From Fidelibacterota bacterium (lineage in GTDB: Bacteria > Fidelibacterota > Marinisomatia > SCGC-AAA003-L08 > TS1B11), in assembly GCA_004124295.1 (NCBI GenBank), contig SCKI01000001.1, forward strand, positions 372,001 to 436,000: a stretch of DNA of 64,000 nucleotides, written 5' to 3'. Of the stretch, positions 1 to 64,000 are shown piece after piece (positions within the stretch are counted from its first letter, which is position 1; each line of letters begins with the position of its first letter). Under the pieces are notes generated by a model. The model was not told the DNA's origin and did no database searches. It saw only the letters and a program-made list of their open reading frames with translations. The position numbers and the translations under genes are program-made.

Positions 1-36
1 ACTTTGAACGCTCACCTGTCGATAGGGGTTGCGATT

Positions 37-1053
37 ATGGCGAGTTTGCACTTTCTGCAGATGCGAGGAACAGGGCGGATCCGCATGGCCTTATCCCTGG
101 CCTTGGCCTTGCAGATCGCCGGATGCGCGAGTGCGGTGGATGTTCGGCATATCGAAGCCGAAGATTCGTTTATCGTTGTCCAGAAGCTCCAGTCCTCTCT
201 GTACGCTTTGGCCGCCGCTGTCGCGGGTGATGCCATCTATATCACCGGGGGGAACGGACCCCTGGCGGTCAGGGCAGCCATTGATCGCTATGATCCGAGG
301 GCTGCTAACCAGATTACAGTTGCCGACTCTCCTATCCCCCGACGCGACCATACCGCCGAAACTGTCGATGGAACAATATATATTATCGGAGGCGCCACGC
401 CGATACCGGCAGCCGGTGGATTCCGCCTGTTCCCCAGCATGGCAGTAGAAAGTTACAACGCGGCCACAGGGGAGCTGCGCTCCGTTGCGTTTATGCATGT
501 GGGACGGAGACGACCGGGCTCGGCAGCGTATGGGGGAAAAATCTATGTTATGGGCGGAAGCAGTATGACGATCCATCCGGAAGGGCGAGTAAAATTTCTG
601 CGCTCCATGGAGATTTACGATCCCAAGCTGGATACCTGGACTCGTGGACCGGATATGCCCACGGCACGCGCGCTCTCGGCCGTTGCCTGGGAGGGCAAGA
701 TTTATGCCATCGGCGGCTTTAATGGCCACGCACTGCGGACCTTCGAGGTATACGATATTGCCACCGCCGAGTGGGCGTCGCTCCCGGATATGCCCATTCC
801 GCTCAGGGCCCATAGTTGCGTTGTGCTGGATGGTAAAATATATTCCTTTGGCGATTACCGTTATTTTCGAATGGTAGCCCGGTACGATATTGATTCAGGA
901 GAATGGACCGTCCTGGATTCGAATTACAAAAGGGCCCGTTATACCGCTGCGGTCGTCTGGGGCGAGAAAATTTTAGTTATCGGTGGCAACACATCGGAGT
1001 TGCCCTCCAGCGGTCGCAGGACGGTGCAGCTGTTTACGCCCCCGAAGGACTGA
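37..1053 (+). CDS. Kelch-repeat lipoprotein
   Basis: Predicted exported lipoprotein with a beta-propeller of Kelch repeats, probably a surface binding or carbohydrate-related protein. Repeats recur about every 45-50 residues as a GG pair, then a YDP-type segment and a conserved W (e.g. IYIIGGATP, IYVMGGSS, IYAIGGFNG). The N-terminus has a hydrophobic stretch ending LQIAGC, a lipobox. The frame is open from base 4 (TTG), but ATG at 37, 61 or 85 fits the signal peptide better; 85 would give the most typical length. Its codon use and GC-rich composition match the chromosomal part at the far right rather than the island that follows. Exact ligand unknown. Confidence 0.8.
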   Translation: MASLHFLQMRGTGRIRMALSLALALQIAGCASAVDVRHIEAEDSFIVVQKLQSSLYALAAAVAGDAIYITGGNGPLAVRAAIDRYDPRAANQITVADSPIPRRDHTAETVDGTIYIIGGATPIPAAGGFRLFPSMAVESYNAATGELRSVAFMHVGRRRPGSAAYGGKIYVMGGSSMTIHPEGRVKFLRSMEIYDPKLDTWTRGPDMPTARALSAVAWEGKIYAIGGFNGHALRTFEVYDIATAEWASLPDMPIPLRAHSCVVLDGKIYSFGDYRYFRMVARYDIDSGEWTVLDSNYKRARYTAAVVWGEKILVIGGNTSELPSSGRRTVQLFTPPKD

Positions 1054-1155
1054 GGGCCTGGATTTGCACCCCGGTATCAATCGGGACTCAGCCCAAACCT
1101 GACCAGCATCGTAACGGACTGGCCCTACCGACGCCACCTGTCCCGAGACTTCGGG

Positions 1156-1221
1156 ATGGATTTTCAGTCCGACGCACTCCCGACGTGAAAGTCGGAAACA
1201 AGTACATAAAACAGGGACAAA
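1156..1221. repeat. relic attachment site at left end of the island
   Basis: The 15 bases ATGGATTTTCAGTCC (1156-1170) equal the anticodon-arm part of the tRNA-Phe attachment core found intact at 46095-46140 and 50901-50946. The bases after it (CGCACTCCCGACGTGAAA region) resemble those after the 46.1-kb copy (CGCTCTCCCGAGAGAAAA). An ACAGGGACAAA motif at about 1211-1221 matches the repeats seen at the integrase ends. The rest of the core is replaced by a short inverted repeat (TCCCGA GACT TCGGGA, 1141-1156). Best read as a decayed outer att site that marks the island boundary. No gene is visible in 1054-1349. Confidence 0.5.
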
Positions 1222-1349
1222 CGGAGGAACTTATTCAGAAAACTACCTCGGTGCGGAGGAAGAAGGAGAAATAAAAAAGAGAGAGCAATAGACATATTAT
1301 ATTGAGCTAGATGCGATAATAACTTCATCTTCATCGAGGCGAAATCATT

Positions 1350-1952
1350 ATGGTATATCTAGATTTTGGAATTGAACACATACCCTGGCCTGGACCAGGC
1401 GATATACTATTCAAAGATTCTAGGGATACTAAGAGGGTTGCTATCATTGGCGGCTCTTCAAAGAGTATAGGGGCATATGCAGTCGGATATCGGGATGCTG
1501 CAATACTAATTATGAACAATATTGATTCTTATCAGCCCTTTCTTGACTTGATATTCTACCCGATTGCTTTTTTATATAGTCATGCAACAGAATTAACGAT
1601 AAAAGAATTAATTCTACTCCATGCTCGGCACTCAGGGGTAGATGTTTCACCAATTATAACGCATGATCTCATGAACCTCTGGCAGCTTTCTCGTCGCATT
1701 ATTGAAGAATACTCCGATGGAGAGGACATCGACTTCCTTGATCCATCCGAGAGCATAATAAAAGAACTCAGTGAGATTAAACCCGTGGGTGAAGCATTCC
1801 GATATCCTACAGATACGAAAGGGAACGAATTAATACCTGAGGATAGCGGAATCGACGTTGTGAACTTCTCAGAGGTCATGGAAGGGCTCCTTAACGCTCT
1901 CGAGGGATCAGTCGATTGGCTCGAGGACCTTTTAAGGAATTCAGAGCCGTAG
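1350..1952 (+). CDS. hypothetical protein, HEPN-like
   Basis: A 200-residue soluble protein, mostly helical by eye. The middle segment (FYPIAFLYSHATELTIKELI, then HDLMNLW and later FRYPTD) is laid out like HEPN-type helical proteins, which often act as toxins or RNases in defence loci; the diagnostic RxxxxH active-site motif is not obvious, so this is a resemblance only. It is the first gene inside element I, stands alone, and is followed by a strong hairpin terminator. AT-rich codon use contrasts with the Kelch gene to the left. Function unknown. Confidence 0.6.
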   Translation: MVYLDFGIEHIPWPGPGDILFKDSRDTKRVAIIGGSSKSIGAYAVGYRDAAILIMNNIDSYQPFLDLIFYPIAFLYSHATELTIKELILLHARHSGVDVSPIITHDLMNLWQLSRRIIEEYSDGEDIDFLDPSESIIKELSEIKPVGEAFRYPTDTKGNELIPEDSGIDVVNFSEVMEGLLNALEGSVDWLEDLLRNSEP

Positions 1953-1990
1953 CATTCCTAATAAGTGAGGATGAGAAACACTCATAAGAT

Positions 1991-2020
1991 AAAGGGCTGC
2001 AGCTAAGTGCAGCCCTTTTC
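1991..2020. terminator. intrinsic terminator, probably bidirectional
   Basis: Perfect 11-bp stem (AAAGGGCTGCA / TGCAGCCCTTT) with a 7-base loop and T-rich 3' side. It lies between the convergent genes ending at 1952 (+) and 2059 (-), and can serve both. Confidence 0.75.
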
Positions 2021-2058
2021 TCGCGCCAATATCCGCCTGTGCCTTAATAGGCCGCTCC

Positions 2059-2532
2059 CTAATCCGAAATATCAACCGCCTGATGCACCGGCTCCCCCTG
2101 CGCATCCAGCCAGGAGAAAACAAGCACCTGGCGGTCCTTTCCTTCAATGCTGGCCGTTTGCAGGGTGATGGTGATCGTTTCAGGCTCGAGCTTCCAGATG
2201 GCACCGGTGACGCCGTCGATGATCCAGCCGGGTATTCCGCCATCCAGCAGGTTCCAGTAAGTCTTTGGGTTGATGGACTGCTCAAGATGGATTTGCTGTG
2301 GCTTATGTCCATCCAGAGTAATATCAATTACGTACTCATGCTTCCTTTTCAGATTGACTATCGCCGGCGTCGTGCCGGTAAATACCTCAATGCCACCTGT
2401 GGTTTTAATCATCACCTGCGCCCCAGCAGGACTCGATGATATGGATATATCCTGGCTATCAGTGCTTAGGATGTAGGCGCAGCCGCTGGCTAACATGCCT
2501 GCTAGGATAAACAGTAAACTGAGTTGTCTCAT
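2059..2532 (-). CDS. PEGA-domain lipoprotein
   Basis: Predicted lipoprotein of 157 residues: signal sequence ending LASGC (residues 1-18), then a PEGA-type beta-sandwich (SISSSPAGAQV, later TPAIVNLKRKHEYVIDI with DGHKP), a domain common in envelope proteins of FCB and related bacteria. After it comes a hydrophobic GGIPGWIIDGVTGAIWKL stretch of the kind that follows PEGA domains in small membrane-associated proteins. It probably sits in the periplasm or at the outer membrane. The host-like character suggests exchange within related hosts. Partner unknown. Confidence 0.75.
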   Translation of the reverse strand: MRQLSLLFILAGMLASGCAYILSTDSQDISISSSPAGAQVMIKTTGGIEVFTGTTPAIVNLKRKHEYVIDITLDGHKPQQIHLEQSINPKTYWNLLDGGIPGWIIDGVTGAIWKLEPETITITLQTASIEGKDRQVLVFSWLDAQGEPVHQAVDISD

Positions 2533-2955
2533 GGTTTCCCCCGTCGCTTGTTGATTTGGGATGGAGGTTTGCTAAACCTCGTGCCCGTGTTCTCCAAGTC
2601 TTCAGAGGGACACAAAATCCCCCCTGAAGGACTCGGGCATCTATGCTAGTAGGTACCATGAGACATCCGTTAGGACATGTTCAGGGGGGAATAATTTCCC
2701 GCCCGAATCCACCACTAAACGGATGTCAGGTCAAAAGGTCTGTACCATTCCACCGGTACCTACTAGCAATGGAAAGTTAGCTCAGGGGAGACAGGGAGAC
2801 AGGGGGGTGAGATACTTACGAATCAGATATATATGGTTCATGCACTAAATGGTAATTAGAGGGTGGGAAGAATAAGAATACCCATTATATTCGCTCTCGA
2901 ATTGGCTGCCCAAATGCCAGTGATGGCCCGCAATTAAATCTATGCCGGAGGTGTT
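2533..2955. other. gene-free interval between lipoprotein and sce7726 gene
   Basis: No coding sequence was found. It holds the nested inverted repeat at 2644-2768 and presumably the promoters for the divergent genes at 2532 (-) and 2956 (+). Confidence 0.6.
2644..2768. repeat. 125-bp element with nested inverted repeats
   Basis: The outer arms are a perfect 14-bp inverted repeat (TGCTAGTAGGTACC at 2644-2657; complement at 2755-2768). Inside is a perfect 10-bp pair (GACATCCGTT 2662-2671; AACGGATGTC 2718-2727), then a small GGGAA/TTCCC hairpin. It could be a miniature inverted-repeat element, a structured RNA or a double operator. No clear target-site duplication was seen at its edges. Confidence 0.6.
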
Positions 2956-3567
2956 ATGAGAGTGGATGAGCGAAGTATTCGTGAATCCTTGAAAAGAAGT
3001 CTTGTAGAAGAATCGGCCCTGAGCCATAAACTTTTGCTGATTGAGGAAATGAGTATCAAAAATGGATATTCGCGAATTGATCTTGTGACAATTGGTGACT
3101 CGCTGTGCGGCTTTGAGATAAAAAGTGACAGGGATAGTATTAGACGCCTCGCCCACCAAGTGGAGCAATACAGTACAATTCTTGATTATGCTGAGTTAGT
3201 AGTCGGCGAAAAGCTAATCAAAAAAGCAACGGAGTATATCCCTGACTGGTGGGGGCTGAGGCTAGCAGTGCCTAATAAGAATCGAATACAAATTGAGGTG
3301 ATCAGGAAATCACAGATAAATCCTAATCCCGACCCTTATTCAATCTCTCAATTGCTTTGGCGTCGTGAATCGCTGACCCTATTGAGTGAGTATATTCCGA
3401 CTAGTGGCTACTCAAGACTTGGAAAAAAAGCTATTCATGAAGCTTTAGCAAAGGTTGTTCCTTTTCCGTTGCTTCGGATGCGGGTGATTGATTCGTTAAA
3501 GAGGCGGAGAGGGTGGCCAGTTGATTCACAACGACAGTTATATGGTGGTTTATTCCAGCCCGTATAA
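2956..3567 (+). CDS. sce7726 family protein (predicted nuclease fold)
   Basis: Member of the sce7726 family (NCBIfam name). The segment RIDLVTIGDSLCGFEIKSDR (about residues 40-60) has the D...ExK pattern of PD-(D/E)xK nucleases, followed by a conserved L.HQVEQY helix; both features are typical of the family. No catalytic activity is established for the family as far as I know. It converges on the beta-family (sce7725-like) gene and overlaps its 3' end by 137 bases (3431-3567), so the two mRNAs would be complementary at their ends. sce7725 and sce7726 proteins are named as neighbours, which supports a joint role, probably in phage or plasmid defence (inference). Confidence 0.8.
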   Translation: MRVDERSIRESLKRSLVEESALSHKLLLIEEMSIKNGYSRIDLVTIGDSLCGFEIKSDRDSIRRLAHQVEQYSTILDYAELVVGEKLIKKATEYIPDWWGLRLAVPNKNRIQIEVIRKSQINPNPDPYSISQLLWRRESLTLLSEYIPTSGYSRLGKKAIHEALAKVVPFPLLRMRVIDSLKRRRGWPVDSQRQLYGGLFQPV

Positions 3568-4621
3568 TCCCCGTTGAGTAACCATATTTTGTACCCATTT
3601 TGACGGCATCAAAGTAGCTATCCCCCATTGAGTACGTTTTGCCAAAATACTCTTTGGAATTGCATAACAATTTGGCGTGTGCCTGGTACTGATTTTTAGC
3701 GGAGGAAGCACCCTCGTTACTAGGCAGCTCTCCCCGGTACAATTTCCAGATACTGGATAGAGTAGTGTATAAGATGCTGGCGCTGGGGCGGTGGGAGCTG
3801 TCCTTAAACACCGGAGGTCGCAACGTATAGTCCCCGTAATCTGGGATGCGGGGCCAAGTTTGCTCGCTAAGGATTTCCGAACTCCATGCTGTAAAATCAG
3901 TCCGTGGGATTTCGTAAACATCATTCCTTTGATACTTTTGCAAATCTACCGGATATGACCCAGATACGATTGTCAGGGTTCTCCAATCTTTCACATTTGG
4001 TAGCAAATTGTAAGTTGTCTTCAGTGTTGGTGTGGCTTTGTTTCGAACCGAAAAATTCACAATCAAATCAACTTGTGGCGGCGATGTGCCTAGGGAGGCA
4101 ATTCTCGTCATTAGTCTTTGCTCAAGATCTCGATCAAAAAGTTCCTTCTCAAATAGGCGAATACACGCACGCCCCTCGCTTCGGGTAATTATGTTGGATA
4201 CAGCGTAATTATACTCAGTGGACCTATTCAGACCGGTAGTCGGGACGATCACGGCGTCTTCGTTCAATAGTGATATTTGCTGACCTGAGTTTGCGTTAGC
4301 TATTAGGCTAAGTGGGTGCTCACCATTTGAGGTCTGGAGTTTCATTTCATCAACCAGGATAAAATCAATAAAAACTTCACCAGGCGAAAAATTGTGTAAA
4401 ATGTCCCTCTTCAATTTGCGCATCTTGTGTTTCAGGTCTACTTCATCAAGTCTCTTCCCAACTCTTTTAAGTTTTTCATTCTGCTTGTTACTGGCATAAA
4501 GAAAATCTGCCGGAACGATTTCTATTAATGGCGTACATGACTGTCGAATCCTATTACTAAGCGCTCGAACAGCATATCTTTCAGCAGCCTTAAGTCTCAA
4601 AACAGGTACATATCTGATCAT
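3431..4621 (-). CDS. beta family protein (sce7725-like)
   Basis: A 396-residue protein opening MIRYVPVLRLKAAERYAV and soon CTPLIEIVP, the signature start of the beta-protein family (Pfam 'Beta protein', phage T4 beta-gt-neighbour type), whose cellular activity is not established. It lies 6 bases after the HigA/ImmA gene on the same strand, so it is almost certainly co-transcribed with higB and higA. Its last 137 bases overlap the convergent sce7726 gene. As part of a toxin-antitoxin-regulated set it may be a sensor or effector in a defence cassette (inference). Confidence 0.85.
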   Translation of the reverse strand: MIRYVPVLRLKAAERYAVRALSNRIRQSCTPLIEIVPADFLYASNKQNEKLKRVGKRLDEVDLKHKMRKLKRDILHNFSPGEVFIDFILVDEMKLQTSNGEHPLSLIANANSGQQISLLNEDAVIVPTTGLNRSTEYNYAVSNIITRSEGRACIRLFEKELFDRDLEQRLMTRIASLGTSPPQVDLIVNFSVRNKATPTLKTTYNLLPNVKDWRTLTIVSGSYPVDLQKYQRNDVYEIPRTDFTAWSSEILSEQTWPRIPDYGDYTLRPPVFKDSSHRPSASILYTTLSSIWKLYRGELPSNEGASSAKNQYQAHAKLLCNSKEYFGKTYSMGDSYFDAVKMGTKYGYSTGIIRAGINHHITVVVNQLATLSASLTNQSPASEATEKEQPLLKLHE

Positions 4622-4627
4622 CTTCTT

Positions 4628-5845
4628 TTACCCCGCCCAAACGACATCAGGGAAGAGCTGTCGTACCAATCCCGGACCGACCATTTTGTTCATCCCAGCG
4701 TGTTTATAATAGTTAAATCGCTTCCGAACAGCACCAGCCACAATTGACGGGTGGATTCCCAATTCTTGTGCCAAAACTTTAGCGGCAGCTGGCATTTTGT
4801 TATCCTTTACAATACTGTTATCCCAAGAAACGCTAGGTATTAGACTTTCTGCGGCGATACTATCTGCCTCCCTCTCAATCTCATTCTTTCCATCGGGAGA
4901 TTCCAAGTCATCAATAAATTCGCTCACGCCGGTTTCTGAATGCCAGAACAAATGTGCCAATTCGTGCATCAGGGTGAACCAAAAATTATCGAGTCGGTCG
5001 AAGCGTAGGGTGAGTCCTATAATCGGATTTTCCTTCCCGCGAATTAATGTAGCACCATCCAGATATGTCTTAGGGAGGTGAGATTCAACTACTACAATAA
5101 TTCCAACATCGAGTAGCGCCTCAATTGCCATTAATGGACCATATTGGTTCGCACTTATTCTTGCGATATCCCCCATAAATGTGGTTCTATTTATAGCTGA
5201 TAGATCGAATTCTGGTGATTCCGTTTGATTCGCAATTGAAAGTATCCTAGCAATCCATAGACCCAGTGCCTGGTCATTCATTTGCCTAGCTGCCCGAATG
5301 TGTTTTGATGTTCTTAGCATTAGTCCTGCAAGCGACGTCTCACCTCCAATTGGTGACAATAACTCCGAAATAATTGTTTCAGGGTGTTGCTCCCAATCTT
5401 TTTTTGAACCTTTAACCCATTTTCGTTTTATTATTTCCAAGATAAGAGCAGTATCAAATTCGAATGCCCGCTCATCGCCGGGATTAGGTTTAGGTTTCCT
5501 GATGAGTATTTCAGCTGGAATATCAAGGCCTTTAGTCAAGGCGCGAATCATGGGCAGAGTCAAAGTTCGTTTCCGAGAAAGAATCTCGGAAACTTTGCTC
5601 TTGCTACCGATATAGGCTACAAGGTCACGTTGAGAAAGATCATTCTGCTCCATGACGAACTCAATGGTTTCAACTGGGTCTGCTTCCTCAAATTCAAATA
5701 CGTTAGCTTCATATTCCTCAATAAGATTGGATAAATCTATAATCTGGGAGGCATCAGCTGTGCCGGTATCTGGATCGAGCAGGATTAATTCTTCTACCTT
5801 CAGAAGCGCATCAGAGTGTTCTTTTTTTGTTATTAATTGTTTCAT
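4628..5845 (-). CDS. HigA-type antitoxin fused to ImmA/IrrE metallopeptidase
   Basis: Two-part protein of about 405 residues. Residues 1-115 are a HigA-like antitoxin with a Cro/CI helix-turn-helix (NDLSQRDLVAYIGSKSKVS, about 68-86). The C-terminal half is an ImmA/IrrE peptidase with zinc motif HELAHLFWH (294-302). Family knowledge: HigA represses its own operon and neutralises HigB; ImmA/IrrE proteins cleave repressors upon stress. The frame extends to 5878, but ATG at 5845 is chosen because GGAG stands just before it and MKQL is a normal HigA start; this leaves 13 bases after higB. Fusing protease and antitoxin suggests a self-controlled switch for the downstream beta gene (inference). Confidence 0.85.
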   Translation of the reverse strand: MKQLITKKEHSDALLKVEELILLDPDTGTADASQIIDLSNLIEEYEANVFEFEEADPVETIEFVMEQNDLSQRDLVAYIGSKSKVSEILSRKRTLTLPMIRALTKGLDIPAEILIRKPKPNPGDERAFEFDTALILEIIKRKWVKGSKKDWEQHPETIISELLSPIGGETSLAGLMLRTSKHIRAARQMNDQALGLWIARILSIANQTESPEFDLSAINRTTFMGDIARISANQYGPLMAIEALLDVGIIVVVESHLPKTYLDGATLIRGKENPIIGLTLRFDRLDNFWFTLMHELAHLFWHSETGVSEFIDDLESPDGKNEIEREADSIAAESLIPSVSWDNSIVKDNKMPAAAKVLAQELGIHPSIVAGAVRKRFNYYKHAGMNKMVGPGLVRQLFPDVVWAG

Positions 5846-5858
5846 AATATTTCTCCGG

Positions 5859-6173
5859 CTAGAACTTCCAATTGCCATATTCCTTGTGAGTACCTATTCG
5901 AACGATTTTTATGACTCCTAATTTGAAGGAAATCACAGTATCCATCCGAAATTGCTTTCCCTTTATATTGAATATGATGTGACCCTTGACGTAGCTTGCT
6001 GAGTTGAACGTGTTCAGGACATCATTAAATCTCAGCCATTTAGGGTCTTTTGAGTCTTTATCATCACCTCCTTTAATTTTCGAGACCAAATCAGTCCACC
6101 TCTCAAGAGCAGTTCTTGCGGTCGGATTCAGTTTAGCGAATTCCTCCAATTCAGGTTTGTTTAAAATTTTCAT
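5859..6173 (-). CDS. higB: HigB-type mRNA interferase toxin
   Basis: A 104-residue protein with the HigB layout: ALERWTDLVSKIK, WLRFNDVLNTFNSASYVKG, HIIFNIKGKQFRMDTVISF, ending VRIGTHKEYGNW. The family cleaves mRNA in the ribosome A site and is blocked by HigA. It precedes higA in the same operon, the usual HigBA order (toxin first). The intergenic region upstream (6174-6431) is shared with the divergent Fic gene and should hold the HigA-repressed promoter. Confidence 0.9.
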   Translation of the reverse strand: MKILNKPELEEFAKLNPTARTALERWTDLVSKIKGGDDKDSKDPKWLRFNDVLNTFNSASYVKGHIIFNIKGKQFRMDTVISFKLGVIKIVRIGTHKEYGNWKF

Positions 6174-6431
6174 TCATACCTAATTTAATACGGTTCCCAA
6201 TATGGGAACAAGTATAATTTGGCATTACTAGCGGTTTTTACATGGTTCAAATGCTTGCGAGTACTGACAGAATCGAACAGCGCATGCCCAATTTTCCCTT
6301 CCAATTCAATCTCCGTCTTAATCCAACACAACATATCGATTCAAAGAAAAACAATCGACACATTCCATTGATATGTCGATCCCATCGCCCTATATTTGAG
6401 ACGTGTATACAATCTTTTGCGGAATCGACAT

Positions 6432-7544
6432 ATGAGCACCTTTCGCCCTGATAAGCCATTTAATGACCTGCCGCTTCTGCCTCCGGCAAAAGAGATAGAG
6501 ACAAATCGGATACTGAAGGATTGCATTGGGGCTCATCGAGCCCTGGCGCACCTCAAACAGGCAGGAAGGCTCATCCCGAATCAAAACGCATTGATAAATA
6601 CCATTCCCATGCTGGAGGCTCAGTCCAGTTCTGCCATTGAGAATATTGTCACCACTGCCGATGCCCTTTTTCGCCACGCCGATGATACGTCTACGGCTGC
6701 CGATGCCGCTACTAAAGAGACCTTGCGCTACCGGACGGCGCTCCGGGCAGGATACGAAAACCTCAGCCAGCGGCCCCTAAGCACAAGAACGGCCATTGAG
6801 GTTTGCAGCGCCATACGGGGGGTGGATACGGACATCCGCCGAACGCCCGGCACCGCATTGACCAACCAGGCAACCGGCGAAGTGATCTATACGCCACCTG
6901 AAGGGGAACCCAAGCTGCGGGACCTCATGCAAAATTGGGAGCGGTTTATCCATGAGCAGGAGCAGATTGACCCCCTGGTGCGCATGGCCGTGATGCACTA
7001 CCAGTTTGAGGCCATACACCCCTTTACCGATGGAAATGGCCGCACGGGGCGCATCATGAATCTGCTGTTCCTCATTGAGCACGACCTACTGGAAATCCCC
7101 GTTCTCTATCTAAGCCGCTACATCATTCAGCACAAGGATGATTATTACCGCCGACTGCTTGAGGTAACCACGCAAGACGCCTGGGAGCCTTGGATACTCT
7201 TCATGCTTGAAGCGATAGAGCAGACGGCCACCTGGACGAACGCGCGTATTCTACTGATCCGGCAGCTTCAGCAGCATACGGCAGAATTCATCAGAGCGCG
7301 GAAACCGAATCTCTATTCTGCCGAACTCACGGATGCTATTTTCATTCAACCCTATTGCCGCATCGGAAATCTGGTGGATACGGGCCTCGTTAAGCGCGAG
7401 ACGGCTTCCAAATATCTCAAGCAACTTTGTGAAATTGGCGTGCTGGAGGAAATCAAGGCCGGTCGTAATAAGCTCTTTGTCCACCCCAAGTTCATTAAGG
7501 TGCTCACACAGGACGCAGACGCCTTCACCGAATATCCCCGCTAA
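6432..7544 (+). CDS. Fic family protein (AMP-transferase type)
   Basis: Predicted nucleotidyl- (usually AMP-) transferase acting on protein hydroxyl groups. The catalytic loop HPFTDGNGRTGR (196-207) is a full match to HxFx(D/E)GNGRxxR. The inhibitory helix motif SSAIEN (about 66-71) is N-terminal, marking a class II self-inhibited Fic. The N-terminus fits the Fic_N domain, and a winged-helix segment (VDTGLVKRETASKYLKQL) closes the protein. The frame is open from 6396, but ATG at 6432 gives the normal MSTFRPDKPFND start. The stop overlaps the start of the next gene (TAATG), implying translational coupling. It is the usual chromosomal/island type, with no separate antitoxin needed. Confidence 0.92.
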   Translation: MSTFRPDKPFNDLPLLPPAKEIETNRILKDCIGAHRALAHLKQAGRLIPNQNALINTIPMLEAQSSSAIENIVTTADALFRHADDTSTAADAATKETLRYRTALRAGYENLSQRPLSTRTAIEVCSAIRGVDTDIRRTPGTALTNQATGEVIYTPPEGEPKLRDLMQNWERFIHEQEQIDPLVRMAVMHYQFEAIHPFTDGNGRTGRIMNLLFLIEHDLLEIPVLYLSRYIIQHKDDYYRRLLEVTTQDAWEPWILFMLEAIEQTATWTNARILLIRQLQQHTAEFIRARKPNLYSAELTDAIFIQPYCRIGNLVDTGLVKRETASKYLKQLCEIGVLEEIKAGRNKLFVHPKFIKVLTQDADAFTEYPR

Positions 7545-8449
7545 TGCTTTTCCCTGAACCCGACGCCTACTTCCTCACCGGATCAGTATCCCTCGTCCCC
7601 AATGAATCCTTCGAGGAAACACTTGATGAAATCCCCGAGGATGTGAAGCGGCAATCTCTGGAGGAAGGGACTAAGGTCGGGGACCCCAAAGATACAAAGG
7701 GTGCTTTTTTTCTTTATGGAATAAATCTCGATTACACAGAGTACGCCCATCCAGAGGTTGGCAATTTTGACTCTGATCACTATATGGACAGAATCGAATC
7801 CCGCAGACAATTATGCGCAGCTCAAAAATGGCGAGCGAAGGATATTCAGGAATTCGGTGGGAATTTCCAGATATACCTTTTAAGGTCCCCCGATTTAACC
7901 GATGAATTAATGCAGTTAATCTGGGAATGGACCCAATCCCCGACGGGAACACCCTTAGATCAAATTAATTTTAATGAGAAAATATCAAGAATAAAAAAAC
8001 CAAAAAGTCACATTCCGATTATTTCCTGGCTGCATGAAATTGAATTATTGCGCATTGTCGCCCGTCGAGAGAAACTATCTCCGAATAAAAATAATCCGGT
8101 AATTAAAGCTCAGTGGGAATTCCACAAAGTCGCCCAACAAGTCATTGAGGCGTGGTTTAGTCGGAACGAGCTTGATATCCCCAAGATTTACGTCGAAGGC
8201 CAGCGGGGGTACATGAAACAACGGTTCTTGGAATTGATAGACGAAGCCCTCTACTGTGGCCAACAAACCCCGGAACAGCTGTGGGAGTGGAAAGCGCGTT
8301 TCAGCGAGTTTGAGAAGGGTACTTTTTTTAGTGATTTTTATAAGGATAAGGATCAAACAAAACTGGAAGGGGAGGGCTCGGGAAACGGCTTGGAATGGCG
8401 CAACAACGATCTGTACAAGTACAGTCGCGGCCAGAAACCGAAGAAATAA
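7544..8449 (+). CDS. hypothetical protein coupled to Fic
   Basis: A 301-residue soluble protein with no motif that I recognise. It starts inside the stop codon of the Fic gene, so the two are surely co-translated. Composition is mixed charged with a Lys-rich tail; no signal peptide or membrane segment. The N-terminal third contains FFLYGINLDYTEYAHPE and the centre KKPKSHIPIISWLHEIELLR. It could be a Fic target, a regulator or an unrelated cargo gene. Confidence 0.7.
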   Translation: MLFPEPDAYFLTGSVSLVPNESFEETLDEIPEDVKRQSLEEGTKVGDPKDTKGAFFLYGINLDYTEYAHPEVGNFDSDHYMDRIESRRQLCAAQKWRAKDIQEFGGNFQIYLLRSPDLTDELMQLIWEWTQSPTGTPLDQINFNEKISRIKKPKSHIPIISWLHEIELLRIVARREKLSPNKNNPVIKAQWEFHKVAQQVIEAWFSRNELDIPKIYVEGQRGYMKQRFLELIDEALYCGQQTPEQLWEWKARFSEFEKGTFFSDFYKDKDQTKLEGEGSGNGLEWRNNDLYKYSRGQKPKK

Positions 8450-8522
8450 CTCTATCCCACCGTTGAGAAAATAGTTATACGGTTAGATTTGAATACCTTA
8501 TCACACCTCCGTAACTACCCCC

Positions 8523-8792
8523 ATGAAAGCCAACGGACAAACATCCACCTCGCCACGCGCCTATTGTAGTTATTGCGGTAGTTATAATGACCGCTTTTTA
8601 AGTGTCCAATCCCTCGCAGTGATATTCGATTGGACCGAAGAAGCAGTGCGATCCAAGAAGCGACGTGGTGAGCTGCCTTTCTACATCATTGGTACTCAGG
8701 TACGATTCTCCTACAACGAGATTCAAAGGCTGCTGGTCCGACATCCATCAATAGCTGAAGTGAGCCTTGATAAGCCGCGCAGCATTATCTAG
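8523..8792 (+). CDS. small helix-turn-helix protein, excisionase-like (element I)
   Basis: 89 residues: a CSYCGSYNDRFLSVQSLAV zinc-knuckle-like start, then a MerR/excisionase-type helix-turn-helix (IFDWTEEAVRSKKRRGELPF) and a wing YIIGTQVRFSYNEI. Nearly the same protein precedes each of the three tRNA-Phe integrases (also at 44519 and 49331), so it most likely is the recombination directionality factor or regulator of the module. 16 bases separate it from the integrase start. Confidence 0.75.
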   Translation: MKANGQTSTSPRAYCSYCGSYNDRFLSVQSLAVIFDWTEEAVRSKKRRGELPFYIIGTQVRFSYNEIQRLLVRHPSIAEVSLDKPRSII

Positions 8793-10051
8793 ATTGAGCG
8801 ATTGAACTATGACAAAGCGCCTACCTATCAGACCAATATTTTCCAAGAAGCCTGGTAAAAATATCATACGATTACCGGGACCCGAAAACCAAGCAGGCCA
8901 TCAAGTGCGCCGGGTTCACAATTGATCTTTGGGATGGCCTGACAAAGACACGGATCAAGCGGACTGTCCATGCCGACTACCAAACGGCAAAAGCGCATTA
9001 CCGGGAGTTAGCCGATCTCCAGCATGAGGGAAATGAATCGCTGCCCACACTTATCCGGCAAGCTTTGATCGGAACGCTCGGAGACTTGGCAGAGGAGTAT
9101 GAAAAAGCCAAATCGGAGGATTCGCTTCGAAACCGGCAACGGAGATCACCCCTTACCATCAAACGCACCCTTTCAGCAGTGAGGGCCTTCCAGCGTGCTC
9201 TAGATGGCAATCCGAGACTGGATTCCATCAAAGCCAGCACTGTTGAGAGGTTTATTCGCAAGTGCCAAAAGCAAGGCCGCAAACCTGGCGGGATCAATGT
9301 GGAACTAAGGCACCTCAAGGCTCTTTTCAATTGGGCCATGAGGCGAGAGTTGATTTTAAGGAATCCCTTTCTGGCCGTTGATATGTTTAAGACTGAACTC
9401 AAGGGACCGCGACCGCTTACGCCGGATGAGCTGGAGCGGCTATTTCTTGTCTGCCCAAAGGGAAGTCGTTGGTATCCGTTCATTATGACATACCTGTTGA
9501 CAGGTGCCAGGCTATCCGAGATACTCAAGCCCAAGCTGGCTTGGGAGAATATCGATTTTGAGCATGAGACGCTCACTCTGCCACATCGTAAAGGCGGTAA
9601 ATCAAGCGTCATTCCTATGGATTCAGTGCTTCTTTCCATATTCCGGGAACTCAGGAATAACCCATTCAAGAAAGAACATACAAACCTTATTGAGGATCAA
9701 TTGTATCCGTTCCCGCTTAACCACTCATATGTAAGCCACAAGATCAAAGAGCTCTTGAACAGAGCAGGGATCGATGCCACGGCCCATGATTTGCGGGACT
9801 CGTTTGTAAGCCATTTAATCTACCTGGGGTACTCAATCGAGGATGTAAGCAAGATGGCGGGACACTCCTCCATAAGGGTGACAGAGGCCCATTATTACGG
9901 ACAAATTGAGGAGCGCCGGAGACAAATGGTCTCAGACTTAGGACGACACTTCACAAATCGAGCTTCAAAAACAGGGACACAAAACAGGGACAAAACGCGC
10001 CCTACAGTGCCCTTTCTTGACCTATTCAATATATTAGAAGATGATAGTAAT

Positions 10052-10083
10052 AACCCCTCCATGCCTGACGACAAAGAGGGGTT
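10052..10083. terminator. hairpin next to the att core
   Basis: AACCCCTC / GAGGGGTT stem (8 bp) with a loop of 16 bases, ending 7 bases before the att core at 10091. A similar hairpin occupies the same place at 46057-46085. Probably the original integrase terminator or a recombination landmark. Confidence 0.45.
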
Positions 10084-10090
10084 TCCGACG

Positions 10091-10133
10091 GTGGCTCGGG
10101 GCGGAATCGAACCACCGACACATGGATTTTCAG
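10091..10133. repeat. tRNA-Phe attachment core, element I/II junction
   Basis: 43 bases identical to the 3' part of the minus-strand tRNA-Phe at 50901-50943 and to 46095-46137 (from GTGGCTCGGGGCGG through GGATTTTCAG). It covers the acceptor 3' strand, T arm, variable loop and anticodon loop. Sequence departs from the tRNA right after CAG. It marks the end of element I and the start of element II. Confidence 0.9.
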
Positions 10134-10377
10134 ATCATTTAGGTCTCGTCGACAAACAGAAAAAGAGTATGGAAAACGTGGCAGTAATTTGACCAATGGT
10201 GACTAATGCTGACCAGTTTACGGGCGTCTACATCGTCCAGCTGGTTACCCCACAGTACACCAAATCCATCAAGATAGTGCTGCTGAAGTAAGTGAGCCTG
10301 CCTGATTGCCAGTGAATATGGATAGCAAGGAAATGGACGATTGCTCCTCGTTTTCAGCATTGCCTATGCAGAAAATG

Positions 10378-10737
10378 CTACAAAGCAATCTCCAGAAGGC
10401 CCTCGCTTTTATTCCATTTAGGCGTAACAGAAATCTTCTTATCAACCTTAATCCCATACTGCTCAAACAGTGGTTTCGCATTGACCCTATAGATGGACTT
10501 GTTTTTCCCAATTGATCTCAAGGGGACGCCAGCCCTCACAGAATATTTCTTGGGCTTTAATCCCATCTTCGTGGCTGCAGCGTCATAGTACAATTCCACG
10601 TACTTTGCGCCCTTGAGGTATTCTTCGTAAGCACTCGAATTAAGGGAGATCTGCCCGCCTTTCAAGACACTTGCTTTTGGTGGCTTGGCGATAGGTTTCC
10701 GTCCCTTTGAGGGAGGTGAGTATTTTTCAAATGGCAT
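10378..10737 (-). CDS. small conserved hypothetical protein
   Basis: 119 residues starting MPFEKYSPPSKGRKP, then KASVLKGGQISLNSSAYEEY and KYVELYYDAAATKMGLKP. I recall a family of uncharacterised small basic proteins with this MPFEKY opening and 'YVxLYYD...GLKP' core, often in bacterial islands; no function is known to me. The fold looks mixed beta. First gene of element II, alone on its strand. Confidence 0.6.
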   Translation of the reverse strand: MPFEKYSPPSKGRKPIAKPPKASVLKGGQISLNSSAYEEYLKGAKYVELYYDAAATKMGLKPKKYSVRAGVPLRSIGKNKSIYRVNAKPLFEQYGIKVDKKISVTPKWNKSEGLLEIAL

Positions 10738-11237
10738 GTTTAACCTTGGTAATTAGTTGAATAGACACTCTGGAGTATGAAAAGATAAGCACGCGGGGCA
10801 TCTATGATGGAAGATTAAATCTCCTGAGATTATCCAACGGTTCTTGATAGCTCCTTCTCGTGTTATCAATATGTGAGATTCATAACAGGGCTTTTTAATA
10901 GAAGGGTTTCCCGTCGGTGAACTGGGTAGTTGTTACGAGGAGTTGTGACAATCAAATGAACCGAAGGAATGCCGCCTATCTCATTGTTTTATATGGAGAT
11001 CATTTTGGGGTGGGACCTATTTGGGCCCCTTCTGCATATGTGGCAAAAATGGGCTATTTCGGGTAACTAGAGGTAAGGGATCGAGATAGCTTGAATCAGT
11101 TCCAGAGGACTCCAAATTGCCAACTTGAAATGCGATCATAATTTGGCATTGAGAGGTAATTAGCCTCTTTACTGGTGTAAGTGCCTGGTTAACTTTTCCA
11201 GTAATACATTTCATAACTCATTTGCTCCGAGGATGGT
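10738..11237. other. gene-free interval
   Basis: About 500 AT-rich bases between divergent genes; no credible ORF, repeat or RNA was seen. It should contain promoters for the genes at 10737 (-) and 11238 (+). Confidence 0.5.
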
Positions 11238-14200
11238 ATGTACACACGTCTAATTGACGAATCCTCATTAGATAATTGGGTAAGAGGCAATCCCGAGCTT
11301 GCTAAGGGCGCGATTGTTGACTTGGTTTCAGCGTTAGTCAAGGCCTCATCTCCGGAACCCAATGATCGTCGATTTCCATCCTCAGATAGTATTAACCAGA
11401 CAGGGCAAGATGGGTACTTAGATGCGGTTATTGAATTTAAACCGTATGTACCAATTGGAAAGTCATATTGGGAGATAGGTGCTGGTGGGGAGAATGAAGC
11501 AAAAATAAAAGAAAAAGCAAGTAAGGACTACAGTGGGCGAACTAGAAAAATCCCAAAAAATATAAGAGATGAGTCGACATTTATTTTTATCACACCACGT
11601 TCCGGCCAGAAAGGGTGGACAACCGACTCTCAGAATGTTTGGTTGGATGAAAAAAAAGAGCGCGGTGAATGGAAGGAAGTAAAGATTATCGACGGAACAC
11701 GATTGGTCGATTGGCTGGGTCATTTCCCTGCAGTAGAAGGCCGGTTCGCAGCAAAGATGGGCAAGTATTTTGAGGGGCTGCAGCCACTTGAATTACGCTG
11801 GGAAGAGCTCAGGACCATAGGAGAGCCCCCTCCTCTTCCGCCAAAGATATTTCTTATTTACCGTGGTGATGCTGTTGATAAACTAAAAAGTATCTACTCA
11901 AAAAATAGCAACAGTTTAAAACTGTTGACTCACTACGAAGATCAAGTTGCAAACTTTGTTGCTGCTTATGTTGCATCAATTGAGGATGCAATGGTACCAG
12001 GAACTGTAGGTCGAAGTTTGATTGTATCAAATCCTGACAGTTGGCGAGCGGTTGCGAATCTCACGACCCCACATATATTCATCGCGGATTTTGATATTGA
12101 GGATACGAATGAGGCGGGAACAAGACTTCTCGAGATTGCCCGTCAAAAGGGACATGCTGTGGTATATCGCGGTAGAGTGGGAGGGATACCTGACCCGAGT
12201 AGTGTTGATTTACCGAATCCAACCAGACTTCGTCTCGAGGAGGCATTGAGGGAAGGAGGCTATTCGGAGAGTAGGTCCCGATTACTCGCAAATAAGTCTG
12301 CGGGAAAGCTAAATGTTCTTTTAAGACTATTACAAAACCTATCACCAATGCCGGGGTGGGCGAGTGGAGATGCAGCTTCCGACCTAGCAATCGCACAGCT
12401 GCTCGGCGCATGGAATGAGGAGCGGGATGAGGATAGAGCCACGGTTGAGAAACTAGTGGGAAAAGAATATGGGGAGTGGATCGGAACGATGCGTGAGGCA
12501 ACCAATCTACTGGACACTCCCCTTACTCATAAAGAGAATGTCTGGAAATTTTCAAGTCGATATGAGGGTTGGTTTGCTCTGGCTGCACATATTTATGACA
12601 GTCACCTGAAGCTCTTTGAAGTGATTGCAATTGAGGTACTCGGTGAGAAGGATCCAAAATTTGAGCTGCCCCTGGACCAACAGTATATGGCGATTGTGAA
12701 GGGCAAAGATTTTACCCACTCAAAGCAAATACGAAAAGGAATCGCTACAACATTGGCATTGCTCGGAAGCTATCCCGAACCTCTAAAACAACATTGCTCT
12801 ATGTATCTACCGGAGATCGTCGCCAACGAGGTTGTAGAGAATCTTTTCAAAGGTGCTGATGGCATAGTATGGGCAAGTCTGAATGATTTGTTACCTCTGT
12901 TTGCCGAAGCTGCGCCGGAGGTCTTTCTCAAATCTGTGGAACAGGCGATGATGGCCACTCCTTCACCTTTTATTGATGTATTTGCCCAGGAGAGTACCGC
13001 TATTTTCGGATGGAATTACATGACGGGGCTCTTATGGGCACTAGAGCTATTGGCTTGGAATGAAGAATATCTATTACAGGTAATCATTACTCTGGGTGAA
13101 CTCGCAGAACTGGACCCGGGAGGTACTTGGGCAAACCGACCCAAAAACTCAATTTGGAGCATATTGCTACCCTGGAAGCCCCAGACTTGTGCATCAATTG
13201 AAAAAAGACAATCTGCGGTCAAAACCCTATTAACAGAAATACCGGCTGTTGGCTGGCAGTTGGTAATCGATTTAATCGATTCAAATCAAAAAATCACTAC
13301 CGGAAATTATAAACCATTATGGCGCAATTGGATTCCCGATGACTGGAAAACCACGGTTACGACGAAAGAATATTATCAGCAACTGAGGATATACGAAAAG
13401 ATCGCGATTGAAGAGGCAGTGTATTCGAGCGAGAGGATCCTTGATATTTGCAACCTTCTTGACAAGTTCAGTCCTATCACACGAGCACAAGTAATTTCCA
13501 TCCTCCAATCAGAAGTGGTGATGAAATTTCCAGAAGACGAGCGAAATAAAATTTGGACAAAATTGTTAGATATCGTAACGAATCACAGGAAGTATGCCGA
13601 CGCCGATTGGGCGATGGATTCTGAGTTTGTGAATGAAATTGCGGATATAGCCAACATATTATCTCCAACCTCCGCTGCCATAAAATATCTTCGCCTCTTC
13701 GTTGAGGACGATTATAGTCTATTTGGAGATGGTGATAATTTTGAGCAGCAACAAATCGATCTCTCGAGCATCCGCATTGATGCCATTGATGAAATCTTCA
13801 ATGAAGGTGGCCCAGCAGGTGTACAGGAATTTGCTCAAGCCGCTGAATCATCGTGGAAAGTAGGCTGGACATTAGGCAAGAGTAATTTAAGTCTTGAAGA
13901 TTATATTCTCCCCAAACTTCTTGATTCGGAGGACAGAAAAGACCAGATTTTTCTGGGGTCATTCCTGGAATCGCGAGTTCAAGAAAGGGGCTGGGATTGG
14001 TTTGATTCCTTAATTAATCGTAAGTGGTCTTCTTCGCAAATTGGCAGAGCTCTGGGTTTCTTACCCTTCACCGATGAAACATGGTTGAGGGTCGAAAATC
14101 TTCTTAGAGACGAGGAGGAACAATATTGGACCACGGCAAACGTGAATCCGTATAGATATGAAGGATCCTTTGAACGAGCTATTGATTCGCTGATCAAATT

Positions 14201-15050
14201 TGGTAGACCCTATGAAGCGATAGCATGTCTAAACGCCACATTGTCTGCAAAAAAAGAAATTAGTACAAAACAGGCTATCGCTGCTTTGAACGGAATCCTT
14301 AGTGCCCCGATCGCCAATAAGCTACAAGGCATGAATGAATACCACATCCAACAGATCATAAAGAATCTCCAAGAGAGTACTGAAGTAACTCCTGAAGAAA
14401 TGATAAACATTGAATTCGGATTTTTGCCGCTTTTCCAGCTCAATGATGATATTTATCCAAAGACCATCGAACAAGACTTGGCTACAAATCCAGAATCATT
14501 TTGTGAATTAATTCGGATCCTGTACAGATCAAAAAAGGATGTCAAACAGGTCGAACCTTCAGAGGAGCAAAAAGCGATAGCAACCAGGGTCTGGCATCTG
14601 TTGAATGATTGGAGAATTGTCCCAGGTACAGATCAGGATGGTAGTTTTAATGGAAAATTGTTCGAAATATGGCTTAAGAAAATGAAGGCTTCTTGCACTG
14701 AATCCGGGCATCTTGACCCGGCGATGATTCACACGGGGCAGGTCTTAATACATGCGCCTGGTGATCCAAATGGTCTATGGATTCACACTTCAGTTGCAAA
14801 CGCACTAAATGCAAAGGACGCAGGGGATATGAGAAGTGGATTTAGCACAGCACTGTTTAATTCGCGCGGCACTCATTTTGTTGACCCTGAGGGCAAGCCC
14901 GAAATGAAACTAGCCCAAAGCTACTTTGATCAGGCTGATTCTGTGGAGGCAGTCAGCTTCCAGAGATTAGCGAGAACACTAAAACAATTGGGAAAGTCAT
15001 ACGAAAGGGAAGCCGAACGGATTAGAGATCAAGACCCATTCGACGATTGA
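11238..15050 (+). CDS. giant protein with nuclease-like head and STAND-like/helical body, probable defence protein
   Basis: 1270 residues. The head (about 1-190: GQDGYLDAVIEFKPYVPIGK, YWEIGAGGENEAK, SGRTRKIP, FIFITPRSGQKGW, LVDWLGHFPAVE) matches, from memory, a nuclease-like domain at the front of large uncharacterised bacterial proteins. Residues 200-360 look like a STAND/NACHT-type region without a P-loop: SLIVSNPDSWRAVANL, then PHIFIADFDI, GHAVVYRG, and an arm ending LANKSAGKLNVLLRLL. The rest is an alpha-helical, repeat-like sensor scaffold. It stands as a single-gene unit in the island, with a GATGGT-type leader rather than a clear SD. A one-gene anti-phage system is likely but unproven (inference). 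Confidence 0.75.
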   Translation: MYTRLIDESSLDNWVRGNPELAKGAIVDLVSALVKASSPEPNDRRFPSSDSINQTGQDGYLDAVIEFKPYVPIGKSYWEIGAGGENEAKIKEKASKDYSGRTRKIPKNIRDESTFIFITPRSGQKGWTTDSQNVWLDEKKERGEWKEVKIIDGTRLVDWLGHFPAVEGRFAAKMGKYFEGLQPLELRWEELRTIGEPPPLPPKIFLIYRGDAVDKLKSIYSKNSNSLKLLTHYEDQVANFVAAYVASIEDAMVPGTVGRSLIVSNPDSWRAVANLTTPHIFIADFDIEDTNEAGTRLLEIARQKGHAVVYRGRVGGIPDPSSVDLPNPTRLRLEEALREGGYSESRSRLLANKSAGKLNVLLRLLQNLSPMPGWASGDAASDLAIAQLLGAWNEERDEDRATVEKLVGKEYGEWIGTMREATNLLDTPLTHKENVWKFSSRYEGWFALAAHIYDSHLKLFEVIAIEVLGEKDPKFELPLDQQYMAIVKGKDFTHSKQIRKGIATTLALLGSYPEPLKQHCSMYLPEIVANEVVENLFKGADGIVWASLNDLLPLFAEAAPEVFLKSVEQAMMATPSPFIDVFAQESTAIFGWNYMTGLLWALELLAWNEEYLLQVIITLGELAELDPGGTWANRPKNSIWSILLPWKPQTCASIEKRQSAVKTLLTEIPAVGWQLVIDLIDSNQKITTGNYKPLWRNWIPDDWKTTVTTKEYYQQLRIYEKIAIEEAVYSSERILDICNLLDKFSPITRAQVISILQSEVVMKFPEDERNKIWTKLLDIVTNHRKYADADWAMDSEFVNEIADIANILSPTSAAIKYLRLFVEDDYSLFGDGDNFEQQQIDLSSIRIDAIDEIFNEGGPAGVQEFAQAAESSWKVGWTLGKSNLSLEDYILPKLLDSEDRKDQIFLGSFLESRVQERGWDWFDSLINRKWSSSQIGRALGFLPFTDETWLRVENLLRDEEEQYWTTANVNPYRYEGSFERAIDSLIKFGRPYEAIACLNATLSAKKEISTKQAIAALNGILSAPIANKLQGMNEYHIQQIIKNLQESTEVTPEEMINIEFGFLPLFQLNDDIYPKTIEQDLATNPESFCELIRILYRSKKDVKQVEPSEEQKAIATRVWHLLNDWRIVPGTDQDGSFNGKLFEIWLKKMKASCTESGHLDPAMIHTGQVLIHAPGDPNGLWIHTSVANALNAKDAGDMRSGFSTALFNSRGTHFVDPEGKPEMKLAQSYFDQADSVEAVSFQRLARTLKQLGKSYEREAERIRDQDPFDD

Positions 15051-15280
15051 TATATTTCGTTTCACGATCGATATTTACGGATTTACTCGTCCATTTATAC
15101 ATCTGCCCCACACAGATTCCCCCGCGACTTCCACATTTCAATCCTAAGCGAGAATTCATCGGTCACCATCAGAATCGAGAGCTGAAACGCCCTTAGACCG
15201 GCAGCCTGGAGCCGAATAGACGCTGACTAGATGATGGGCGGGAGCGTCGCAAGGACGAGCTTAGAGAACGAGCGGCGAGA

Positions 15281-16066
15281 TTAAATACTGTTAAAGTACC
15301 ATTGCCGATTCCTCAAACGGCGAACAGTAACCGTGGGCATTAGCTCATCAAGACGGCCAGCATCATCTACTGCTCTTAAGATTTTTCTGATCGGTAATCC
15401 ATTCCTATGATCCATTTTTTCAAATACACCTCTATCGACAAGGAAAAACATCAATTCAACAGGTTTTACATCCTTGCCAGACGTTCTACAGTATTCTTGT
15501 GCATGAAAGTTTATTTCTCTGGCCTTTTTAATTGTTAGCTCATCTAAGTACGAACTTATTAGGACTACTTCGCTTTTCCATCCTGCTTCCCGGATATACT
15601 TTCGGGCGCGAATTGCCATAAGATCGGAGAGTGCGAAATAGAACAGCTCGCCTTCCATCCACTCCAATTTTTCTAGTGTTTTTTTTAAGCGAACAGCTAT
15701 CCTTCCAACCGGACCTTGAGATGCGCTCGCTTCTGCCGAAACTACGGTCCTGCCCTTCAGCTCCCACAGTAAATCCGGTTCAGTCGCCGTCCCTGTTTGC
15801 ATCGGATTCCAAAACCAATCCGAACCAAAGTAGGGCGAGCGATTTGTTTGAAGCCATCGAAGGGCTCTGAGCAGCAAATACTTATGCGGGAGCTGATTGA
15901 GGTTTTCGTAGATGCTCTGACGTAGAGAGCCTAAGGTTTCGATACCCTGATAAAGGCTAGTGATTGGCGTAGATGAAAGTGAGTGTGCAGCCGAACGAAG
16001 ATCCTCCATCTCCTGCCTAAGCTGTACTTCTTCCAAATCTCCATCAGCTAGGCGGATCATCGCCAT
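15281..16066 (-). CDS. hypothetical protein, possible PD-(D/E)xK nuclease
   Basis: 261 residues. The centre (EPDLLWELKGRTVVSAEASAS, about 100-120, then RLKKTLEKLEW and ELFYFALSDL) has an E-x-D...E-A-S layout like the core of restriction-endonuclease-fold proteins; the metal-binding residues are suggestive only. A helical N-terminus (about 1-80) and basic C-terminus (VRRLRNRQWYF) complete it. Lies 3' to 3' with the 1270-residue gene, 230 bases apart, so it may share its defence role but is not in its operon. Confidence 0.55.
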   Translation of the reverse strand: MAMIRLADGDLEEVQLRQEMEDLRSAAHSLSSTPITSLYQGIETLGSLRQSIYENLNQLPHKYLLLRALRWLQTNRSPYFGSDWFWNPMQTGTATEPDLLWELKGRTVVSAEASASQGPVGRIAVRLKKTLEKLEWMEGELFYFALSDLMAIRARKYIREAGWKSEVVLISSYLDELTIKKAREINFHAQEYCRTSGKDVKPVELMFFLVDRGVFEKMDHRNGLPIRKILRAVDDAGRLDELMPTVTVRRLRNRQWYFNSI

Positions 16067-16429
16067 CCTCTCTTCCGACGCCGTTTATATATTCCCGGCA
16101 GCTATGCTCCACAGATTTCTAATTATCGAGAGAACAGTCTATAAGATTTTCAATTCGAACACAAGCCTAAAAATATAGGTGCAAATTTGAATAGATGATC
16201 GGCGGGTGGTGCCCCTCAACCTAGGCCAGATGTTCTTTCGCCAGAATTATTGGGTCATCCCTAATGGCAATTACAGGCAAGCAAGGAGCGTGAGATAATG
16301 GCTTTTAAAGCACATAACAAAACCTGGTACACTCAATAATCGAATTAATGTGGGGTCAAGTTTGGCGTGAATTCTATTGCTATCGACAGGATTATTCAAG
16401 TTTTAGGACAGCTATTTCGGCGGATGGGG

Positions 16430-16936
16430 TTACTTCTTGTGCTTTGCCACCATTTCCTGTATGGTCTCTTTCTTTTCTTCTGTAGTCATTTTGGAGAAGT
16501 CGTGTGTGACCTCTACTGGGACTTGTGAGCTACCCACAATGACGCCTACCAAGGAACCAACACCTGATCCTATTGCGCCAGTCATAAGCCACACAATGTG
16601 TGATAATTCACCTGCCGGCTCCGCTAATGGACCCCACACAAAATACCCGAATAGGGCACCTACCGTGCCTCCTAAGATGAAACCTTTCAGTCTATCTATT
16701 ATACGAGTCTCTTTAAGATGAATTTGTTCAATCTGTGTAACAGGTAAGGCTTGAATACGGATAAATTTGCCTGCCAGGGTATATTGACGAACATAAAGGC
16801 TATCTCCTTCAAACTTTTCTAAAGAAATATTCGACAATGTGCTGTCAGATGCGAGTACTAGTGTCACCCTCCTATTCTGCCCAAATAACGCGCCAGAGAT
16901 GATAAGGATTATGAGCATTAGTTTTAACTGTTTCAT
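16430..16936 (-). CDS. exported membrane protein with glycine-rich hairpin
   Basis: 168 residues: signal peptide (residues 1-20, ending ALFGQ), a beta-rich domain, then two hydrophobic glycine-zipper segments (GFILGGTVGALFGYFVWG and GAIGSGVGSLVGVIVGSS) and a charged Lys/Glu tail. Similar small envelope proteins are common in the FCB group; no named family is clear. Codon use is closer to the lipoprotein genes of the island than to the defence genes. Confidence 0.65.
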   Translation of the reverse strand: MKQLKLMLIILIISGALFGQNRRVTLVLASDSTLSNISLEKFEGDSLYVRQYTLAGKFIRIQALPVTQIEQIHLKETRIIDRLKGFILGGTVGALFGYFVWGPLAEPAGELSHIVWLMTGAIGSGVGSLVGVIVGSSQVPVEVTHDFSKMTTEEKKETIQEMVAKHKK

Positions 16937-16993
16937 TTCACACTCCTCAACTTGTTAATGTACGTCGTCAAAGCAAGATGAGACGCTTGGGTT

Positions 16994-17034
16994 TAAAACT
17001 AAGAGACACATTTTAGGTTTTCAAGGTTTAGCTG
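16994..17034. repeat. direct repeat copy A
   Basis: Shares 18 exact bases (TAAAACTAAGAGACACAT) and then a GGTTTAGCTG block with 26343-26383, with about three quarters identity over some 60 bases. Could be the ends of a decayed insertion or of a nested 9.3-kb element. Confidence 0.55.
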
Positions 17035-17374
17035 CCGCCTCAATTGAAGAGTCCATGGTGAGGCTACGCCGAGGCCCTGGAACCGACGGATTATGAGTAG
17101 TAAGCGTCAGACGAGGATTTTCAAAACTTCGCAGTAATTGAACAGTTTTCTCGAGCGGTGGCTTAAAAGGACACAGGCTTATAGACGGGGGCAGGGTGCG
17201 AATGTGCAATAAAGGAGCAATGGTGTGCCTGCTGGATCCTAAATACAGAGGCTCACGACGAAGATGTGGGATTTGTTGCTGTTTTATCGCAATGTTGAAC
17301 CGATTAGAGGATAGTCACGAGCGGATAATAGTCCGTTGCTTATATGTATCTCCTCGGTAGAAAACAAAGCGCGC

Positions 17375-17437
17375 CGGACTCATAATCCTCCGTCCTCCCG
17401 TCGTGAAAAGAATAAAAGTGACAAAAAAGGGTGACAA
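17375..17437. other. probable relic attachment site at a tRNA-Met-like core
   Basis: GCGCCGGACTCATAATCC looks like the anticodon arm of tRNA-Met (CAU in loop CTCATAA). It is followed by CTCCCGTCGTGAAAAG and two spaced repeats (AGTGACAA, GGGTGACAA). The same order (core, CTCCCGA.., then two GGGACAA/AGTGACAA repeats) follows the tRNA-Phe core at 46141-46192 and the relic at 1171-1221, so this is probably the arm side of another integrated element. Confidence 0.4.
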
Positions 17438-17537
17438 TGAGCATCTATAACCCCCCAACTTTTGTGTCGGAACTCTGATGGCAATGATTCCGAGAATTGA
17501 TTATCTTACAGCTACACCCAATCGTTAAGAGGATAAT

Positions 17538-18422
17538 ATGCAGCTATCAAATGGCAACGGCGGTGACATCCCAGCGCTGGCGCCCTATCGGGAGATGGGT
17601 GCTTATGAAGCAATATGGAATAGAGATGGGATGTCGTTTAAAAAGGTCGCCGACCTTTTTCGGGACAATCCAAGCTTAACGGCTGCTGACTTAGTCGATG
17701 AAGATTTGGCATTTAGGACAGCAGATCAAGTGATGGAACTATTTACGGGGCAGGGAATAGACCGTTTTGGAGTTTCAATCAACGGTTCTTACGAATATCC
17801 TTCCAGGCTTCGCGATGCCCGGCACCCAGTTGAGTTCTTGTACTACCAGGGTGATTGGAATCTAGTTTTCGGGAGATCAGTAGCAGTAATTGGCACAAGG
17901 AATCCCACTCAAGAGGGGATATCTCGGGCGAGAAAGCTCGTAAGAAGTCTGGTTAAAGACGAGTTTATTATTGTATCGGGGCTTGCAACGGGTATAGATA
18001 CGATTGCTCATGAGACCGCAATTAAGCAGGGTGGCCGCACAATGGCGGTAATCGGGACTGCATTACACGGTAATTACCCCAAAGCCAACGCAAATCTACA
18101 GGCCGAGATTCGATCTGACCATCTATTGATCAGCCAGATTCCTGCATTACGTTATGATTCACAAGACTATCGTATCAATCGAAGGTTTTTCCCGGAAAGA
18201 AACGTAACCATGTCTGCCCTAACTGATGCATCAATTATTGTAGAGGCGGGCGAAACTTCAGGAACCTTGATTCAAGCAAGGGCCGCAATAGCGCAAAGCA
18301 GGAAATTATTTATTCTTGATAGCTGTTTTGAAAATCCCCGGTTGACTTGGCCCGCTAGGTTTGAAAAACTGGGGGCAGTCAGGGTCAGGGAATATAAAGA
18401 CGTGAGGGATAATCTCACCTAA
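17538..18422 (+). CDS. DprA/Smf-like protein (SLOG superfamily)
   Basis: 294 residues with the DprA Rossmann core: YPSRLRD, VAVIGTRNPTQEG (about 114-126), FIIVSGLATGIDTIAHETAI (139-158), then PERNVTMSALTDASIIVEAG and SGTLIQARAAIAQ. Classical DprA loads RecA on incoming ssDNA; the winged-helix C-terminus is missing, and the protein is paired with a phosphoribosyltransferase rather than competence genes. DprA-like proteins belong to the SLOG nucleotide-binding superfamily, which includes predicted conflict-system sensors. Start at ATG 17538 after AGAGGATAAT (SD GAGG). The stop at 18420-18422 abuts the PRTase reading frame (+1). Confidence 0.85.
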   Translation: MQLSNGNGGDIPALAPYREMGAYEAIWNRDGMSFKKVADLFRDNPSLTAADLVDEDLAFRTADQVMELFTGQGIDRFGVSINGSYEYPSRLRDARHPVEFLYYQGDWNLVFGRSVAVIGTRNPTQEGISRARKLVRSLVKDEFIIVSGLATGIDTIAHETAIKQGGRTMAVIGTALHGNYPKANANLQAEIRSDHLLISQIPALRYDSQDYRINRRFFPERNVTMSALTDASIIVEAGETSGTLIQARAAIAQSRKLFILDSCFENPRLTWPARFEKLGAVRVREYKDVRDNLT

Positions 18423-18537
18423 GAAACTCACGATAGTAGATCGGCTTACCCTCTCCGATCACTATTATCTCGATGATGACGATAATTGTTATTATCTCGG
18501 CGAGTACACGAAAGGCCAGGGGTTCGCCTTCAGTCCC

Positions 18538-19059
18538 ATGAATCAACAAATAGCCAATCTGAAAATTTTACAATCGGAGCGGGACAATCCAAGGTATCAC
18601 TATAAAGTGCAAGCGATTGATGGGTTTGCCGCAGATTTGGCGGGATGTTTAGCCGGGTCACGGTTACTGGAAAAGGAACCCACGTTCGTCGCGGTACCAC
18701 CTTCGCTCGGTAGGAACCACCCGGAGCACGACGATAGGATGATGCGCATTCTGCATGGTTTATCAGACAGGTTGGGCGGATTAGATGTAAGGGAGTTGAT
18801 AATCCAAAACGAAAGCATGGACCCAGTACATCTTGAGGATGGCCGCCGTCCACCCCCAGCGGTTTTGGCAGAGAATTACTCCATAAACGACGAGATAAAG
18901 CAGCCAGCCCCGGTGTATATTGTGGTGCTGGATGACGTTCTAACGACCGGCTCCCATTACAAAGGGGTAAGAATGCGGCTGAAAGAAGAATTTGGAAATA
19001 TCCCCGTCATCCGAATTTTCCTCGCTAGGAGGGTATTCATTGAAGAGGAGGGGCCCTGA
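18538..19059 (+). CDS. phosphoribosyltransferase-like protein, true start uncertain
   Basis: Type I PRTase fold: PPSLGRN in the middle and a PRPP-binding loop VVLDDVLTTGSHYKG (about 138-152 of the ATG form). The first ATG is 18538, but the same frame is open back to 18406 and encodes DHYYLDDDDNCYYLGEYTKG then GQGFAFSP, which matches the conserved N-terminus I remember for this PRTase family. No ATG, GTG or TTG exists in that stretch; start codons available are ATA or ATC, or a +1 shift from the end of the dprA-like gene (ACC TAA G). Together with the upstream gene it forms a two-gene unit, probably nucleotide-signalling or defence (inference). Confidence 0.8.
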   Translation: MNQQIANLKILQSERDNPRYHYKVQAIDGFAADLAGCLAGSRLLEKEPTFVAVPPSLGRNHPEHDDRMMRILHGLSDRLGGLDVRELIIQNESMDPVHLEDGRRPPPAVLAENYSINDEIKQPAPVYIVVLDDVLTTGSHYKGVRMRLKEEFGNIPVIRIFLARRVFIEEEGP

Positions 19060-19095
19060 GACGGGGCTTGTTTGGTCCCTTTTACCCTAAATCAG

Positions 19096-19272
19096 CTACT
19101 GCCCCGAAACCTGCTGCATTTCCTCCTTCACGGCCCTGACTTCGTCGTAAAACTGCTCCTTCGTGAAGATGCCTTTCTCAATTAACAGCCTCGTGATCGC
19201 TTCGCTCTGAACCAGGCCCGCATAGGCCAGCTCCTCTAGCGATATTGCTTCCCGATCGTCATCTTTTGACAT
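19096..19272 (-). CDS. 58-residue conserved small protein
   Basis: Short acidic helical protein: MSKDDDREAISLEELAYAGL, then QSEAITRLLIEKGIFTKEQF and a helical tail. The 'SLEELA...Q.EAI.RLLIEKGI.TKEEF' pattern is that of small uncharacterised proteins that recur in many genomes. Clean ATG start. It lies just downstream of the broken nuclease fragment (19281) on the same strand and may once have been its operon partner. Confidence 0.7.
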   Translation of the reverse strand: MSKDDDREAISLEELAYAGLVQSEAITRLLIEKGIFTKEQFYDEVRAVKEEMQQVSGQ

Positions 19273-19280
19273 TAGCCCCC

Positions 19281-19457
19281 CTAATCATCATCTGTCCCTG
19301 AAGTCACAAACCTTGCCCATACCGGTTTATGATCTGATATAGCATAACCCTGATCCTCTGTCAGACCAAATGAAGTCCAGAAAGCGTATACGCCGGCCTC
19401 TTCCGCGTATTCGGTGGTGTAGCCGCTCTGAAAGAGGATGTTATCATAGGCCCGGGC
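19281..19457 (-). pseudogene. C-terminal fragment of an endonuclease/exonuclease/phosphatase-family protein
   Basis: Translation YDNILFQSGYTTEYAEEAGV, then FGLTEDQGYAISDHKPVWAR. The ISDHKPVWARF end is the catalytic SDH motif of the DNase I-like (EEP) fold. The rest of the gene is missing; its front part is probably the piece at 21913-22269. In the present frame the fragment is fused to the stump of a membrane protein. Confidence 0.75.
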
Positions 19458-19648
19458 CCCTCTACCCGGATGAAAGCAATCGCAGCCACTAGAGGAAGTA
19501 AGCCCCGTTCAGGGCCCTCCGGGTAAGGCTCTATAAGACCTGAGCCAGTGAGGGTTTGGTATAATATTAGATGAAGAGGGAAGGCTGACAGTACTAGAGA
19601 TATTAGAGCCGCCGGAAGCACAAATACCCAACGTAGCCAGTTTGCCAT
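19458..19648 (-). pseudogene. truncated membrane protein
   Basis: MANWLRWVFVLPAALISLVL then EPYPEGPERGLLPLVAAIAF: an intact-looking N-terminus with one or two membrane segments that ends abruptly near 19458 and runs out of frame into the EEP fragment. A recombination junction is therefore visible at about 19455-19460. Confidence 0.55.
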
Positions 19649-19714
19649 ATCATGGACCTTATCTTCAATGAGGCTGTTTTGATATACTTTGGCAGGGCGA
19701 CACCTCAATAGTAC

Positions 19715-20848
19715 CTAACGGGGGCGAATGCCGCCTCTCTTTGATAGCAGCCATTCCAACTTGTTCGGCCGACGTGGGGATCCACCTCTCCTCCACCCAG
19801 GTCGTTCCTGGCCATCGCCCTTGAACACATTTCCCTCTAACCGTGGTATTGTTCTTGAATACTCTCCTGTCTTTGAATTATGCCAATAGCCGGGCCACCA
19901 GGTTGTTCGTCCATCGGAGTTGCCCCAGGCGGCCTGTGCACTCTTCGGACGAGGCATAGAGTATTCCCAACCCTGCACTTGCATCCTAAGTGCTTTTTTG
20001 ATTGTCTTTTGATTGGCATTAATGCCGCTCCGCAAAGACGATTGATCTATCGTTTGCGAGGCCCTTTGGTGTTCCAATGCCGATGTCGCTCCAGCGCGGC
20101 TCTGATGATCTAATGGAAGATTTTCTGGAGTTCCCCATTGAAAGGTATCAAATGAAGATTCTAGTTTTGCTTCGATACCGTTCGGAAGAAATGTAAAGAA
20201 ATCGATGCCGGTACGTTCTTCGACCTCATCGATCGAGACTGCATAACTCGCTAAATCTCTATCGGATTTTTTATTTGGTAGTATGAACCCAATCCCTTTT
20301 AATCCAGGTTCGGTGTAGTCTAGTACCACCTTATAATAAAATTTTGGGACAGAAACATTATTGGGACCAATGTGTTGTAAACCCCCAGTCAGAATTCCGC
20401 CGGTAGCCACGTAAACTGAACCATTAATTATGGCCCAGTCCCTTACTTTCCCTTCCAATTTTTTCCAGATGCCCCGATTAAATCCGGGTTCCTGAGGACT
20501 CATATTACTCATGTAAAATGATTCGCTCATTACCTTACGAGACCATTTCATGTCTGCCGCTGGTGCCAAGTGGCCGCGGTCGAGGCCGGATCCTAGATAG
20601 TCTGCTAAACTTGCTGAGCCAGTAGTTACAGAAGGATCTTGCCTAAAATCATCGGTGCGACTAATCGTGCCCCGCACTTCACTTGAGGTTAGTTCATAGG
20701 CCACCCAACTAGCCTGTTCGTGCGATTCGTTATATGAAAGAGTGTAGCCGAGACGGTGGATGAGTTGCTCCCCAGGAATTGGGGCTGGCAGTTCGGTTTG
20801 AGACAGCAGATGTGTGACGAAGATTAGTAGCATAACCAAAAATTTCAT
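19715..20848 (-). CDS. secreted DNA/RNA non-specific endonuclease (EndoG/NUC type)
   Basis: 377 residues with a signal peptide (1-16). It is a NUC-family nuclease with the DRGHLAPAAD motif (90-99; catalytic His 93) and metal-binding Asn region (SNMSPQEPGFNRGIWKKLE). It cleaves DNA and RNA with Mg2+ and would act in the periplasm or outside. The C-terminal 120 residues are a linker plus a WWPGYWHNSKTGEYSRTI segment of unknown role. It sits between the two halves of a disrupted EEP nuclease gene, all on the minus strand, as if nuclease cargo had been swapped. Confidence 0.9.
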   Translation of the reverse strand: MKFLVMLLIFVTHLLSQTELPAPIPGEQLIHRLGYTLSYNESHEQASWVAYELTSSEVRGTISRTDDFRQDPSVTTGSASLADYLGSGLDRGHLAPAADMKWSRKVMSESFYMSNMSPQEPGFNRGIWKKLEGKVRDWAIINGSVYVATGGILTGGLQHIGPNNVSVPKFYYKVVLDYTEPGLKGIGFILPNKKSDRDLASYAVSIDEVEERTGIDFFTFLPNGIEAKLESSFDTFQWGTPENLPLDHQSRAGATSALEHQRASQTIDQSSLRSGINANQKTIKKALRMQVQGWEYSMPRPKSAQAAWGNSDGRTTWWPGYWHNSKTGEYSRTIPRLEGNVFKGDGQERPGWRRGGSPRRPNKLEWLLSKRGGIRPR

Positions 20849-21032
20849 TTCGTCCCCCTATTCCCAATAAACCATTGTAAGCATGCATATTAAGTAATTT
20901 ATATTGCGAGCTTTTGCGGGTAGGTTTGAGTAAGTAATGTGTTGCTCTGAAGCGAGCCCATAACGTACCCCATCAGAACGAGTGCGGCACCTAATAAAAG
21001 CGATTTGATGTCTACTTTCATGGTCGATCCTT

Positions 21033-21515
21033 TTATTGATTTTGATTTTTCAGCTGATACTTTCCATCTACAAACTCAATAGAGTCCGAATTCAAATAGT
21101 ACAGATAATATGGATTCTCCTGCAGTTGAATTCTTATAGAGGCAGAGACTTTACGCGAGGCACCCTGATACGCATTTAATATCTGGACCACAACTTCTGG
21201 GGGAAAATTCCCATCAATCGGAAGCGAATAATAACGTCCCCTTCCTGTAAAGATTTCATCCTTACCATAAATGCTACTATACCGAATCGAATCCCCCTGG
21301 ATAATTGTTATATCGTGGTATAATTGATAAATCCGGCCTTCTTTAGTGTCTAATAGCACAGAGAGAGTGTCATTTTTATTAATAACGCCATCTGATTCTG
21401 TTCCGCTTTGTAGGTGCAGGTAGGGTATGACAATTTGCTGAAGCTGATACCGACCCACCTGGGCAGTTAGAGATCCCCCCAGCGCAATCCAGAGTATGAG
21501 AAGTCGCTTAATCAC
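21033..21515 (-). CDS. secreted hypothetical protein
   Basis: 160 residues with a signal peptide (MIKRLLILWIALGGSLTAQ). The mature part is beta-rich (YQLQQIVIPYLHLQ, NKNDTLSVLLDTKEGRIYQL). No family recognised. It overlaps the preceding lipoprotein gene by 4 bases (ATGA type), so it belongs to the same operon. Confidence 0.6.
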   Translation of the reverse strand: MIKRLLILWIALGGSLTAQVGRYQLQQIVIPYLHLQSGTESDGVINKNDTLSVLLDTKEGRIYQLYHDITIIQGDSIRYSSIYGKDEIFTGRGRYYSLPIDGNFPPEVVVQILNAYQGASRKVSASIRIQLQENPYYLYYLNSDSIEFVDGKYQLKNQNQ

Positions 21516-21916
21516 GGTCGACTCAATGTTGCCGGCCGATTAAATCTCAATTCATAAATCTTATCTGCTTCTTTTTCCCAGTCGCCTGGCCGGCCCCACT
21601 GCATGAGTGTGTCATTGATGAAGTAAAGGTAGTAGTTCTTGTGAATTTCATCCCAAAAGGGGTGATAATTAAGAATGCTGGCCAACTCGATTTCAAGGTA
21701 CTGCAGGACTCGAACAATATCTCCATCTCCATATTGTCGCGAGCCAATCACATCCCCGGGCGGACCGATGGTTTCTCTCACGATTTCTTCCGACATGCCA
21801 ACCTTAAGCGATGTCATATCAAGCGGTCGATATTGGTTCACCCAAGAGGAATATTGATAGACGGTGCATGACACGAGAAGTGCCACAGTTGGTATCAAGA
21901 TCATCCGAATTTTCAT
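21512..21916 (-). CDS. small lipoprotein with SmpA/OmlA-like fold
   Basis: 134 residues; lipobox LLVSC, then a two-helix/beta segment (SLKVGMSEEIVRETIGPPGD) like the 'V..GMs..eV...lG.P' core of SmpA/OmlA (BamE-type) domains. It overlaps its neighbours by 4 bases at both ends, so it is in a compact minus-strand operon with the EEP fragment and the next secreted protein. Confidence 0.65.
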   Translation of the reverse strand: MKIRMILIPTVALLVSCTVYQYSSWVNQYRPLDMTSLKVGMSEEIVRETIGPPGDVIGSRQYGDGDIVRVLQYLEIELASILNYHPFWDEIHKNYYLYFINDTLMQWGRPGDWEKEADKIYELRFNRPATLSRP

Positions 21917-22269
21917 CTTACACCCCTGCCTCCACCAGCCACGGGTCCATGGCCTTTGTCCTTGATATACTGAATCTCCATGGTGGCCAGGTCGGGCGGC
22001 TTAAACATCTCGGCCGCATTCATCGACCCTATTAGGGTAGGTGCCAGGGTTTGCCCCGCCTCGCGCACTTCCTGAATTGCCGTGATATCGTAACGTTTCA
22101 GAGTCTTGACGATGATATCCATTCTGGCTGGATCGGCTAACTTAGCAGGGCCGAATACCTGGATATTCCAGCTGGCAATGGTGATTGTGGTCGGAGGTGC
22201 AGCTGGCACGTCCCCAGTCTGTCCGCCGGAGCAAGCCAAGACTAATAATATGGCAATGATCGCCTTCAT
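21913..22269 (-). pseudogene. N-terminal fragment of an EEP-family nuclease lipoprotein
   Basis: Lipobox VLACSG, then TITIASWNIQVFGPAK and TLKRYDITAIQEVREAG, the first two motifs (N and E of WNIQ / QEV) of the DNase I-like fold. After about residue 85 (LIGSMNAAEM) the similarity stops and the frame ends without the catalytic His/Asp motifs. The missing C-terminus matches the piece at 19281-19457, so 2.4 kb now separates the two halves. Confidence 0.65.
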
Positions 22270-22489
22270 GAGTTTCCCTTTGCGGCTACCCTCTGGTCGA
22301 AATGTAATAGATAATACGATATATTAGTAGGGGTATGGCGCCTGTGCCTGTGACAGATCTTTAAAGAGGGCGAAAACTCAAACTCAGGAGAATTCTATCG
22401 ACACTCACCAGAATATTGGCCATGTAATGCCAAAACTCACCAGATTCCCATGATAGGTAGTGAGCGGGGCATATGCTTAGATTATCCAC

Positions 22490-22912
22490 ATGATCCAAAT
22501 CACTGCCGACATAGCCATTAGCGATAGCGAAATCCAAGAGGAGTTTATCCGCTCATCGGGTCCCGGGGGCCAGAATGTAAACAAGGTGGCTTCCGCAGTT
22601 CAGTTACGCTTTAATGTTGCTCAGTCGCCATCATTACCGGAGGATATCAAACAGCGGCTATTGAAACTTGCTGGAAGCCGTATCAATGCTGAGGGCATTT
22701 TGATAATTGAAGCCAAGCGATACCGCACTCAGTCCCAGAACCGTGATGATGCTATGGAAAGATTGGTGGCACTGATCAAGAAAGCAGCTGAGCTGCCCAA
22801 GCCGAGAGTTAAGTCTCGACCTACTAGGGCCTCAAAGGAACGTCGTCTGGAGGGCAAGCGTCAGCGATCCAAAATTAAGAGGTTGAGGAGGGATCGGCCG
22901 GAGGTTGAGTAG
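22490..22912 (+). CDS. arfB: ArfB-type peptidyl-tRNA hydrolase
   Basis: 140 residues: N-terminal RF1-like domain with GGQ (26-28; SSGPGGQNVNKVASAVQLRF) and a long basic C-terminal tail (RASKERRLEGKRQRSKIKRL) that reaches into the ribosome mRNA channel. Rescues stalled ribosomes by hydrolysing peptidyl-tRNA. It stands alone in element II. ArfB is normally a host chromosomal gene, so an island copy may be an extra or acquired rescue factor. Confidence 0.92.
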   Translation: MIQITADIAISDSEIQEEFIRSSGPGGQNVNKVASAVQLRFNVAQSPSLPEDIKQRLLKLAGSRINAEGILIIEAKRYRTQSQNRDDAMERLVALIKKAAELPKPRVKSRPTRASKERRLEGKRQRSKIKRLRRDRPEVE

Positions 22913-23297
22913 TATAAATGTGGTCTGGAATGTCTCCAACTCGTGCTAGATGATCTGGAAGTTTGATTGTGAAGCGAATTTTGAGGTGTCTACTAAACAA
23001 TTGAGCTGCGAATTCTATCTCTTAGTTTTTGGCCCAGGTGGATCATATTGCCTTGACGACAGAGGTCTACGGGAGGGGAAATCTGGAGGTCGCGGCCGGG
23101 TATATTAATCGGCTACCAATAAAGTTTTGATGTCCTTTTATATCTTTGCTGCATTCGGAAATCAATGATTCATTAAATACGATTTGGCAAAGGAATATGT
23201 TGTTCGGATGCTATGGATTTGAGTACTATGTTCAACTGACTCCTTCAATTCCCTGATCCGTAGTAGAAATGTAGTCCAGTTCACAATAACTTAATGC
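22913..23297. other. gene-free interval
   Basis: No ORF, hairpin or repeat that I can support; AT-rich. Confidence 0.45.
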
Positions 23298-24449
23298 ATG
23301 TCAATGGAAACCGTAATAATAATTGGTGTTGTGGCGGGTGTCATCACGATATTGGGATTCGCGACTGGAATATTTAGATGGCTTTGGCGGAAAGCACTCG
23401 ATCTGCTAAACTATTTAAGGCGATTCCGGGTAGATGTACCTCGAGATACCATTCGCGCAGTCCCCCAACCTCATCGATTACGTTGGGTACAAATTAATAT
23501 CAAAGGTGCAACAGCGATGCGGCTTGAGGGTTGGTGGTACGTGACTAACGTCTCCGATCGAGCCATTCAAATTACCTCAGTCCAGTTAAAACGATTAAAT
23601 ATTCTGGGTAGTGTCGCACTATCGGACGACAGATCTCACACCGCTGGTCACAGAGAGATCCCACCTCAAAAGACCTATGCTGCCCTCACAACATTCTCAA
23701 TTCAACCACCAAAACGCAAAGCGCCTCATCGTTTTAGGGCGAAACTCGCGTTTGCAGACCAATACGGTAACAAGTTTGTCACACAGCCAGTTTCGTTCGA
23801 GTATGAATCAACGGAGGTGCGGGAGGAACGGAAAGTCCCAACGGAGAAACTCCATACAATTGAGAATGAAGTTGAAAAGGCCGTAGTAGCTGTTCTTAAA
23901 TCAGAAACCTACAGATACGCTGAATGTGGTCGGAGGGTAGGCGGATTGGGTAGTATTCATATAATACAAAACGGTAAGTCCATTGCCGGGTTGGGGACTG
24001 AGTGGCGGAGTGCTGACTCACCTGATAATCAATCCATTTTGCCTGCATCGGAGGAATCACCTATCGTATCTGACAATGCGGCAACTCTTATTACAATGTA
24101 TGAAAATCTGGATGAGGAAGATCCCCGATCTGTCTTCACAACGGCACTCACAAATCGCGTGTCAGGAACAAATGAGTACGCCAGCGTCGCCTACTTCATT
24201 CTATACGTATTATTCAAACTCGGTCATTTGTCGACAGCAATAGATGCTGCAATTCAATCACTCACCCCCAACAAACATGGATCTGGAGATTTCTTAATGC
24301 TATTGGACGGGCTGTTACGGTTTGAGCACAAATCCTTCTCACCCGATGATTTAGACTTGGTTGGCGAATATGTTTCGGGGCTGAAGGAACATACTTTTCG
24401 GATTGAGGAAAGGATCGCCGCAATTAGAGTACGACGACTAAATAGTTGA
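23298..24449 (+). CDS. membrane-anchored hypothetical protein
   Basis: 383 residues. One N-terminal membrane segment (VIIIGVVAGVITILGFATGI), a basic patch, a beta-sandwich-like segment of about residues 65-175 (WVQINIKGATAMRLEGWWYV, FADQYGNKF), then a mostly helical C-terminal half. No family recognised. It is alone on the plus strand; the next gene on the minus strand is also a membrane-anchored unknown. Confidence 0.6.
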   Translation: MSMETVIIIGVVAGVITILGFATGIFRWLWRKALDLLNYLRRFRVDVPRDTIRAVPQPHRLRWVQINIKGATAMRLEGWWYVTNVSDRAIQITSVQLKRLNILGSVALSDDRSHTAGHREIPPQKTYAALTTFSIQPPKRKAPHRFRAKLAFADQYGNKFVTQPVSFEYESTEVREERKVPTEKLHTIENEVEKAVVAVLKSETYRYAECGRRVGGLGSIHIIQNGKSIAGLGTEWRSADSPDNQSILPASEESPIVSDNAATLITMYENLDEEDPRSVFTTALTNRVSGTNEYASVAYFILYVLFKLGHLSTAIDAAIQSLTPNKHGSGDFLMLLDGLLRFEHKSFSPDDLDLVGEYVSGLKEHTFRIEERIAAIRVRRLNS

Positions 24450-24672
24450 TTTGATTCCCGAAAGATGAGCAACCCTTTTTTCATACAAGCGACAATTAGA
24501 TAGAACTAGTCTATAGATTCTTCTTCATCAACCAAATCTCCTAGCCCCCAGGAGAGTAGGGCCGACTCAACGACCATAGCTACTGTCTCCGCCATCAGGT
24601 TGTTCAGTCGTGATCGCTCCTTGATCTTTGTCGACCACTTTGTTATGATCGATTTTGGGGTCCATTTGACAC

Positions 24673-25587
24673 CTAAGGCCCATATTGATAATCCATACGC
24701 AGTCTAAAATTATTCGTATCAAGAATTAGTTCATCTCCCGTCATGCCAATCCAATTTTTTGCAGATAAGTTAAAACTGAAAATAATATCCACTAATTCTT
24801 CTACGGCGGATTTTCTTGGAGTATAACATTTAAGCAAGTTTGGAATTGCATATTTTGGAAAATCAGCGAAATCGGTTACTTCATATTTCTGTTTTTCCAA
24901 GGATCGCAGTAATAGATATCGATCTGGGAAGTCGATATTCTGCTCATTCATCTCTAGCCCGCTTTGAATGGTAAAGCCTGAAGCCGTTTCCCCAGTAAGT
25001 TCGAAATATCTAGAAACATTCCGCGAGACTAATTCCAAGGCATGAACACTTTTTAGCAGCTCAATAATGGCTATTGTTTGGTCTTCATTAAGGGTTTTTA
25101 TAAGTAGGGGATTCTCGAGAGTTGATTCGATTGCCTTCTTGCTAATTCCCCAATGCCTAAATATTTGGAATCCATATTTATCGTTACTTCTTTGAATTTC
25201 TGCACATTCATTCCAACTCATCTCTAAGAATTTCTGAATACCACTTAGAGACAGGTCGTGCTTCTCATAGGGCCAGGTAAGTTTCATCAAGTATCTGACA
25301 GCCTTGAAAACTTCCCTATCTATCTGAAACTTTGCATAATCAAATAACTCTTTCGTGAGGCGACGTTTCGAAAATCGCTGAGCTAGCCCATAGGTATAGT
25401 AGAGTGTGGGTATGGCGACAAAAGATCCTGCTATACCAAGCATGAAACCTTTTAAATCATTATCCAATATATGGCCGCTGAGAAAATAGATAAGGCCTCC
25501 GATGCCCAGCGCCACAATGTAGGGCCAACCCGCTAGAATAAGTCGATTCAGTCTTTTCATCCTGCAATTTAACTCGTCCACCAACAC
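24673..25587 (-). CDS. hypothetical protein with two membrane segments
   Basis: 304 residues. Two N-terminal membrane spans (LILAGWPYIVALGIGGLIYF and GFMLGIAGSFVAIPTLYYTY) followed by a long helical cytoplasmic domain (about 80-304). This layout (two spans plus helical effector) is common in membrane-linked island proteins, but I recognise no family. The frame may start at ATG 25560 (MKRLNRLILAG) instead of 25587. Confidence 0.55.
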   Translation of the reverse strand: MLVDELNCRMKRLNRLILAGWPYIVALGIGGLIYFLSGHILDNDLKGFMLGIAGSFVAIPTLYYTYGLAQRFSKRRLTKELFDYAKFQIDREVFKAVRYLMKLTWPYEKHDLSLSGIQKFLEMSWNECAEIQRSNDKYGFQIFRHWGISKKAIESTLENPLLIKTLNEDQTIAIIELLKSVHALELVSRNVSRYFELTGETASGFTIQSGLEMNEQNIDFPDRYLLLRSLEKQKYEVTDFADFPKYAIPNLLKCYTPRKSAVEELVDIIFSFNLSAKNWIGMTGDELILDTNNFRLRMDYQYGP

Positions 25588-25698
25588 CGTTTCTTGATTA
25601 GGTATTTATTCACCTTACTCAACCTGGTGGGGCCATTTTGGACCCCCCTAGAAGTCACTAAACAGCACTCAGCGACACTCACCCAGTAAGTCAAAAAA

Positions 25699-25725
25699 CC
25701 CTCAGTACCTGGATAGTACCGAGGG
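25699..25725 (-). terminator. intrinsic terminator of the ArsR-family gene
   Basis: CCCTC-A-GTAC / GTAC-C-GAGGG stem with a run of A on the plus strand just left of it (T run on the minus strand), placed about 95 bases after the stop at 25820. Confidence 0.6.
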
Positions 25726-25819
25726 GCGTTCAGAATTATGCTTCGTGTTCAACCTAGCCGAAATGCCACTTAACAAAAGCTAACGAGCGGTCCACATCAC
25801 GCTGACGCGAACACCATCC

Positions 25820-26155
25820 TTATGATGACTGCTTGCCGATGGCGGGTCCATCCCACAAAGCGGCGCAGTCCTCCAGATAAGGCAGGATTTTCTTCCCCTG
25901 TTTTTTGCTCAGCTTATAATGGATTGAGGTTCCTTCCCGGCGGCGATCCAGGTAGCCCGAGTCAAAGAGGACCTTCAGATGCTGGCTGGTCATAGCCTGG
26001 GTCAGACGCACATGCTTTTGGATGGCGAAGACCCTCTCTTCCTTGTCCTCGACGAAGAACAGTATCTGTAATCGGGCGGGGTGCGATAGCGCCTTCATAA
26101 GCATGGCAGCTCTCTTGAGATTTGCCTTAGAGGTCGGTTTGATAGTCTTCATCAT
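25820..26155 (-). CDS. ArsR-family winged-helix regulator
   Basis: 111 residues from the ATG at 26155, which follows GAGGTGAT; the frame itself extends to 26176. Winged helix: MKALSHPARLQILFFVEDKE, HVRLTQAMTSQHLKVLFDSG, YLDRRREGTSIHYKLS. No metal-binding Cys-x-Cys is visible in helix 3, so it probably senses something other than As/Sb/Cd. It has no obvious adjacent target gene; autoregulation through the 26180-26340 region is likely. Confidence 0.85.
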   Translation of the reverse strand: MMKTIKPTSKANLKRAAMLMKALSHPARLQILFFVEDKEERVFAIQKHVRLTQAMTSQHLKVLFDSGYLDRRREGTSIHYKLSKKQGKKILPYLEDCAALWDGPAIGKQSS

Positions 26156-26583
26156 ATCACCTCTATTCTTTACCAATTAAGTTCAAACCACAACCGTAAG
26201 CTAGCACATTGCAATGGAAACGTGCAATATATTGACTTGCATATCACAATTTTCATATTTGGTAATCTTCTTTATATCGACCAGAGCCGGGAAATCATCA
26301 ACGCCCCTGTACGTTGCCTAAGCAACGTGATCTACTCGGTTCTAAAACTAAGAGACACATATCGATTTTCCATGGTTTAGCTGACACCCCAAATGTAGCG
26401 TCCTGTGCTTGACCTTCTCCCGCCTCTCCAATGTCTGCTTGCTCCTCCCATTATAGACATCAACGGGCTACTATCGAGGCAATATTCACCACATAACATA
26501 CCTTCTGTGATGAATACCGTCGGAAAGTTACAGGTTATGTGGTGTAAAGGTCAGGAAGTGTTGCGAAAACCAATGCGGATTAG
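26156..26583. other. gene-free interval with direct repeat copy B
   Basis: No coding sequence. It contains direct repeat copy B (26343-26383), matching 16994-17034. Confidence 0.45.
26343..26383. repeat. direct repeat copy B
   Basis: Partner of the repeat at 16994-17034 (exact TAAAACTAAGAGACACAT, then GGTTTAGCTG). It lies about 200 bases beyond the 3' end of the tyrosine recombinase at 26604. Confidence 0.55.
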
Positions 26584-26604
26584 AAAAAGGGGCATTTCAG
26601 CCCC
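26584..26604 (-). terminator. intrinsic terminator of the recombinase gene
   Basis: GGGGC / GCCCC stem, 6-base loop, followed on the minus strand by TTTTT. It starts at the stop codon of the recombinase gene. Confidence 0.65.
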
Positions 26605-27203
26605 TAATCTAGACGCTCGAGGGCGTTATCGAGGTCTTGGTTGACTACAGCACTGTAAACCGATGTCGTAGATATATTCGAATGACCAAGTTGTTGCTGG
26701 ACCATCCGAAGATTATAGCCAGAGGCCTTGTACAGGTTGGTTGCGTAGGTGTGCCGAAGGCTATGGATTGAGTAGTGTGAAGGTAATCTTGCCCTCTTTG
26801 CCCACTTTTTGAACACCTGGCCCAGTCCAAACCGAGTTACTTGTTCACCACGCTTGGATGGGAACAGATATGGGCTATCTGATATCCTGTAATCCAGGTA
26901 ATCCAATACCATCTTCTTAAGGTTCAAGCTGAACTGTACGATACGATCCTTGCCCCCTTTGCCGTTACGTACATGAAGTGCGTTCTGACCCTTTTTAAGG
27001 AATAGATCTCGAACCATGAGGTTTGCTTGCTCGGATACTCGTAGACCAGTACCGAGGCCTAGTTCAACAATCAACTCATCTCGTACTGTTATTTGGGCTC
27101 CCTTATTTCGAGCAAGGGTTGCTGCATCTGATAGTGTTTTGCGTAGTTGCTTGGTTTCCTCGTCTGTGAGGTATTTCTCAGGTGTGATTATCCAGGTTGG
27201 CAT
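26604..27203 (-). CDS. catalytic-domain-only tyrosine recombinase
   Basis: 199 residues; only the catalytic domain of a XerC/D-like recombinase, with R55 (GTGLRVSE), K in NGKGGKDR, H147/R150 (HSLRHTYA), H174 (LGHSN) and Y183 all present, so it is probably active. The usual N-terminal core-binding domain is absent. Not closely related to the three tRNA-Phe integrases. It is divergent from the tiny membrane-protein operon and may serve the replicon-like block (dimer resolution or integration). Confidence 0.85.
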   Translation of the reverse strand: MPTWIITPEKYLTDEETKQLRKTLSDAATLARNKGAQITVRDELIVELGLGTGLRVSEQANLMVRDLFLKKGQNALHVRNGKGGKDRIVQFSLNLKKMVLDYLDYRISDSPYLFPSKRGEQVTRFGLGQVFKKWAKRARLPSHYSIHSLRHTYATNLYKASGYNLRMVQQQLGHSNISTTSVYSAVVNQDLDNALERLD

Positions 27204-27320
27204 AAGATGCTCCTTTCAGAGTTCTTATACCGTAATCCCCCTCGAATTGGGTATAAGAAGAATACTCTGGAGGATTCCCCTTCAGATCCAAAGATCAATC
27301 AGATAACCAAGGAGATAAAT

Positions 27321-27443
27321 ATGAATCTTATAACACTGGGCCGTGCGCTGAGGATAGGGCAAGTTGTCATCGGTAGTGTCTTGTTGGTGATGGAAGTCAC
27401 CAATATTGTTCGTTCGATTAACCAGCACCGAATCGGTGAGTGA
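27321..27443 (+). CDS. tiny membrane protein 1
   Basis: 40 residues, mostly one hydrophobic segment (RIGQVVIGSVLLVMEVTNIV). ATG after AAGGAGATAAAT, a good SD. Its last 8 bases overlap the GTG start of the next gene. First of four overlapping small membrane-protein genes. Confidence 0.6.
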   Translation: MNLITLGRALRIGQVVIGSVLLVMEVTNIVRSINQHRIGE

Positions 27444-27690
27444 AAGGCTGCCGGCTGAAGATGAGGAACGGGTGGTTGAGCTTGAGATCGGCCATATTGT
27501 GCGATCGCTGGGCATGATTGCAGGATTAGGGTTGGCCGCTGGGTTGACTCTTATCCTGGTCAGAGACTACGCGCGCTACCGGAGACAGAAAATGCTGCTT
27601 GATTCAGCCACCCAGATCTATCAAACCATCAAAGAGGAATTGCCATGGAATTGCGAGACAACGGCGTCTTCTTCACAATCCACGCCATAG
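27436..27690 (+). CDS. tiny membrane protein 2
   Basis: 84 residues, GTG start at 27436 (frame extends up to 27406). Acidic N-terminus (SERLPAEDEERVVELEIGH), one membrane segment (SLGMIAGLGLAAGLTLILV) and a basic cytoplasmic tail (RDYARYRRQK). Confidence 0.6.
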   Translation: MSERLPAEDEERVVELEIGHIVRSLGMIAGLGLAAGLTLILVRDYARYRRQKMLLDSATQIYQTIKEELPWNCETTASSSQSTP

Positions 27691-27791
27691 AGGGGGGGGT
27701 AGCGCTGCTCGGACTGGGTTTTATCATCTATTTCGGCCGCAGACTGCTCAGAGGTCCGCGGCATCCTTTGAAAGGAGAAGAAATTGTCTGA
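27645..27791 (+). CDS. tiny membrane protein 3
   Basis: 48 residues: MELRDNGVFFTIHAIEGG, membrane segment VALLGLGFIIYF, then basic GRRLLRGPRH. It overlaps the previous gene by 46 bases and the next by 8. Below normal gene-calling size, but the same membrane-segment-plus-Arg plan as its neighbours supports it. Confidence 0.55.
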   Translation: MELRDNGVFFTIHAIEGGVALLGLGFIIYFGRRLLRGPRHPLKGEEIV

Positions 27792-28038
27792 CAGGAAACT
27801 GCGCCTGCGAGTCTCCAGCAGATCCTTGGAGCGTGCCGCCAGTTTGGCCTCTAATACGGTACTCCTGGCAGCGAATGCCTATCTGTTGGGCACAGGCCTC
27901 AGGCAACAGATGCGCGCCCGGCGCGAAGTGCAGGTATCCAATACGATTCAGACTGTGGCTGAGATTGCCGGCGCCATAGCCGGTCTGGCCCAGGTGGTTA
28001 CAGCGACCCTTGATAAACACCATGTCGCGGACACCTAA
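27784..28038 (+). CDS. tiny membrane protein 4
   Basis: 84 residues with a TTG start at 27784. It has a mildly hydrophobic segment (SLASNTVLLAANAYLLGTGL), a basic patch (RQQMRARREVQ) and a second hydrophobic stretch (EIAGAIAGLAQVV). It overlaps the first zinc-ribbon gene by 17 bases, so the whole run 27321-28549 is one translationally coupled operon. Confidence 0.55.
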   Translation: MSDRKLRLRVSSRSLERAASLASNTVLLAANAYLLGTGLRQQMRARREVQVSNTIQTVAEIAGAIAGLAQVVTATLDKHHVADT

Positions 28039-28549
28039 GTCGTGGGAGCCTGAAGCCAGAAGGTATGTGGCGGATAACCTCATATGCCCATTCTGCGGGA
28101 ACACCAACGCGTTTGCCATCGACCTGAAGATTAAACACGACCTCAAGATGCGTCCTGAAGGGCTTGAAGTTGGCCTGTCCAAGGACCACTCAGATAAACT
28201 GACCCGGGCGATGGCCAAAAACCTCTGGAGGATCCTGGAGAAGGGATTTGAGGAGGGGAATCCAAAACTCAGCTGCGCCAACTGTGGTGAGAGTGACGGT
28301 ATTGATATGCACGAGGCGCTCATCAATGTCTGCTGGCAGACCGGCTGTCCCGGGTGTTTTTGGTGCGGGGAATGGCTCGAGAAATCCGAGGTCATTGAAA
28401 CCTGCCACAACTGCATTATCGATCGCCAGGGCAGTCTCGATGAGGATGCCTGCTACAACAGCTGCGAGCACTTTGAATCAGGCCTGGAGCAGGTCAGGGC
28501 CCACCATGGCTTAACCCTGGAAGGATTGAAACGAGATATGGGATATTAA
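28022..28549 (+). CDS. zinc-ribbon protein 1 of a tandem family
   Basis: 175 residues from ATG 28022. Two-part zinc ribbon: CPFCG near residue 22, then FAIDLKIKHDLKMRPEGLEV, and a second CANCG at about 88; more Cys pairs follow (CPGCFWCG, CHNC). The CxxC-beta-strands-CxxC plan is shared with the next three genes. Function unknown; nucleic-acid binding is plausible. Confidence 0.65.
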   Translation: MSRTPKSWEPEARRYVADNLICPFCGNTNAFAIDLKIKHDLKMRPEGLEVGLSKDHSDKLTRAMAKNLWRILEKGFEEGNPKLSCANCGESDGIDMHEALINVCWQTGCPGCFWCGEWLEKSEVIETCHNCIIDRQGSLDEDACYNSCEHFESGLEQVRAHHGLTLEGLKRDMGY

Positions 28550-28574
28550 CCATCACAAACAAATGGCTAGCCCC

Positions 28575-28607
28575 GGGGCCGGTGGACTGTAACGGTTTAC
28601 CGGCCCT
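28575..28607 (+). terminator. hairpin between zinc-ribbon genes 1 and 2
   Basis: GGGCCGGT / ACCGGCCC stem (8 bp) followed by TTATT; a terminator or an mRNA processing hairpin. Confidence 0.5.
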
Positions 28608-28624
28608 TATTCATTGGAGGAGAT

Positions 28625-28861
28625 ATGAGCATCACAATGATTCCCCAGCCGTCCGGCATGGTGCTGCCCAGATGCGCGGTATGCGGGAAGGATATTTTCT
28701 GCAAGGATATGGCAACAGATCAGCAGCTGTCGAGCCAGCCTAACGGAGATATTCGTATCAAGCCACTCAGCCTGCCCCTTAGCCTTGTGGGACAGGGACT
28801 GGGCAGTGACGATCTAACCTGCAGCAGTTGCCTGCTGAACGCCACTATGCGGCACCCATGA
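28625..28861 (+). CDS. zinc-ribbon protein 2 of a tandem family
   Basis: 78 residues after a strong SD (GGAGGAGATATG). CAVCG near residue 17, then NGDIRIKPLSL, then CSSC near 67. A shorter version of the family plan. It overlaps the next start by 4 bases. Confidence 0.6.
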   Translation: MSITMIPQPSGMVLPRCAVCGKDIFCKDMATDQQLSSQPNGDIRIKPLSLPLSLVGQGLGSDDLTCSSCLLNATMRHP

Positions 28862-29271
28862 AACTGATCTGCGCAAGTTGCGGCAACTATGTCCATTTTG
28901 AGGCCGAGGTAGAGATGCATCAGCCGGTGAGAGTGGCGCCCAGTGGCCTTCTTGTAGAGCCGTGCGACGCAGATGGGTACAACCACCAAGGGGGCTCTAT
29001 ACATATGGGCGTTGAGGAGCTGGTCAGTTACTGCGTGCATGATGACATGCAGACTCTGGAGATCATGCCGAATGCACAAGGGGCCAGGAACCGGTACATC
29101 ACCTGCGCCCGGTGCGGCTCATCGTCTGTCACTATCCCCTACTGTCCATGGTCGCCTCCATTGCCCTACAGCACCATGGAGGAAGAGGTGACCATTAACA
29201 GGAAGGAGTACAACTGGCTCAGAAAGGAGCGCAACAAACATGAGACTGACTTGCCCCGACTGCGTCGATAA
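28858..29271 (+). CDS. zinc-ribbon protein 3 of a tandem family
   Basis: 137 residues from ATG 28858. CASCG at residue 5, then EVEMHQPVRVAPSGLLVEPC, CARCGSSS near 82, and a basic tail (NWLRKERNKH). Its 3' end overlaps the next gene by 32 bases. Confidence 0.65.
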   Translation: MKLICASCGNYVHFEAEVEMHQPVRVAPSGLLVEPCDADGYNHQGGSIHMGVEELVSYCVHDDMQTLEIMPNAQGARNRYITCARCGSSSVTIPYCPWSPPLPYSTMEEEVTINRKEYNWLRKERNKHETDLPRLRR

Positions 29272-29503
29272 CAAAGCATTCCTGGTGCCGTTATGGGTAC
29301 GGGCCACTTTTAAGGTTGAGGATAATGGGACCGTATCGATTCTGCATGTGAGGCCATTGGAATCGCTGGAGGAAAAACTGGTGGAGCACGGCAAAACAAG
29401 CCTGGATATCACCTGCAGCGAATGTGGCGGACCGGCCGATCTATCTCTTGATGAGATAGGCCAAAGAGCACGCCTCGAAGAGCAGGCCTTGGCGGCATTA
29501 TGA
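29240..29503 (+). CDS. zinc-ribbon protein 4 of a tandem family
   Basis: 87 residues: MRLTCPDCVDNKAFLVPLWV, then NGTVSILHVRP, then TCSECGG near 60. The same layout as proteins 1-3. Overlaps the next gene by 4 bases (ATGA). Confidence 0.65.
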   Translation: MRLTCPDCVDNKAFLVPLWVRATFKVEDNGTVSILHVRPLESLEEKLVEHGKTSLDITCSECGGPADLSLDEIGQRARLEEQALAAL

Positions 29504-30315
29504 GTGACTACCAGAAACTCATCCTGACCCGGGTCAAAGACCAGATCAACGAGTGGCTTGAAACATTGAAACAGAAGCAACCTGAACTGCTGCTGACACG
29601 GCAATGGCGCATCATCTGGCTTAAAGGTTTCCGCCAAGGGCAGAACGTCATGCCGGTTATCACCTCCTGCAAGGATGGGGAGTACCTGATAGGCGAGATC
29701 CAACTGGTGCTCCCTCCGTCACTCGATCTCGATCTGGAAGCGGTGGAACTGGCTCTGAAGGAAAAGCCTTATGAGGTGCCCGCGGCAGTCACTTCAGTGC
29801 CGTCTATTGATGATCCCCTGGATCTGATCAATGATCTTGTAATAGGCATCAACGGTTTCCTGTCAGGAATGCCGCTGCCCTCAATTGATGTTGGGGCAAG
29901 TGGCGAAGGGCGCACTCTGTTTGCGCCGTTGAAAGTTCGCCCAAAAGGACAATCAACAATCCTCACAGATATTGAGCGGTCTGTTCATGAGGATATCCTG
30001 AAAAGTCCTTACCTGCCGGAATGGTTTAAATCGATTGAGAGCCGAGAGGTCAAGCATGGCGTGCTCAATAGACTGGCCGAAGGTTATACCCAGTACAGCA
30101 GGCGCAAAGGGTACTCTGCAGGACTCCAGGAGTTCTTCAAGGATTACACCGAGGTCTTACTCAACCAGAACAAACTACACCATCACTGCCCCTACAAAGG
30201 TCGAGGCGTTGAGATGGACTACAAAGGGCACTGTACTGAAGCATTTTGCTCAAAGAAGCCGCATAATGCCGTCTGCCCAGTTTCCAATCTGCGCTTCGGC
30301 GCTCTTAATCAATAA
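29500..30315 (+). CDS. hypothetical protein with Cys/His-rich C-terminus
   Basis: 271 residues. It starts MSDYQKLILTRVKDQINEWL; a mixed domain follows, then a C-terminal Cys/His cluster (HHHCPYKG, CTEAFCSKK, AVCPVSN) that may bind metal or iron-sulfur. Coupled to the zinc-ribbon gene upstream; 16 bases before the beta-clamp gene. Function unknown. Confidence 0.6.
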   Translation: MSDYQKLILTRVKDQINEWLETLKQKQPELLLTRQWRIIWLKGFRQGQNVMPVITSCKDGEYLIGEIQLVLPPSLDLDLEAVELALKEKPYEVPAAVTSVPSIDDPLDLINDLVIGINGFLSGMPLPSIDVGASGEGRTLFAPLKVRPKGQSTILTDIERSVHEDILKSPYLPEWFKSIESREVKHGVLNRLAEGYTQYSRRKGYSAGLQEFFKDYTEVLLNQNKLHHHCPYKGRGVEMDYKGHCTEAFCSKKPHNAVCPVSNLRFGALNQ

Positions 30316-30331
30316 TCAACAAGGAGATGAT

Positions 30332-31441
30332 ATGCTAAGTACCCTGCTTCGGCTGCTGCCGATGGCGGAGAAGGTGATCGATCGTAGAAGCTCTCTGTCG
30401 ATCCTTAGGAGCATCTGCATTGAGAGGGGCATCGCACGGGTCACCGATCTGGAGACGACGCTGGCCATGCCTGTACCCGATGAACGCTCTTACTGCCTGC
30501 CCGTTGCGCTGCTATCCAAAGTTCTAAAGAGCAAGCCCCACAGCCTGAAGATAGTACTGGAGGAGGGGAAGGTTAATCTGGGATATGATGGCTCGATTCT
30601 GTCCTTTAAAGGCGGCCAGGTGGACGACTTCCCGGAGCTGCCTACAGGCAAGTTCAAGCCCATGGGTATGTGGCATAGGGACGTATTCCAGGCCCTCTCC
30701 GGTCAGGCTCAATCTTGCGGCACCGATGCTCTAAAACCTGCTCTGAAGGGAGTCCATACCGATATTGCAGGTGGCCAGATGACGCTCTGTGCCACCGATA
30801 GTCATGTGCTGCGCATTCAAAATGGCCTCGACGTAAATAAGGCCAAGCCTTTCTCAGGGATTATCCCAACCGGGCCTTTAGGCCTGCTCACAAGACTGGC
30901 CAGGGGGCACACCAAGATCGGGCTTTCTGATTCTCACCTGTCATTTGCCCTGCCGGGTGATGTCACCATGTATGTGCGGCTCATTGATGAAGTCTATCCG
31001 GATGTGAAGTCGGTTGTACCTACTGAGTTCACCGGCGAAGTGGTGCTGGATAAAGACAAGGTGCTCACATTAATCAAAGCAGCCAAGCCGTTTGCCGATA
31101 AGCAGACAAAACTGTCCATCTGGGCAATTGAACGTGAGGGTGGAACGCTCAAGGTCGAGAACATGGAGGAGGATCTGTCGTGGACAGCGCCGATTCCCCT
31201 GTCACAGTTTAGAGGTGAATCTATCCGCATAGCCTTTGATCTGGGGCTGTTCGAACGCGCTCTAAAGTCTCAGCAGTCTCCAATGGTACGCTGGAAATAT
31301 GTCTCTCCCAACGCGGGCACGGTGCTCAAAGAGGAAGGCGAAGAATGGCAAAGCGGGGCCGTTACGGTCGTGATGCCCGTAAGAATTAAGGAGGAAGAAA
31401 ATGCAAAACAACGTGGTGATAGAGTCGCCGCAGCGGCTTGA
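30332..31441 (+). CDS. dnaN: DNA polymerase III beta subunit (sliding clamp), element-encoded
   Basis: 369 residues, the normal size for DnaN (about 366-370), with three clamp repeats. Recognisable pieces: RSSLSILRSICIERG (domain 1), DDFPELPTGKF, CATDSHVLRI (domain 2), DEVYPDVKSVVPTEFTGEVV, and the C-terminal strand AVTVVMPVRI. Holds the polymerase on DNA. ATG at 30332 follows AAGGAGATGAT. It is preceded by unknowns and followed by the RadC-like gene, in an operon that looks like a plasmid or phage replication module. A clamp gene on an element is rare enough to be noteworthy. Confidence 0.85.
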   Translation: MLSTLLRLLPMAEKVIDRRSSLSILRSICIERGIARVTDLETTLAMPVPDERSYCLPVALLSKVLKSKPHSLKIVLEEGKVNLGYDGSILSFKGGQVDDFPELPTGKFKPMGMWHRDVFQALSGQAQSCGTDALKPALKGVHTDIAGGQMTLCATDSHVLRIQNGLDVNKAKPFSGIIPTGPLGLLTRLARGHTKIGLSDSHLSFALPGDVTMYVRLIDEVYPDVKSVVPTEFTGEVVLDKDKVLTLIKAAKPFADKQTKLSIWAIEREGGTLKVENMEEDLSWTAPIPLSQFRGESIRIAFDLGLFERALKSQQSPMVRWKYVSPNAGTVLKEEGEEWQSGAVTVVMPVRIKEEENAKQRGDRVAAAA

Positions 31442-32192
31442 TGATGAAATCGAAGGATTTAAGCTCGACGCAGTGGATGATGAGATGAACTACACCGCAG
31501 CCAGGCTCAGGCTGTGCCGGGACTCTAGAGAAGGTGAGCCGGTCCTGTTCTACACCCAGGAACTGTCCCGGAACTTCAAGGATTCCAGAGATCCGTTCGG
31601 GAATCGGCATCTGATTAAAGTGTTTACCCCGGGACGGTTTTTAGCGGCAGCAGATGAAGTGATCACCGGGAAGTTCCAGGACACGCTCCTGGCCCACAAA
31701 GGGAAAATCCCTGACTACTCGCCCATGACCGACATACACTCAAGCCGCATGAATCTCTTCTTCGATGACCAAACCGCCCAGTTTCTGGAGGATGAGGGTG
31801 TGCAAATTGATGGCCTGACTGAGGACTTTTCGGGTATAGAGTCAGTGAGCGCAACACCGTTCATGGATGCTGTGGCGCACGATGCTTCTTTGATCAAGCG
31901 CGAACTGGCCGGCCTGAAAGGGAAACTTTCATTCCTCAAAGATGATCTGGCCGACTACCTGGAAAACATCAATGTCAGACAAGCAAGCGAGGATGTTTTT
32001 GCTGAAGCCCTGGCAAGGTCGCCTCGCGTCCCGGCAGAACTCACACAGAGTTACCTCTCGATCCGGGAGCGCATGAACAAACTGGAAGGCGAGCTGGGCC
32101 AGGTTCAGTCCACCATCTTTCAGGAAACTGCGCCGAAGATCAGATTGCCCAAGGCGATTGAGGTGCTACCGCCACTGTCTCTGGCTGTCTAG
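31401..32192 (+). CDS. hypothetical protein next to the clamp
   Basis: 263 residues, 41-base overlap with the clamp gene. Acidic and largely helical, with a probable coiled coil (IKRELAGLKGKLSFLKDDLA, about 170-190; RERMNKLEGELGQVQST). Central segments NRHLIKVFTPGRFLAAADEV and MNLFFDDQTAQFLEDEG. No family recognised. Confidence 0.6.
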   Translation: MQNNVVIESPQRLDDEIEGFKLDAVDDEMNYTAARLRLCRDSREGEPVLFYTQELSRNFKDSRDPFGNRHLIKVFTPGRFLAAADEVITGKFQDTLLAHKGKIPDYSPMTDIHSSRMNLFFDDQTAQFLEDEGVQIDGLTEDFSGIESVSATPFMDAVAHDASLIKRELAGLKGKLSFLKDDLADYLENINVRQASEDVFAEALARSPRVPAELTQSYLSIRERMNKLEGELGQVQSTIFQETAPKIRLPKAIEVLPPLSLAV

Positions 32193-32200
32193 AGGCGCCT

Positions 32201-32671
32201 ATGGATGCAACACTAACTGAAGCCTCAGATGAGGCTTTCCTGGAGGAGTACAGCCGGCGCTTTGAGATAGTATCGGGCGATGCCTTCAACAATGCCCAGC
32301 AGGTCGCCCGTCATCTCCAGGGCCTGTTGGGTGGGGCCAGGCGCGAGACTTTCGTGGCTCTCTACCTCACCCAGAAGAACGTGCTGATTGATTCGGAGAT
32401 CCTCTTCACAGGAACCGTTAACCAGGCGGCCGTTTACCCTCGTGAGATTGTCAGGTCAGCTCTGCTGAAGGATGCCTCTAACGTGATCTGTGGTCATAAC
32501 CATCCCAGCGGCAACATTAAGCCAAGCAACGATGATATCGAGATCACTCGAAAGCTGAACAAGGCACTCGATCTGCTCGATATCACCCTCCTGGACCACG
32601 TGATCATAGGAGGCGACAAATGGTTCTCATTTGCTGATCACAATCTGCTGCAGAAAGGAGGTCAACCATGA
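32201..32671 (+). CDS. RadC-like JAB-domain protein
   Basis: 156 residues consisting of the RadC/JAB1-MPN metalloprotease-like domain only: GHNHPSGNIKPSNDD (98-112) is the HxHPSG...D motif, followed by LLDHVIIGGDKWFSF. The N-terminal helix-hairpin-helix of long RadC proteins is missing, as usual for mobile-element copies. Follows the clamp and unknown gene in the same operon. Confidence 0.9.
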   Translation: MDATLTEASDEAFLEEYSRRFEIVSGDAFNNAQQVARHLQGLLGGARRETFVALYLTQKNVLIDSEILFTGTVNQAAVYPREIVRSALLKDASNVICGHNHPSGNIKPSNDDIEITRKLNKALDLLDITLLDHVIIGGDKWFSFADHNLLQKGGQP

Positions 32672-32865
32672 GGATTGGATTCGTCCATCCGGAGGAGAAT
32701 ATCAGCAACGGACATGCTGCCGGCTATCTGGATGCTGCAGAGGGTGCCAGTAGTGAAGCAACCGGATGGTCTTCATGGGCCGGAACGGTCTTCCTTCACT
32801 ACTGTACGGTGCAGGGGATCGTTGCGATTGTCCGTGATCTGGTTCACTTCTTCGGGGGACGTTAA
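32668..32865 (+). CDS. small hypothetical protein
   Basis: 65 residues, 4-base overlap with the RadC-like gene (ATGA). No motif recognised; the C-terminal third is hydrophobic (VQGIVAIVRDLVHFFGG). Last gene of the operon. Confidence 0.45.
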   Translation: MRIGFVHPEENISNGHAAGYLDAAEGASSEATGWSSWAGTVFLHYCTVQGIVAIVRDLVHFFGGR

Positions 32866-32916
32866 ATCAAATGAGGCAGGCTTGTATAGCCCGCCTACCC
32901 AACATAAATTGCCAAG

Positions 32917-33068
32917 GTAACACGATCAGTAGTCTACGATAGTACCGAGCGATTACCCAAAGCGGGAAGACTCAGGGGAAAATATCCTCTGCAGTCGCCC
33001 GTAAGGGTAGCTCGGTTATTGATCGTGTTACAACGTCGATCCTGAGTCTTGGCTGCAGAGGATTTTTT
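32917..33068 (+). ncRNA. highly structured intergenic RNA candidate
   Basis: Nested stems: a perfect 12-bp outer stem (GTAACACGATCA 32917-32928 with 33020-33031), ACCGAGC/GCTCGGT, TACCC/GGGTA, CGGG/CCCG, GACT/AGTC and AGGGG/CCTCT around an AAAATAT loop. A second region (CCTGAGTCTT, CTGCAGAGGAT, then T7) is complementary to AAGACTCAGG and ATCCTCTGCAG within the first, in crossed order, and also forms its own terminator-like hairpin. It could be a small RNA, attenuator or switch; no known class recognised. Confidence 0.55.
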
Positions 33069-33136
33069 TGTGTCCTGTTGCATGCCTGGCTCTGATTTCG
33101 ACATCAATTAGAATCTTCAACATATGGAGGTATATC

Positions 33137-33679
33137 ATGCGACATATCCATTTAGCAGCTAGTCTGGTATTGACACTTATGGTTGTGGGTTGCTCGAGCA
33201 ATTTGGCTCAAAGAGCTAAAGCACTTCCGGACTGGTATTTGAACACCCCAGATGAAGAGACAGCGCTTTATGGCATTGGTGAATTTGAAGGAGAAGATCT
33301 TGGACTTACGCGACAGGGCGCTGAGGCTGCAGCACGGGATGAAGTTGCCCGGCAGATGAATCTTAAAATAAACAACATGATTACCACTTCAAAACAGATG
33401 GCTGGCGGCGAGATCGATGCCGCAGTGGTGCGGGCAGCAAGTAATCAGATCGTCAGCCTGTCAGCGAGTCATATCAAGATTATTGAAAGAGAAGTCATCA
33501 CCTCCAAGAAAGTCTACATCGTATATGCATTGGCAAAAATGCCCATTGAATCACTCAGAGACCAAGCCAAACGCACTCTGGAGCAGGAGGAAATCAAGCG
33601 CCAACTGGATGTAGATGCAGAATTGCAGCAGATCCTGTCTTCCCAAGTGGACCAGCTGAACGGCCTGAGGGAAGAATAG
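33137..33679 (+). CDS. LPP20-like lipoprotein
   Basis: 180 residues. Lipobox VVGC, then LPDWYLNTPDEETALYGIGE and a GAEAAARDEVARQM repeat-like helix, the LPP20/FlgT-like layout of FCB envelope lipoproteins. ATG at 33137 after GGAGGTATATC. Starts a three-gene plus-strand operon of envelope proteins. Confidence 0.8.
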   Translation: MRHIHLAASLVLTLMVVGCSSNLAQRAKALPDWYLNTPDEETALYGIGEFEGEDLGLTRQGAEAAARDEVARQMNLKINNMITTSKQMAGGEIDAAVVRAASNQIVSLSASHIKIIEREVITSKKVYIVYALAKMPIESLRDQAKRTLEQEEIKRQLDVDAELQQILSSQVDQLNGLREE

Positions 33680-33686
33680 TGTAATC

Positions 33687-34523
33687 ATGGCAAAATATCT
33701 TATGGTCGTGCTGGGCCTTCTGCTAAACAGTCTTTTGGCCCAGCATGTCATTGAAACATCCCTGCCCAAACCACCCACATGGCTTAAAGAGCCGCCAACA
33801 GGGACCTATTACACTTACTACTCAGGAATCGGCTCTAGTTCTCTCTCTTTATCAGATGCCAAGGAGCAGGCTATAGCCAACGTACTCTCGGAAATAATAA
33901 TGGGTGGTGAGATTACAGCCAAGAGCCAGATTACCACTTACCAGCAGCAATCCACCCTTGGCAATCTCAGCGAGGTTACACGCGAAATCCAACAGACCGG
34001 CAGATCAACAGTTATCCAGGGGCTACAAAAAGAGGAGGAATACTGGGAGACCATATGGAAAGGCAGCGAAACCATCTACCGGTACTGGATACTCATGAAG
34101 AAGCAGAAACCAGAATATGCCGGGTATGATCTATCAGTCAAGCAGGGCTATGGCTTTGCACCTGTCTGGCGCTCAATCCTGGTCCCAGGCTGGGGACAGA
34201 TTTTTAAAGGTGAGAACACGAAAGGAATACGTCTATTAGGCACTGAGGCCATTCTCATTTCGACATTTCTGGTCAGCCAAAATCTCAGCCATAACTACAG
34301 TCGAAAGGCATCCCTGGAAAGAGATGCTGACCGCAGAACATTCTATAACCGGTTGTCCAACAGGTCCTATTCGATCGGCATGGTCAGTGGTCTTATGGCT
34401 GGAGTTGGCTATTTCTATAATGTCTTTGACGCGATAACCGGGCAGGGGGTTAAGAAATATGCCCTCACACCCATCTACGGCAGTGATTCTGATCTCGCCC
34501 TGCGTCTGACATTCAACTTTTAG
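33687..34523 (+). CDS. exported protein, LPP20-like head and DUF5683-like tail
   Basis: 278 residues. Signal peptide (LMVVLGLLLNSLLAQ), a segment like its upstream neighbour (YYTYYSGIGSSSLSLSDAKE), and a C-terminal membrane module with WRSILVPGWGQIFKGENTKG, characteristic of DUF5683. Outer- or inner-membrane location uncertain. 7 bases after the lipoprotein gene. Confidence 0.7.
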   Translation: MAKYLMVVLGLLLNSLLAQHVIETSLPKPPTWLKEPPTGTYYTYYSGIGSSSLSLSDAKEQAIANVLSEIIMGGEITAKSQITTYQQQSTLGNLSEVTREIQQTGRSTVIQGLQKEEEYWETIWKGSETIYRYWILMKKQKPEYAGYDLSVKQGYGFAPVWRSILVPGWGQIFKGENTKGIRLLGTEAILISTFLVSQNLSHNYSRKASLERDADRRTFYNRLSNRSYSIGMVSGLMAGVGYFYNVFDAITGQGVKKYALTPIYGSDSDLALRLTFNF

Positions 34524-34534
34524 GAGATTAATTG

Positions 34535-36019
34535 ATGATGGTACATGTAAAAAACGGCCTGGGGCTCATATTGAGCTTGTTGGTCATTACCACCTGTGAA
34601 CCTCCTACGGAGGCCCCCACTACGGGAGATATAAACGGCACCATTTTTGATGTAGCCAATGCCGGTTCAGGTGACTTGACCTGGTCGGTAACCGACAATC
34701 AGGATTGGATCACCGCAAACCCGATTTCGGGTACGAACTACAGTTCCGTGAATATTTCCGTCTCGCGGGGAACCCTCACAGCAGGTGATTATAGTGGCTT
34801 AGTCACTATCAGTTCCAATGCCGGCACAGGTGATGTTGTCGTGGCGATGAATGTGCCTGCGGACATGCCACCTGCATCTGTTCAACTTTATGAGCCTACC
34901 AATATCAGCTCAAGTGCGATGAAGGTTTCTTGGGACATTAGCGCCGAGACTGATTTTCTATCCTACATACTATACCGGGATTCTGGCGCCACTGTTAATG
35001 ATAATTCATCAATTGTTACGACCATCACCAACCGCTACACCGTTGAGTATACCATTGACAATCTACAGGACGATACCGAGTACTTCTACAAGTTGTACGT
35101 TGAAGATGCAGCCAATCAGACAACCGGCAGCAATGTGGTTAGCGGCAGGACATTGAAAGAGCCTGGAGTATGGGGTTCCTTCGCGACAGTGTCAGTCGAC
35201 CTGAAGTGGATTAGTGCGCTGAATAGCAATTTCGCCTATACTGTTGGTGACTCAGGCAAAATCTATCATTGGGATGGTTCCAGCTGGGGAGAGCAGGCTT
35301 CTCCCACGACTGATAGATTGGGTGGTGTAGCGGTCATTGCCGAAAATGATATCTGGATATCAGGCGAAAGAGGAGTCTGGCACTTTAATGGGACGCTCTG
35401 GAGTCAAGGAGCGGGTTATCCTACTACTCCCAGCTATGGCATCGACCATGTTTCCTCAGATTCAGTCTGGGTTGCTGGTGTGGGCGAAATCCATTTTTAT
35501 AATGGCTCAGTTTGGAGTACAGCGACTGTCGGCCAAGGTAATCGAATCATGGATCTGAGCATGAATAGCCCCGTAGATGGATGGGCCGTCACAAACTGGG
35601 GAGAAATCTATAACTATAATGGTTCTGCTTGGGCTCTAGTGACTGATTTTAATAATGACCAGTCGTACGCTATTTGGGCTGCCAATGGTTCTGATTATTG
35701 GGTGGCAGGAGGAGCTATTTGGCCGCCTGGCGTTCCTTTTGCTGACGTTGCTTCTGTATGGCATTGGGAAGGCAGCATGTGGAGTACATATACAACGCAA
35801 ACTTTAGGATCTTATCGGTATAGTCTTTTCAGTGTTCGAGGTACTTCGGCCAATGATGTCTGGATTGTCGGCGAGGATGGTCTTATGTATCACTGGAACG
35901 GCATCGGATTTTCGAGCATGAATAGCCCAACATCGGAAAGCGTTAGAAACATCCACTTCATCGATGAAAACGATGGATGGGCCGTTGGGGATGGCGGAGT
36001 GATATTGCGGTATCGATGA
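34535..36019 (+). CDS. secreted BACON/fibronectin-type protein with propeller-like repeats
   Basis: About 494 residues. Signal sequence and lipobox-like ITTC, a BACON-like domain (GDLTWSVTDNQDWITANPIS), a fibronectin type III domain (about 118-205), then repeats built on 'W.HWDGSSW' and 'IWVVG..G' about every 45-50 residues (residues 220-490), a propeller probably for binding. ATG 34535/34538 preferred over TTG 34532. Confidence 0.75.
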   Translation: MMVHVKNGLGLILSLLVITTCEPPTEAPTTGDINGTIFDVANAGSGDLTWSVTDNQDWITANPISGTNYSSVNISVSRGTLTAGDYSGLVTISSNAGTGDVVVAMNVPADMPPASVQLYEPTNISSSAMKVSWDISAETDFLSYILYRDSGATVNDNSSIVTTITNRYTVEYTIDNLQDDTEYFYKLYVEDAANQTTGSNVVSGRTLKEPGVWGSFATVSVDLKWISALNSNFAYTVGDSGKIYHWDGSSWGEQASPTTDRLGGVAVIAENDIWISGERGVWHFNGTLWSQGAGYPTTPSYGIDHVSSDSVWVAGVGEIHFYNGSVWSTATVGQGNRIMDLSMNSPVDGWAVTNWGEIYNYNGSAWALVTDFNNDQSYAIWAANGSDYWVAGGAIWPPGVPFADVASVWHWEGSMWSTYTTQTLGSYRYSLFSVRGTSANDVWIVGEDGLMYHWNGIGFSSMNSPTSESVRNIHFIDENDGWAVGDGGVILRYR

Positions 36020-36036
36020 GAACGATCCGGGACAAG

Positions 36037-36066
36037 TTAAAAGCCTCTTGATCCAAGGGGCTTTTT
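36037..36066 (+). terminator. intrinsic terminator of the envelope-protein operon
   Basis: AAAAGCC / GGCTTTT stem with an inner TCTTG/CAAGG part and T6 tail, 18 bases after the stop at 36019. Confidence 0.75.
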
Positions 36067-36433
36067 TCTATCTTCAAAACACCATCTTTAAGCGCAACAT
36101 CTAAGAAAATTCGATCCCGCCCGACCTGAAACGGCCGCATATTTTCAAAAGTTCTCGAGGGCGATTGGGCCTTAGAAGGCAACCTGGCCAACATTTTTAC
36201 CGACCGATGGCGAAAATCGGACCTGCCCGACTTGTCCAATCCTGACCACTCCTGACATGTTATCATATAGACTGTAATATCAATATGTTAGGGATATCCG
36301 AAATGGCCGAGGCCCCAGGATCGCGTCTGAGGCCGTGAATGGCGAGGCAGGGCTGGGGACCACTTATGTTTTGCCGCCCGGGCAGGTTTTTCTGATTCTA
36401 GTCTCCCTGCTCATCCCTGGGATGCCCCTGCCT
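36067..36433. other. gene-free interval
   Basis: No credible ORF or RNA; lies between convergent operons. Confidence 0.45.
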
Positions 36434-36658
36434 TCACTTCCCATCATAGTATGTCTCAAACCCGCTGCTGGTCTTTCGGGAAAGGCCGTCATCGGCAGCT
36501 GGTGAAGGGTAATCTGATTTGGAATATTGGGATGGATCATGCTTGCCCGCCTGCATCTTCTGCACCAAATCATCGAGAGTGGTGGTCTTTGGCCGACCCG
36601 GTAACGGTTTGAAGCCCATTTCCTTGAGCGTCTTATTGCGCTGTTTCTTGTTGCCCAT
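36434..36658 (-). CDS. small basic hypothetical protein
   Basis: 74 residues, very basic at the start (MGNKKQRNKTLKEMGFKP, then PGRPKTTTLDDLVQKMQ). It starts 2 bases after the stop of the TGA-interrupted gene, so both are in one minus-strand operon with the primase-helicase. Function unknown. Confidence 0.55.
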   Translation of the reverse strand: MGNKKQRNKTLKEMGFKPLPGRPKTTTLDDLVQKMQAGKHDPSQYSKSDYPSPAADDGLSRKTSSGFETYYDGK

Positions 36659-36660
36659 GA

Positions 36661-37227
36661 CTATTTTGCCTCAAGAGATCGTGCCTTGGCATACGCGCTC
36701 ATCTTATTGATGAGCAGCGTTCGGTATTTGGCATCTAGCGTCAGACTATCCTCCAGCATACTGTGGATCTCAGGGATGTCTTCATAGGTGGAAATCGACA
36801 GTCAGTTCCAGACATAGCCGCCTCTACCAGCGGCTGTGAACTGCTGACCCGATTGCTGCGGGCCATTCATGGTCAATATCATCAGTTTGTTGGGTTCCTG
36901 GGGCATTTCGAAGGCTGCAATGCTGCTCCCTATCGTGAATATGGGCGTGATCTCTGGTAGGTCTGCTTGAACGGTGAGGTTCCATTTGTTGAGTAGCTGA
37001 TTGCCCATTCCCGGGCTGATGATGCCCAGTTTTTCATTGAAGTATTTCAGGTATGTCTCGGGCGCTTGACGCGGTTCGAGTTGATACCACAGGAAGAACT
37101 CAGGTTTTATGCGATTTGATCTGCCTTTCCTGGTGATTTCCGGATGATTTGCCGACGCGATGATTCAGTAGTCGTGGTGTCTTGTATCGAAGCCCGTGTT
37201 GCGGGCTGGGTTGAATATGTATTCCAT
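36661..37227 (-). pseudogene. 189-codon gene with two in-frame TGA codons
   Basis: One uninterrupted frame from ATG 37227 to TAG 36661 except for TGA at codon 21 (37165-37167) and codon 142 (36802-36804). Both fit a Trp: the text reads RHHDY-TGA-IIASANHPE and GGYVWN-TGA-LSISTYED. Other Trp codons here are TGG, so two TGG-to-TGA changes or readthrough are the simplest options. If intact, a soluble 188-residue protein of unknown family that fits the operon spacing. The longest TGA-free piece starts at ATG 37008. Confidence 0.6.
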
Positions 37228-37380
37228 ATTTTACTCTCTTTTTGTGGCCTTATATAGGCCAGTTAAGTTTCTTTGTTCGTTGCTCCCATCTCCTTGAAGC
37301 GTAAATATTGGTTGTTTTATAGGCCATATTATTGGATAAGGTTCCTGGCTCACTCTCCGTTCTTGCGATATCAGATAAAA

Positions 37381-37566
37381 GTAAGAGGTAAGAGATGTTT
37401 TGGGATTTCATGGGGAATAAATAAACAATTCATGATGTCCTTGCGTGTATTTATTTATTATAAAACCTTGTTTTTCCTCTGCATCTCTTACTTCGTTCAT
37501 ATATATCTATATATACTAGACTTACGAGGTAAGAGATATCTCTTACCTCCTCTTACTTCTCTTACC
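37381..37566. repeat. iteron-like heptamer array with a 24-bp palindrome
   Basis: Seven copies of GTAAGAG or its complement CTCTTAC: 37381, 37388 and 37529 (+); 37485, 37540, 37550 and 37559 (-). Two form a perfect 24-bp palindrome, GAGGTAAGAGAT and its complement (37526-37549). The tract is AT-rich and lies right after the primase-helicase stop. Likely a replication origin or an operator. Confidence 0.65.
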
Positions 37567-37568
37567 AA

Positions 37569-39737
37569 TTAGTCGAACATATCCTCCTTCGTTTGCCAGT
37601 TGATTTCAATTCCCCAAAAACGATCTTTATTTTTGGCAATCGCCTTCGGCTTAGGCAGATACCCTGCCGCCAGTTTTCCGAAGGCCCCCACAGTCAGATT
37701 TTTATGATTGATGTAGTTGTATATCGTGCACAAATCCCTCATGCTGACGCTCTCCCTGGCCCCAATGGCGGTAACCATTTGAGTCATCTCAAAATGCTTC
37801 GCACCGGACTCATAACCATCCCGCTCTACGAGGTTATCGCGAATCCACTGCAGATTGCCTGTTACAACAGCCTCGAAAAAGTCCTCAGCATTGCTTCGTG
37901 AGAGTGACTGCAGGACCCTTTTGGGCTCGTTCTCAATAACGGTCCCTATCTTTCTCTGATCAACCTGGACCTGCTTCAGGTACCATACAAACTCTTGCAG
38001 CTCATCGTGCACCTTGATCTTCAACTCTTGATATCCAGGCCACCACGCGGCCTGATTGATCTTCTGTTCCTGGCGTGGGGCGACATTAAAGCGCCGATCG
38101 TCTTTGCTTAGAACAACGCCATGATGGCGGTTCGTGGCAAACATGAAAGAGCAGCTGTTTCTGCCGTTTATGCGATCTTTATTCTTACCCTCAATCTGGA
38201 TATACTCGTCGCTTATGGCTATTTTCATTTTCTCAATGGTGGTGAGGTTCTTTCTACCCGATGATGAGAAATTGCCCGATACTTCATTCACCAGCACCAG
38301 GACGTTATCCGTGAGGATTGAGTTAAACTGTCCTCCAAAGGCATCTTGATCAGTCTGCGAGCAGTATCGTGGACCGAATATCTTCTGCAGTACCAGAGTA
38401 AAGAACAGCCCTTTACCGGTACCCTCAACCCCTTGCACCAGGTATGCGGTAATCATCTTCTGCCTGGTCTGAACAAAGTTTGCCAGATCATTGATGTAAT
38501 AATCTATGATATCTTCATCGCCTGCCATAACATGATCAAGCAGCAGGCTTATCGTCAGAGGAAGTTTCGCGGTATGGCCATCAGGTACCTCCTGGGTCAG
38601 CACATCCGGCGCCATGTACTTGTTCACATAGCCCTTCTCAAAATCAATGGAATTATCACTGGAGAAGACCAGTTCATAGCGAGCTCGGGAGTGGGTATCG
38701 GGAATGGTCAGTTTATGAGACTTACAGAACTGCCTGACATGCTCTTGTGATTTCAACTCCCGCACCACAAAATCGGGATTCCCAGGCTCAACACAGCCAC
38801 CTAAAAACTTGCTGGTTAGGGTATCGATAAATACCATTGCATTGTTCTTTTCCGAATTGAGGCGATAGGCGTCATCTGGATGAAGGTTGTATACGCCTTT
38901 GCCGCTCACTCCCATTTCACGTGCCTTGCAACTGCTGCAGAAAATGAACGGCAGGCCTGCCTCGTTGGTCATCAGCACAGCGTTATGCCCCTCATTGGTT
39001 CGATGTGGTGCATCCCCGCAGACCGGGCAGTATATCGGTGTATCAGCCGGCACCTCTCTGATTGCCCGTTCCACTTCATTGGCATCTTTTACCTGGTCAT
39101 CGAGCCGGAACGTATCCCCCCTCATCTCAGCCTTCGTTGGCCGACCCCTTTTCTTCCTCTTTCCCTTATAAAGCCCCGGGATTTTCTGCCACTCCATGGC
39201 CCCTTTGCCTGAGATGAAACTGGAGACTTCGGTGGTGCCGTGAGCAAAGTACCGGGCCTTCTCCATGAAGGATGCGTCTAGTACATTCTTGCCACCAGTA
39301 TTATACTTGCCGATGAAAAACTGCTCTACTGCATCCCGGTCAAACTCACTCGTAATCGGGGATGCCAGCGGTATAAGCACCCGCAGCCTATCACAGGCGG
39401 GCTCAACCTTGCCGGCCTTAATCTTGTCTCTCTGGTGGTTCTGGCTGGAGAAGACATAACTGTCGAAATGCCAATTCTGATGCTCTTCAAGCAGGGCATC
39501 CCTGGTCATATCCCCCGAATCGAAATCGAGCATGATGACATGAACACCGGCCCAACTGTCGTTGCACTTATGGCCATCGCGGTATTCGTTGCCACTGATG
39601 CCGTGCTCGGTGGTGAGGGTTTTAGTAGCCTCTTCTTCCCAAGCAATTTCCTGGAGGGCCCAGCCGTGGGCTACCCGGCTGTTATTGTAATCTTTGGTCT
39701 GTTTCGGATCATAGTTCTTGCAAACGCTAATTCGCAT
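37569..39737 (-). CDS. primase-helicase (SF3/D5-like replication protein)
   Basis: 722 residues. The N-terminal part (HVIMLDFDSGD 66-76; RLRVLIPL 117-124) resembles an archaeo-eukaryotic-type primase core, followed by a Zn-binding pair (CPVC 237-240, CSSC 267-270). The C-terminal part is a helicase with Walker A GVEGTGKG (436-443) and Walker B VLVLVNE (479-485), the DUF5906/D5 type. Initiates and unwinds replication of phages, plasmids and phage satellites. The neighbouring heptamer array may be its origin. Frame starts at 39737; preceded on the same strand by the DUF5659-like gene. Confidence 0.85.
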   Translation of the reverse strand: MRISVCKNYDPKQTKDYNNSRVAHGWALQEIAWEEEATKTLTTEHGISGNEYRDGHKCNDSWAGVHVIMLDFDSGDMTRDALLEEHQNWHFDSYVFSSQNHQRDKIKAGKVEPACDRLRVLIPLASPITSEFDRDAVEQFFIGKYNTGGKNVLDASFMEKARYFAHGTTEVSSFISGKGAMEWQKIPGLYKGKRKKRGRPTKAEMRGDTFRLDDQVKDANEVERAIREVPADTPIYCPVCGDAPHRTNEGHNAVLMTNEAGLPFIFCSSCKAREMGVSGKGVYNLHPDDAYRLNSEKNNAMVFIDTLTSKFLGGCVEPGNPDFVVRELKSQEHVRQFCKSHKLTIPDTHSRARYELVFSSDNSIDFEKGYVNKYMAPDVLTQEVPDGHTAKLPLTISLLLDHVMAGDEDIIDYYINDLANFVQTRQKMITAYLVQGVEGTGKGLFFTLVLQKIFGPRYCSQTDQDAFGGQFNSILTDNVLVLVNEVSGNFSSSGRKNLTTIEKMKIAISDEYIQIEGKNKDRINGRNSCSFMFATNRHHGVVLSKDDRRFNVAPRQEQKINQAAWWPGYQELKIKVHDELQEFVWYLKQVQVDQRKIGTVIENEPKRVLQSLSRSNAEDFFEAVVTGNLQWIRDNLVERDGYESGAKHFEMTQMVTAIGARESVSMRDLCTIYNYINHKNLTVGAFGKLAAGYLPKPKAIAKNKDRFWGIEINWQTKEDMFD

Positions 39738-39764
39738 CGGTTCTGAAATCGGTTATCATAATCA

Positions 39765-39989
39765 TTAGCCTCCTGAAATGAGGCTTTTTAGTTCCCGGAT
39801 GCTGCGCTTGAACATCTGAGGCGCCACGGTGGCTTCGTCGTAGTAGTAGTCTCGGCGCAAACGCTGGAACTCTTCATTGTCTTCGAACACAAACAGGTGT
39901 CGTCTTCCTTCATCTCTCAGGTCTGTTATCTCCACGCCTTGAAGGCGCAGAAAGGCCGTGAGATAAAAATCTTGAGTCGTTATCTCCAT
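39765..39989 (-). CDS. DUF5659-like small protein
   Basis: 74 residues from ATG 39989, chosen because ITTQDFYLTAFLRLQGVEI is the normal start of the DUF5659 family; the frame extends to 40049. Small acidic protein, often next to replication genes of phages and plasmids. 27 bases before the primase-helicase. Function unknown. Confidence 0.65.
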   Translation of the reverse strand: MEITTQDFYLTAFLRLQGVEITDLRDEGRRHLFVFEDNEEFQRLRRDYYYDEATVAPQMFKRSIRELKSLISGG

Positions 39990-40306
39990 AGTTTTATGTA
40001 CTGATTTTGGGTGTTCAAGCCTCGCCGGAATCGGCGTGGCGCTATTCAAAAGTGGGGATTGGTTTTATATTTGTTCTTCATAAGTTAAATTGGTTCAAGG
40101 AGGCTGAATATTTTGGCCTCTCTTTAATATAGACTAATTCGAGATGATAATCAATGACAAGTCATTATTTATACGGAATATATGCATTTATTTCAGGCTT
40201 TTACCTCCCAGAGAGTGATATACATGCGCTCCGGCAGCCTCTCAATGTCTTTGCGCGCCCAGCGTTCTCTTCCTAATATTCCCATAGTCAAGCCGTTGGA
40301 GGATAC

Positions 40307-41470
40307 ATGGAGTCCCCTTCATTCAAATACTGTCATGATGCTATCCTCGAGATACCGAGCATTACCTGGGGTCTGAGATTCGAATCGGAGGACGACTGGC
40401 AATTCGCGGCCAGAAGGCTCATTGGCAAGATAGCAGAATTCCCGGAAGATGTTCTCGAGATGACGAGACCAATCTCAGGTCAGTACCTCCATGACTACTG
40501 GGGTGACCTATGCGAGGAACTTGACCTGGTCATTGTATCCCTCGCTTATCTTGGTAAGGATCACACAGGCCGCATGTTTCCCGAAAGGATAGCCCCTTCG
40601 GGGGACAGTATGCCAGATTGGAATAACCTCAATTTTGATCTGATCCAATCCGCGGAGAGTTTATACGACCACTGCAGAGACCAGTTCACTCGCTATTTCG
40701 AGGTTCCGGAGGCTAGGCAGTCAATCCTCGATGATCTTGGTGAAAAAATCGAGCGCTTTGCTGGTGCAGAACATCGTGATGATATATGTCACTTGTATTA
40801 CCTATTGCACCTGGAAATGAAGTTTACTCTTGATGTCCTCTTCCCACATTCACATACGTGGAGTGAGCTGATCTTTGGATATGGACGGCACCCCGAGCAT
40901 TGGTTCAAACTGCGTAGCGTCGATTTTGGTGTCCTGCCGCATAGAATGACAACGCTCGATAACGCATTCACGGATTCAGACAGAGATGAGTACATTCAGG
41001 TATTTCTGGAATATCGCAAAGGCGCCATGCACATCGCTAAGGGACTGTATGTTGGCGAATTCCCTGATGAGTCAGGAAAACCCCCTGGCCCTCCCAAAAA
41101 GGGATTGATATATGCCCTTCTTGATCGCATACGCTACAGCCAAGACTACGAGCTCACTGCTGAAGACCAAGGACTAATAGACGATGATAAGAATTTCGGT
41201 GCGAGGCGATCCGAATATCTGAAAAGGGAGGGAATAACCCCAAAATACGAAGACCTGTTTCGCTCCTTGCGTGGTGATAGACGACTATCGGTGGAAGAAT
41301 TGTGTACTCGCCTCCAATGGCCACTGGCTCACTCAAATATAATATTGGGGTCCTTCGCTGATTTTGCCCAGAAAAAGGCGAATAAACTCAAATTAGAGAG
41401 CAAAATAATGATAGTAAATGTCCCTCCGAAGGGAGATAAAGATGCGGTAGAGATGATTACCCTCGGTTAA
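40307..41470 (+). CDS. hypothetical protein
   Basis: 387 residues with no motif that I recognise. Mostly helical with many acidic residues; ends in a region of possible regulatory winged-helix shape (RRLSVEELCTRLQWPLAHSN). Alone on the plus strand after a 250-base divergent spacer. Function unknown. Confidence 0.55.
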   Translation: MESPSFKYCHDAILEIPSITWGLRFESEDDWQFAARRLIGKIAEFPEDVLEMTRPISGQYLHDYWGDLCEELDLVIVSLAYLGKDHTGRMFPERIAPSGDSMPDWNNLNFDLIQSAESLYDHCRDQFTRYFEVPEARQSILDDLGEKIERFAGAEHRDDICHLYYLLHLEMKFTLDVLFPHSHTWSELIFGYGRHPEHWFKLRSVDFGVLPHRMTTLDNAFTDSDRDEYIQVFLEYRKGAMHIAKGLYVGEFPDESGKPPGPPKKGLIYALLDRIRYSQDYELTAEDQGLIDDDKNFGARRSEYLKREGITPKYEDLFRSLRGDRRLSVEELCTRLQWPLAHSNIILGSFADFAQKKANKLKLESKIMIVNVPPKGDKDAVEMITLG

Positions 41471-41709
41471 GGTATAATCCGCCAGAAAGTCCTTGCGCGG
41501 GTTCTTGTCGATAATCCACCAAGAACCTAGCTGAACCCCCCTGAATCCCTACTGAACCCCCCTCCTAGTCCTGAATGAACGGTTTTAGGTCATTCGTTAT
41601 TTTCAGGCATGTTAGTTCTGTGTAAAAATCGACCACGGCTCCAACAACAAAAATTTGGATACAAGAGCGGTGGTATCCAAAAAGGCAGCTACCAACCAGG
41701 TGTAGGCCT

Positions 41710-42252
41710 TTGACACAACATTGGATAAATGCACCGTTGCCTCTAATAAGCAACGATGATGATGCTCAGACCTACGTCGTGAAGGCGTTCAAAGGGGGCG
41801 CAGCAGGGGTGATTGAGGCCCATATGGCGCAGTCCACAGTTGTAACTCTGGTCTTTCAAGGCCCTGTCCGCACAGGCCCCACCCGCGAATACCTGATCCT
41901 CGAAGGAGGGGAGAAGCGGATTGCCGACCCAGTGAAAGAATCCCGACCCTACCAGGACATGGATTGGGGTTTATATATCAAGGAGGATGAGTGGACGGAA
42001 CTGAAGGGCCAGAAACGAATCCCCTGGAAAGATGACGTACTGCACAGAGTCCTAAAGAGGATGGTAACGGTTCACCCCAGGCCTGTGGACCGCTTCGATG
42101 CTGGTGAGGTGCAGGGCAAAGGGATGGTCTCAAAAGGGCGACTCCGCGGACTAATGACGGAGACACGGTTGATTGTTGGAAAGGATGTACTACCAGATCA
42201 TTTTCGATCACTATCCCCGAACGTCACAATTATAATTGAAAGGATTGGGTAA
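41710..42252 (+). CDS. hypothetical protein upstream of sigma-like gene
   Basis: 180 residues, TTG start at 41710. Beta-rich (AQSTVVTLVFQGPVRTGPTR) with a basic C-terminus. Its stop overlaps the ATG of the next gene by 1 base (TAATG), so the two are coupled. Could regulate or assist the sigma-like protein. No family recognised. Confidence 0.5.
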   Translation: MTQHWINAPLPLISNDDDAQTYVVKAFKGGAAGVIEAHMAQSTVVTLVFQGPVRTGPTREYLILEGGEKRIADPVKESRPYQDMDWGLYIKEDEWTELKGQKRIPWKDDVLHRVLKRMVTVHPRPVDRFDAGEVQGKGMVSKGRLRGLMTETRLIVGKDVLPDHFRSLSPNVTIIIERIG

Positions 42253-43190
42253 TGAAGTCTCTCAAAGAATTCGAGGTCTTGGAACTGATTGATAAGGTGG
42301 TGTTGGGACTCGATGGAGATCGGTCTCTAGCAAAATTAATTGAGCACTGCAAGGTGCGCCTGGAGGGCTCGTTTAAAATCTGGGAATCATCGCTACTGGA
42401 TGTATGGGAAGCATCTAAACGGTCATCCTCAGCGATTGATTTGGTAGTCGCCCGCGCCGTAAATGATGCTTGCCACTTATTTGATGAGAGCAAGGGGGCG
42501 CAGTTTCACACATACGTATATAGGGTAACTCAATCAACGATTTTCAAGGAGATAGCGCTTCTCGGAGATGGGTTGGGCGGAGTAACTCGTTCGCGACCCT
42601 GCCCTCATCAACTAGCGGCATCCTCAGTCCATCTCCAGGAGTATGATGAGTACACTTGTGCCAGTCAGTGCGACTGGGATGAAGATCCAAACAAATTGCG
42701 GCCGTGCAAGAGGCAGAACCGAATTCGTCGGGTAGATCGAGAAAGCGATCGCAGCGAATATCATGCTGGCGAAGCCATCTGCACCACGCCAACTGGTGAG
42801 AGGACAATAAGAACGTCACTCCGCGCTGAGCGGATAGCGTATTTGCCGGTTGTTGAACCTCTTGAGGTAGAAGGACAAAACGATGATGCTTCGTCACATG
42901 CGGATAGGGTCATGCTCCAGAGACTCACTACCATGTTTCAACTGCATGAAGTCGAAGACTCAATTCTAGAGGGTGAGCGCCCATCTCTCGAGAATGATCT
43001 CGAGGATCGTCTCGTTGATTTGCCTGACCAGATGCGCCCTATCATTCGTGATCTAATCCTAGGAATTGGGAAGGGCGGTGTCTTCAATGTTAAGGCTGTG
43101 GCGACGAAGTATCATATCACCGTTGAGGATGTCACTGACACGGTTCGCGCATGTATCTCGCGCCTGAACCGCCACGATCTCGTCAGATGA
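42252..43190 (+). CDS. sigma-70-like factor, divergent
   Basis: 312 residues. Residues 62-100 (DLVVARAVNDACHLFDESKG then FHTYVYRVTQSTIFKEI) resemble sigma region 2, and the C-terminus (LPDQMRPIIRDLILGIGKGG then VAVKYHITVEDVTDT-like) resembles region 4. The segment between (CASQCDWDEDPNKL) carries Cys residues not normal for sigma factors. Weak similarity; a divergent sigma or a regulator that fits the same plan. Followed by a strong terminator. Confidence 0.45.
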   Translation: MKSLKEFEVLELIDKVVLGLDGDRSLAKLIEHCKVRLEGSFKIWESSLLDVWEASKRSSSAIDLVVARAVNDACHLFDESKGAQFHTYVYRVTQSTIFKEIALLGDGLGGVTRSRPCPHQLAASSVHLQEYDEYTCASQCDWDEDPNKLRPCKRQNRIRRVDRESDRSEYHAGEAICTTPTGERTIRTSLRAERIAYLPVVEPLEVEGQNDDASSHADRVMLQRLTTMFQLHEVEDSILEGERPSLENDLEDRLVDLPDQMRPIIRDLILGIGKGGVFNVKAVATKYHITVEDVTDTVRACISRLNRHDLVR

Positions 43191-43224
43191 TCGAACATTC
43201 CCGAACGTCCAATTCCCGTGGAGA

Positions 43225-43250
43225 AAGGGCCAGTGAACACCGCTGGCCCT
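43225..43250 (+). terminator. intrinsic terminator of the sigma-like operon
   Basis: AGGGCCAG / CTGGCCCT stem followed by CTTCATTT, 36 bases after the stop at 43190. Confidence 0.6.
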
Positions 43251-43383
43251 CTTCATTTCCGAACGAATTCGAACACAGTTCCGGTATAACCAACGTGGAC
43301 GTGACCTGAATTAATCCGTCACTACATGATCATCCTGATGAAGGGTCACATAGATCATCTAGCGACATACTAAGAGGTGGCAC

Positions 43384-43806
43384 ATGAGCACCAATGAAAC
43401 GGACGGCACGGATCGTTCGACTGATAACAATGAAGGATCTAAATCAGGCAACGATGCTGGAAAGGGTAAATCGGAAGGTGAGAAGAAGGGATACGACCCT
43501 TCGGAGAATCCGAAAATTTACCCCCAATCTATCAACACTCTAAAGCAAGCGAAGGCTGCCCAAAAGCGCATGCAACAGCGGCTCGATTGGATCAAGAGTC
43601 GGCTTCCGGAGATTGTGCAATTGACTGAGGAAGCTGACGATACTCTCCTCCAGCAATCGCTCATCAGTGAGTACGATCGGCTTGCGGCTGAGGTTAATTC
43701 TCTCATAGTAAAGCGTCCGCTCTTGAACGTGCGGCTCACTGGCCTTGAAGAGGAAGCAGCCTTGGCTGTCAAAAATCACACGTTCCAGAATGTTGACTGG
43801 GATTAA
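43384..43806 (+). CDS. hypothetical coiled-coil protein
   Basis: 140 residues; a Ser/Gly/Lys-rich disordered N-terminus (MSTNETDGTDRSTDNNEGSK), then a helical, probably coiled-coil region (SINTLKQAKAAQKRMQQRLD to LVIKRPLLNV). No family recognised. ATG follows GAGGTGGCAC. Confidence 0.5.
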   Translation: MSTNETDGTDRSTDNNEGSKSGNDAGKGKSEGEKKGYDPSENPKIYPQSINTLKQAKAAQKRMQQRLDWIKSRLPEIVQLTEEADDTLLQQSLISEYDRLAAEVNSLIVKRPLLNVRLTGLEEEAALAVKNHTFQNVDWD

Positions 43807-43821
43807 CCTATAACCCGGATT

Positions 43822-43849
43822 GGGGTGCTGCACAGAAGTGTGGCACCCC
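43822..43849 (+). terminator. hairpin after the coiled-coil gene
   Basis: GGGGTGC / GCACCCC stem, 13-base loop; T-poor tail, so a weak terminator or processing site. Confidence 0.4.
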
Positions 43850-43873
43850 TTCCATAATATTGAAGGAATTATC

Positions 43874-44086
43874 ATGTTAACAATTTTATCAATGGACCTT
43901 CTGGATACCACTATCGAAGCTGACCTTAGTCTACTCCTCGAAAACGGTACAACCCTTAGGCTAGAGGTACAACTGGGTGTCGAGTACAAACAGGATGAAA
44001 TGGTAATTCAGCCATTTCACATCGGAAGCACTATTAGCCGGGGATCCCGAGAAAACGTTGGATCTGGCCCATTGCATAGGGCCTGA
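43874..44086 (+). CDS. small hypothetical protein
   Basis: 70 residues (MLTILSMDLLDTTIEADLSL). AGGAATTATC precedes the ATG. No motif recognised; overlaps the next frame by 29 bases. Confidence 0.4.
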   Translation: MLTILSMDLLDTTIEADLSLLLENGTTLRLEVQLGVEYKQDEMVIQPFHIGSTISRGSRENVGSGPLHRA

Positions 44087-44321
44087 TAGGGCTGGTAACC
44101 CGATCAAATTAGTGCGCGATTTGGCCAGAACCACTGTGGATATAGCGTTAGACTACGACGACAGCAACAATCTTGCTATCTGGGATATCAAGAAAGCTCT
44201 CCAGCCTCATTTCCATATTGCCGGCACTGCAATCCCCGATCAGCAGTGGATTGACCAGACAATCCAGCAACTGGTCAGCAATGCTTTTTCAGATACCATC
44301 CAAGAGCAGGAGACGCCGTAA
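44058..44321 (+). CDS. small hypothetical protein
   Basis: 87 residues with TTG start at 44058. Acidic (TVDIALDYDDSNNLAIWDIK). No family recognised. The frame may be part of a degraded gene, but the coding look (no rare codons, balanced composition) supports it. Confidence 0.35.
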   Translation: MDLAHCIGPDRAGNPIKLVRDLARTTVDIALDYDDSNNLAIWDIKKALQPHFHIAGTAIPDQQWIDQTIQQLVSNAFSDTIQEQETP

Positions 44322-44454
44322 TACCAAGTAGGACGTAGGACCCGGCTCATGGAGTGGCATGTTTTCAATGCCGGCCGCCATACCAGCGCTGCTCCATGGG
44401 ACTCCCCGCTTGGGATCGCGAAATACTACTCTCAATTAAGGTATAAGGAACCTG

Positions 44455-44526
44455 ATGGAAACACTCTTCACAAAGAAAGAGGCAGCGGCCTACCTGAAGG
44501 TCCGTCAAGTAGCTGTCTATGGCTGA
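44455..44526 (+). pseudogene. truncated excisionase-like helix-turn-helix peptide
   Basis: 23 residues, METLFTKKEAAAYLKVRQVA, the typical first helix-turn-helix of an excisionase/MerR-type protein, cut off by TGA where a full protein would go on (VYRW). It overlaps the next small HTH gene by 8 bases. A decayed remnant or a leader peptide. Confidence 0.4.
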
Positions 44527-44758
44527 CTCTCAGAACAATTATTGCCCTGCATGTGGTGGGAACCAGGAGCGCTATCTATCGGTGAAGAGCGCTGCGATCA
44601 CGTTTGACCATACTGAGGACGCCATACGTGCAATGATTAAACGCCGGGACATACCCTTCTATAAGCGAGGGTCACGGATCTACATCAAGTATCGCGAATT
44701 CGAGGACCTTCTCATTCGCTATCCATCCGAATCTGAAATCATAATGGACGACCTGTAA
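44519..44758 (+). CDS. small helix-turn-helix protein, excisionase-like (element II)
   Basis: 79 residues: CPACGGNQERYLSVKSAAIT, HTH (TFDHTEDAIRAMIKRRDIPF) and wing YKRGSRIYIKYREF. Same family as the proteins at 8523 and 49331. 21 bases before the integrase. Confidence 0.8.
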   Translation: MADSQNNYCPACGGNQERYLSVKSAAITFDHTEDAIRAMIKRRDIPFYKRGSRIYIKYREFEDLLIRYPSESEIIMDDL

Positions 44759-44779
44759 CCCAATGAAAGGAGGTGTCCT

Positions 44780-45985
44780 ATGGCGAAGAAACTACCAATC
44801 CGACCGGTCATCTCCAAGAAACCGCGCAAGAACATCTATGACTACTGGGATGTAGATCAACAGGTATGGATCAAATGCTCTGGGTTTGACATCTACCTGT
44901 GGGACAGCCTGACTCAAAGCCTAGTGAAGCGTCGGGTTAAGGCTGATTTTGAATCCGCAAAAATTGCTCACCAAGATATGATTCAAGTGCGCGAGAAAGG
45001 TGCGCTGTCCCTACCGACCTATGTCAAACGACAAAGTGTAATTACGATTTGGGATCTTTATAAGAAATACGCAAAAGCCAAATCCGAGCCCTCACTGAGA
45101 AATCGACAGACTCGTTCCCCGCTTACAATTGAGCGCACACGAGCTGCGGTAAATGCCTTCTCCATTACCCTCGATGATAATCCCCAAATATCACAAATAA
45201 CGCCCTCAAAAATTGAGGGCTATATTAAGCGCCGACTGGACACTAACCACACACACGGAGGCATAAATGTAGATTTGCGTACCTTGAAAGCTCTCTTCTC
45301 GTGGGGTGTGAAGAAGGATTACCTGACATCCAATCCCTTCCTAAAAGTTGATATGTTCAAGGTAGAGCCGAGTGCACCAAGACCGCTTACCCAAGAGGAA
45401 GTAGCGCGACTGTATGCTGTTTGTCCGAAAGGAAGTCGTTGGTATCCGTTGATAATTGTTTACCTCCTCACTGGTGCCCGACTATCTGAGGTGCTGAAGC
45501 CAAAACTGTCATGGAAGGATATCGACCTCGAACAAGGCACGCTGACGCTCCCTGTGAGAAAGGGACGCAAATCGTCTGAGTTTCAAATCAAGACGGAGTT
45601 AATTGGAGTATTTCAGTACCTGAAAGATCACCCGTACACAAAAGTGAACAGCAGCGACCCGACTGATAGTGACTACCCGTTCCCATTCAATGCATCCTAC
45701 ATCAGCCACAAGATTAAGGCCATACTAAATGAAGCTGGGATCGATGCCACGGCGCATGATCTACGCGATTCATTCGTGAGTCATCTAGTATATCTAGGTT
45801 ACTCGATGGAGGATGTCAGTGAAGCTGCTGGTCACTCGTCAATCACAGTAACTGAGAAACACTACTACAAGCAACTGGATGAACGTAAAGGCCGGATGGC
45901 CAGTGATCTCCAGGATCACATAATCGAGAGCCAATCTCGAAGTAAAACTGATGGTGCTTCAAAAACGGGTAAGGAAAACGGGTAA
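44780..45985 (+). CDS. tyrosine recombinase, integrase of element II
   Basis: 401 residues. Arm/core-binding N-terminus (KLPIRPVISKKPRKNIYDYW), then a full catalytic set: R234 (LLTGARLSE), K261 (RKGRKS), H326/R329 (HDLRDSF), H352 (AGHSS), Y362 or Y363. A good SD (AAAGGAGGTG) precedes the ATG. Its C-terminus stops before the att core (46095), unlike the other two integrases. Probably the active integrase of element II at tRNA-Phe. The ACGGGTAAGGAAAACGGGTA repeat sits inside its last codons. Confidence 0.95.
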   Translation: MAKKLPIRPVISKKPRKNIYDYWDVDQQVWIKCSGFDIYLWDSLTQSLVKRRVKADFESAKIAHQDMIQVREKGALSLPTYVKRQSVITIWDLYKKYAKAKSEPSLRNRQTRSPLTIERTRAAVNAFSITLDDNPQISQITPSKIEGYIKRRLDTNHTHGGINVDLRTLKALFSWGVKKDYLTSNPFLKVDMFKVEPSAPRPLTQEEVARLYAVCPKGSRWYPLIIVYLLTGARLSEVLKPKLSWKDIDLEQGTLTLPVRKGRKSSEFQIKTELIGVFQYLKDHPYTKVNSSDPTDSDYPFPFNASYISHKIKAILNEAGIDATAHDLRDSFVSHLVYLGYSMEDVSEAAGHSSITVTEKHYYKQLDERKGRMASDLQDHIIESQSRSKTDGASKTGKENG

Positions 45986-46056
45986 AAAACGCCCTATAGG
46001 TACCCTATTCTGACCACTTTTGAAGCCTCTCAGAAATACTTCCAGATTAAGCATAA

Positions 46057-46085
46057 GGCCCCTCTTCTCGCCGAGAAAAGGGGCC
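46057..46085. terminator. hairpin between the integrase and the att core
   Basis: GGCCCCT / AGGGGCC stem with inner TCTCG/CGAGA, ending about 10 bases before the att core. T-poor tail on the plus strand. Confidence 0.5.
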
Positions 46086-46094
46086 ATTCTAATG

Positions 46095-46140
46095 GTGGCT
46101 CGGGGCGGAATCGAACCACCGACACATGGATTTTCAGTCC
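46095..46140. repeat. tRNA-Phe attachment core, element II/III junction
   Basis: 46 bases identical to 50901-50946 of the tRNA-Phe region (GTGGCTCGGGGCGG through TTCAGTCC). After it comes CGCTCTCCCGAGAGAAAA and two spaced GGGACAA/AGTGACAA repeats (46169-46192), the arm side of the element. Confidence 0.92.
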
Positions 46141-46201
46141 GTCGCTCTCCCGAGAGAAAATCTAGAATGAGGGACAAGAAAGAGTGACAAAGTGGATTTG
46201 T

Positions 46202-46858
46202 TTACTTCATTTCAGGCTTGTCAGCCTCATAAAGTTTCGCATTCAATGCTTCGCGCTTTCGCTTGATAATTTCGGGTTGGACGAAGTAAAAATCGAATAA
46301 AGATTCTAGAACGTCGAGATTCCAATCAGCTTCACCTGGTTTGACCTGCAAAATCTCGCCTGAGCTTGTGCTCTTAATTGGGTGAGCTGCGAAATTGCCA
46401 ATGTTTCTAATCGCATCAATTGATTCCACTAGGTGGCTTGGCAGTTGATTACTGTCAATAACCTGCTGAATTTCGTCGAAAAGGTTGCCAGGCGTAACAC
46501 TGGCGTGGCCTCTGAGCAGTAGTTGGAGGCACCTGCGACTGAGTGCAGCACTTGCCTTTGGGCTATCCGCGAGAACGAGGCAAGATTCTATGTAATCTGC
46601 AGCAATTTCGGGAGGTACATCCTTGCTCGGTGGAGTCCTGCTCATCGTCTTTGGGCGCACTAAATATTGAGCATTTATTGGATTTAGAACGGTTCTACCC
46701 TGGATTAGTACTCCAACTCCCGATGCGAGGGTGAATATGAATCGCTCGCATTCGGGGCAAGTGTCGAGAATGAGTGCCCACGAACCATCTAAATCTTGCC
46801 CGATGGGACGTTCTTCAGGAGTTGCATGAAATGAGATAAGGCAATGAGGACATTTCAT
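46202..46858 (-). CDS. DUF4145 domain protein with zinc ribbon
   Basis: 218 residues. Zinc ribbon at the start (MKCPHC, later CPEC near residue 35), then a DUF4145 (HEPN-like) domain from about 80 to 190 (SPKASAALSRRCLQLLLRGH, AIRNIGNFAAHPI). DUF4145 proteins often occur with restriction systems. Probably a defence accessory. Confidence 0.85.
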   Translation of the reverse strand: MKCPHCLISFHATPEERPIGQDLDGSWALILDTCPECERFIFTLASGVGVLIQGRTVLNPINAQYLVRPKTMSRTPPSKDVPPEIAADYIESCLVLADSPKASAALSRRCLQLLLRGHASVTPGNLFDEIQQVIDSNQLPSHLVESIDAIRNIGNFAAHPIKSTSSGEILQVKPGEADWNLDVLESLFDFYFVQPEIIKRKREALNAKLYEADKPEMK

Positions 46859-47003
46859 CGATGGGGCCTTTTATGAGTTCTTCTTAGTTTTTGAATTGAA
46901 TCCGTTCCTTGGATGGTTTGGCCAGCAATAAGCACAGTAGTTGGAGATTCCGGTTATCTCTATCGTGCGAAGAATTATGGGATTTCAGTCCTGCCGACGC
47001 GAT

Positions 47004-47960
47004 TTATAGTGAGTATTCGCTATTTGTTAACATCTGCCAGGTAGATATAATAAAGCCACAAGCGACAGCCGAATACTCTAATCCGAGTTCTGGGCGAAAT
47101 TCCCAGGCTTCGCCGGTATCTGAATCAATGCCATGGTCCGCTGCATTACGTAGATGACCCAAATACTTTCCAATAAACTTATGCTTTGTCGGTATGTGGT
47201 TTGCATCGGACAGGGTATCGATTCGTGCGTTAATACCATGTCTCGTTGACAAGTCTACTCCCTTTTCGTTCCCATACCACAAGAGGTAGTTCTCCACGGC
47301 ATTTCCGGTTTGGAGTATTGCTTCACGTGAGAGGCCTTGTGTTGCGTGTCGGAGACCTTCGGCAAGTACGTAAATGACAGTGTCTTGTTGAATGGAATCT
47401 GCGAGTTCATCTCCCAGTTGCTCACGAATCTTAATACGGCAATCCGCCAAACTTTCCGAGCTCGGACGGATACGAATCACCAAATCTTGAACGGAGCGGT
47501 GAGGAATTGCATACTGCCCGCCACCTTTGGACTCAATAGCCTGCGCAAATGTGCCGAGGCTCAACAATGTGTCCCTTATGTCATCTTGATGGGAATCCAA
47601 ATCAAAGATGGTCTTGGTCTGATGTGCTGCCGTTGAAGCGTCTTGGGTGGTTGCGAGTCGATCACGGAATGCCGTAAACGGCTCGTAGTTTTCTAATAAG
47701 AGCCGGAGTACATTCGGTTTGATTGACTGGTCACTTGTTACTAGGTATTGAGAAAGGAAACTTGATACTGAGTAAGTCCCGCTATCATGACTAATGAGAC
47801 CTATGTCCTCAGCCAGTTTTAGCGCGTTTTCCGCATTTTGTTGCCGAAGTTGAGTGAATTCAATAATGAAATCAACAGTCGCTGTGGGTCTTGACACCAC
47901 TACTGCTTCGGTAACAGCAACTACCTGTTCCGCCACTGCGTTGAAGAACGGGCGAGCCAT
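47004..47960 (-). CDS. hypothetical protein, winged-helix plus HEPN-like C-terminus
   Basis: 318 residues. The first 75 look like a winged helix (FTQLRQQNAENALKLAEDIG then LISHDSGTYSVS). The C-terminal third (HKFIGKYLGHLRNAADHGID) is helical with a RNxxDHG pattern like HEPN-type or abortive-infection proteins. It starts 3 bases after the upstream gene's stop; the DUF4145 gene is 145 bases further. No exact family recognised. Confidence 0.6.
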   Translation of the reverse strand: MARPFFNAVAEQVVAVTEAVVVSRPTATVDFIIEFTQLRQQNAENALKLAEDIGLISHDSGTYSVSSFLSQYLVTSDQSIKPNVLRLLLENYEPFTAFRDRLATTQDASTAAHQTKTIFDLDSHQDDIRDTLLSLGTFAQAIESKGGGQYAIPHRSVQDLVIRIRPSSESLADCRIKIREQLGDELADSIQQDTVIYVLAEGLRHATQGLSREAILQTGNAVENYLLWYGNEKGVDLSTRHGINARIDTLSDANHIPTKHKFIGKYLGHLRNAADHGIDSDTGEAWEFRPELGLEYSAVACGFIISTWQMLTNSEYSL

Positions 47961-47963
47961 GGA

Positions 47964-48689
47964 CTATTCCTGAGGAGTCTCAGTTACTCTGACTAATTCC
48001 TCAATTATCGCCTTTAGCTTTGATCCTAGTTCGTCAAGATTTTCTGGCGTACAATTGATTCTTACTTCAATGTTCAACGCTACGTGTAAACCGCTATCTC
48101 TGAGTGATGGTGCGACAAAACCTACCTCCGGTATGGTCTGTGTTTGTACAAGCTCTTCATCCCGCTCTTCCGGGTGATCGATAGCGATATGTTCGCGATC
48201 TATGGTAACAACCTTGCCATCTTGATCCTTTATAAGTCCAGAAGCACGGAGAATATCAATTATCGCATTTGCACCTGTCAGAACTGACGAGCTTCGTTTT
48301 TCACCTGCGGTGAATGCAATGTGGGATCGGAGTGCGCCAATATCCATGCCCTTTCGAATCCGTAAAGCTGTTAGAATTTTCTCAAAAAATTCATTGTCCT
48401 GAACTATCTTTCGCCATTCCTCCTCAATCCGAGAAGGCATATCGTAATCGAGAGCTCTAGCCAGTAGATCGCCCGGGTTTGTCAGGCTTTTCTTTTGTCC
48501 ACCCATAAGAATATCACTTGCAATTAGGAACTTGTGATTGCTGCTGACTACTGTCTTATTTATTGCCGATCGTGCGCTTACATCAGCTAGGTTGGAATCA
48601 GGGCCGGCAGAGCGATAGGCTTTGATAATCTTTGTTAGTTCGTTATAGGATGATCTTGGTAGTTGAAAATCGATTACCGGCATATTCAT
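47964..48689 (-). CDS. hypothetical protein, DUF5343-like
   Basis: 241 residues. The N-terminal part (FQLPRSSYNELTKIIKAYRS to LIKDQDGKVVTI) is helical and like DUF5343-type proteins; residues 195-235 are beta-rich (DSGLHVALNIEVRINCTPEN). It is the first gene of the minus-strand pair with 47004-47960. Name uncertain. Confidence 0.5.
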   Translation of the reverse strand: MNMPVIDFQLPRSSYNELTKIIKAYRSAGPDSNLADVSARSAINKTVVSSNHKFLIASDILMGGQKKSLTNPGDLLARALDYDMPSRIEEEWRKIVQDNEFFEKILTALRIRKGMDIGALRSHIAFTAGEKRSSSVLTGANAIIDILRASGLIKDQDGKVVTIDREHIAIDHPEERDEELVQTQTIPEVGFVAPSLRDSGLHVALNIEVRINCTPENLDELGSKLKAIIEELVRVTETPQE

Positions 48690-49330
48690 AATCCAGCTGA
48701 TATTGTGAGCGGATTGTGGCTTATTGTCTTTTGACCACGACTAGTGGCAAGATACGAATTGAATAACATTATTCCAACATTGCATTGTAGCCTTGTGAGC
48801 TCTGCCTAATAGACTACACAAATTGAGACTTAAGACGAGTTGGTCGGACATATTGATGCAAATCTGTGTGGGAGATCTATTGGGAACTTAGAGACTTGGT
48901 CATTCCGAATCAAAAGTTGATCTTCAGAATGAGCGGGAGTGGGCCGATTCGGCGTTTCGCTTAGATTTGGATGCGATGGGTGAGAGGAGCTTATCTAAGG
49001 CCGGGAAACGGCCATATTGAGGCTGATTATGGCCTGAAAAATAATATTTTAATAATAAGTTAATGGATTAGAGGAGACCCCCTACGCGCGCGCACACTAT
49101 TAGGGGGTATGGTTTATAACTTATTACTAGGCTCGAGTCTCTCCTCGGTGCTAGAATCAGCATGGAGTTTTACTTCAACAGGGCTGAAACGATTCTAGGC
49201 TTTTTAGGTTTAGCGTTGTGGATGCATAAAAAACGAAGAGCATATTGCTTTCCCGCAGGTCCAGGAGTTGGGGACAATGGAAAAGCGAACAACGGATCGA
49301 AGGAGGAAACGATCATGGTGAAATTGGAAC
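48690..49330. other. 640-base gene-free interval with a nested hairpin
   Basis: No coding sequence. A nested inverted repeat at 49053-49126: TAATAAGTTA and its complement outside (10 bp perfect), ACCCCCTA / TAGGGGGT inside (8 bp perfect), just upstream of the element III HTH gene. It could be an attenuator, operator or recombination site. Confidence 0.55.
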
Positions 49331-49597
49331 ATGACTAAGAATGTTTCTGGTAAGGATCCATATTGCAGTAGTTGCGGAAGCTCGCAGGAGCGATACCTTA
49401 GCATCGCCTCGGCAGCAAAAATGCTCGATATGACAGAGAATGGAGTCCGTGGGATGATTGCGCGGAGAGAGATTCCATTCGACAAACTAGGCAGCAGAGT
49501 TCGGATTAGATATTCCGATCTAGTTTCTCAGCTTAACCACTTTCCTTCCAAAATTGACATTGGGGATTCATTAGCTAAAAGGTCTTTAAGGAGCTAG
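49331..49597 (+). CDS. small helix-turn-helix protein, excisionase-like (element III)
   Basis: 88 residues: CSSCGSSQERYLSIASAAKM, HTH (LDMTENGVRGMIARREIPFD) and wing KLGSRVRIRYSDLVS. Same family as 8523 and 44519. 16 bases before the integrase ATG. Confidence 0.8.
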   Translation: MTKNVSGKDPYCSSCGSSQERYLSIASAAKMLDMTENGVRGMIARREIPFDKLGSRVRIRYSDLVSQLNHFPSKIDIGDSLAKRSLRS

Positions 49598-49613
49598 ATT
49601 CGAGTCATTGAAT

Positions 49614-50963
49614 ATGCGTAAACACTTACCCATCCGACCCAAGATTTCCAAAAATCCTAGACTCAACATTTATGATTTCTGGGACGAGAGACGACAGCAG
49701 TACGGTAAATGCTACGGATTTGAACTGGATTTTTACGACGGCATTTCTGGCACTAGAATCAGGCGGACTGTTCGAGCAGATTATCGAACCGCGCAGGCGA
49801 ATTATCGAGAATTGATGGAACAGTTCAAGGAGGGCCAAGACAGTCTACCATTACTCATTCAGCGTGCCGATGCCCTGACCAATGAGGAATTATTCGAATC
49901 CTTCGCTCGGGCCAATTCGGAGCCCTCATTGCGTAACAGGCAAGTGAGGTCACCTTTAACGATAAAGCGGACCAGATCAGCCGTTACGGCCTTTCAATCG
50001 GCATTTGACTATGCTGTCAAGGTAGTAGATGTCACACCTGCCAAGATCGAGCTATTCATCAAATATCGGATCAGCCAGGGAAGAAAGCCTGGTGGCATCA
50101 ATGCCGATCTCAGGACTCTCAAAGCACTCTTCAGTTGGGCGCTCAGAAAGGGAACCATTTCGGATAATCCGTACATGAAGGTTGAAATGTTTCCTGCTGA
50201 GCGTAGCGCGCCCCGGCCTCTCTCAACGGATGAGCTGGCGCGACTCTTTCAAGTGTGCCCACAGGGAAGTCGCTGGTTCCCTCTCATCATGGTCTATCTG
50301 CTAACGGGTGCCAGACTATCGGAGATTCTAAAGCCTAAGATGACTTGGGATGATATTGATTTCGAAAAAGAGATGATGACGCTTCCGTTCCGCAAGGGGG
50401 CCAAGTCTAGCCGGATTCCACTCAATGTGATTCTTATGGAGATATTCACTGATCTAAAGAAGAATCCATTTGAAAAGGACCATAACAACGAGCCGGAAGA
50501 TGTGTTATTTCCGTTTCCGATAAATGCTTCATATGTGAGCCACAAGATAAAAGCGATCCTGAATGAGGCCGGCATTGATGCCACAGCGCACGATCTCCGG
50601 GATACGTTTGTGAGCTATCTCATGAACCTCGGGTATACGATTGCAGATGTTAGCAAACTGGCCGGACATTCAAACATCAAAGTCACAGAGAAGTACTACT
50701 TCGCGCAGCTTGAAGATCGCCGAAATGAGATGATATCAAACTTAGGTCGCTACATGGGCGATCAAGTCACCGCATCAAAAACAGAGACAGAAAACAGCGA
50801 CAAGGAGCGTTTTAGGGTGACGAATTCTGATCAATTCAAGCCAGTAAATGAGGAAAATTCGAAGCGGAGTGTCCGACGGAGAATAAAGACTTCTCCTCTT
50901 GTGGCTCGGGGCGGAATCGAACCACCGACACATGGATTTTCAGTCCACTGCTCTACCAACTGA
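49614..50963 (+). CDS. tyrosine recombinase, integrase of element III
   Basis: 449 residues, the same family as the element II integrase. Opening RKHLPIRPKISKNPRLNIYD; catalytic R (LLTGARLSE), K (RKGAKSS), HDLRDTF, AGHSN and Y (KYYFAQ). ATG 49614 is preferred over TTG 49608 by comparison with the other two. The frame runs through the end of the att core and antisense into the tRNA (VARGGIEPPTHGFSVHCSTN), overlapping it by 62 bases (50902-50963); a shorter end would be expected in a free element. Confidence 0.92.
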   Translation: MRKHLPIRPKISKNPRLNIYDFWDERRQQYGKCYGFELDFYDGISGTRIRRTVRADYRTAQANYRELMEQFKEGQDSLPLLIQRADALTNEELFESFARANSEPSLRNRQVRSPLTIKRTRSAVTAFQSAFDYAVKVVDVTPAKIELFIKYRISQGRKPGGINADLRTLKALFSWALRKGTISDNPYMKVEMFPAERSAPRPLSTDELARLFQVCPQGSRWFPLIMVYLLTGARLSEILKPKMTWDDIDFEKEMMTLPFRKGAKSSRIPLNVILMEIFTDLKKNPFEKDHNNEPEDVLFPFPINASYVSHKIKAILNEAGIDATAHDLRDTFVSYLMNLGYTIADVSKLAGHSNIKVTEKYYFAQLEDRRNEMISNLGRYMGDQVTASKTETENSDKERFRVTNSDQFKPVNEENSKRSVRRRIKTSPLVARGGIEPPTHGFSVHCSTN

Positions 50964-50974
50964 GCTACCGAGCC
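50902..50974 (-). tRNA. tRNA-Phe (GAA)
   Basis: 73 bases on the minus strand. 7-bp acceptor stem GGCTCGG/CCGAGCC, D arm with GAGC...GTT, anticodon loop with CTGAAAA (GAA), T arm GGTTCGATTCC. CCA is not encoded. Intact and functional-looking; its 3' half is the target of the tandem elements. Confidence 0.95.
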
Positions 50975-51207
50975 GGTGGCGAGGGGCGCCGGGCGCCTGT
51001 TACCGGCGGGCAAATCTAACTCTGCCACCGTCCGCCCGAAAAGGGAAATGCCGGTGTAGTTTTTCTTGGTTCTGGGGCCGCAGATGTGAAAATTATCACG
51101 CCGGGGCCTGCGGGCTTGCGGTAATTTGGGTTCCCGGCCAGATGGCACTCATCTGGAGATGGCGGGAAGGGCATTTGTGAGCGATTACGTTAGATTGGAC
51201 GCCTGAG

Positions 51208-52353
51208 ATGATGACCGAATTTTCCCCGGAGGGCCGGGGGAAGAACCAGCACCTGATCGTTGTGGTGGACGATCTCCCTTCAAATCTGCTCTATTTCAAC
51301 GAGGCTCTCAACGGCTTCGGCTACCAGACCATTACCGCCCAGAACGGCCGCGACGCCCTGGAGAAAATCTCCGGCGTGGTGCCCGACCTGATCCTCACCG
51401 ACGTCAATATGCCGGAGATGGACGGTTACGCCCTGTGCGAGTCGGTCAAGGGTAACGAGGCCACAAAGGATGTGCCCATCATCCTGGTGACGGCCCAGGA
51501 CGACCGGGACAGCTTGGTCCGGGGTCTGGAAACCGGCGCCGACGATTTCCTCATCAAACCGGTGAACCTTAGCGAGCTCCAGGCCCGGGTCCGGAACCTG
51601 CTGCTGGTGAAGGACTACCGGGATCACATGAAGGCCTATACCGTCCGCCTGGAGGCCGAGGTCTCGGCCCGCACCCACGACCTGAGCAACGCGGTCCTGG
51701 AGCTCAAATCGCTGAACCTGCAGCTGAAGGGCTCCATCCAGGATACCATCCAGCGCCTCTCCGTAGCCGCCGAATTCCGCGACAGCGATACCGCTGCCCA
51801 CATTTGGCGCATGAGCCATTACGCCCAAGTCGTGGCCAAGACACTGGGCCTGCGGCGTGAGGAAGTGGAAAATATGCTCTACGCCAGCCCGATGCACGAT
51901 GTGGGCAAGATTGGCACGCCGGACCAGATACTCCTGAAGAAGGGGAAACTTACTCCCGCTGAGAAAAAGATCATGGACGAGCATACCCTTATCGGAGAGC
52001 GTATCCTCAGCGGTTCCGATCATCCCCTGTTGGTGATGGCCCGGGAGGTGGCTGGGGGTCACCACGAATGGTGGGATGGCAGCGGCTATCCCCGGCAAAT
52101 CCGGGCGGAAAAAATCCCCCGCACCGCCCGTATCGTGGCGGTGGCCGATGTGTACGATGCCCTGACGACCAAGCGGGTGTACAAGCCAGCCTGGACGATT
52201 GACGATGCCTTCGACCATCTCAGGGATGGGGCGGGCACCCACTTCGATCCCACCTGCGTCGGCGCCATCCTGGATTCCCGCGAAGATATTCTCGAAATCC
52301 AGAACGGCGAGCAACCCGTCAGCCAGGGTGTGGTGTTGGAGGACGCGGAGTAA
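51208..52353 (+). CDS. response regulator with HD-GYP c-di-GMP phosphodiesterase
   Basis: 381 residues. REC domain (1-125; phosphoacceptor D65, K117), a helical linker, then an HD-GYP domain with HD (230-231, MHDVGKIGTP) and HHEWWDGSGYP (285-295). HD-GYP proteins hydrolyse cyclic di-GMP and often control motility or biofilm. First gene of the chromosomal right flank; 9 bases before the next gene. Likely works with the two kinases behind it. Confidence 0.95.
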   Translation: MMTEFSPEGRGKNQHLIVVVDDLPSNLLYFNEALNGFGYQTITAQNGRDALEKISGVVPDLILTDVNMPEMDGYALCESVKGNEATKDVPIILVTAQDDRDSLVRGLETGADDFLIKPVNLSELQARVRNLLLVKDYRDHMKAYTVRLEAEVSARTHDLSNAVLELKSLNLQLKGSIQDTIQRLSVAAEFRDSDTAAHIWRMSHYAQVVAKTLGLRREEVENMLYASPMHDVGKIGTPDQILLKKGKLTPAEKKIMDEHTLIGERILSGSDHPLLVMAREVAGGHHEWWDGSGYPRQIRAEKIPRTARIVAVADVYDALTTKRVYKPAWTIDDAFDHLRDGAGTHFDPTCVGAILDSREDILEIQNGEQPVSQGVVLEDAE

Positions 52354-52362
52354 CCGCTCTTC

Positions 52363-53094
52363 ATGCCGGTGGTTGATACTGAGCAAAACCTGAACAGTTC
52401 GGTCCGCCGTACCTGGGAGGCGCTCAAAACGCTCTCCCGGAAGATTCTCCACGACACGAACAATGTCTATGGGGCCATTCAGGGCTATCTCTCGCTGCTG
52501 GATATGGCCGGAACCCGGGACAAACAGCTGGCCAGATACTTGTCCGCCATGCAGGAAGCCCTGGATACCGGCATGACCCGCAACAAGGCCTTGGCCGCCT
52601 TTTATCGCGAGCAGCAGGTGATGGTTATCGCCATCGAACCGCTGGAGACGGCGCGGAAGGCCGCAGCAGGCAGCGCAGCCGGCCTGGAAATTCAGCCCAG
52701 CGTCACCGCTGATACCGATTTGCCCCCCCTGCAGGTTGAGGAGCCCGCCTTTCAGGATCTTATTGACCTGCTCTGCTTCCTGGCCCAGCAGACCGGCAGC
52801 GTCGAACCGGATATCAGCCTTATGCAGGCCGAGCTTGACGCCGCACAGATTGCCGCTATGGTGATGGAGAGCAACCCGGGAGCATACCTGCAGATTTCCA
52901 TGACTATTGACACAGCCGGCTTGAATGGTGATATGACCGGTTTTCTTCAGCCTTACCGCATGAGCGTTGATCCGGAGGCAGATTTGGGGGTCGGCCGGCT
53001 GCTGCCGATATTGGCCAACCATAACGGCAACCTCGATCTGATTCAGGATAACGGCGGCCTGCAGCTGAATATGTATTTCCCGTACCCTGCATGA
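52363..53094 (+). CDS. histidine-kinase-like protein with degenerate ATPase
   Basis: 243 residues. The HDTNNVYGAIQGYLSLLD segment (about 30-48) is a DHp-type phosphoacceptor box as in NtrB-like kinases, but no HATPase G-box is clear. It may be a phosphotransfer or adaptor protein. It overlaps the next gene by 4 bases (ATGA). Confidence 0.7.
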   Translation: MPVVDTEQNLNSSVRRTWEALKTLSRKILHDTNNVYGAIQGYLSLLDMAGTRDKQLARYLSAMQEALDTGMTRNKALAAFYREQQVMVIAIEPLETARKAAAGSAAGLEIQPSVTADTDLPPLQVEEPAFQDLIDLLCFLAQQTGSVEPDISLMQAELDAAQIAAMVMESNPGAYLQISMTIDTAGLNGDMTGFLQPYRMSVDPEADLGVGRLLPILANHNGNLDLIQDNGGLQLNMYFPYPA

Positions 53095-54179
53095 CCAAGC
53101 CCCCCGTTGACGATCTGAGCATCATTGTCGTTGATGATGAGGCGGCCATCTGTCTGCTCCTGAAGGAAGCGCTGCAGCATCAGGGAGCTGTAGTGGAGGT
53201 AGCCAATAACCGGGCTGAAGCGCTGCAGCTGGCCGCGAGCCGGCAGTTCCACCTAGCCTTTCTTGACATGGGTCTGCCCAGCGACAACGGCCTGGAAATA
53301 TTGCAGGAACTCAGGGCAAATAATCCCGCCCTGGTGGGTATCATTATGTCTGGCGCAATGATCGACTCCTATGCCAAACTGGTGGAATACCAGATCGATG
53401 ACTTTCTGCCTAAACCGTTCAGCCTGGACCAGATTGCCTACCTGGTGGCCCGCTATCGCCGCTACCGCCAGGGCACGCCGGCCAAAACCGAACCGCTCCC
53501 CGATCTGCTGGTTGAAGCCGCCCACCAGCTGAAATCTCCCCTGGCTGTGATCAAGGAGTTCACCCACCTGTTGCAGGAAGGAACCGGTGGCGATTTGACC
53601 GCCAAGCAGGCCAATTATCTGGCGGCCATTAATGAAAATGTGGAGTTGGCCCTGTTGCAGGTCAGTCATCTGGAGCAGATCAACGAACCGGATGGCGGCC
53701 GGGCCAAACTGTCCCCGGAAACCGTTAACCTGTCGGACCTCCTGCGGACGGTGCTGGACAACTGGCAGCCCATCCTGGCCCGGCATCAGCTGCAACTCGA
53801 CAGCATCCAGGATAGCGCCGTCGAAACGGTTATGGCAGACCGCCAGGCCACTGAGCAGATACTCTACAATCTGCTGGATAATGCCCGCAAATATGCCCCT
53901 CCGGGCACTGCGGTGACCCTCAGCACCTTCCGCCACGATGACACCACGGTGTCTATCCAGCTGGCTGATGAAGGCCCGGGGATTCCGCAGAAGCACCGCG
54001 CAACCATATTCGAGCCCTACCAGCGGCTGCCGAACCATCAGGCCTCCCCGGGTCTGGGTCTGGGCCTGACGATCGCCCTGCGCCTGGCCAACCTGATGAA
54101 GGGCGAGCTGCTTGTCGCCGACGGCGAAAATGCCGGGGCCTGCTTTATTCTGCGACTCCCCGACGGCTCCCCCAGCTGA
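53091..54179 (+). CDS. response regulator-histidine kinase (hybrid)
   Basis: 362 residues. REC domain (1-125; D59, K107-like), then HisKA with AAHQLKSPLAVIKEF (His about 144) and HATPase_c with N box (LLDNARKYAPPG) and G boxes (DEGPGIPQKHRATIFEPYQR, GLGLGLTIALRLA). A soluble sensor kinase with an attached receiver. With its neighbours it makes a signalling operon. Confidence 0.92.
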   Translation: MTKPPVDDLSIIVVDDEAAICLLLKEALQHQGAVVEVANNRAEALQLAASRQFHLAFLDMGLPSDNGLEILQELRANNPALVGIIMSGAMIDSYAKLVEYQIDDFLPKPFSLDQIAYLVARYRRYRQGTPAKTEPLPDLLVEAAHQLKSPLAVIKEFTHLLQEGTGGDLTAKQANYLAAINENVELALLQVSHLEQINEPDGGRAKLSPETVNLSDLLRTVLDNWQPILARHQLQLDSIQDSAVETVMADRQATEQILYNLLDNARKYAPPGTAVTLSTFRHDDTTVSIQLADEGPGIPQKHRATIFEPYQRLPNHQASPGLGLGLTIALRLANLMKGELLVADGENAGACFILRLPDGSPS

Positions 54180-54273
54180 CCCAACGGCAGGTTTCCCAGG
54201 ACGGTGAATCTCATTGACTGGCCCGAGGCGAAAGCCTAACATTCCGCTAATTGACCGCAGGAGGATAGCAATA

Positions 54274-54546
54274 ATGTTTCTGGGACGGGTGGTCGGCACC
54301 GTCTGGGCGACCCGCAAAGATGAGAAACTGGACGGTTTGAAATTTCAGATCGTCAAGAAAGTTGACGACCAGCTGGCGCTGAAATCCGACTTCACCATCG
54401 CCGTCGATTCCGTGGGGGCCGGCCCCGGCGAGCTGGTCCTCTGTGCCGCCGGCAGTTCAGCCCGCATGACGGCTATCACCGAGAACAAGCCTGTCGATGC
54501 GGTCATCATGGCCATCGTGGACGAAGTGGACCTGCCCCCAGCATGA
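54274..54546 (+). CDS. EutN/CcmL-type microcompartment vertex protein 1
   Basis: 90 residues from ATG 54274, which follows AGGAGGATAGCA (clear SD). MFLGRVVGTVWATRKDEKLD, the EutN/CcmL opening, and AVDSVGAGPGELVLCAAGSS. Pentameric shell-vertex protein of bacterial microcompartments; no other shell genes are visible here. The 4-base overlap with the next gene gives an operon. Confidence 0.9.
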   Translation: MFLGRVVGTVWATRKDEKLDGLKFQIVKKVDDQLALKSDFTIAVDSVGAGPGELVLCAAGSSARMTAITENKPVDAVIMAIVDEVDLPPA

Positions 54547-54809
54547 ACATTGCCCGCGTCGTGGGGCGCCTGTGGGCCACCCGCAAACTGCCCGATCTGG
54601 AAGGCCTCAAGTTCCTGATCCTGCAGCCGATGGAGATGAAAGACGGGTCTGACGTCGGCGACCTGGTGGTCGCGGCAGATAGCCAGCAGGCGGGGCAGGG
54701 CGACTTGGTCTATTATGTCACCTCCAAGGAGGCTTCCTTTCCCTTCGACCGCCGCTACACTGCGCTGGATGCCGCCATCGTAGGGCATGTGGACCGGGTG
54801 GACCTGTGA
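54543..54809 (+). CDS. EutN/CcmL-type microcompartment vertex protein 2
   Basis: 88 residues, MNIARVVGRLWATRKLPDLE and AADSQQAGQGDLVYYVTSKE, a paralogue of the gene upstream. Overlaps rdgB by 4 bases. The pair may form a mixed pentamer; in some FCB genomes EutN genes sit alone with housekeeping genes. Confidence 0.9.
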   Translation: MNIARVVGRLWATRKLPDLEGLKFLILQPMEMKDGSDVGDLVVAADSQQAGQGDLVYYVTSKEASFPFDRRYTALDAAIVGHVDRVDL

Positions 54810-55432
54810 AACTGGTCGTCGCCACCCGCAACAGGCATAAACTGAAGGAGATTCAGGCCTTGTTCGGCAATCTGCCGGTACAACTCATTGATCTGGCCGA
54901 CTTCCCGGACTTAGGCCCGGTGGAGGAGAATGGATCCACATTGCAGGAAAACGCCTTGCTAAAAGCCCGTGCCGCCCAGCGAGCCCTGGGTCTTCCGGCC
55001 ATTGCTGATGATACCGGCCTGGAGGTCGATGCGCTCGATGGCGCCCCCGGCATCCGGTCGGCTCGGTTCAGCGGCCCGCGGGCAACCTATAGCCGGAACG
55101 TCGACCTGCTGCTGGAAAAACTCGCCGGAGTGCCTGAGGGACAGCGGACCGGCCGCTTCCGCACCTGCGCCGTCTATGTGGATGACAGGCAGGAGCTGAT
55201 TGCCGAGGGGGCCATGGCTGGCCGGATAACTTTCGAGCCCCGGGGGGACAACGGCTTCGGCTATGATCCGGTCTTTCTCCCCGATGGCCAGGAGCAGACA
55301 TTCGCTGAGATGCCGGCCGAGCTGAAGGACCGGATTTCACATCGGGCCAGAGCATTCGGCGCCCTGCGGGATGCGCTGGAGCGGAATATTTTCCCTATCA
55401 CAAAAGAGGAGGCACCTGCCCAGACCCACTGA
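54806..55432 (+). CDS. rdgB: XTP/dITP diphosphatase
   Basis: 208 residues with GTG start at 54806. Ham1/RdgB motifs: TRNRHKLKEIQALF, ENGSTLQENALLKARAA, ADDTGLEVDALDGAPGIRSA, FGYDPVF and KDRISHRARA. Hydrolyses non-canonical purine triphosphates. Operonic with the two EutN genes. Confidence 0.95.
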   Translation: MKLVVATRNRHKLKEIQALFGNLPVQLIDLADFPDLGPVEENGSTLQENALLKARAAQRALGLPAIADDTGLEVDALDGAPGIRSARFSGPRATYSRNVDLLLEKLAGVPEGQRTGRFRTCAVYVDDRQELIAEGAMAGRITFEPRGDNGFGYDPVFLPDGQEQTFAEMPAELKDRISHRARAFGALRDALERNIFPITKEEAPAQTH

Positions 55433-55475
55433 TACCGGTTTTTTGATTGGCTAACGCGTATCAGGAGTAAAGTGG

Positions 55476-58400
55476 GTGTTTAGAAAAACAACCCTGCAGG
55501 GGCTGTTTGCCTTGTTGATTTCTGCCGCCGGCTTGTCGGCGGCGGCCGACTCCCTCTATACCCAACACATTTACTGGCCCGATTTTGTGGCCGCCAAAGT
55601 GGAGTTGCCGCTCAGCCCGCCGCTGCCCAGGGGCCTCTGGCTGGTGGGCTGGGTCTCTGGCCTGGTCCCGGAGGATACCCTGCAGCCCGCGGAAAGCGCC
55701 CCGCCAACGGGGTTGCTGCTGACTGCGGATCAGGCCCGCTGGGTGGTGGGCCATTTCCCGGCCATGCTGCAGCAAAATGTGCCGGACTTGCGCAGCTGGT
55801 CGCGTGTTGACGCCGGCAGCCGGGTCATCGTTTTCGGCCGGGAGCACGCTCAGACCCAGCTGGCCCTGCCCAGCGCCGCCCCCCTCGACTGGTACATCAT
55901 CAATTATGCCGCCTACCAGCTGCGCCTTCTCACCGGCCGCCGGCTGGCCGCAGGCTTGCAGACGAGTACCTCGGCCGCTGTGACCGGCCGCCGGATTCGG
56001 CCCATCCTCAGCGCGGATATTGCCGGCCAGCGGGTCTCGCTAAAGGTGGCCGGGAACGTCACTATCAACGGCGGTGTCCGGTTTCAGGATCAGGAGAAAA
56101 GCGTCACCAATTTCCGCTCCGATAAGCGCTGGGACCTGGAGATCGACCAGACCCAGCGGTTCGATATCACCGGCAGCGTCGGCGACCGCATTGATGTCAC
56201 CATTCACCAGGACAGCGAAAACGACTTCGAGTGGGAGAACGATCTGCGCATCACCTACAAGGGGGACGAGGACGAGATTCTCCAGAGGATCGAGGCCGGC
56301 AACATCAGCCTGGCGCTGCCCGGCACCCAGTTTGCAACCGGCGCAGGAGGCAACAGCCAGGGCCTTTTCGGCCTCAAGGCCATCTCCAAACTCGGTCCCC
56401 TTGACATTACCACCATCGCTTCCATCCAGCGCTCACAGAAGTTCATCAAGTCCAACACTCTCACCGAAGCGCTGGTTTTGCAGGACCGCTACTACGTCCG
56501 CAACCGGTACTTCTTTCTGGACCTCGATTTCAGGGCCGAATATTTCCCCCTCAACAGCAACGGCATCCACACCTTCATCCGCAACCGGGTAGTGAAACAG
56601 CTGGAAGTCTACCAGGCATCCTCCCGCACCAGCCGGGAGCAGCTCGCCAATACCTACAGCGGTACCGCCTATATCGATCCCCGGAACCCCACAGCCCACC
56701 CCGATTCGGTGGAAGGCCTTTTTCAGCGGCTGACGCTGAATGTCGACTATGTCCCCGACTACGAATCGGGGGTCATCCGGCTGCGGGTCCCGGCCCAGGC
56801 TGACGCCATCATTGCCGTCGCCTACTCGCTGGGCAGCGCCACCGGCCAGGCTGGCGAATCCATCGGTGACGTGGGCTTTATTGCCACCGATTCCCTGTCG
56901 CATGTGCGCCTGAAGCTGATCAAGGATAGAGGCCAGACGGCCAGCAGCGCCACTTGGGCCCTGGAATTCAAAAATGTCTATTCCCTGGGCGGCATCAACA
57001 TCAATCCGGAAGGGTTCGATGTGAAAATATTCTATCTGCAAGGCACCAGTCGCACCGACCGGCATGAGGACAGTCAGACTTACCTGACCAAGTTTGGTCT
57101 CGATCTGCGAGAGAATGAGACCCAGGCTGGCGATCCCGATGACATCATCGACATATTCAACACCAACATCGTAAAGCTGGCCCTGGGCGAGCTCCATTTC
57201 CCCGCCCTGCTCCCCTTCGCCTATTCCACCGAGCCGGGCGTGGCAACAGCGGATAAGGCGCTGCTGGAGATTTACGGCTACGAGCTGCAGGACAGCGGTG
57301 GCGACTTCATCGCGGTCGGGGACAGTGTTCCCGATATGTACTATGCCCCGCGCAAGATGATCCAAGCCCGGTTCGAGATCGAAATCCAGCAGTCCAGCAA
57401 GGGCGCCAGCACCTTCAATCTCGGGTTCAACATGGTTCCCGGTAGCGAGACGGTAAAGGTGAACGGCCAGAAACTGAACCGGGATGTGGACTACACGATC
57501 GACCCCTTCAGCAACTCGCTGACCATTAAAAACATGGAGCAGTGGGTCAATCCAGAAGTGACCATCGAGTACGAGGAAAATACCTTTATCTCCTTTGACA
57601 AAAAGGTGATGCTGGGCAGCCGGATCCAGTGGGACCTGGGCGATCAGTCTTTCCTGGGCGCCACCGGCCTGTTTTACGATCAGTCGATTTTGGAGGAACG
57701 GGTGGATGTGGGATCGGAGCCGATCCAGAATATGCTCTGGGACATCAACGGCCGCCTGAGCCGGGAGGTACCGCTCTTCACCCGGCTCCTGGACCGTTTG
57801 CCGTTCATCGAGACCGACGCCATCAGCAAGTTTAACATCGAGGGCGAAATAGCCCAGGTGCTGCCCAATCCGAATCCCCTCGGCGAAGGCTTCGTGGACG
57901 ACTTCGAATCGGCGAAACGGGTGACCAGTCCCACCTTGCAGTACCGCTCCTGGCATCAGTCCGCGCCCCCGGTGGGCAAACGGCTGAGTGATCGCCGGAA
58001 AATGGCCTGGTGGAATCCGTTCAACGACTGGCCGGTGCAGGAAATATGGCCGGAGCGGGAAATCTCGGCCCAGGCGAAGAACCTCACCACCACCATCCTG
58101 GTGCTGGATGCTTTCTTCGAGCAGTTCGGCGAACTTCCCAGCGACAGCATGTGGGCCGGCATCACCTATCCGCTCCTGTCCAGCGATTATGACCAGAGCC
58201 AGTCCAAGTTCTTCGAAATCTGGCTGCGGGGCTTCAGCGGCCGCCTGCATATCGACCTGGGTGACATCAGTGAGGACATAAACGGCAACGGCAAAATCGA
58301 TACGGAGGATGAGCTCCTGCCGGGCACCACGGAAGGAAACGGGCTCCTTGATGAAGGCGAGGACATAGGGCTGGACGGCTGCCTCGATGTCGACGAAGAC

Positions 58401-61400
58401 GGCAACGGCGGCTGTTTTGGCCTGAATGACGACAACGACTTCAATCCCGACGGTTCCCCCCGTATTGATGAGGAACTGTTCGACGGTATCGATAACGATG
58501 GGGACGGCCTGATTGACGAGGACATCTCCGGGCTGCGCCCCGGCGCCCTGCTCACCGATCCCAACGGCGATAACTGGAGCAACTCCGGCCGCAACGACCG
58601 CAATGATTTCATCAACGGTACCGAGGGGAATGCCGCCACCGCCGACGGCACCCGTCCCGACACCGAAGACCTGAACGGCACCGGTTCCTTTGCCCCCGAA
58701 GTGCGCAACGACTATTTCACCTACAGCTTCCTCCTCGATCCCAATGACATCGATTTCGATCCCTCGCTGGTGGGGGGGCGTACTTTCAATCTACCGCCGC
58801 CGGCCAATGATACCCTGGCCACCGGCTGGAGGTTGTTCCGTATCCCCATGGCGGATTTCAAGCCGGCCGATGACAACATGAGCGTTTCCTGGGATAATGT
58901 GCAGAATCTGCGTCTATGGATAGACGAATTGGGGAACGAATCGTACCAGATCGATATCACCGGCCGGGTCCAGATTGCCCAGATTGAGTTTGTCGGCAAC
59001 GAATGGCAGGAAATCGGCCTGGCCGCCATCAATTCGGACACCTTCACGAAGGTCGACTCGACCCTGAACCTGGCGGTAACGGTGGTCAATACCGAGGACA
59101 ATCCCGACTACACCTCACCTCCCAACGTCCGGGGCGACCTCGACCGCATCAACAATATCCGCCGCAAGGAGCAGGCCCTGGCCCTCGATTTCCGCAAGCG
59201 GGGGCTGCCGCCGGGATTCAAGGGAGCGGTGACCAAGGAGATCATCAGCCGGTCGAATGAGTCGACCTTCCTGGCCTACTCGCAAATGGCCCTCTATGTC
59301 CACGGCGAGAGTTTCGATGACGCACCCAAACTGATGACCAAGGATGCCACCTACTATACTTTCTGGATGCGCATGGGCCTGGGCAAGGCCGTCGGCGAGA
59401 TGTACTATGAAATCCGCAAGCCACTGTATCCGGGCTGGGACGAGCGCAACCACCTGGACATCAACATGGACTCCCTGGCCACGCTCAAGCTGCGCGGGGA
59501 GCCCGATACCACCATCCGGGTCGATGATGTCGAGATCCCCGGCTACTATCTGGACGACATGCTGGTGCTCATCAAGGGCGAACCCTCGCTGGACAGGATC
59601 GGGCGCTACACCACCGGCGTCATCAACCGCCACCCGACGCGGACTATCCGTGGACGGGTCTTCCTGGACGAGTTCCGGCTCTCGAAGGTCAAACGCGATA
59701 AAGGTGTCGCCGTCAGGTTGAGCGGCTCGCTGAAACTGGCCGACCTGTTGACGACCTCCTTCAATTACAGCCGGATGGATGCGGACTTCCACAACGTGCA
59801 GCAGAAAATGGTCCGCAATCCGGTAACCAGCGAAAGGTTCCAGACCAGCCTGCAGTTCAATCCTGACCGGTTTTTGCCCAAGGCCTGGGGGATCAAGGCG
59901 CCGGTGTCGCTCAATTACAACCGCTCCCTGAAGTCGCCCAAATACATCCCCGGCAGCGATATTCTCGCCGGCACCGTCGCCGAGACCAAGGAAGAGTTCC
60001 AGCAGCGGGCGGAGCAGCTGGCGGTAAAGGTTTCCTTCGCCAAGTCGGCGCGCAGCCGCTCCTGGCTGGTGCGCCAGACCCTGGACCGCTTTACCGGCGG
60101 CCTCACCTACCAGCGCAAGCGCAGCTCCAACAAGGAAATCAAGGGCCTCGACGAGCGCAGTTTCAACACCAACCTGAACTATCCCATCAAGTTCAGCGAT
60201 GAGAACTATATCCGTCCCTTCAAAGTATTGGCAGGCTTGCCCTGGCTGGGAAAACGGATCGAGAATATCCGCATCTATTACACCCCTTCCCAGGTGCAGT
60301 TCGCCGGCACGGTGACCGAAATCCTCTCCACGCAAGTCAACCGGACCCGGGCCGACACCACGCTGGAGCGCTACAAGTTCAATCTGAAGCGCTCGGCCCA
60401 GGCCCAGTACCGGCTCAGTGATCGTCTGGTGTTCGATTATTCGTTCAATGCCAACAGTACCCTGGATGAATTGCGCAATGCCAAACTCCAGGCGCTGCGG
60501 GAATTCGACACCGGCCGCGATCTACAGATCAACGAGCAGTACAGCGTAAAATTTGATCCCCTGATCTTCAGCTGGCTCAACCCGAAGCTGAACTACCGGT
60601 CCCAGTACCAGTGGACGAAAAACCGCCCCATCACCGATCCCAACCGGGGGGGCGCGGTGGCGGCCAGCGGCCGATTATCAGGCAACCTCAATCTCTCCCT
60701 GAAAAGTATTGTGGAGGTCTATTATAAGCCGGTGACGGCCCGGGCAGGCCCCCGCTCCCGGCGCAGCCGCCGCTCCCGGACCGCAGAGCAGGAGGCCCCG
60801 GAGGAGATCAAAAACAAGCGCCTGGAGGCTGTCTTGAAGGGCCTGCACGGGCTGACCAGCCGCATCATGCCCATCACCCTGAGCTACAGCCGCAACAACC
60901 GGACCGGGGAGCCCGCCGTGCGCGGCCAACCCGGCTACCCCTACCGCTGGGGACTCAGGGAGCGTTCGGGTCTGGCGCCGGACGACAGTACAACGGGTGA
61001 TCTGGACCTGCGCAGGTTCTCCGATGACGAGGACTTCAGCTGGAAGTCAGGATTGAAGCTGGGCAAATCGATCAACCTGAATGTCTCCCGCAGCTGGAAA
61101 CGGAGCTCCACCACGGGCCGGTCGGCGGTGACCCGAAACAGTTCCGAGACCTTCCTGCTCCTCAGCGATCAGGGGGATATCGGGCTGCCGCTGGTCGATT
61201 GGAGCCTGCGCTGGTCGGGATTGGAGAACCTGCCCCTGCTAAAACTGTTGCCCTGGCAGATCAGCCTGGAGCACGCCCAGGTCGGCAGCCATGTGAAGAA
61301 TGAGCAGAACCAACAGGCCCCGGTGAACAGCTACAAGCGCAACTTCCAGCCCCTGCTCGGACTGACCATTACCTTCAAAGGTGGCCTGTCGTCCAACATT

Positions 61401-61799
61401 CGGGCCAGCCGCCAGACGACCCTCGACATCAAGGATTCGGGTGATAGCAAGGTCAGCGCTGACCAGATATCGGGAACGCTCACCTATCAGCACCGCGGGG
61501 GCTTTACCATTCCGATTCCGTTCTTCCGGGATATCAAGCTCAACAATACCGTAAACTTCAGCCTGTCTGTTGAGTCATCCAGCACGGAGCGGCAGTTACG
61601 CAAGGGCGCTGCCACAGAGTTCATCAGGCAAAATAGCGAAAGGAGCCTAATAATCAAGCCGTACATCACCTATACTTTTTCCGACAAGATTACCGGCAGC
61701 TTCCGCTACATCTACACCGAGCGGGAAAACGACATCACCGGCAAGACCATCACCCGCAACATTGGCTTTGATGTGAACATAGCCATAAAGGGCTCCTGA
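55476..61799 (+). CDS. sprA: SprA, outer-membrane translocon of type IX secretion
   Basis: 2107 residues, typical SprA size range. GTG start at 55476 gives a signal peptide (LQGLFALLISAAGLSAAADS). N-terminal SprA_N domain, then long repeating beta-barrel sequence; GEDIGLDGCLDVDEDGNG and DNDFNPDGSPRIDEELFDGI form an Asp-rich, Ca-binding-like loop region about residues 930-1030. SprA forms the giant outer-membrane channel of T9SS, linked to gliding and secretion. Its end overlaps the next gene by 1 base (TGATG). Confidence 0.95.
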   Translation: MFRKTTLQGLFALLISAAGLSAAADSLYTQHIYWPDFVAAKVELPLSPPLPRGLWLVGWVSGLVPEDTLQPAESAPPTGLLLTADQARWVVGHFPAMLQQNVPDLRSWSRVDAGSRVIVFGREHAQTQLALPSAAPLDWYIINYAAYQLRLLTGRRLAAGLQTSTSAAVTGRRIRPILSADIAGQRVSLKVAGNVTINGGVRFQDQEKSVTNFRSDKRWDLEIDQTQRFDITGSVGDRIDVTIHQDSENDFEWENDLRITYKGDEDEILQRIEAGNISLALPGTQFATGAGGNSQGLFGLKAISKLGPLDITTIASIQRSQKFIKSNTLTEALVLQDRYYVRNRYFFLDLDFRAEYFPLNSNGIHTFIRNRVVKQLEVYQASSRTSREQLANTYSGTAYIDPRNPTAHPDSVEGLFQRLTLNVDYVPDYESGVIRLRVPAQADAIIAVAYSLGSATGQAGESIGDVGFIATDSLSHVRLKLIKDRGQTASSATWALEFKNVYSLGGININPEGFDVKIFYLQGTSRTDRHEDSQTYLTKFGLDLRENETQAGDPDDIIDIFNTNIVKLALGELHFPALLPFAYSTEPGVATADKALLEIYGYELQDSGGDFIAVGDSVPDMYYAPRKMIQARFEIEIQQSSKGASTFNLGFNMVPGSETVKVNGQKLNRDVDYTIDPFSNSLTIKNMEQWVNPEVTIEYEENTFISFDKKVMLGSRIQWDLGDQSFLGATGLFYDQSILEERVDVGSEPIQNMLWDINGRLSREVPLFTRLLDRLPFIETDAISKFNIEGEIAQVLPNPNPLGEGFVDDFESAKRVTSPTLQYRSWHQSAPPVGKRLSDRRKMAWWNPFNDWPVQEIWPEREISAQAKNLTTTILVLDAFFEQFGELPSDSMWAGITYPLLSSDYDQSQSKFFEIWLRGFSGRLHIDLGDISEDINGNGKIDTEDELLPGTTEGNGLLDEGEDIGLDGCLDVDEDGNGGCFGLNDDNDFNPDGSPRIDEELFDGIDNDGDGLIDEDISGLRPGALLTDPNGDNWSNSGRNDRNDFINGTEGNAATADGTRPDTEDLNGTGSFAPEVRNDYFTYSFLLDPNDIDFDPSLVGGRTFNLPPPANDTLATGWRLFRIPMADFKPADDNMSVSWDNVQNLRLWIDELGNESYQIDITGRVQIAQIEFVGNEWQEIGLAAINSDTFTKVDSTLNLAVTVVNTEDNPDYTSPPNVRGDLDRINNIRRKEQALALDFRKRGLPPGFKGAVTKEIISRSNESTFLAYSQMALYVHGESFDDAPKLMTKDATYYTFWMRMGLGKAVGEMYYEIRKPLYPGWDERNHLDINMDSLATLKLRGEPDTTIRVDDVEIPGYYLDDMLVLIKGEPSLDRIGRYTTGVINRHPTRTIRGRVFLDEFRLSKVKRDKGVAVRLSGSLKLADLLTTSFNYSRMDADFHNVQQKMVRNPVTSERFQTSLQFNPDRFLPKAWGIKAPVSLNYNRSLKSPKYIPGSDILAGTVAETKEEFQQRAEQLAVKVSFAKSARSRSWLVRQTLDRFTGGLTYQRKRSSNKEIKGLDERSFNTNLNYPIKFSDENYIRPFKVLAGLPWLGKRIENIRIYYTPSQVQFAGTVTEILSTQVNRTRADTTLERYKFNLKRSAQAQYRLSDRLVFDYSFNANSTLDELRNAKLQALREFDTGRDLQINEQYSVKFDPLIFSWLNPKLNYRSQYQWTKNRPITDPNRGGAVAASGRLSGNLNLSLKSIVEVYYKPVTARAGPRSRRSRRSRTAEQEAPEEIKNKRLEAVLKGLHGLTSRIMPITLSYSRNNRTGEPAVRGQPGYPYRWGLRERSGLAPDDSTTGDLDLRRFSDDEDFSWKSGLKLGKSINLNVSRSWKRSSTTGRSAVTRNSSETFLLLSDQGDIGLPLVDWSLRWSGLENLPLLKLLPWQISLEHAQVGSHVKNEQNQQAPVNSYKRNFQPLLGLTITFKGGLSSNIRASRQTTLDIKDSGDSKVSADQISGTLTYQHRGGFTIPIPFFRDIKLNNTVNFSLSVESSSTERQLRKGAATEFIRQNSERSLIIKPYITYTFSDKITGSFRYIYTERENDITGKTITRNIGFDVNIAIKGS

Positions 61800-62740
61800 T
61801 GCGGTTATCAGGAAATGTCCGCCTGACGGCTGTTGCCGGCGCCTGGCTCTGGGGCGCCCTGGCTTGTGGTCAGCAGGCCCCCTACTTCGATGGGCAGCAG
61901 GCCTTTCAGCTGCTGGAGGACCAGGTAGCGCTCGGTCCGCGCTACAACGGTTCGGCCGGGCATCTGGCCATGCAGGGCTTTCTGCGGGCATACCTCGAAC
62001 CCCGGGCCCACGAATTCCGTGTGCAACGGGCCGAGCAACCCCATCCCTACGAGGACCGCACGCTGGTCATCCACAACTACCTGGCCCGCTTCAATCCTGA
62101 ACTGAGCCAGCGGGTGCTGGTGATGGCCCATTACGATACGCGCCCCTATGCCGATCAGGATCCCGATCCGGCGAACCGGGACACGCCCCTGCTGGGAGCC
62201 AACGATGGCGCCAGCGGTGTGGCGGTGCTGCTGGTGCTGGCCGATCTGTTCTCCCGGTCCGCCCCGGATGTGGGTGTCGATCTGCTCTTCCTGGACGCCG
62301 AGGACATCGGCCGCAGCGGCGATACCCGCAACTTCGCCCTTGGCGCGCAGGCCTTTATCCCCGAGATGGACCGGCTACTGGATGGCCATCGTCCCCGCTA
62401 CGCGGTGCTCCTGGACATGGTCGGTGACAAGGCGCTGAGCCTGCCCATCGAATACTATTCCTGGCGCGACGCCCCCGATCTGGCCCGGCGCATCTGGAGC
62501 CTGGCTGACGATCTGGGTTACAGCCAGTTCAAACTGCAGACCGGCCCGGCTATCTTCGATGACCATGTGCCGTTCCTCGAGGCCGGCATCCCGGCCGTGG
62601 ATATTATCGACTTCGACTATCCCGATGCCGAGTCCGCCTACTGGCACACCCTGGCCGACACGCCGGATAAATGCTCCCCGGAAAGCCTTGCGGCGGTCGG
62701 TACCGTGGTTACGCACCTGATCTACGGGGAACGGCCATGA
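61799..62740 (+). CDS. M28-family peptidase / glutaminyl-peptide cyclotransferase-like
   Basis: 313 residues. Lipobox-like LACGQ near 24. M28 metal motifs: MAHYDTRPYA, LGANDGASGVAVLL, DAEDIG, DDHVPFLEAGIPAVDIIDFD and DTPDKCSPESL. The last parts are typical of glutaminyl cyclases, which cap N-terminal Gln in T9SS-secreting bacteria. Coupled to sprA. Activity (cyclase or peptidase) cannot be decided from sequence alone. Confidence 0.9.
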   Translation: MRLSGNVRLTAVAGAWLWGALACGQQAPYFDGQQAFQLLEDQVALGPRYNGSAGHLAMQGFLRAYLEPRAHEFRVQRAEQPHPYEDRTLVIHNYLARFNPELSQRVLVMAHYDTRPYADQDPDPANRDTPLLGANDGASGVAVLLVLADLFSRSAPDVGVDLLFLDAEDIGRSGDTRNFALGAQAFIPEMDRLLDGHRPRYAVLLDMVGDKALSLPIEYYSWRDAPDLARRIWSLADDLGYSQFKLQTGPAIFDDHVPFLEAGIPAVDIIDFDYPDAESAYWHTLADTPDKCSPESLAAVGTVVTHLIYGERP

Positions 62741-62843
62741 TGCAGCCCGCCCCTGCCGGGAGGTGGCCGCCGCCGCGCGTGACGGCCCTGCCGGAGAGAA
62801 ACAGTTGAGGCGCCACACCGGCGGCTCCTATATTGGCCCTTTC

Positions 62844-63650
62844 ATGGACCGCTGCCTGCGACTGATTATGGGACTGTTCGGCTTGCTGCTGGTCTGGGGC
62901 GGCTGCGATGCGCCCAACGCCGGACTTGATGATCCCCTGCCGATCCTCTCCGGGCCGGTGACCACCTTCAACGACCGGACCGATATCTTTTATGCCGCCG
63001 TGCTGCTGACGCTGGAAGAGGGGTCCTCCCTGGACAGTATCTGGGCCGAGCTGTACCTGGAAGCCGGCGAACTGGCCGATTCCCTGGGCACCGATACGCT
63101 GCTGGCCTCGGTATCCCTGCAGGACGATGCCAGTGGCGGCGATATTCTGGCTGAGGACGACGTTTACGGGGCCAGCTTCGCCTCGCCCCTGCCGCCGGCC
63201 AGCGGGGGCATTGTGCGCTTCCTGTTTGTGGCCCGGGTGAGCGGCATTTCCGATAGCCTAAGCGCCATCTTGAGCCTGATTAACCTGCGCCCGGTGATCC
63301 TTTCCGTGACCGCTGCCACAACGATGATTTTGCCTACCAACGGCTTCAACATTGACACGGTCCGGGTGGTGGCCAACGATCCAGACGGCCTGGACGATAT
63401 CCGCCGGGTCAGTTTTACCTCCCTCAAGCCCGACAGCACCTTGGCCAACAGCGGCACCCCGATTACCCTGGCCGATAACGGTCAGCTCGTCGGTTGGGGC
63501 GACGCGCTGGCCAATGACGGCATTTTCAGCCGCATCATTCTACTCAGTGCTGATGCCGATTCAGGGACCTACATCTACAAGTTTGTGGCCGCCGATTTCG
63601 CCGGCGCGGTGAGTGATACCGTCAGCCACAGCGTGGAGGTGACCCCGTGA
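62844..63650 (+). CDS. lipoprotein with cadherin-like domains
   Basis: 268 residues from ATG 62844; the frame extends to 62763. Lipobox WGGCD, then beta-sandwich domains with RVVANDPDGLDDIRRVSFTS and ADSGTYIYKFVAADFAGAVS. An envelope protein, possibly surface. The 4-base overlap (GTGA) with the next gene supports co-translation. Confidence 0.75.
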   Translation: MDRCLRLIMGLFGLLLVWGGCDAPNAGLDDPLPILSGPVTTFNDRTDIFYAAVLLTLEEGSSLDSIWAELYLEAGELADSLGTDTLLASVSLQDDASGGDILAEDDVYGASFASPLPPASGGIVRFLFVARVSGISDSLSAILSLINLRPVILSVTAATTMILPTNGFNIDTVRVVANDPDGLDDIRRVSFTSLKPDSTLANSGTPITLADNGQLVGWGDALANDGIFSRIILLSADADSGTYIYKFVAADFAGAVSDTVSHSVEVTP

Positions 63651-64000
63651 GGCCCCTGATCCTGGCCGCCCTGCTCAGCGCCGGGGCCGCGGCCCAGCAA
63701 CTGCCCTACGACTTTCGCCTTGGCAGAGCGCTGGTGGACAGCAACGCCTCGTATATGATCGACAGCCTTTCCTATGCCGGTATCGCCAGCAACAGTATTG
63801 TCGATATCCAGACCGCCGGCGATTCGCTGATCTTTTTCGGCACTTCGCGTGGCCTGTCCCTCACGCCGGACCTGGGCAGGACGTTCCGGTCCTACGTCGC
63901 TGCGACGGTGGACCTGCCGGTGGGCAGTATCGCCGCGCTCACCGTCTCGGATTCCCTGGTTGTGGCGGCGGCCCTCAGGGACACTACCGTGGGGAGCCAG
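63647..64000 (+). CDS. secreted propeller-like protein, runs off the window
   Basis: 118 codons, GTG start at 63647, signal peptide (ILAALLSAGAAAQ), then SYAGIASNSIVDIQTAGDSL and FFGTSRGLSLTPDLGRTF, the pattern of beta-propeller or T9SS-cargo proteins with D-L-G-x-T-F 'sialidase/BNR'-like repeats. The end is beyond the window. Confidence 0.75.
   Translation, partial: MRPLILAALLSAGAAAQQLPYDFRLGRALVDSNASYMIDSLSYAGIASNSIVDIQTAGDSLIFFGTSRGLSLTPDLGRTFRSYVAATVDLPVGSIAALTVSDSLVVAAALRDTTVGSQ

What the first reader, a model, noticed from the sequence alone, without database searches (positions are those of the whole stretch)
17538..19059. DprA-like plus phosphoribosyltransferase pair with a missing start codon
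The PRTase frame is open and clearly protein-like from 18406, but no ATG/GTG/TTG is present before 18538. The conserved part (DHYYLDDDDNCYYLGEYTKG) lies upstream of 18538. Explanations: a rare ATA/ATC start, a +1 frameshift at ACC TAA G from the dprA-like gene (giving a fused protein), or a lost start. A fused SLOG-PRTase made by frameshifting would be new.
Basis: partly seen in the sequence, partly recalled or inferred. Interest (0 to 1): 0.68.

Follow-up and report, generated by a model that had tools for sequence, protein, structure and literature searches.

The report
ShosTA pair, toxin lacking normal start
This is a bacterial toxin-antitoxin (anti-virus) gene pair of the known ShosTA kind whose toxin gene has no ordinary start signal; the toxin is probably started, weakly, at a rare start codon such as AUC or AUA, or else it has recently been switched off, and there is no support for a fused protein made by frameshifting.

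Summary
In detail: the PRTase frame is open from 18406 and has no ATG/GTG/TTG until 18538. The pair is ShosA (17538-18422) and ShosT (about 18412-19059). In 75 non-duplicate homologues from many phyla and phages the two genes are separate, nearly always overlapping, and every intact ShosT has a canonical start before its first conserved motif. The window junction aligns without gaps to rhizobial pairs. Their ATG is ATA here (18394), followed by an in-frame TGA (18403). This speaks against an indel error and against a fusion. Starting at 18538 would remove a predicted beta strand and invariant residues. ShosT shows no faster decay than ShosA. The same genome starts other genes with AUU/AUA: infC (ATA; non-canonical in most relatives), metH (ATT, same position in the sister genome) and a GST (ATT). 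Best reading: ShosT starts at AUC 18412 (or AUA 18409) next to GAGGG, at low efficiency, keeping toxin below antitoxin. Recent start loss and a base error in the draft assembly remain open. Shine-Dalgarno evidence is only suggestive.

The parts
17538..18422 (+). shosA: DprA/SLOG-family antitoxin gene, ATG start, TAA stop
   Evidence: PADLOC ShosA PDLC03961 E 7e-95; Pfam DNA_processg_A E 1.7e-54; below the NCBIfam dprA cut-off; PDB hit to ShosA 9vzo E 4.9e-23
18412..19059 (+). shosT: phosphoribosyltransferase-fold toxin gene, 215 codons if started at ATC 18412 (frame open from 18406)
   Evidence: PADLOC ShosT PDLC03962 E 3.7e-39; AF2 mean pLDDT 94.8; Foldseek top hits are solved ShosT 8zvc/8zvd/8zvb, then ComF
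18412..18414 (+). ATC: most likely start codon of shosT (inferred), 11-nt overlap with shosA
   Evidence: the near-cognate codons at the expected N-terminus are ATA 18409 and ATC 18412; GAGG core ends 4 nt before ATC; aSD duplex -7.8 kcal/mol
18409..18411 (+). ATA: alternative start codon, directly behind GAGGG
   Evidence: sequence; spacing after GAGG only 1 nt
18404..18408 (+). GAGGG: possible Shine-Dalgarno element inside shosA
   Evidence: own 16S tail GGATCACCTCCTTTCT; a duplex this stable occurs before 10.5% of random sites and 23% of ATG starts, so weak evidence
18394..18396 (+). ATA at the position of the ATG start of rhizobial shosT
   Evidence: gap-free alignment of the junction with L034, L035, L042, L043
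18403..18405 (+). in-frame TGA that cuts the ancestral start site off from shosT
   Evidence: sequence
18538..18540 (+). first canonical ATG of the shosT frame; not a credible start for a working protein
   Evidence: lies after strand 25-33 of the model and after invariant/near-invariant D24, C26, G30, E31, Y32, T33 (numbered from 18412)

Best explanation
The locus is a two-gene ShosTA toxin-antitoxin/anti-phage pair. The antitoxin ShosA is translated normally from ATG 17538. The toxin ShosT is most likely translated as a separate protein from a near-cognate AUH codon, AUC at 18412 (less likely AUA at 18409), within the last codons of shosA. It would be reached by ribosomes translating or ending shosA at 18420 and helped by the GAGGG at 18404-18408. 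Such starts are normally held low by IF3, so ShosT would be made at a fraction of ShosA, which suits a toxin whose antitoxin is encoded first. Shown: gene identities, absence of a canonical start, the need for the N-terminal part, and the presence of AUU/AUA starts elsewhere in this genome and genus (by sequence comparison). Inferred: that ShosT is translated at all, which codon is used, the coupling, and the dosage effect.
For: ShosA and ShosT profiles match strongly. 75 homologous pairs are separate genes with their own start for ShosT. The N-terminal 42 residues are predicted ordered (block pLDDT 87-97, strand 25-33) and hold invariant residues. Window ShosT deviates at 6 of 38 conserved columns, the same as other deep members (2-12), and its tip branch against ShosA's (1.39 vs 1.15) is not stretched relative to the family medians (0.33 vs 0.20). 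Precedents in the same genome: infC starts ATA behind AGGAG, and infC shows no canonical start in 26 of 30 genomes examined, its own included. metH starts ATT with GGAG and has the same ATT in the sister genome G001 at about 79% identity. A GST starts ATT behind AGGAGG where relatives have ATG. Literature precedent: AUA/AUU starts in S. aureus give about 10% of AUG output (PMC13009471); the GTC start of sigR keeps sigma below its antisigma partner (PMC5472188).
Against: No expression data. A GAGG at this spacing is common by chance, and AUH codons show no genome-wide SD enrichment. No other ShosT homologue lacks a canonical start. ShosT departs from near-invariant positions (P96A and K101L, numbered from 18406), which could mean impaired activity. 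No close relative carries the locus, so conservation of the start cannot be tested.
Confidence: 0.52

Rival explanations
1. ShosT has recently lost its start: the toxin is silenced while the antitoxin is kept, and the open frame has not yet had time to decay.
For: The ancestral ATG position is ATA and is followed by an in-frame TGA; no other homologue lacks a start; near-invariant P96 and K101 are changed.
Against: 217 codons without stop or frameshift; conservation and branch length normal for the family; codons fitting the N-terminal family pattern (P-K-K-L beside P-Q-R-L) continue past the lost start.
Confidence: 0.28
2. A single wrong base in the draft assembly hides a canonical start (for example at one of the AUH codons).
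For: The genome is a 23-contig draft of unknown read type; homologues have plain starts.
Against: Both reading frames stay in register with homologues, so no indel; substitution errors are rare in assemblies (general knowledge); metH shows the same ATT in an independent genome, so such starts are real in this genus.
Confidence: 0.12
3. ShosA and ShosT are joined by +1 frameshifting at ACC TAA G into a fused SLOG-PRTase.
For: shosT lies in the +1 frame of shosA and the frames abut.
Against: The same +1 relation occurs in most homologues, which have their own shosT start; no fused homologue among 75; ACC to CCU re-pairing has a first-position mismatch and no prfB-like SD lies at the short spacing that promotes shifting (sequence; general knowledge of prfB).
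Confidence: 0.03
4. ShosT starts at the first canonical ATG, 18538, as a 173-residue protein, as an annotation pipeline would call it.
For: It is the first ATG in frame.
Against: It would lose 42 residues with an ordered strand and invariant C26, Y32 and near-invariant D24, G30, E31, T33.
Confidence: 0.03

Closest known systems
ShosTA toxin-antitoxin / anti-phage system (DprA-like antitoxin plus PRTase toxin)
   Same: Both PADLOC profiles match; gene order shosA-shosT and short overlap as in enterobacterial, rhizobial and phage pairs; the model's best solved matches are ShosT structures
   Different: No ATG/GTG/TTG for shosT; proteins only about 31-45% (T) and up to 58% (A) identical to any homologue found; the solved ShosT chains are about 400 residues, this one 215
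DprA-PRTase system of P2-like phages (PMC9122126)
   Same: DprA-like protein next to a PRTase, proposed sensor/antitoxin and effector
   Different: Here on a chromosome-scale draft contig with no phage context established; start codon
infC, pcnB and S. aureus ccpN/cvfC1 near-cognate (AUU/AUA) starts; Streptomyces sigR GTC start
   Same: Translation proposed from a non-AUG/GUG/UUG codon giving low output; in sigR-rsrA it sets the ratio of an interacting pair
   Different: Those starts were shown experimentally; here it is inferred, and the gene is a toxin overlapping its antitoxin

Membership tests
ShosTA | ShosA: DprA/SLOG-family antitoxin | tested here: met
   PADLOC ShosA E 7e-95, Pfam DNA_processg_A
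ShosTA | ShosT: PRTase-fold toxin with DDVLTTG-type PRPP motif | tested here: met
   PADLOC ShosT E 3.7e-39; LDDVLTTGS present; Foldseek to ShosT 8zvc E 2.3e-6
ShosTA | adjacent, co-directional, overlapping genes | tested here: met
ShosTA | toxicity of ShosT neutralised by ShosA; phage protection | not testable with these tools
   needs expression assays
Near-cognate (AUH) start gene | no canonical start before conserved N-terminal residues | tested here: met
Near-cognate (AUH) start gene | AUH codon with SD, conserved in relatives | tested here: inconclusive
   GAGG 4 nt before ATC but common by chance; no close relative with the locus
Near-cognate (AUH) start gene | initiation shown by peptide or ribosome profiling | not testable with these tools
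   no such data
+1 programmed frameshift gene | slippery site, stimulator and conserved fused architecture | tested here: not met
   separate starts in homologues, no fusion in 75 pairs; site re-pairs poorly

The most novel reading that the evidence does not exclude
In this lineage a defence toxin is throttled by an AUC/AUA start codon that IF3 discriminates against, so that toxin output follows IF3 level or ribosome stress (for example during phage takeover), as part of a wider use of AUH starts in the genus (infC, metH, GST).
Probability: 0.2. Interest if true: 0.6.

Novelty: new member of a known kind. Interest (0 to 1): 0.36.

Why it matters
If ShosT starts at AUC/AUA, gene callers truncate or miss such toxins, and start-codon choice becomes a simple way to hold a toxin below its antitoxin, testable with one-codon reporter changes in a laboratory strain. 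The metH AUU start shared by two genomes of the genus is itself a concrete, checkable case of a rare start in a core metabolic gene. If instead the start was lost, it is an ordinary snapshot of toxin silencing.

Tried and rejected
Frameshift fusion: no fused homologue, independent starts, poor slip site. Start at 18538: removes conserved ordered residues. Indel error: frames in register with homologues. Pervasive AUH use in the genome: rejected, since AUH codons upstream of genes carry no more SD than other codons. Hexamer coding score for shosT was uninformative (foreign codon usage). The first genome-contig scan with the window protein alone found no relative; the PADLOC ShosT profile over the phylum mostly returned matches at the weak level expected of ordinary PRTases, and rang in 13 of 14 control genomes. 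In one search the rows labelled 18427, 18430 and 18433 carry codon names off by one codon; those rows were not used.

Full report
Observation. The frame that encodes the phosphoribosyltransferase-like protein is bounded upstream by TGA at 18403-18405 and runs to TGA at 19057-19059. It holds no ATG, GTG or TTG until 18538. The DprA-like gene is 17538-18422 with ATG and TAA.

What the genes are. PADLOC calls the first protein ShosA (E 7e-95) and the second ShosT (E 3.7e-39). Pfam gives DNA_processg_A for ShosA and nothing for ShosT. A model of ShosT from 34 aligned sequences has mean pLDDT 94.8. Its best solved neighbours are three entries of the ShosT/ShosTA work, 8zvc, 8zvd and 8zvb, followed by ComF. 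DprA-PRTase pairs are known anti-phage systems, and shosTA is described as a toxin-antitoxin system with the DprA homologue as antitoxin (PMC9122126). The defence or toxin function of this copy was not tested.

The start. The ShosT profile aligns from the seventh codon of the open frame. Residues encoded between 18412 and 18537 include a predicted strand (25-33) and invariant or nearly invariant residues D24, C26, G30, E31, Y32, T33 and S41, numbered from 18412. A start at 18538 is therefore not credible for a working protein.

Comparison with homologues. 76 non-duplicate ShosT rows, the window included, were collected from plasmids, phages, GTDB genomes and IMG/VR. ShosT follows shosA in either the +1 frame, mostly with 8-56 nt overlap, or the +2 frame, mostly with a 4-nt overlap. 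Every intact upstream stretch has ATG, GTG or TTG; rows the script skipped because the motif pattern failed were read codon by codon. The window junction aligns without gaps to rhizobial pairs. Their ATG (GAATATGACGAC) corresponds to ATA in the window (GAATATAAAGAC, 18394), and the window has a TGA three codons later. Since both frames stay in register, an insertion or deletion error is unlikely. In the viral-contig locus L096 the TTG start falls at the window's 18415, next to ATC 18412.

Is ShosT decaying? At 38 columns conserved in at least 85% of the others, the window departs at 6, within the range of other deep members. Two departures, P96A and K101L (numbered from 18406), are at otherwise near-invariant positions. 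Tip lengths in the two gene trees are 1.39 (T) and 1.15 (A), against medians of 0.33 and 0.20, so ShosT is not accelerated relative to ShosA. This argues against an old pseudogene but not against a recent loss of the start.

Does this organism use such starts? In about 790 kb of the same genome (617 coding frames) few genes have coding signal before their first canonical start. Three cases are convincing, infC being found separately. infC reads TAG CCC ATA GCG AAG with AGGAG eight bases before ATA; in 26 of 30 genomes of the wider group infC likewise shows no canonical start. metH reads GGAGATTTGA ATT TTC, with the first canonical codon only at position 51, inside the catalytic domain (Pfam match from residue 20). 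The sister genome G001 has ATT at the same place behind AGGAG. A glutathione-transferase-like gene reads AGGAGGCTATC ATT TAT AAA where relatives have ATG TAT AAA. Non-canonical infC starts are well known (PMC5472188). The metH case, shared by two genomes, is the best support that AUH starts work on other genes here. A statistical test found no general SD enrichment before AUH codons, so these are exceptions and not a rule.

Which codon. ATC 18412 and ATA 18409 are the near-cognate codons at the expected N-terminus. GAGG ends four bases before ATC and one before ATA, so ATC is preferred. The duplex with the 16S tail is -7.8 kcal/mol, but 10.5% of random sites and 23% of ATG starts do as well, so this is weak. 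Coupling to termination at 18420 is likely from the overlap and is inferred.

Mechanism and rivals. A near-cognate start would make ShosT at a small fraction of ShosA. AUA and AUU starts give about a tenth of AUG output in S. aureus (PMC13009471), and a GTC start holds Streptomyces SigR below its antisigma partner, under IF3 control (PMC5472188). I put this at 0.52, recent silencing at 0.28, a base error at 0.12, and frameshift fusion and the 18538 start at 0.03 each. Frameshifting fails because homologues in the same frame relation start ShosT on their own and none is fused.

Verdict. A ShosTA pair with a genuinely missing canonical start; ordinary as a system, mildly unusual in its start.

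Noticed in passing
own genome G000:C1:109302-112733 (-), L142/L165; L167 in sister genome G001: metH has no ATG/GTG/TTG before its catalytic motif; an ATT start behind GGAG is conserved at the same place in the sister genome (79% identity). Two further family members (L168, L171) also lack a canonical start before the conserved N-terminal residues.
   Followed up: partly
own genome G000:C15:76679-77191, L124/L203; L204-L232: infC starts with ATA here and shows no canonical start in 26 of 30 genomes examined (ATA, ATC or ATT at the expected place), the known IF3 autoregulation pattern.
   Followed up: yes
own genome G000:C1:341274-341900, L132/L195: Glutathione-transferase-like gene with ATT behind AGGAGG where relatives have ATG.
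   Followed up: partly
own genome G000:C1:579166-580179 (-) and G000:C5:6214-6600 (-): In-frame TGA at selenocysteine-like positions: SHGSG-TGA-ACK (SelD-like) and SDYI-TGA-PFCY (DsbA/FrnE-like), suggesting that the organism makes selenoproteins.
   Followed up: no
window 6396-7544 (+): Fic-domain protein matching PADLOC SoFic (E 9.6e-121), a second candidate defence gene about 10 kb from shosTA.
   Followed up: no
window 11238-15050 (+): 1270-residue protein with no Pfam, NCBIfam or PADLOC match, between the Fic gene and shosTA.
   Followed up: no
window 36802-37164 (-): Coding-like frame of 120 codons with no canonical start for the first 52 codons, beginning ATC ATC after TGA.
   Followed up: no
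window 17000-19700: shosTA and flanks are 46-51% G+C against 59% for contig C1, consistent with horizontal gain; no ShosT in 99 related genomes by protein search.
   Followed up: partly
L035, L042, L043: Rhizobial shosTA pairs sit beside a second, convergent DprA-PRTase pair with a longer PRTase (about 415 aa).
   Followed up: no
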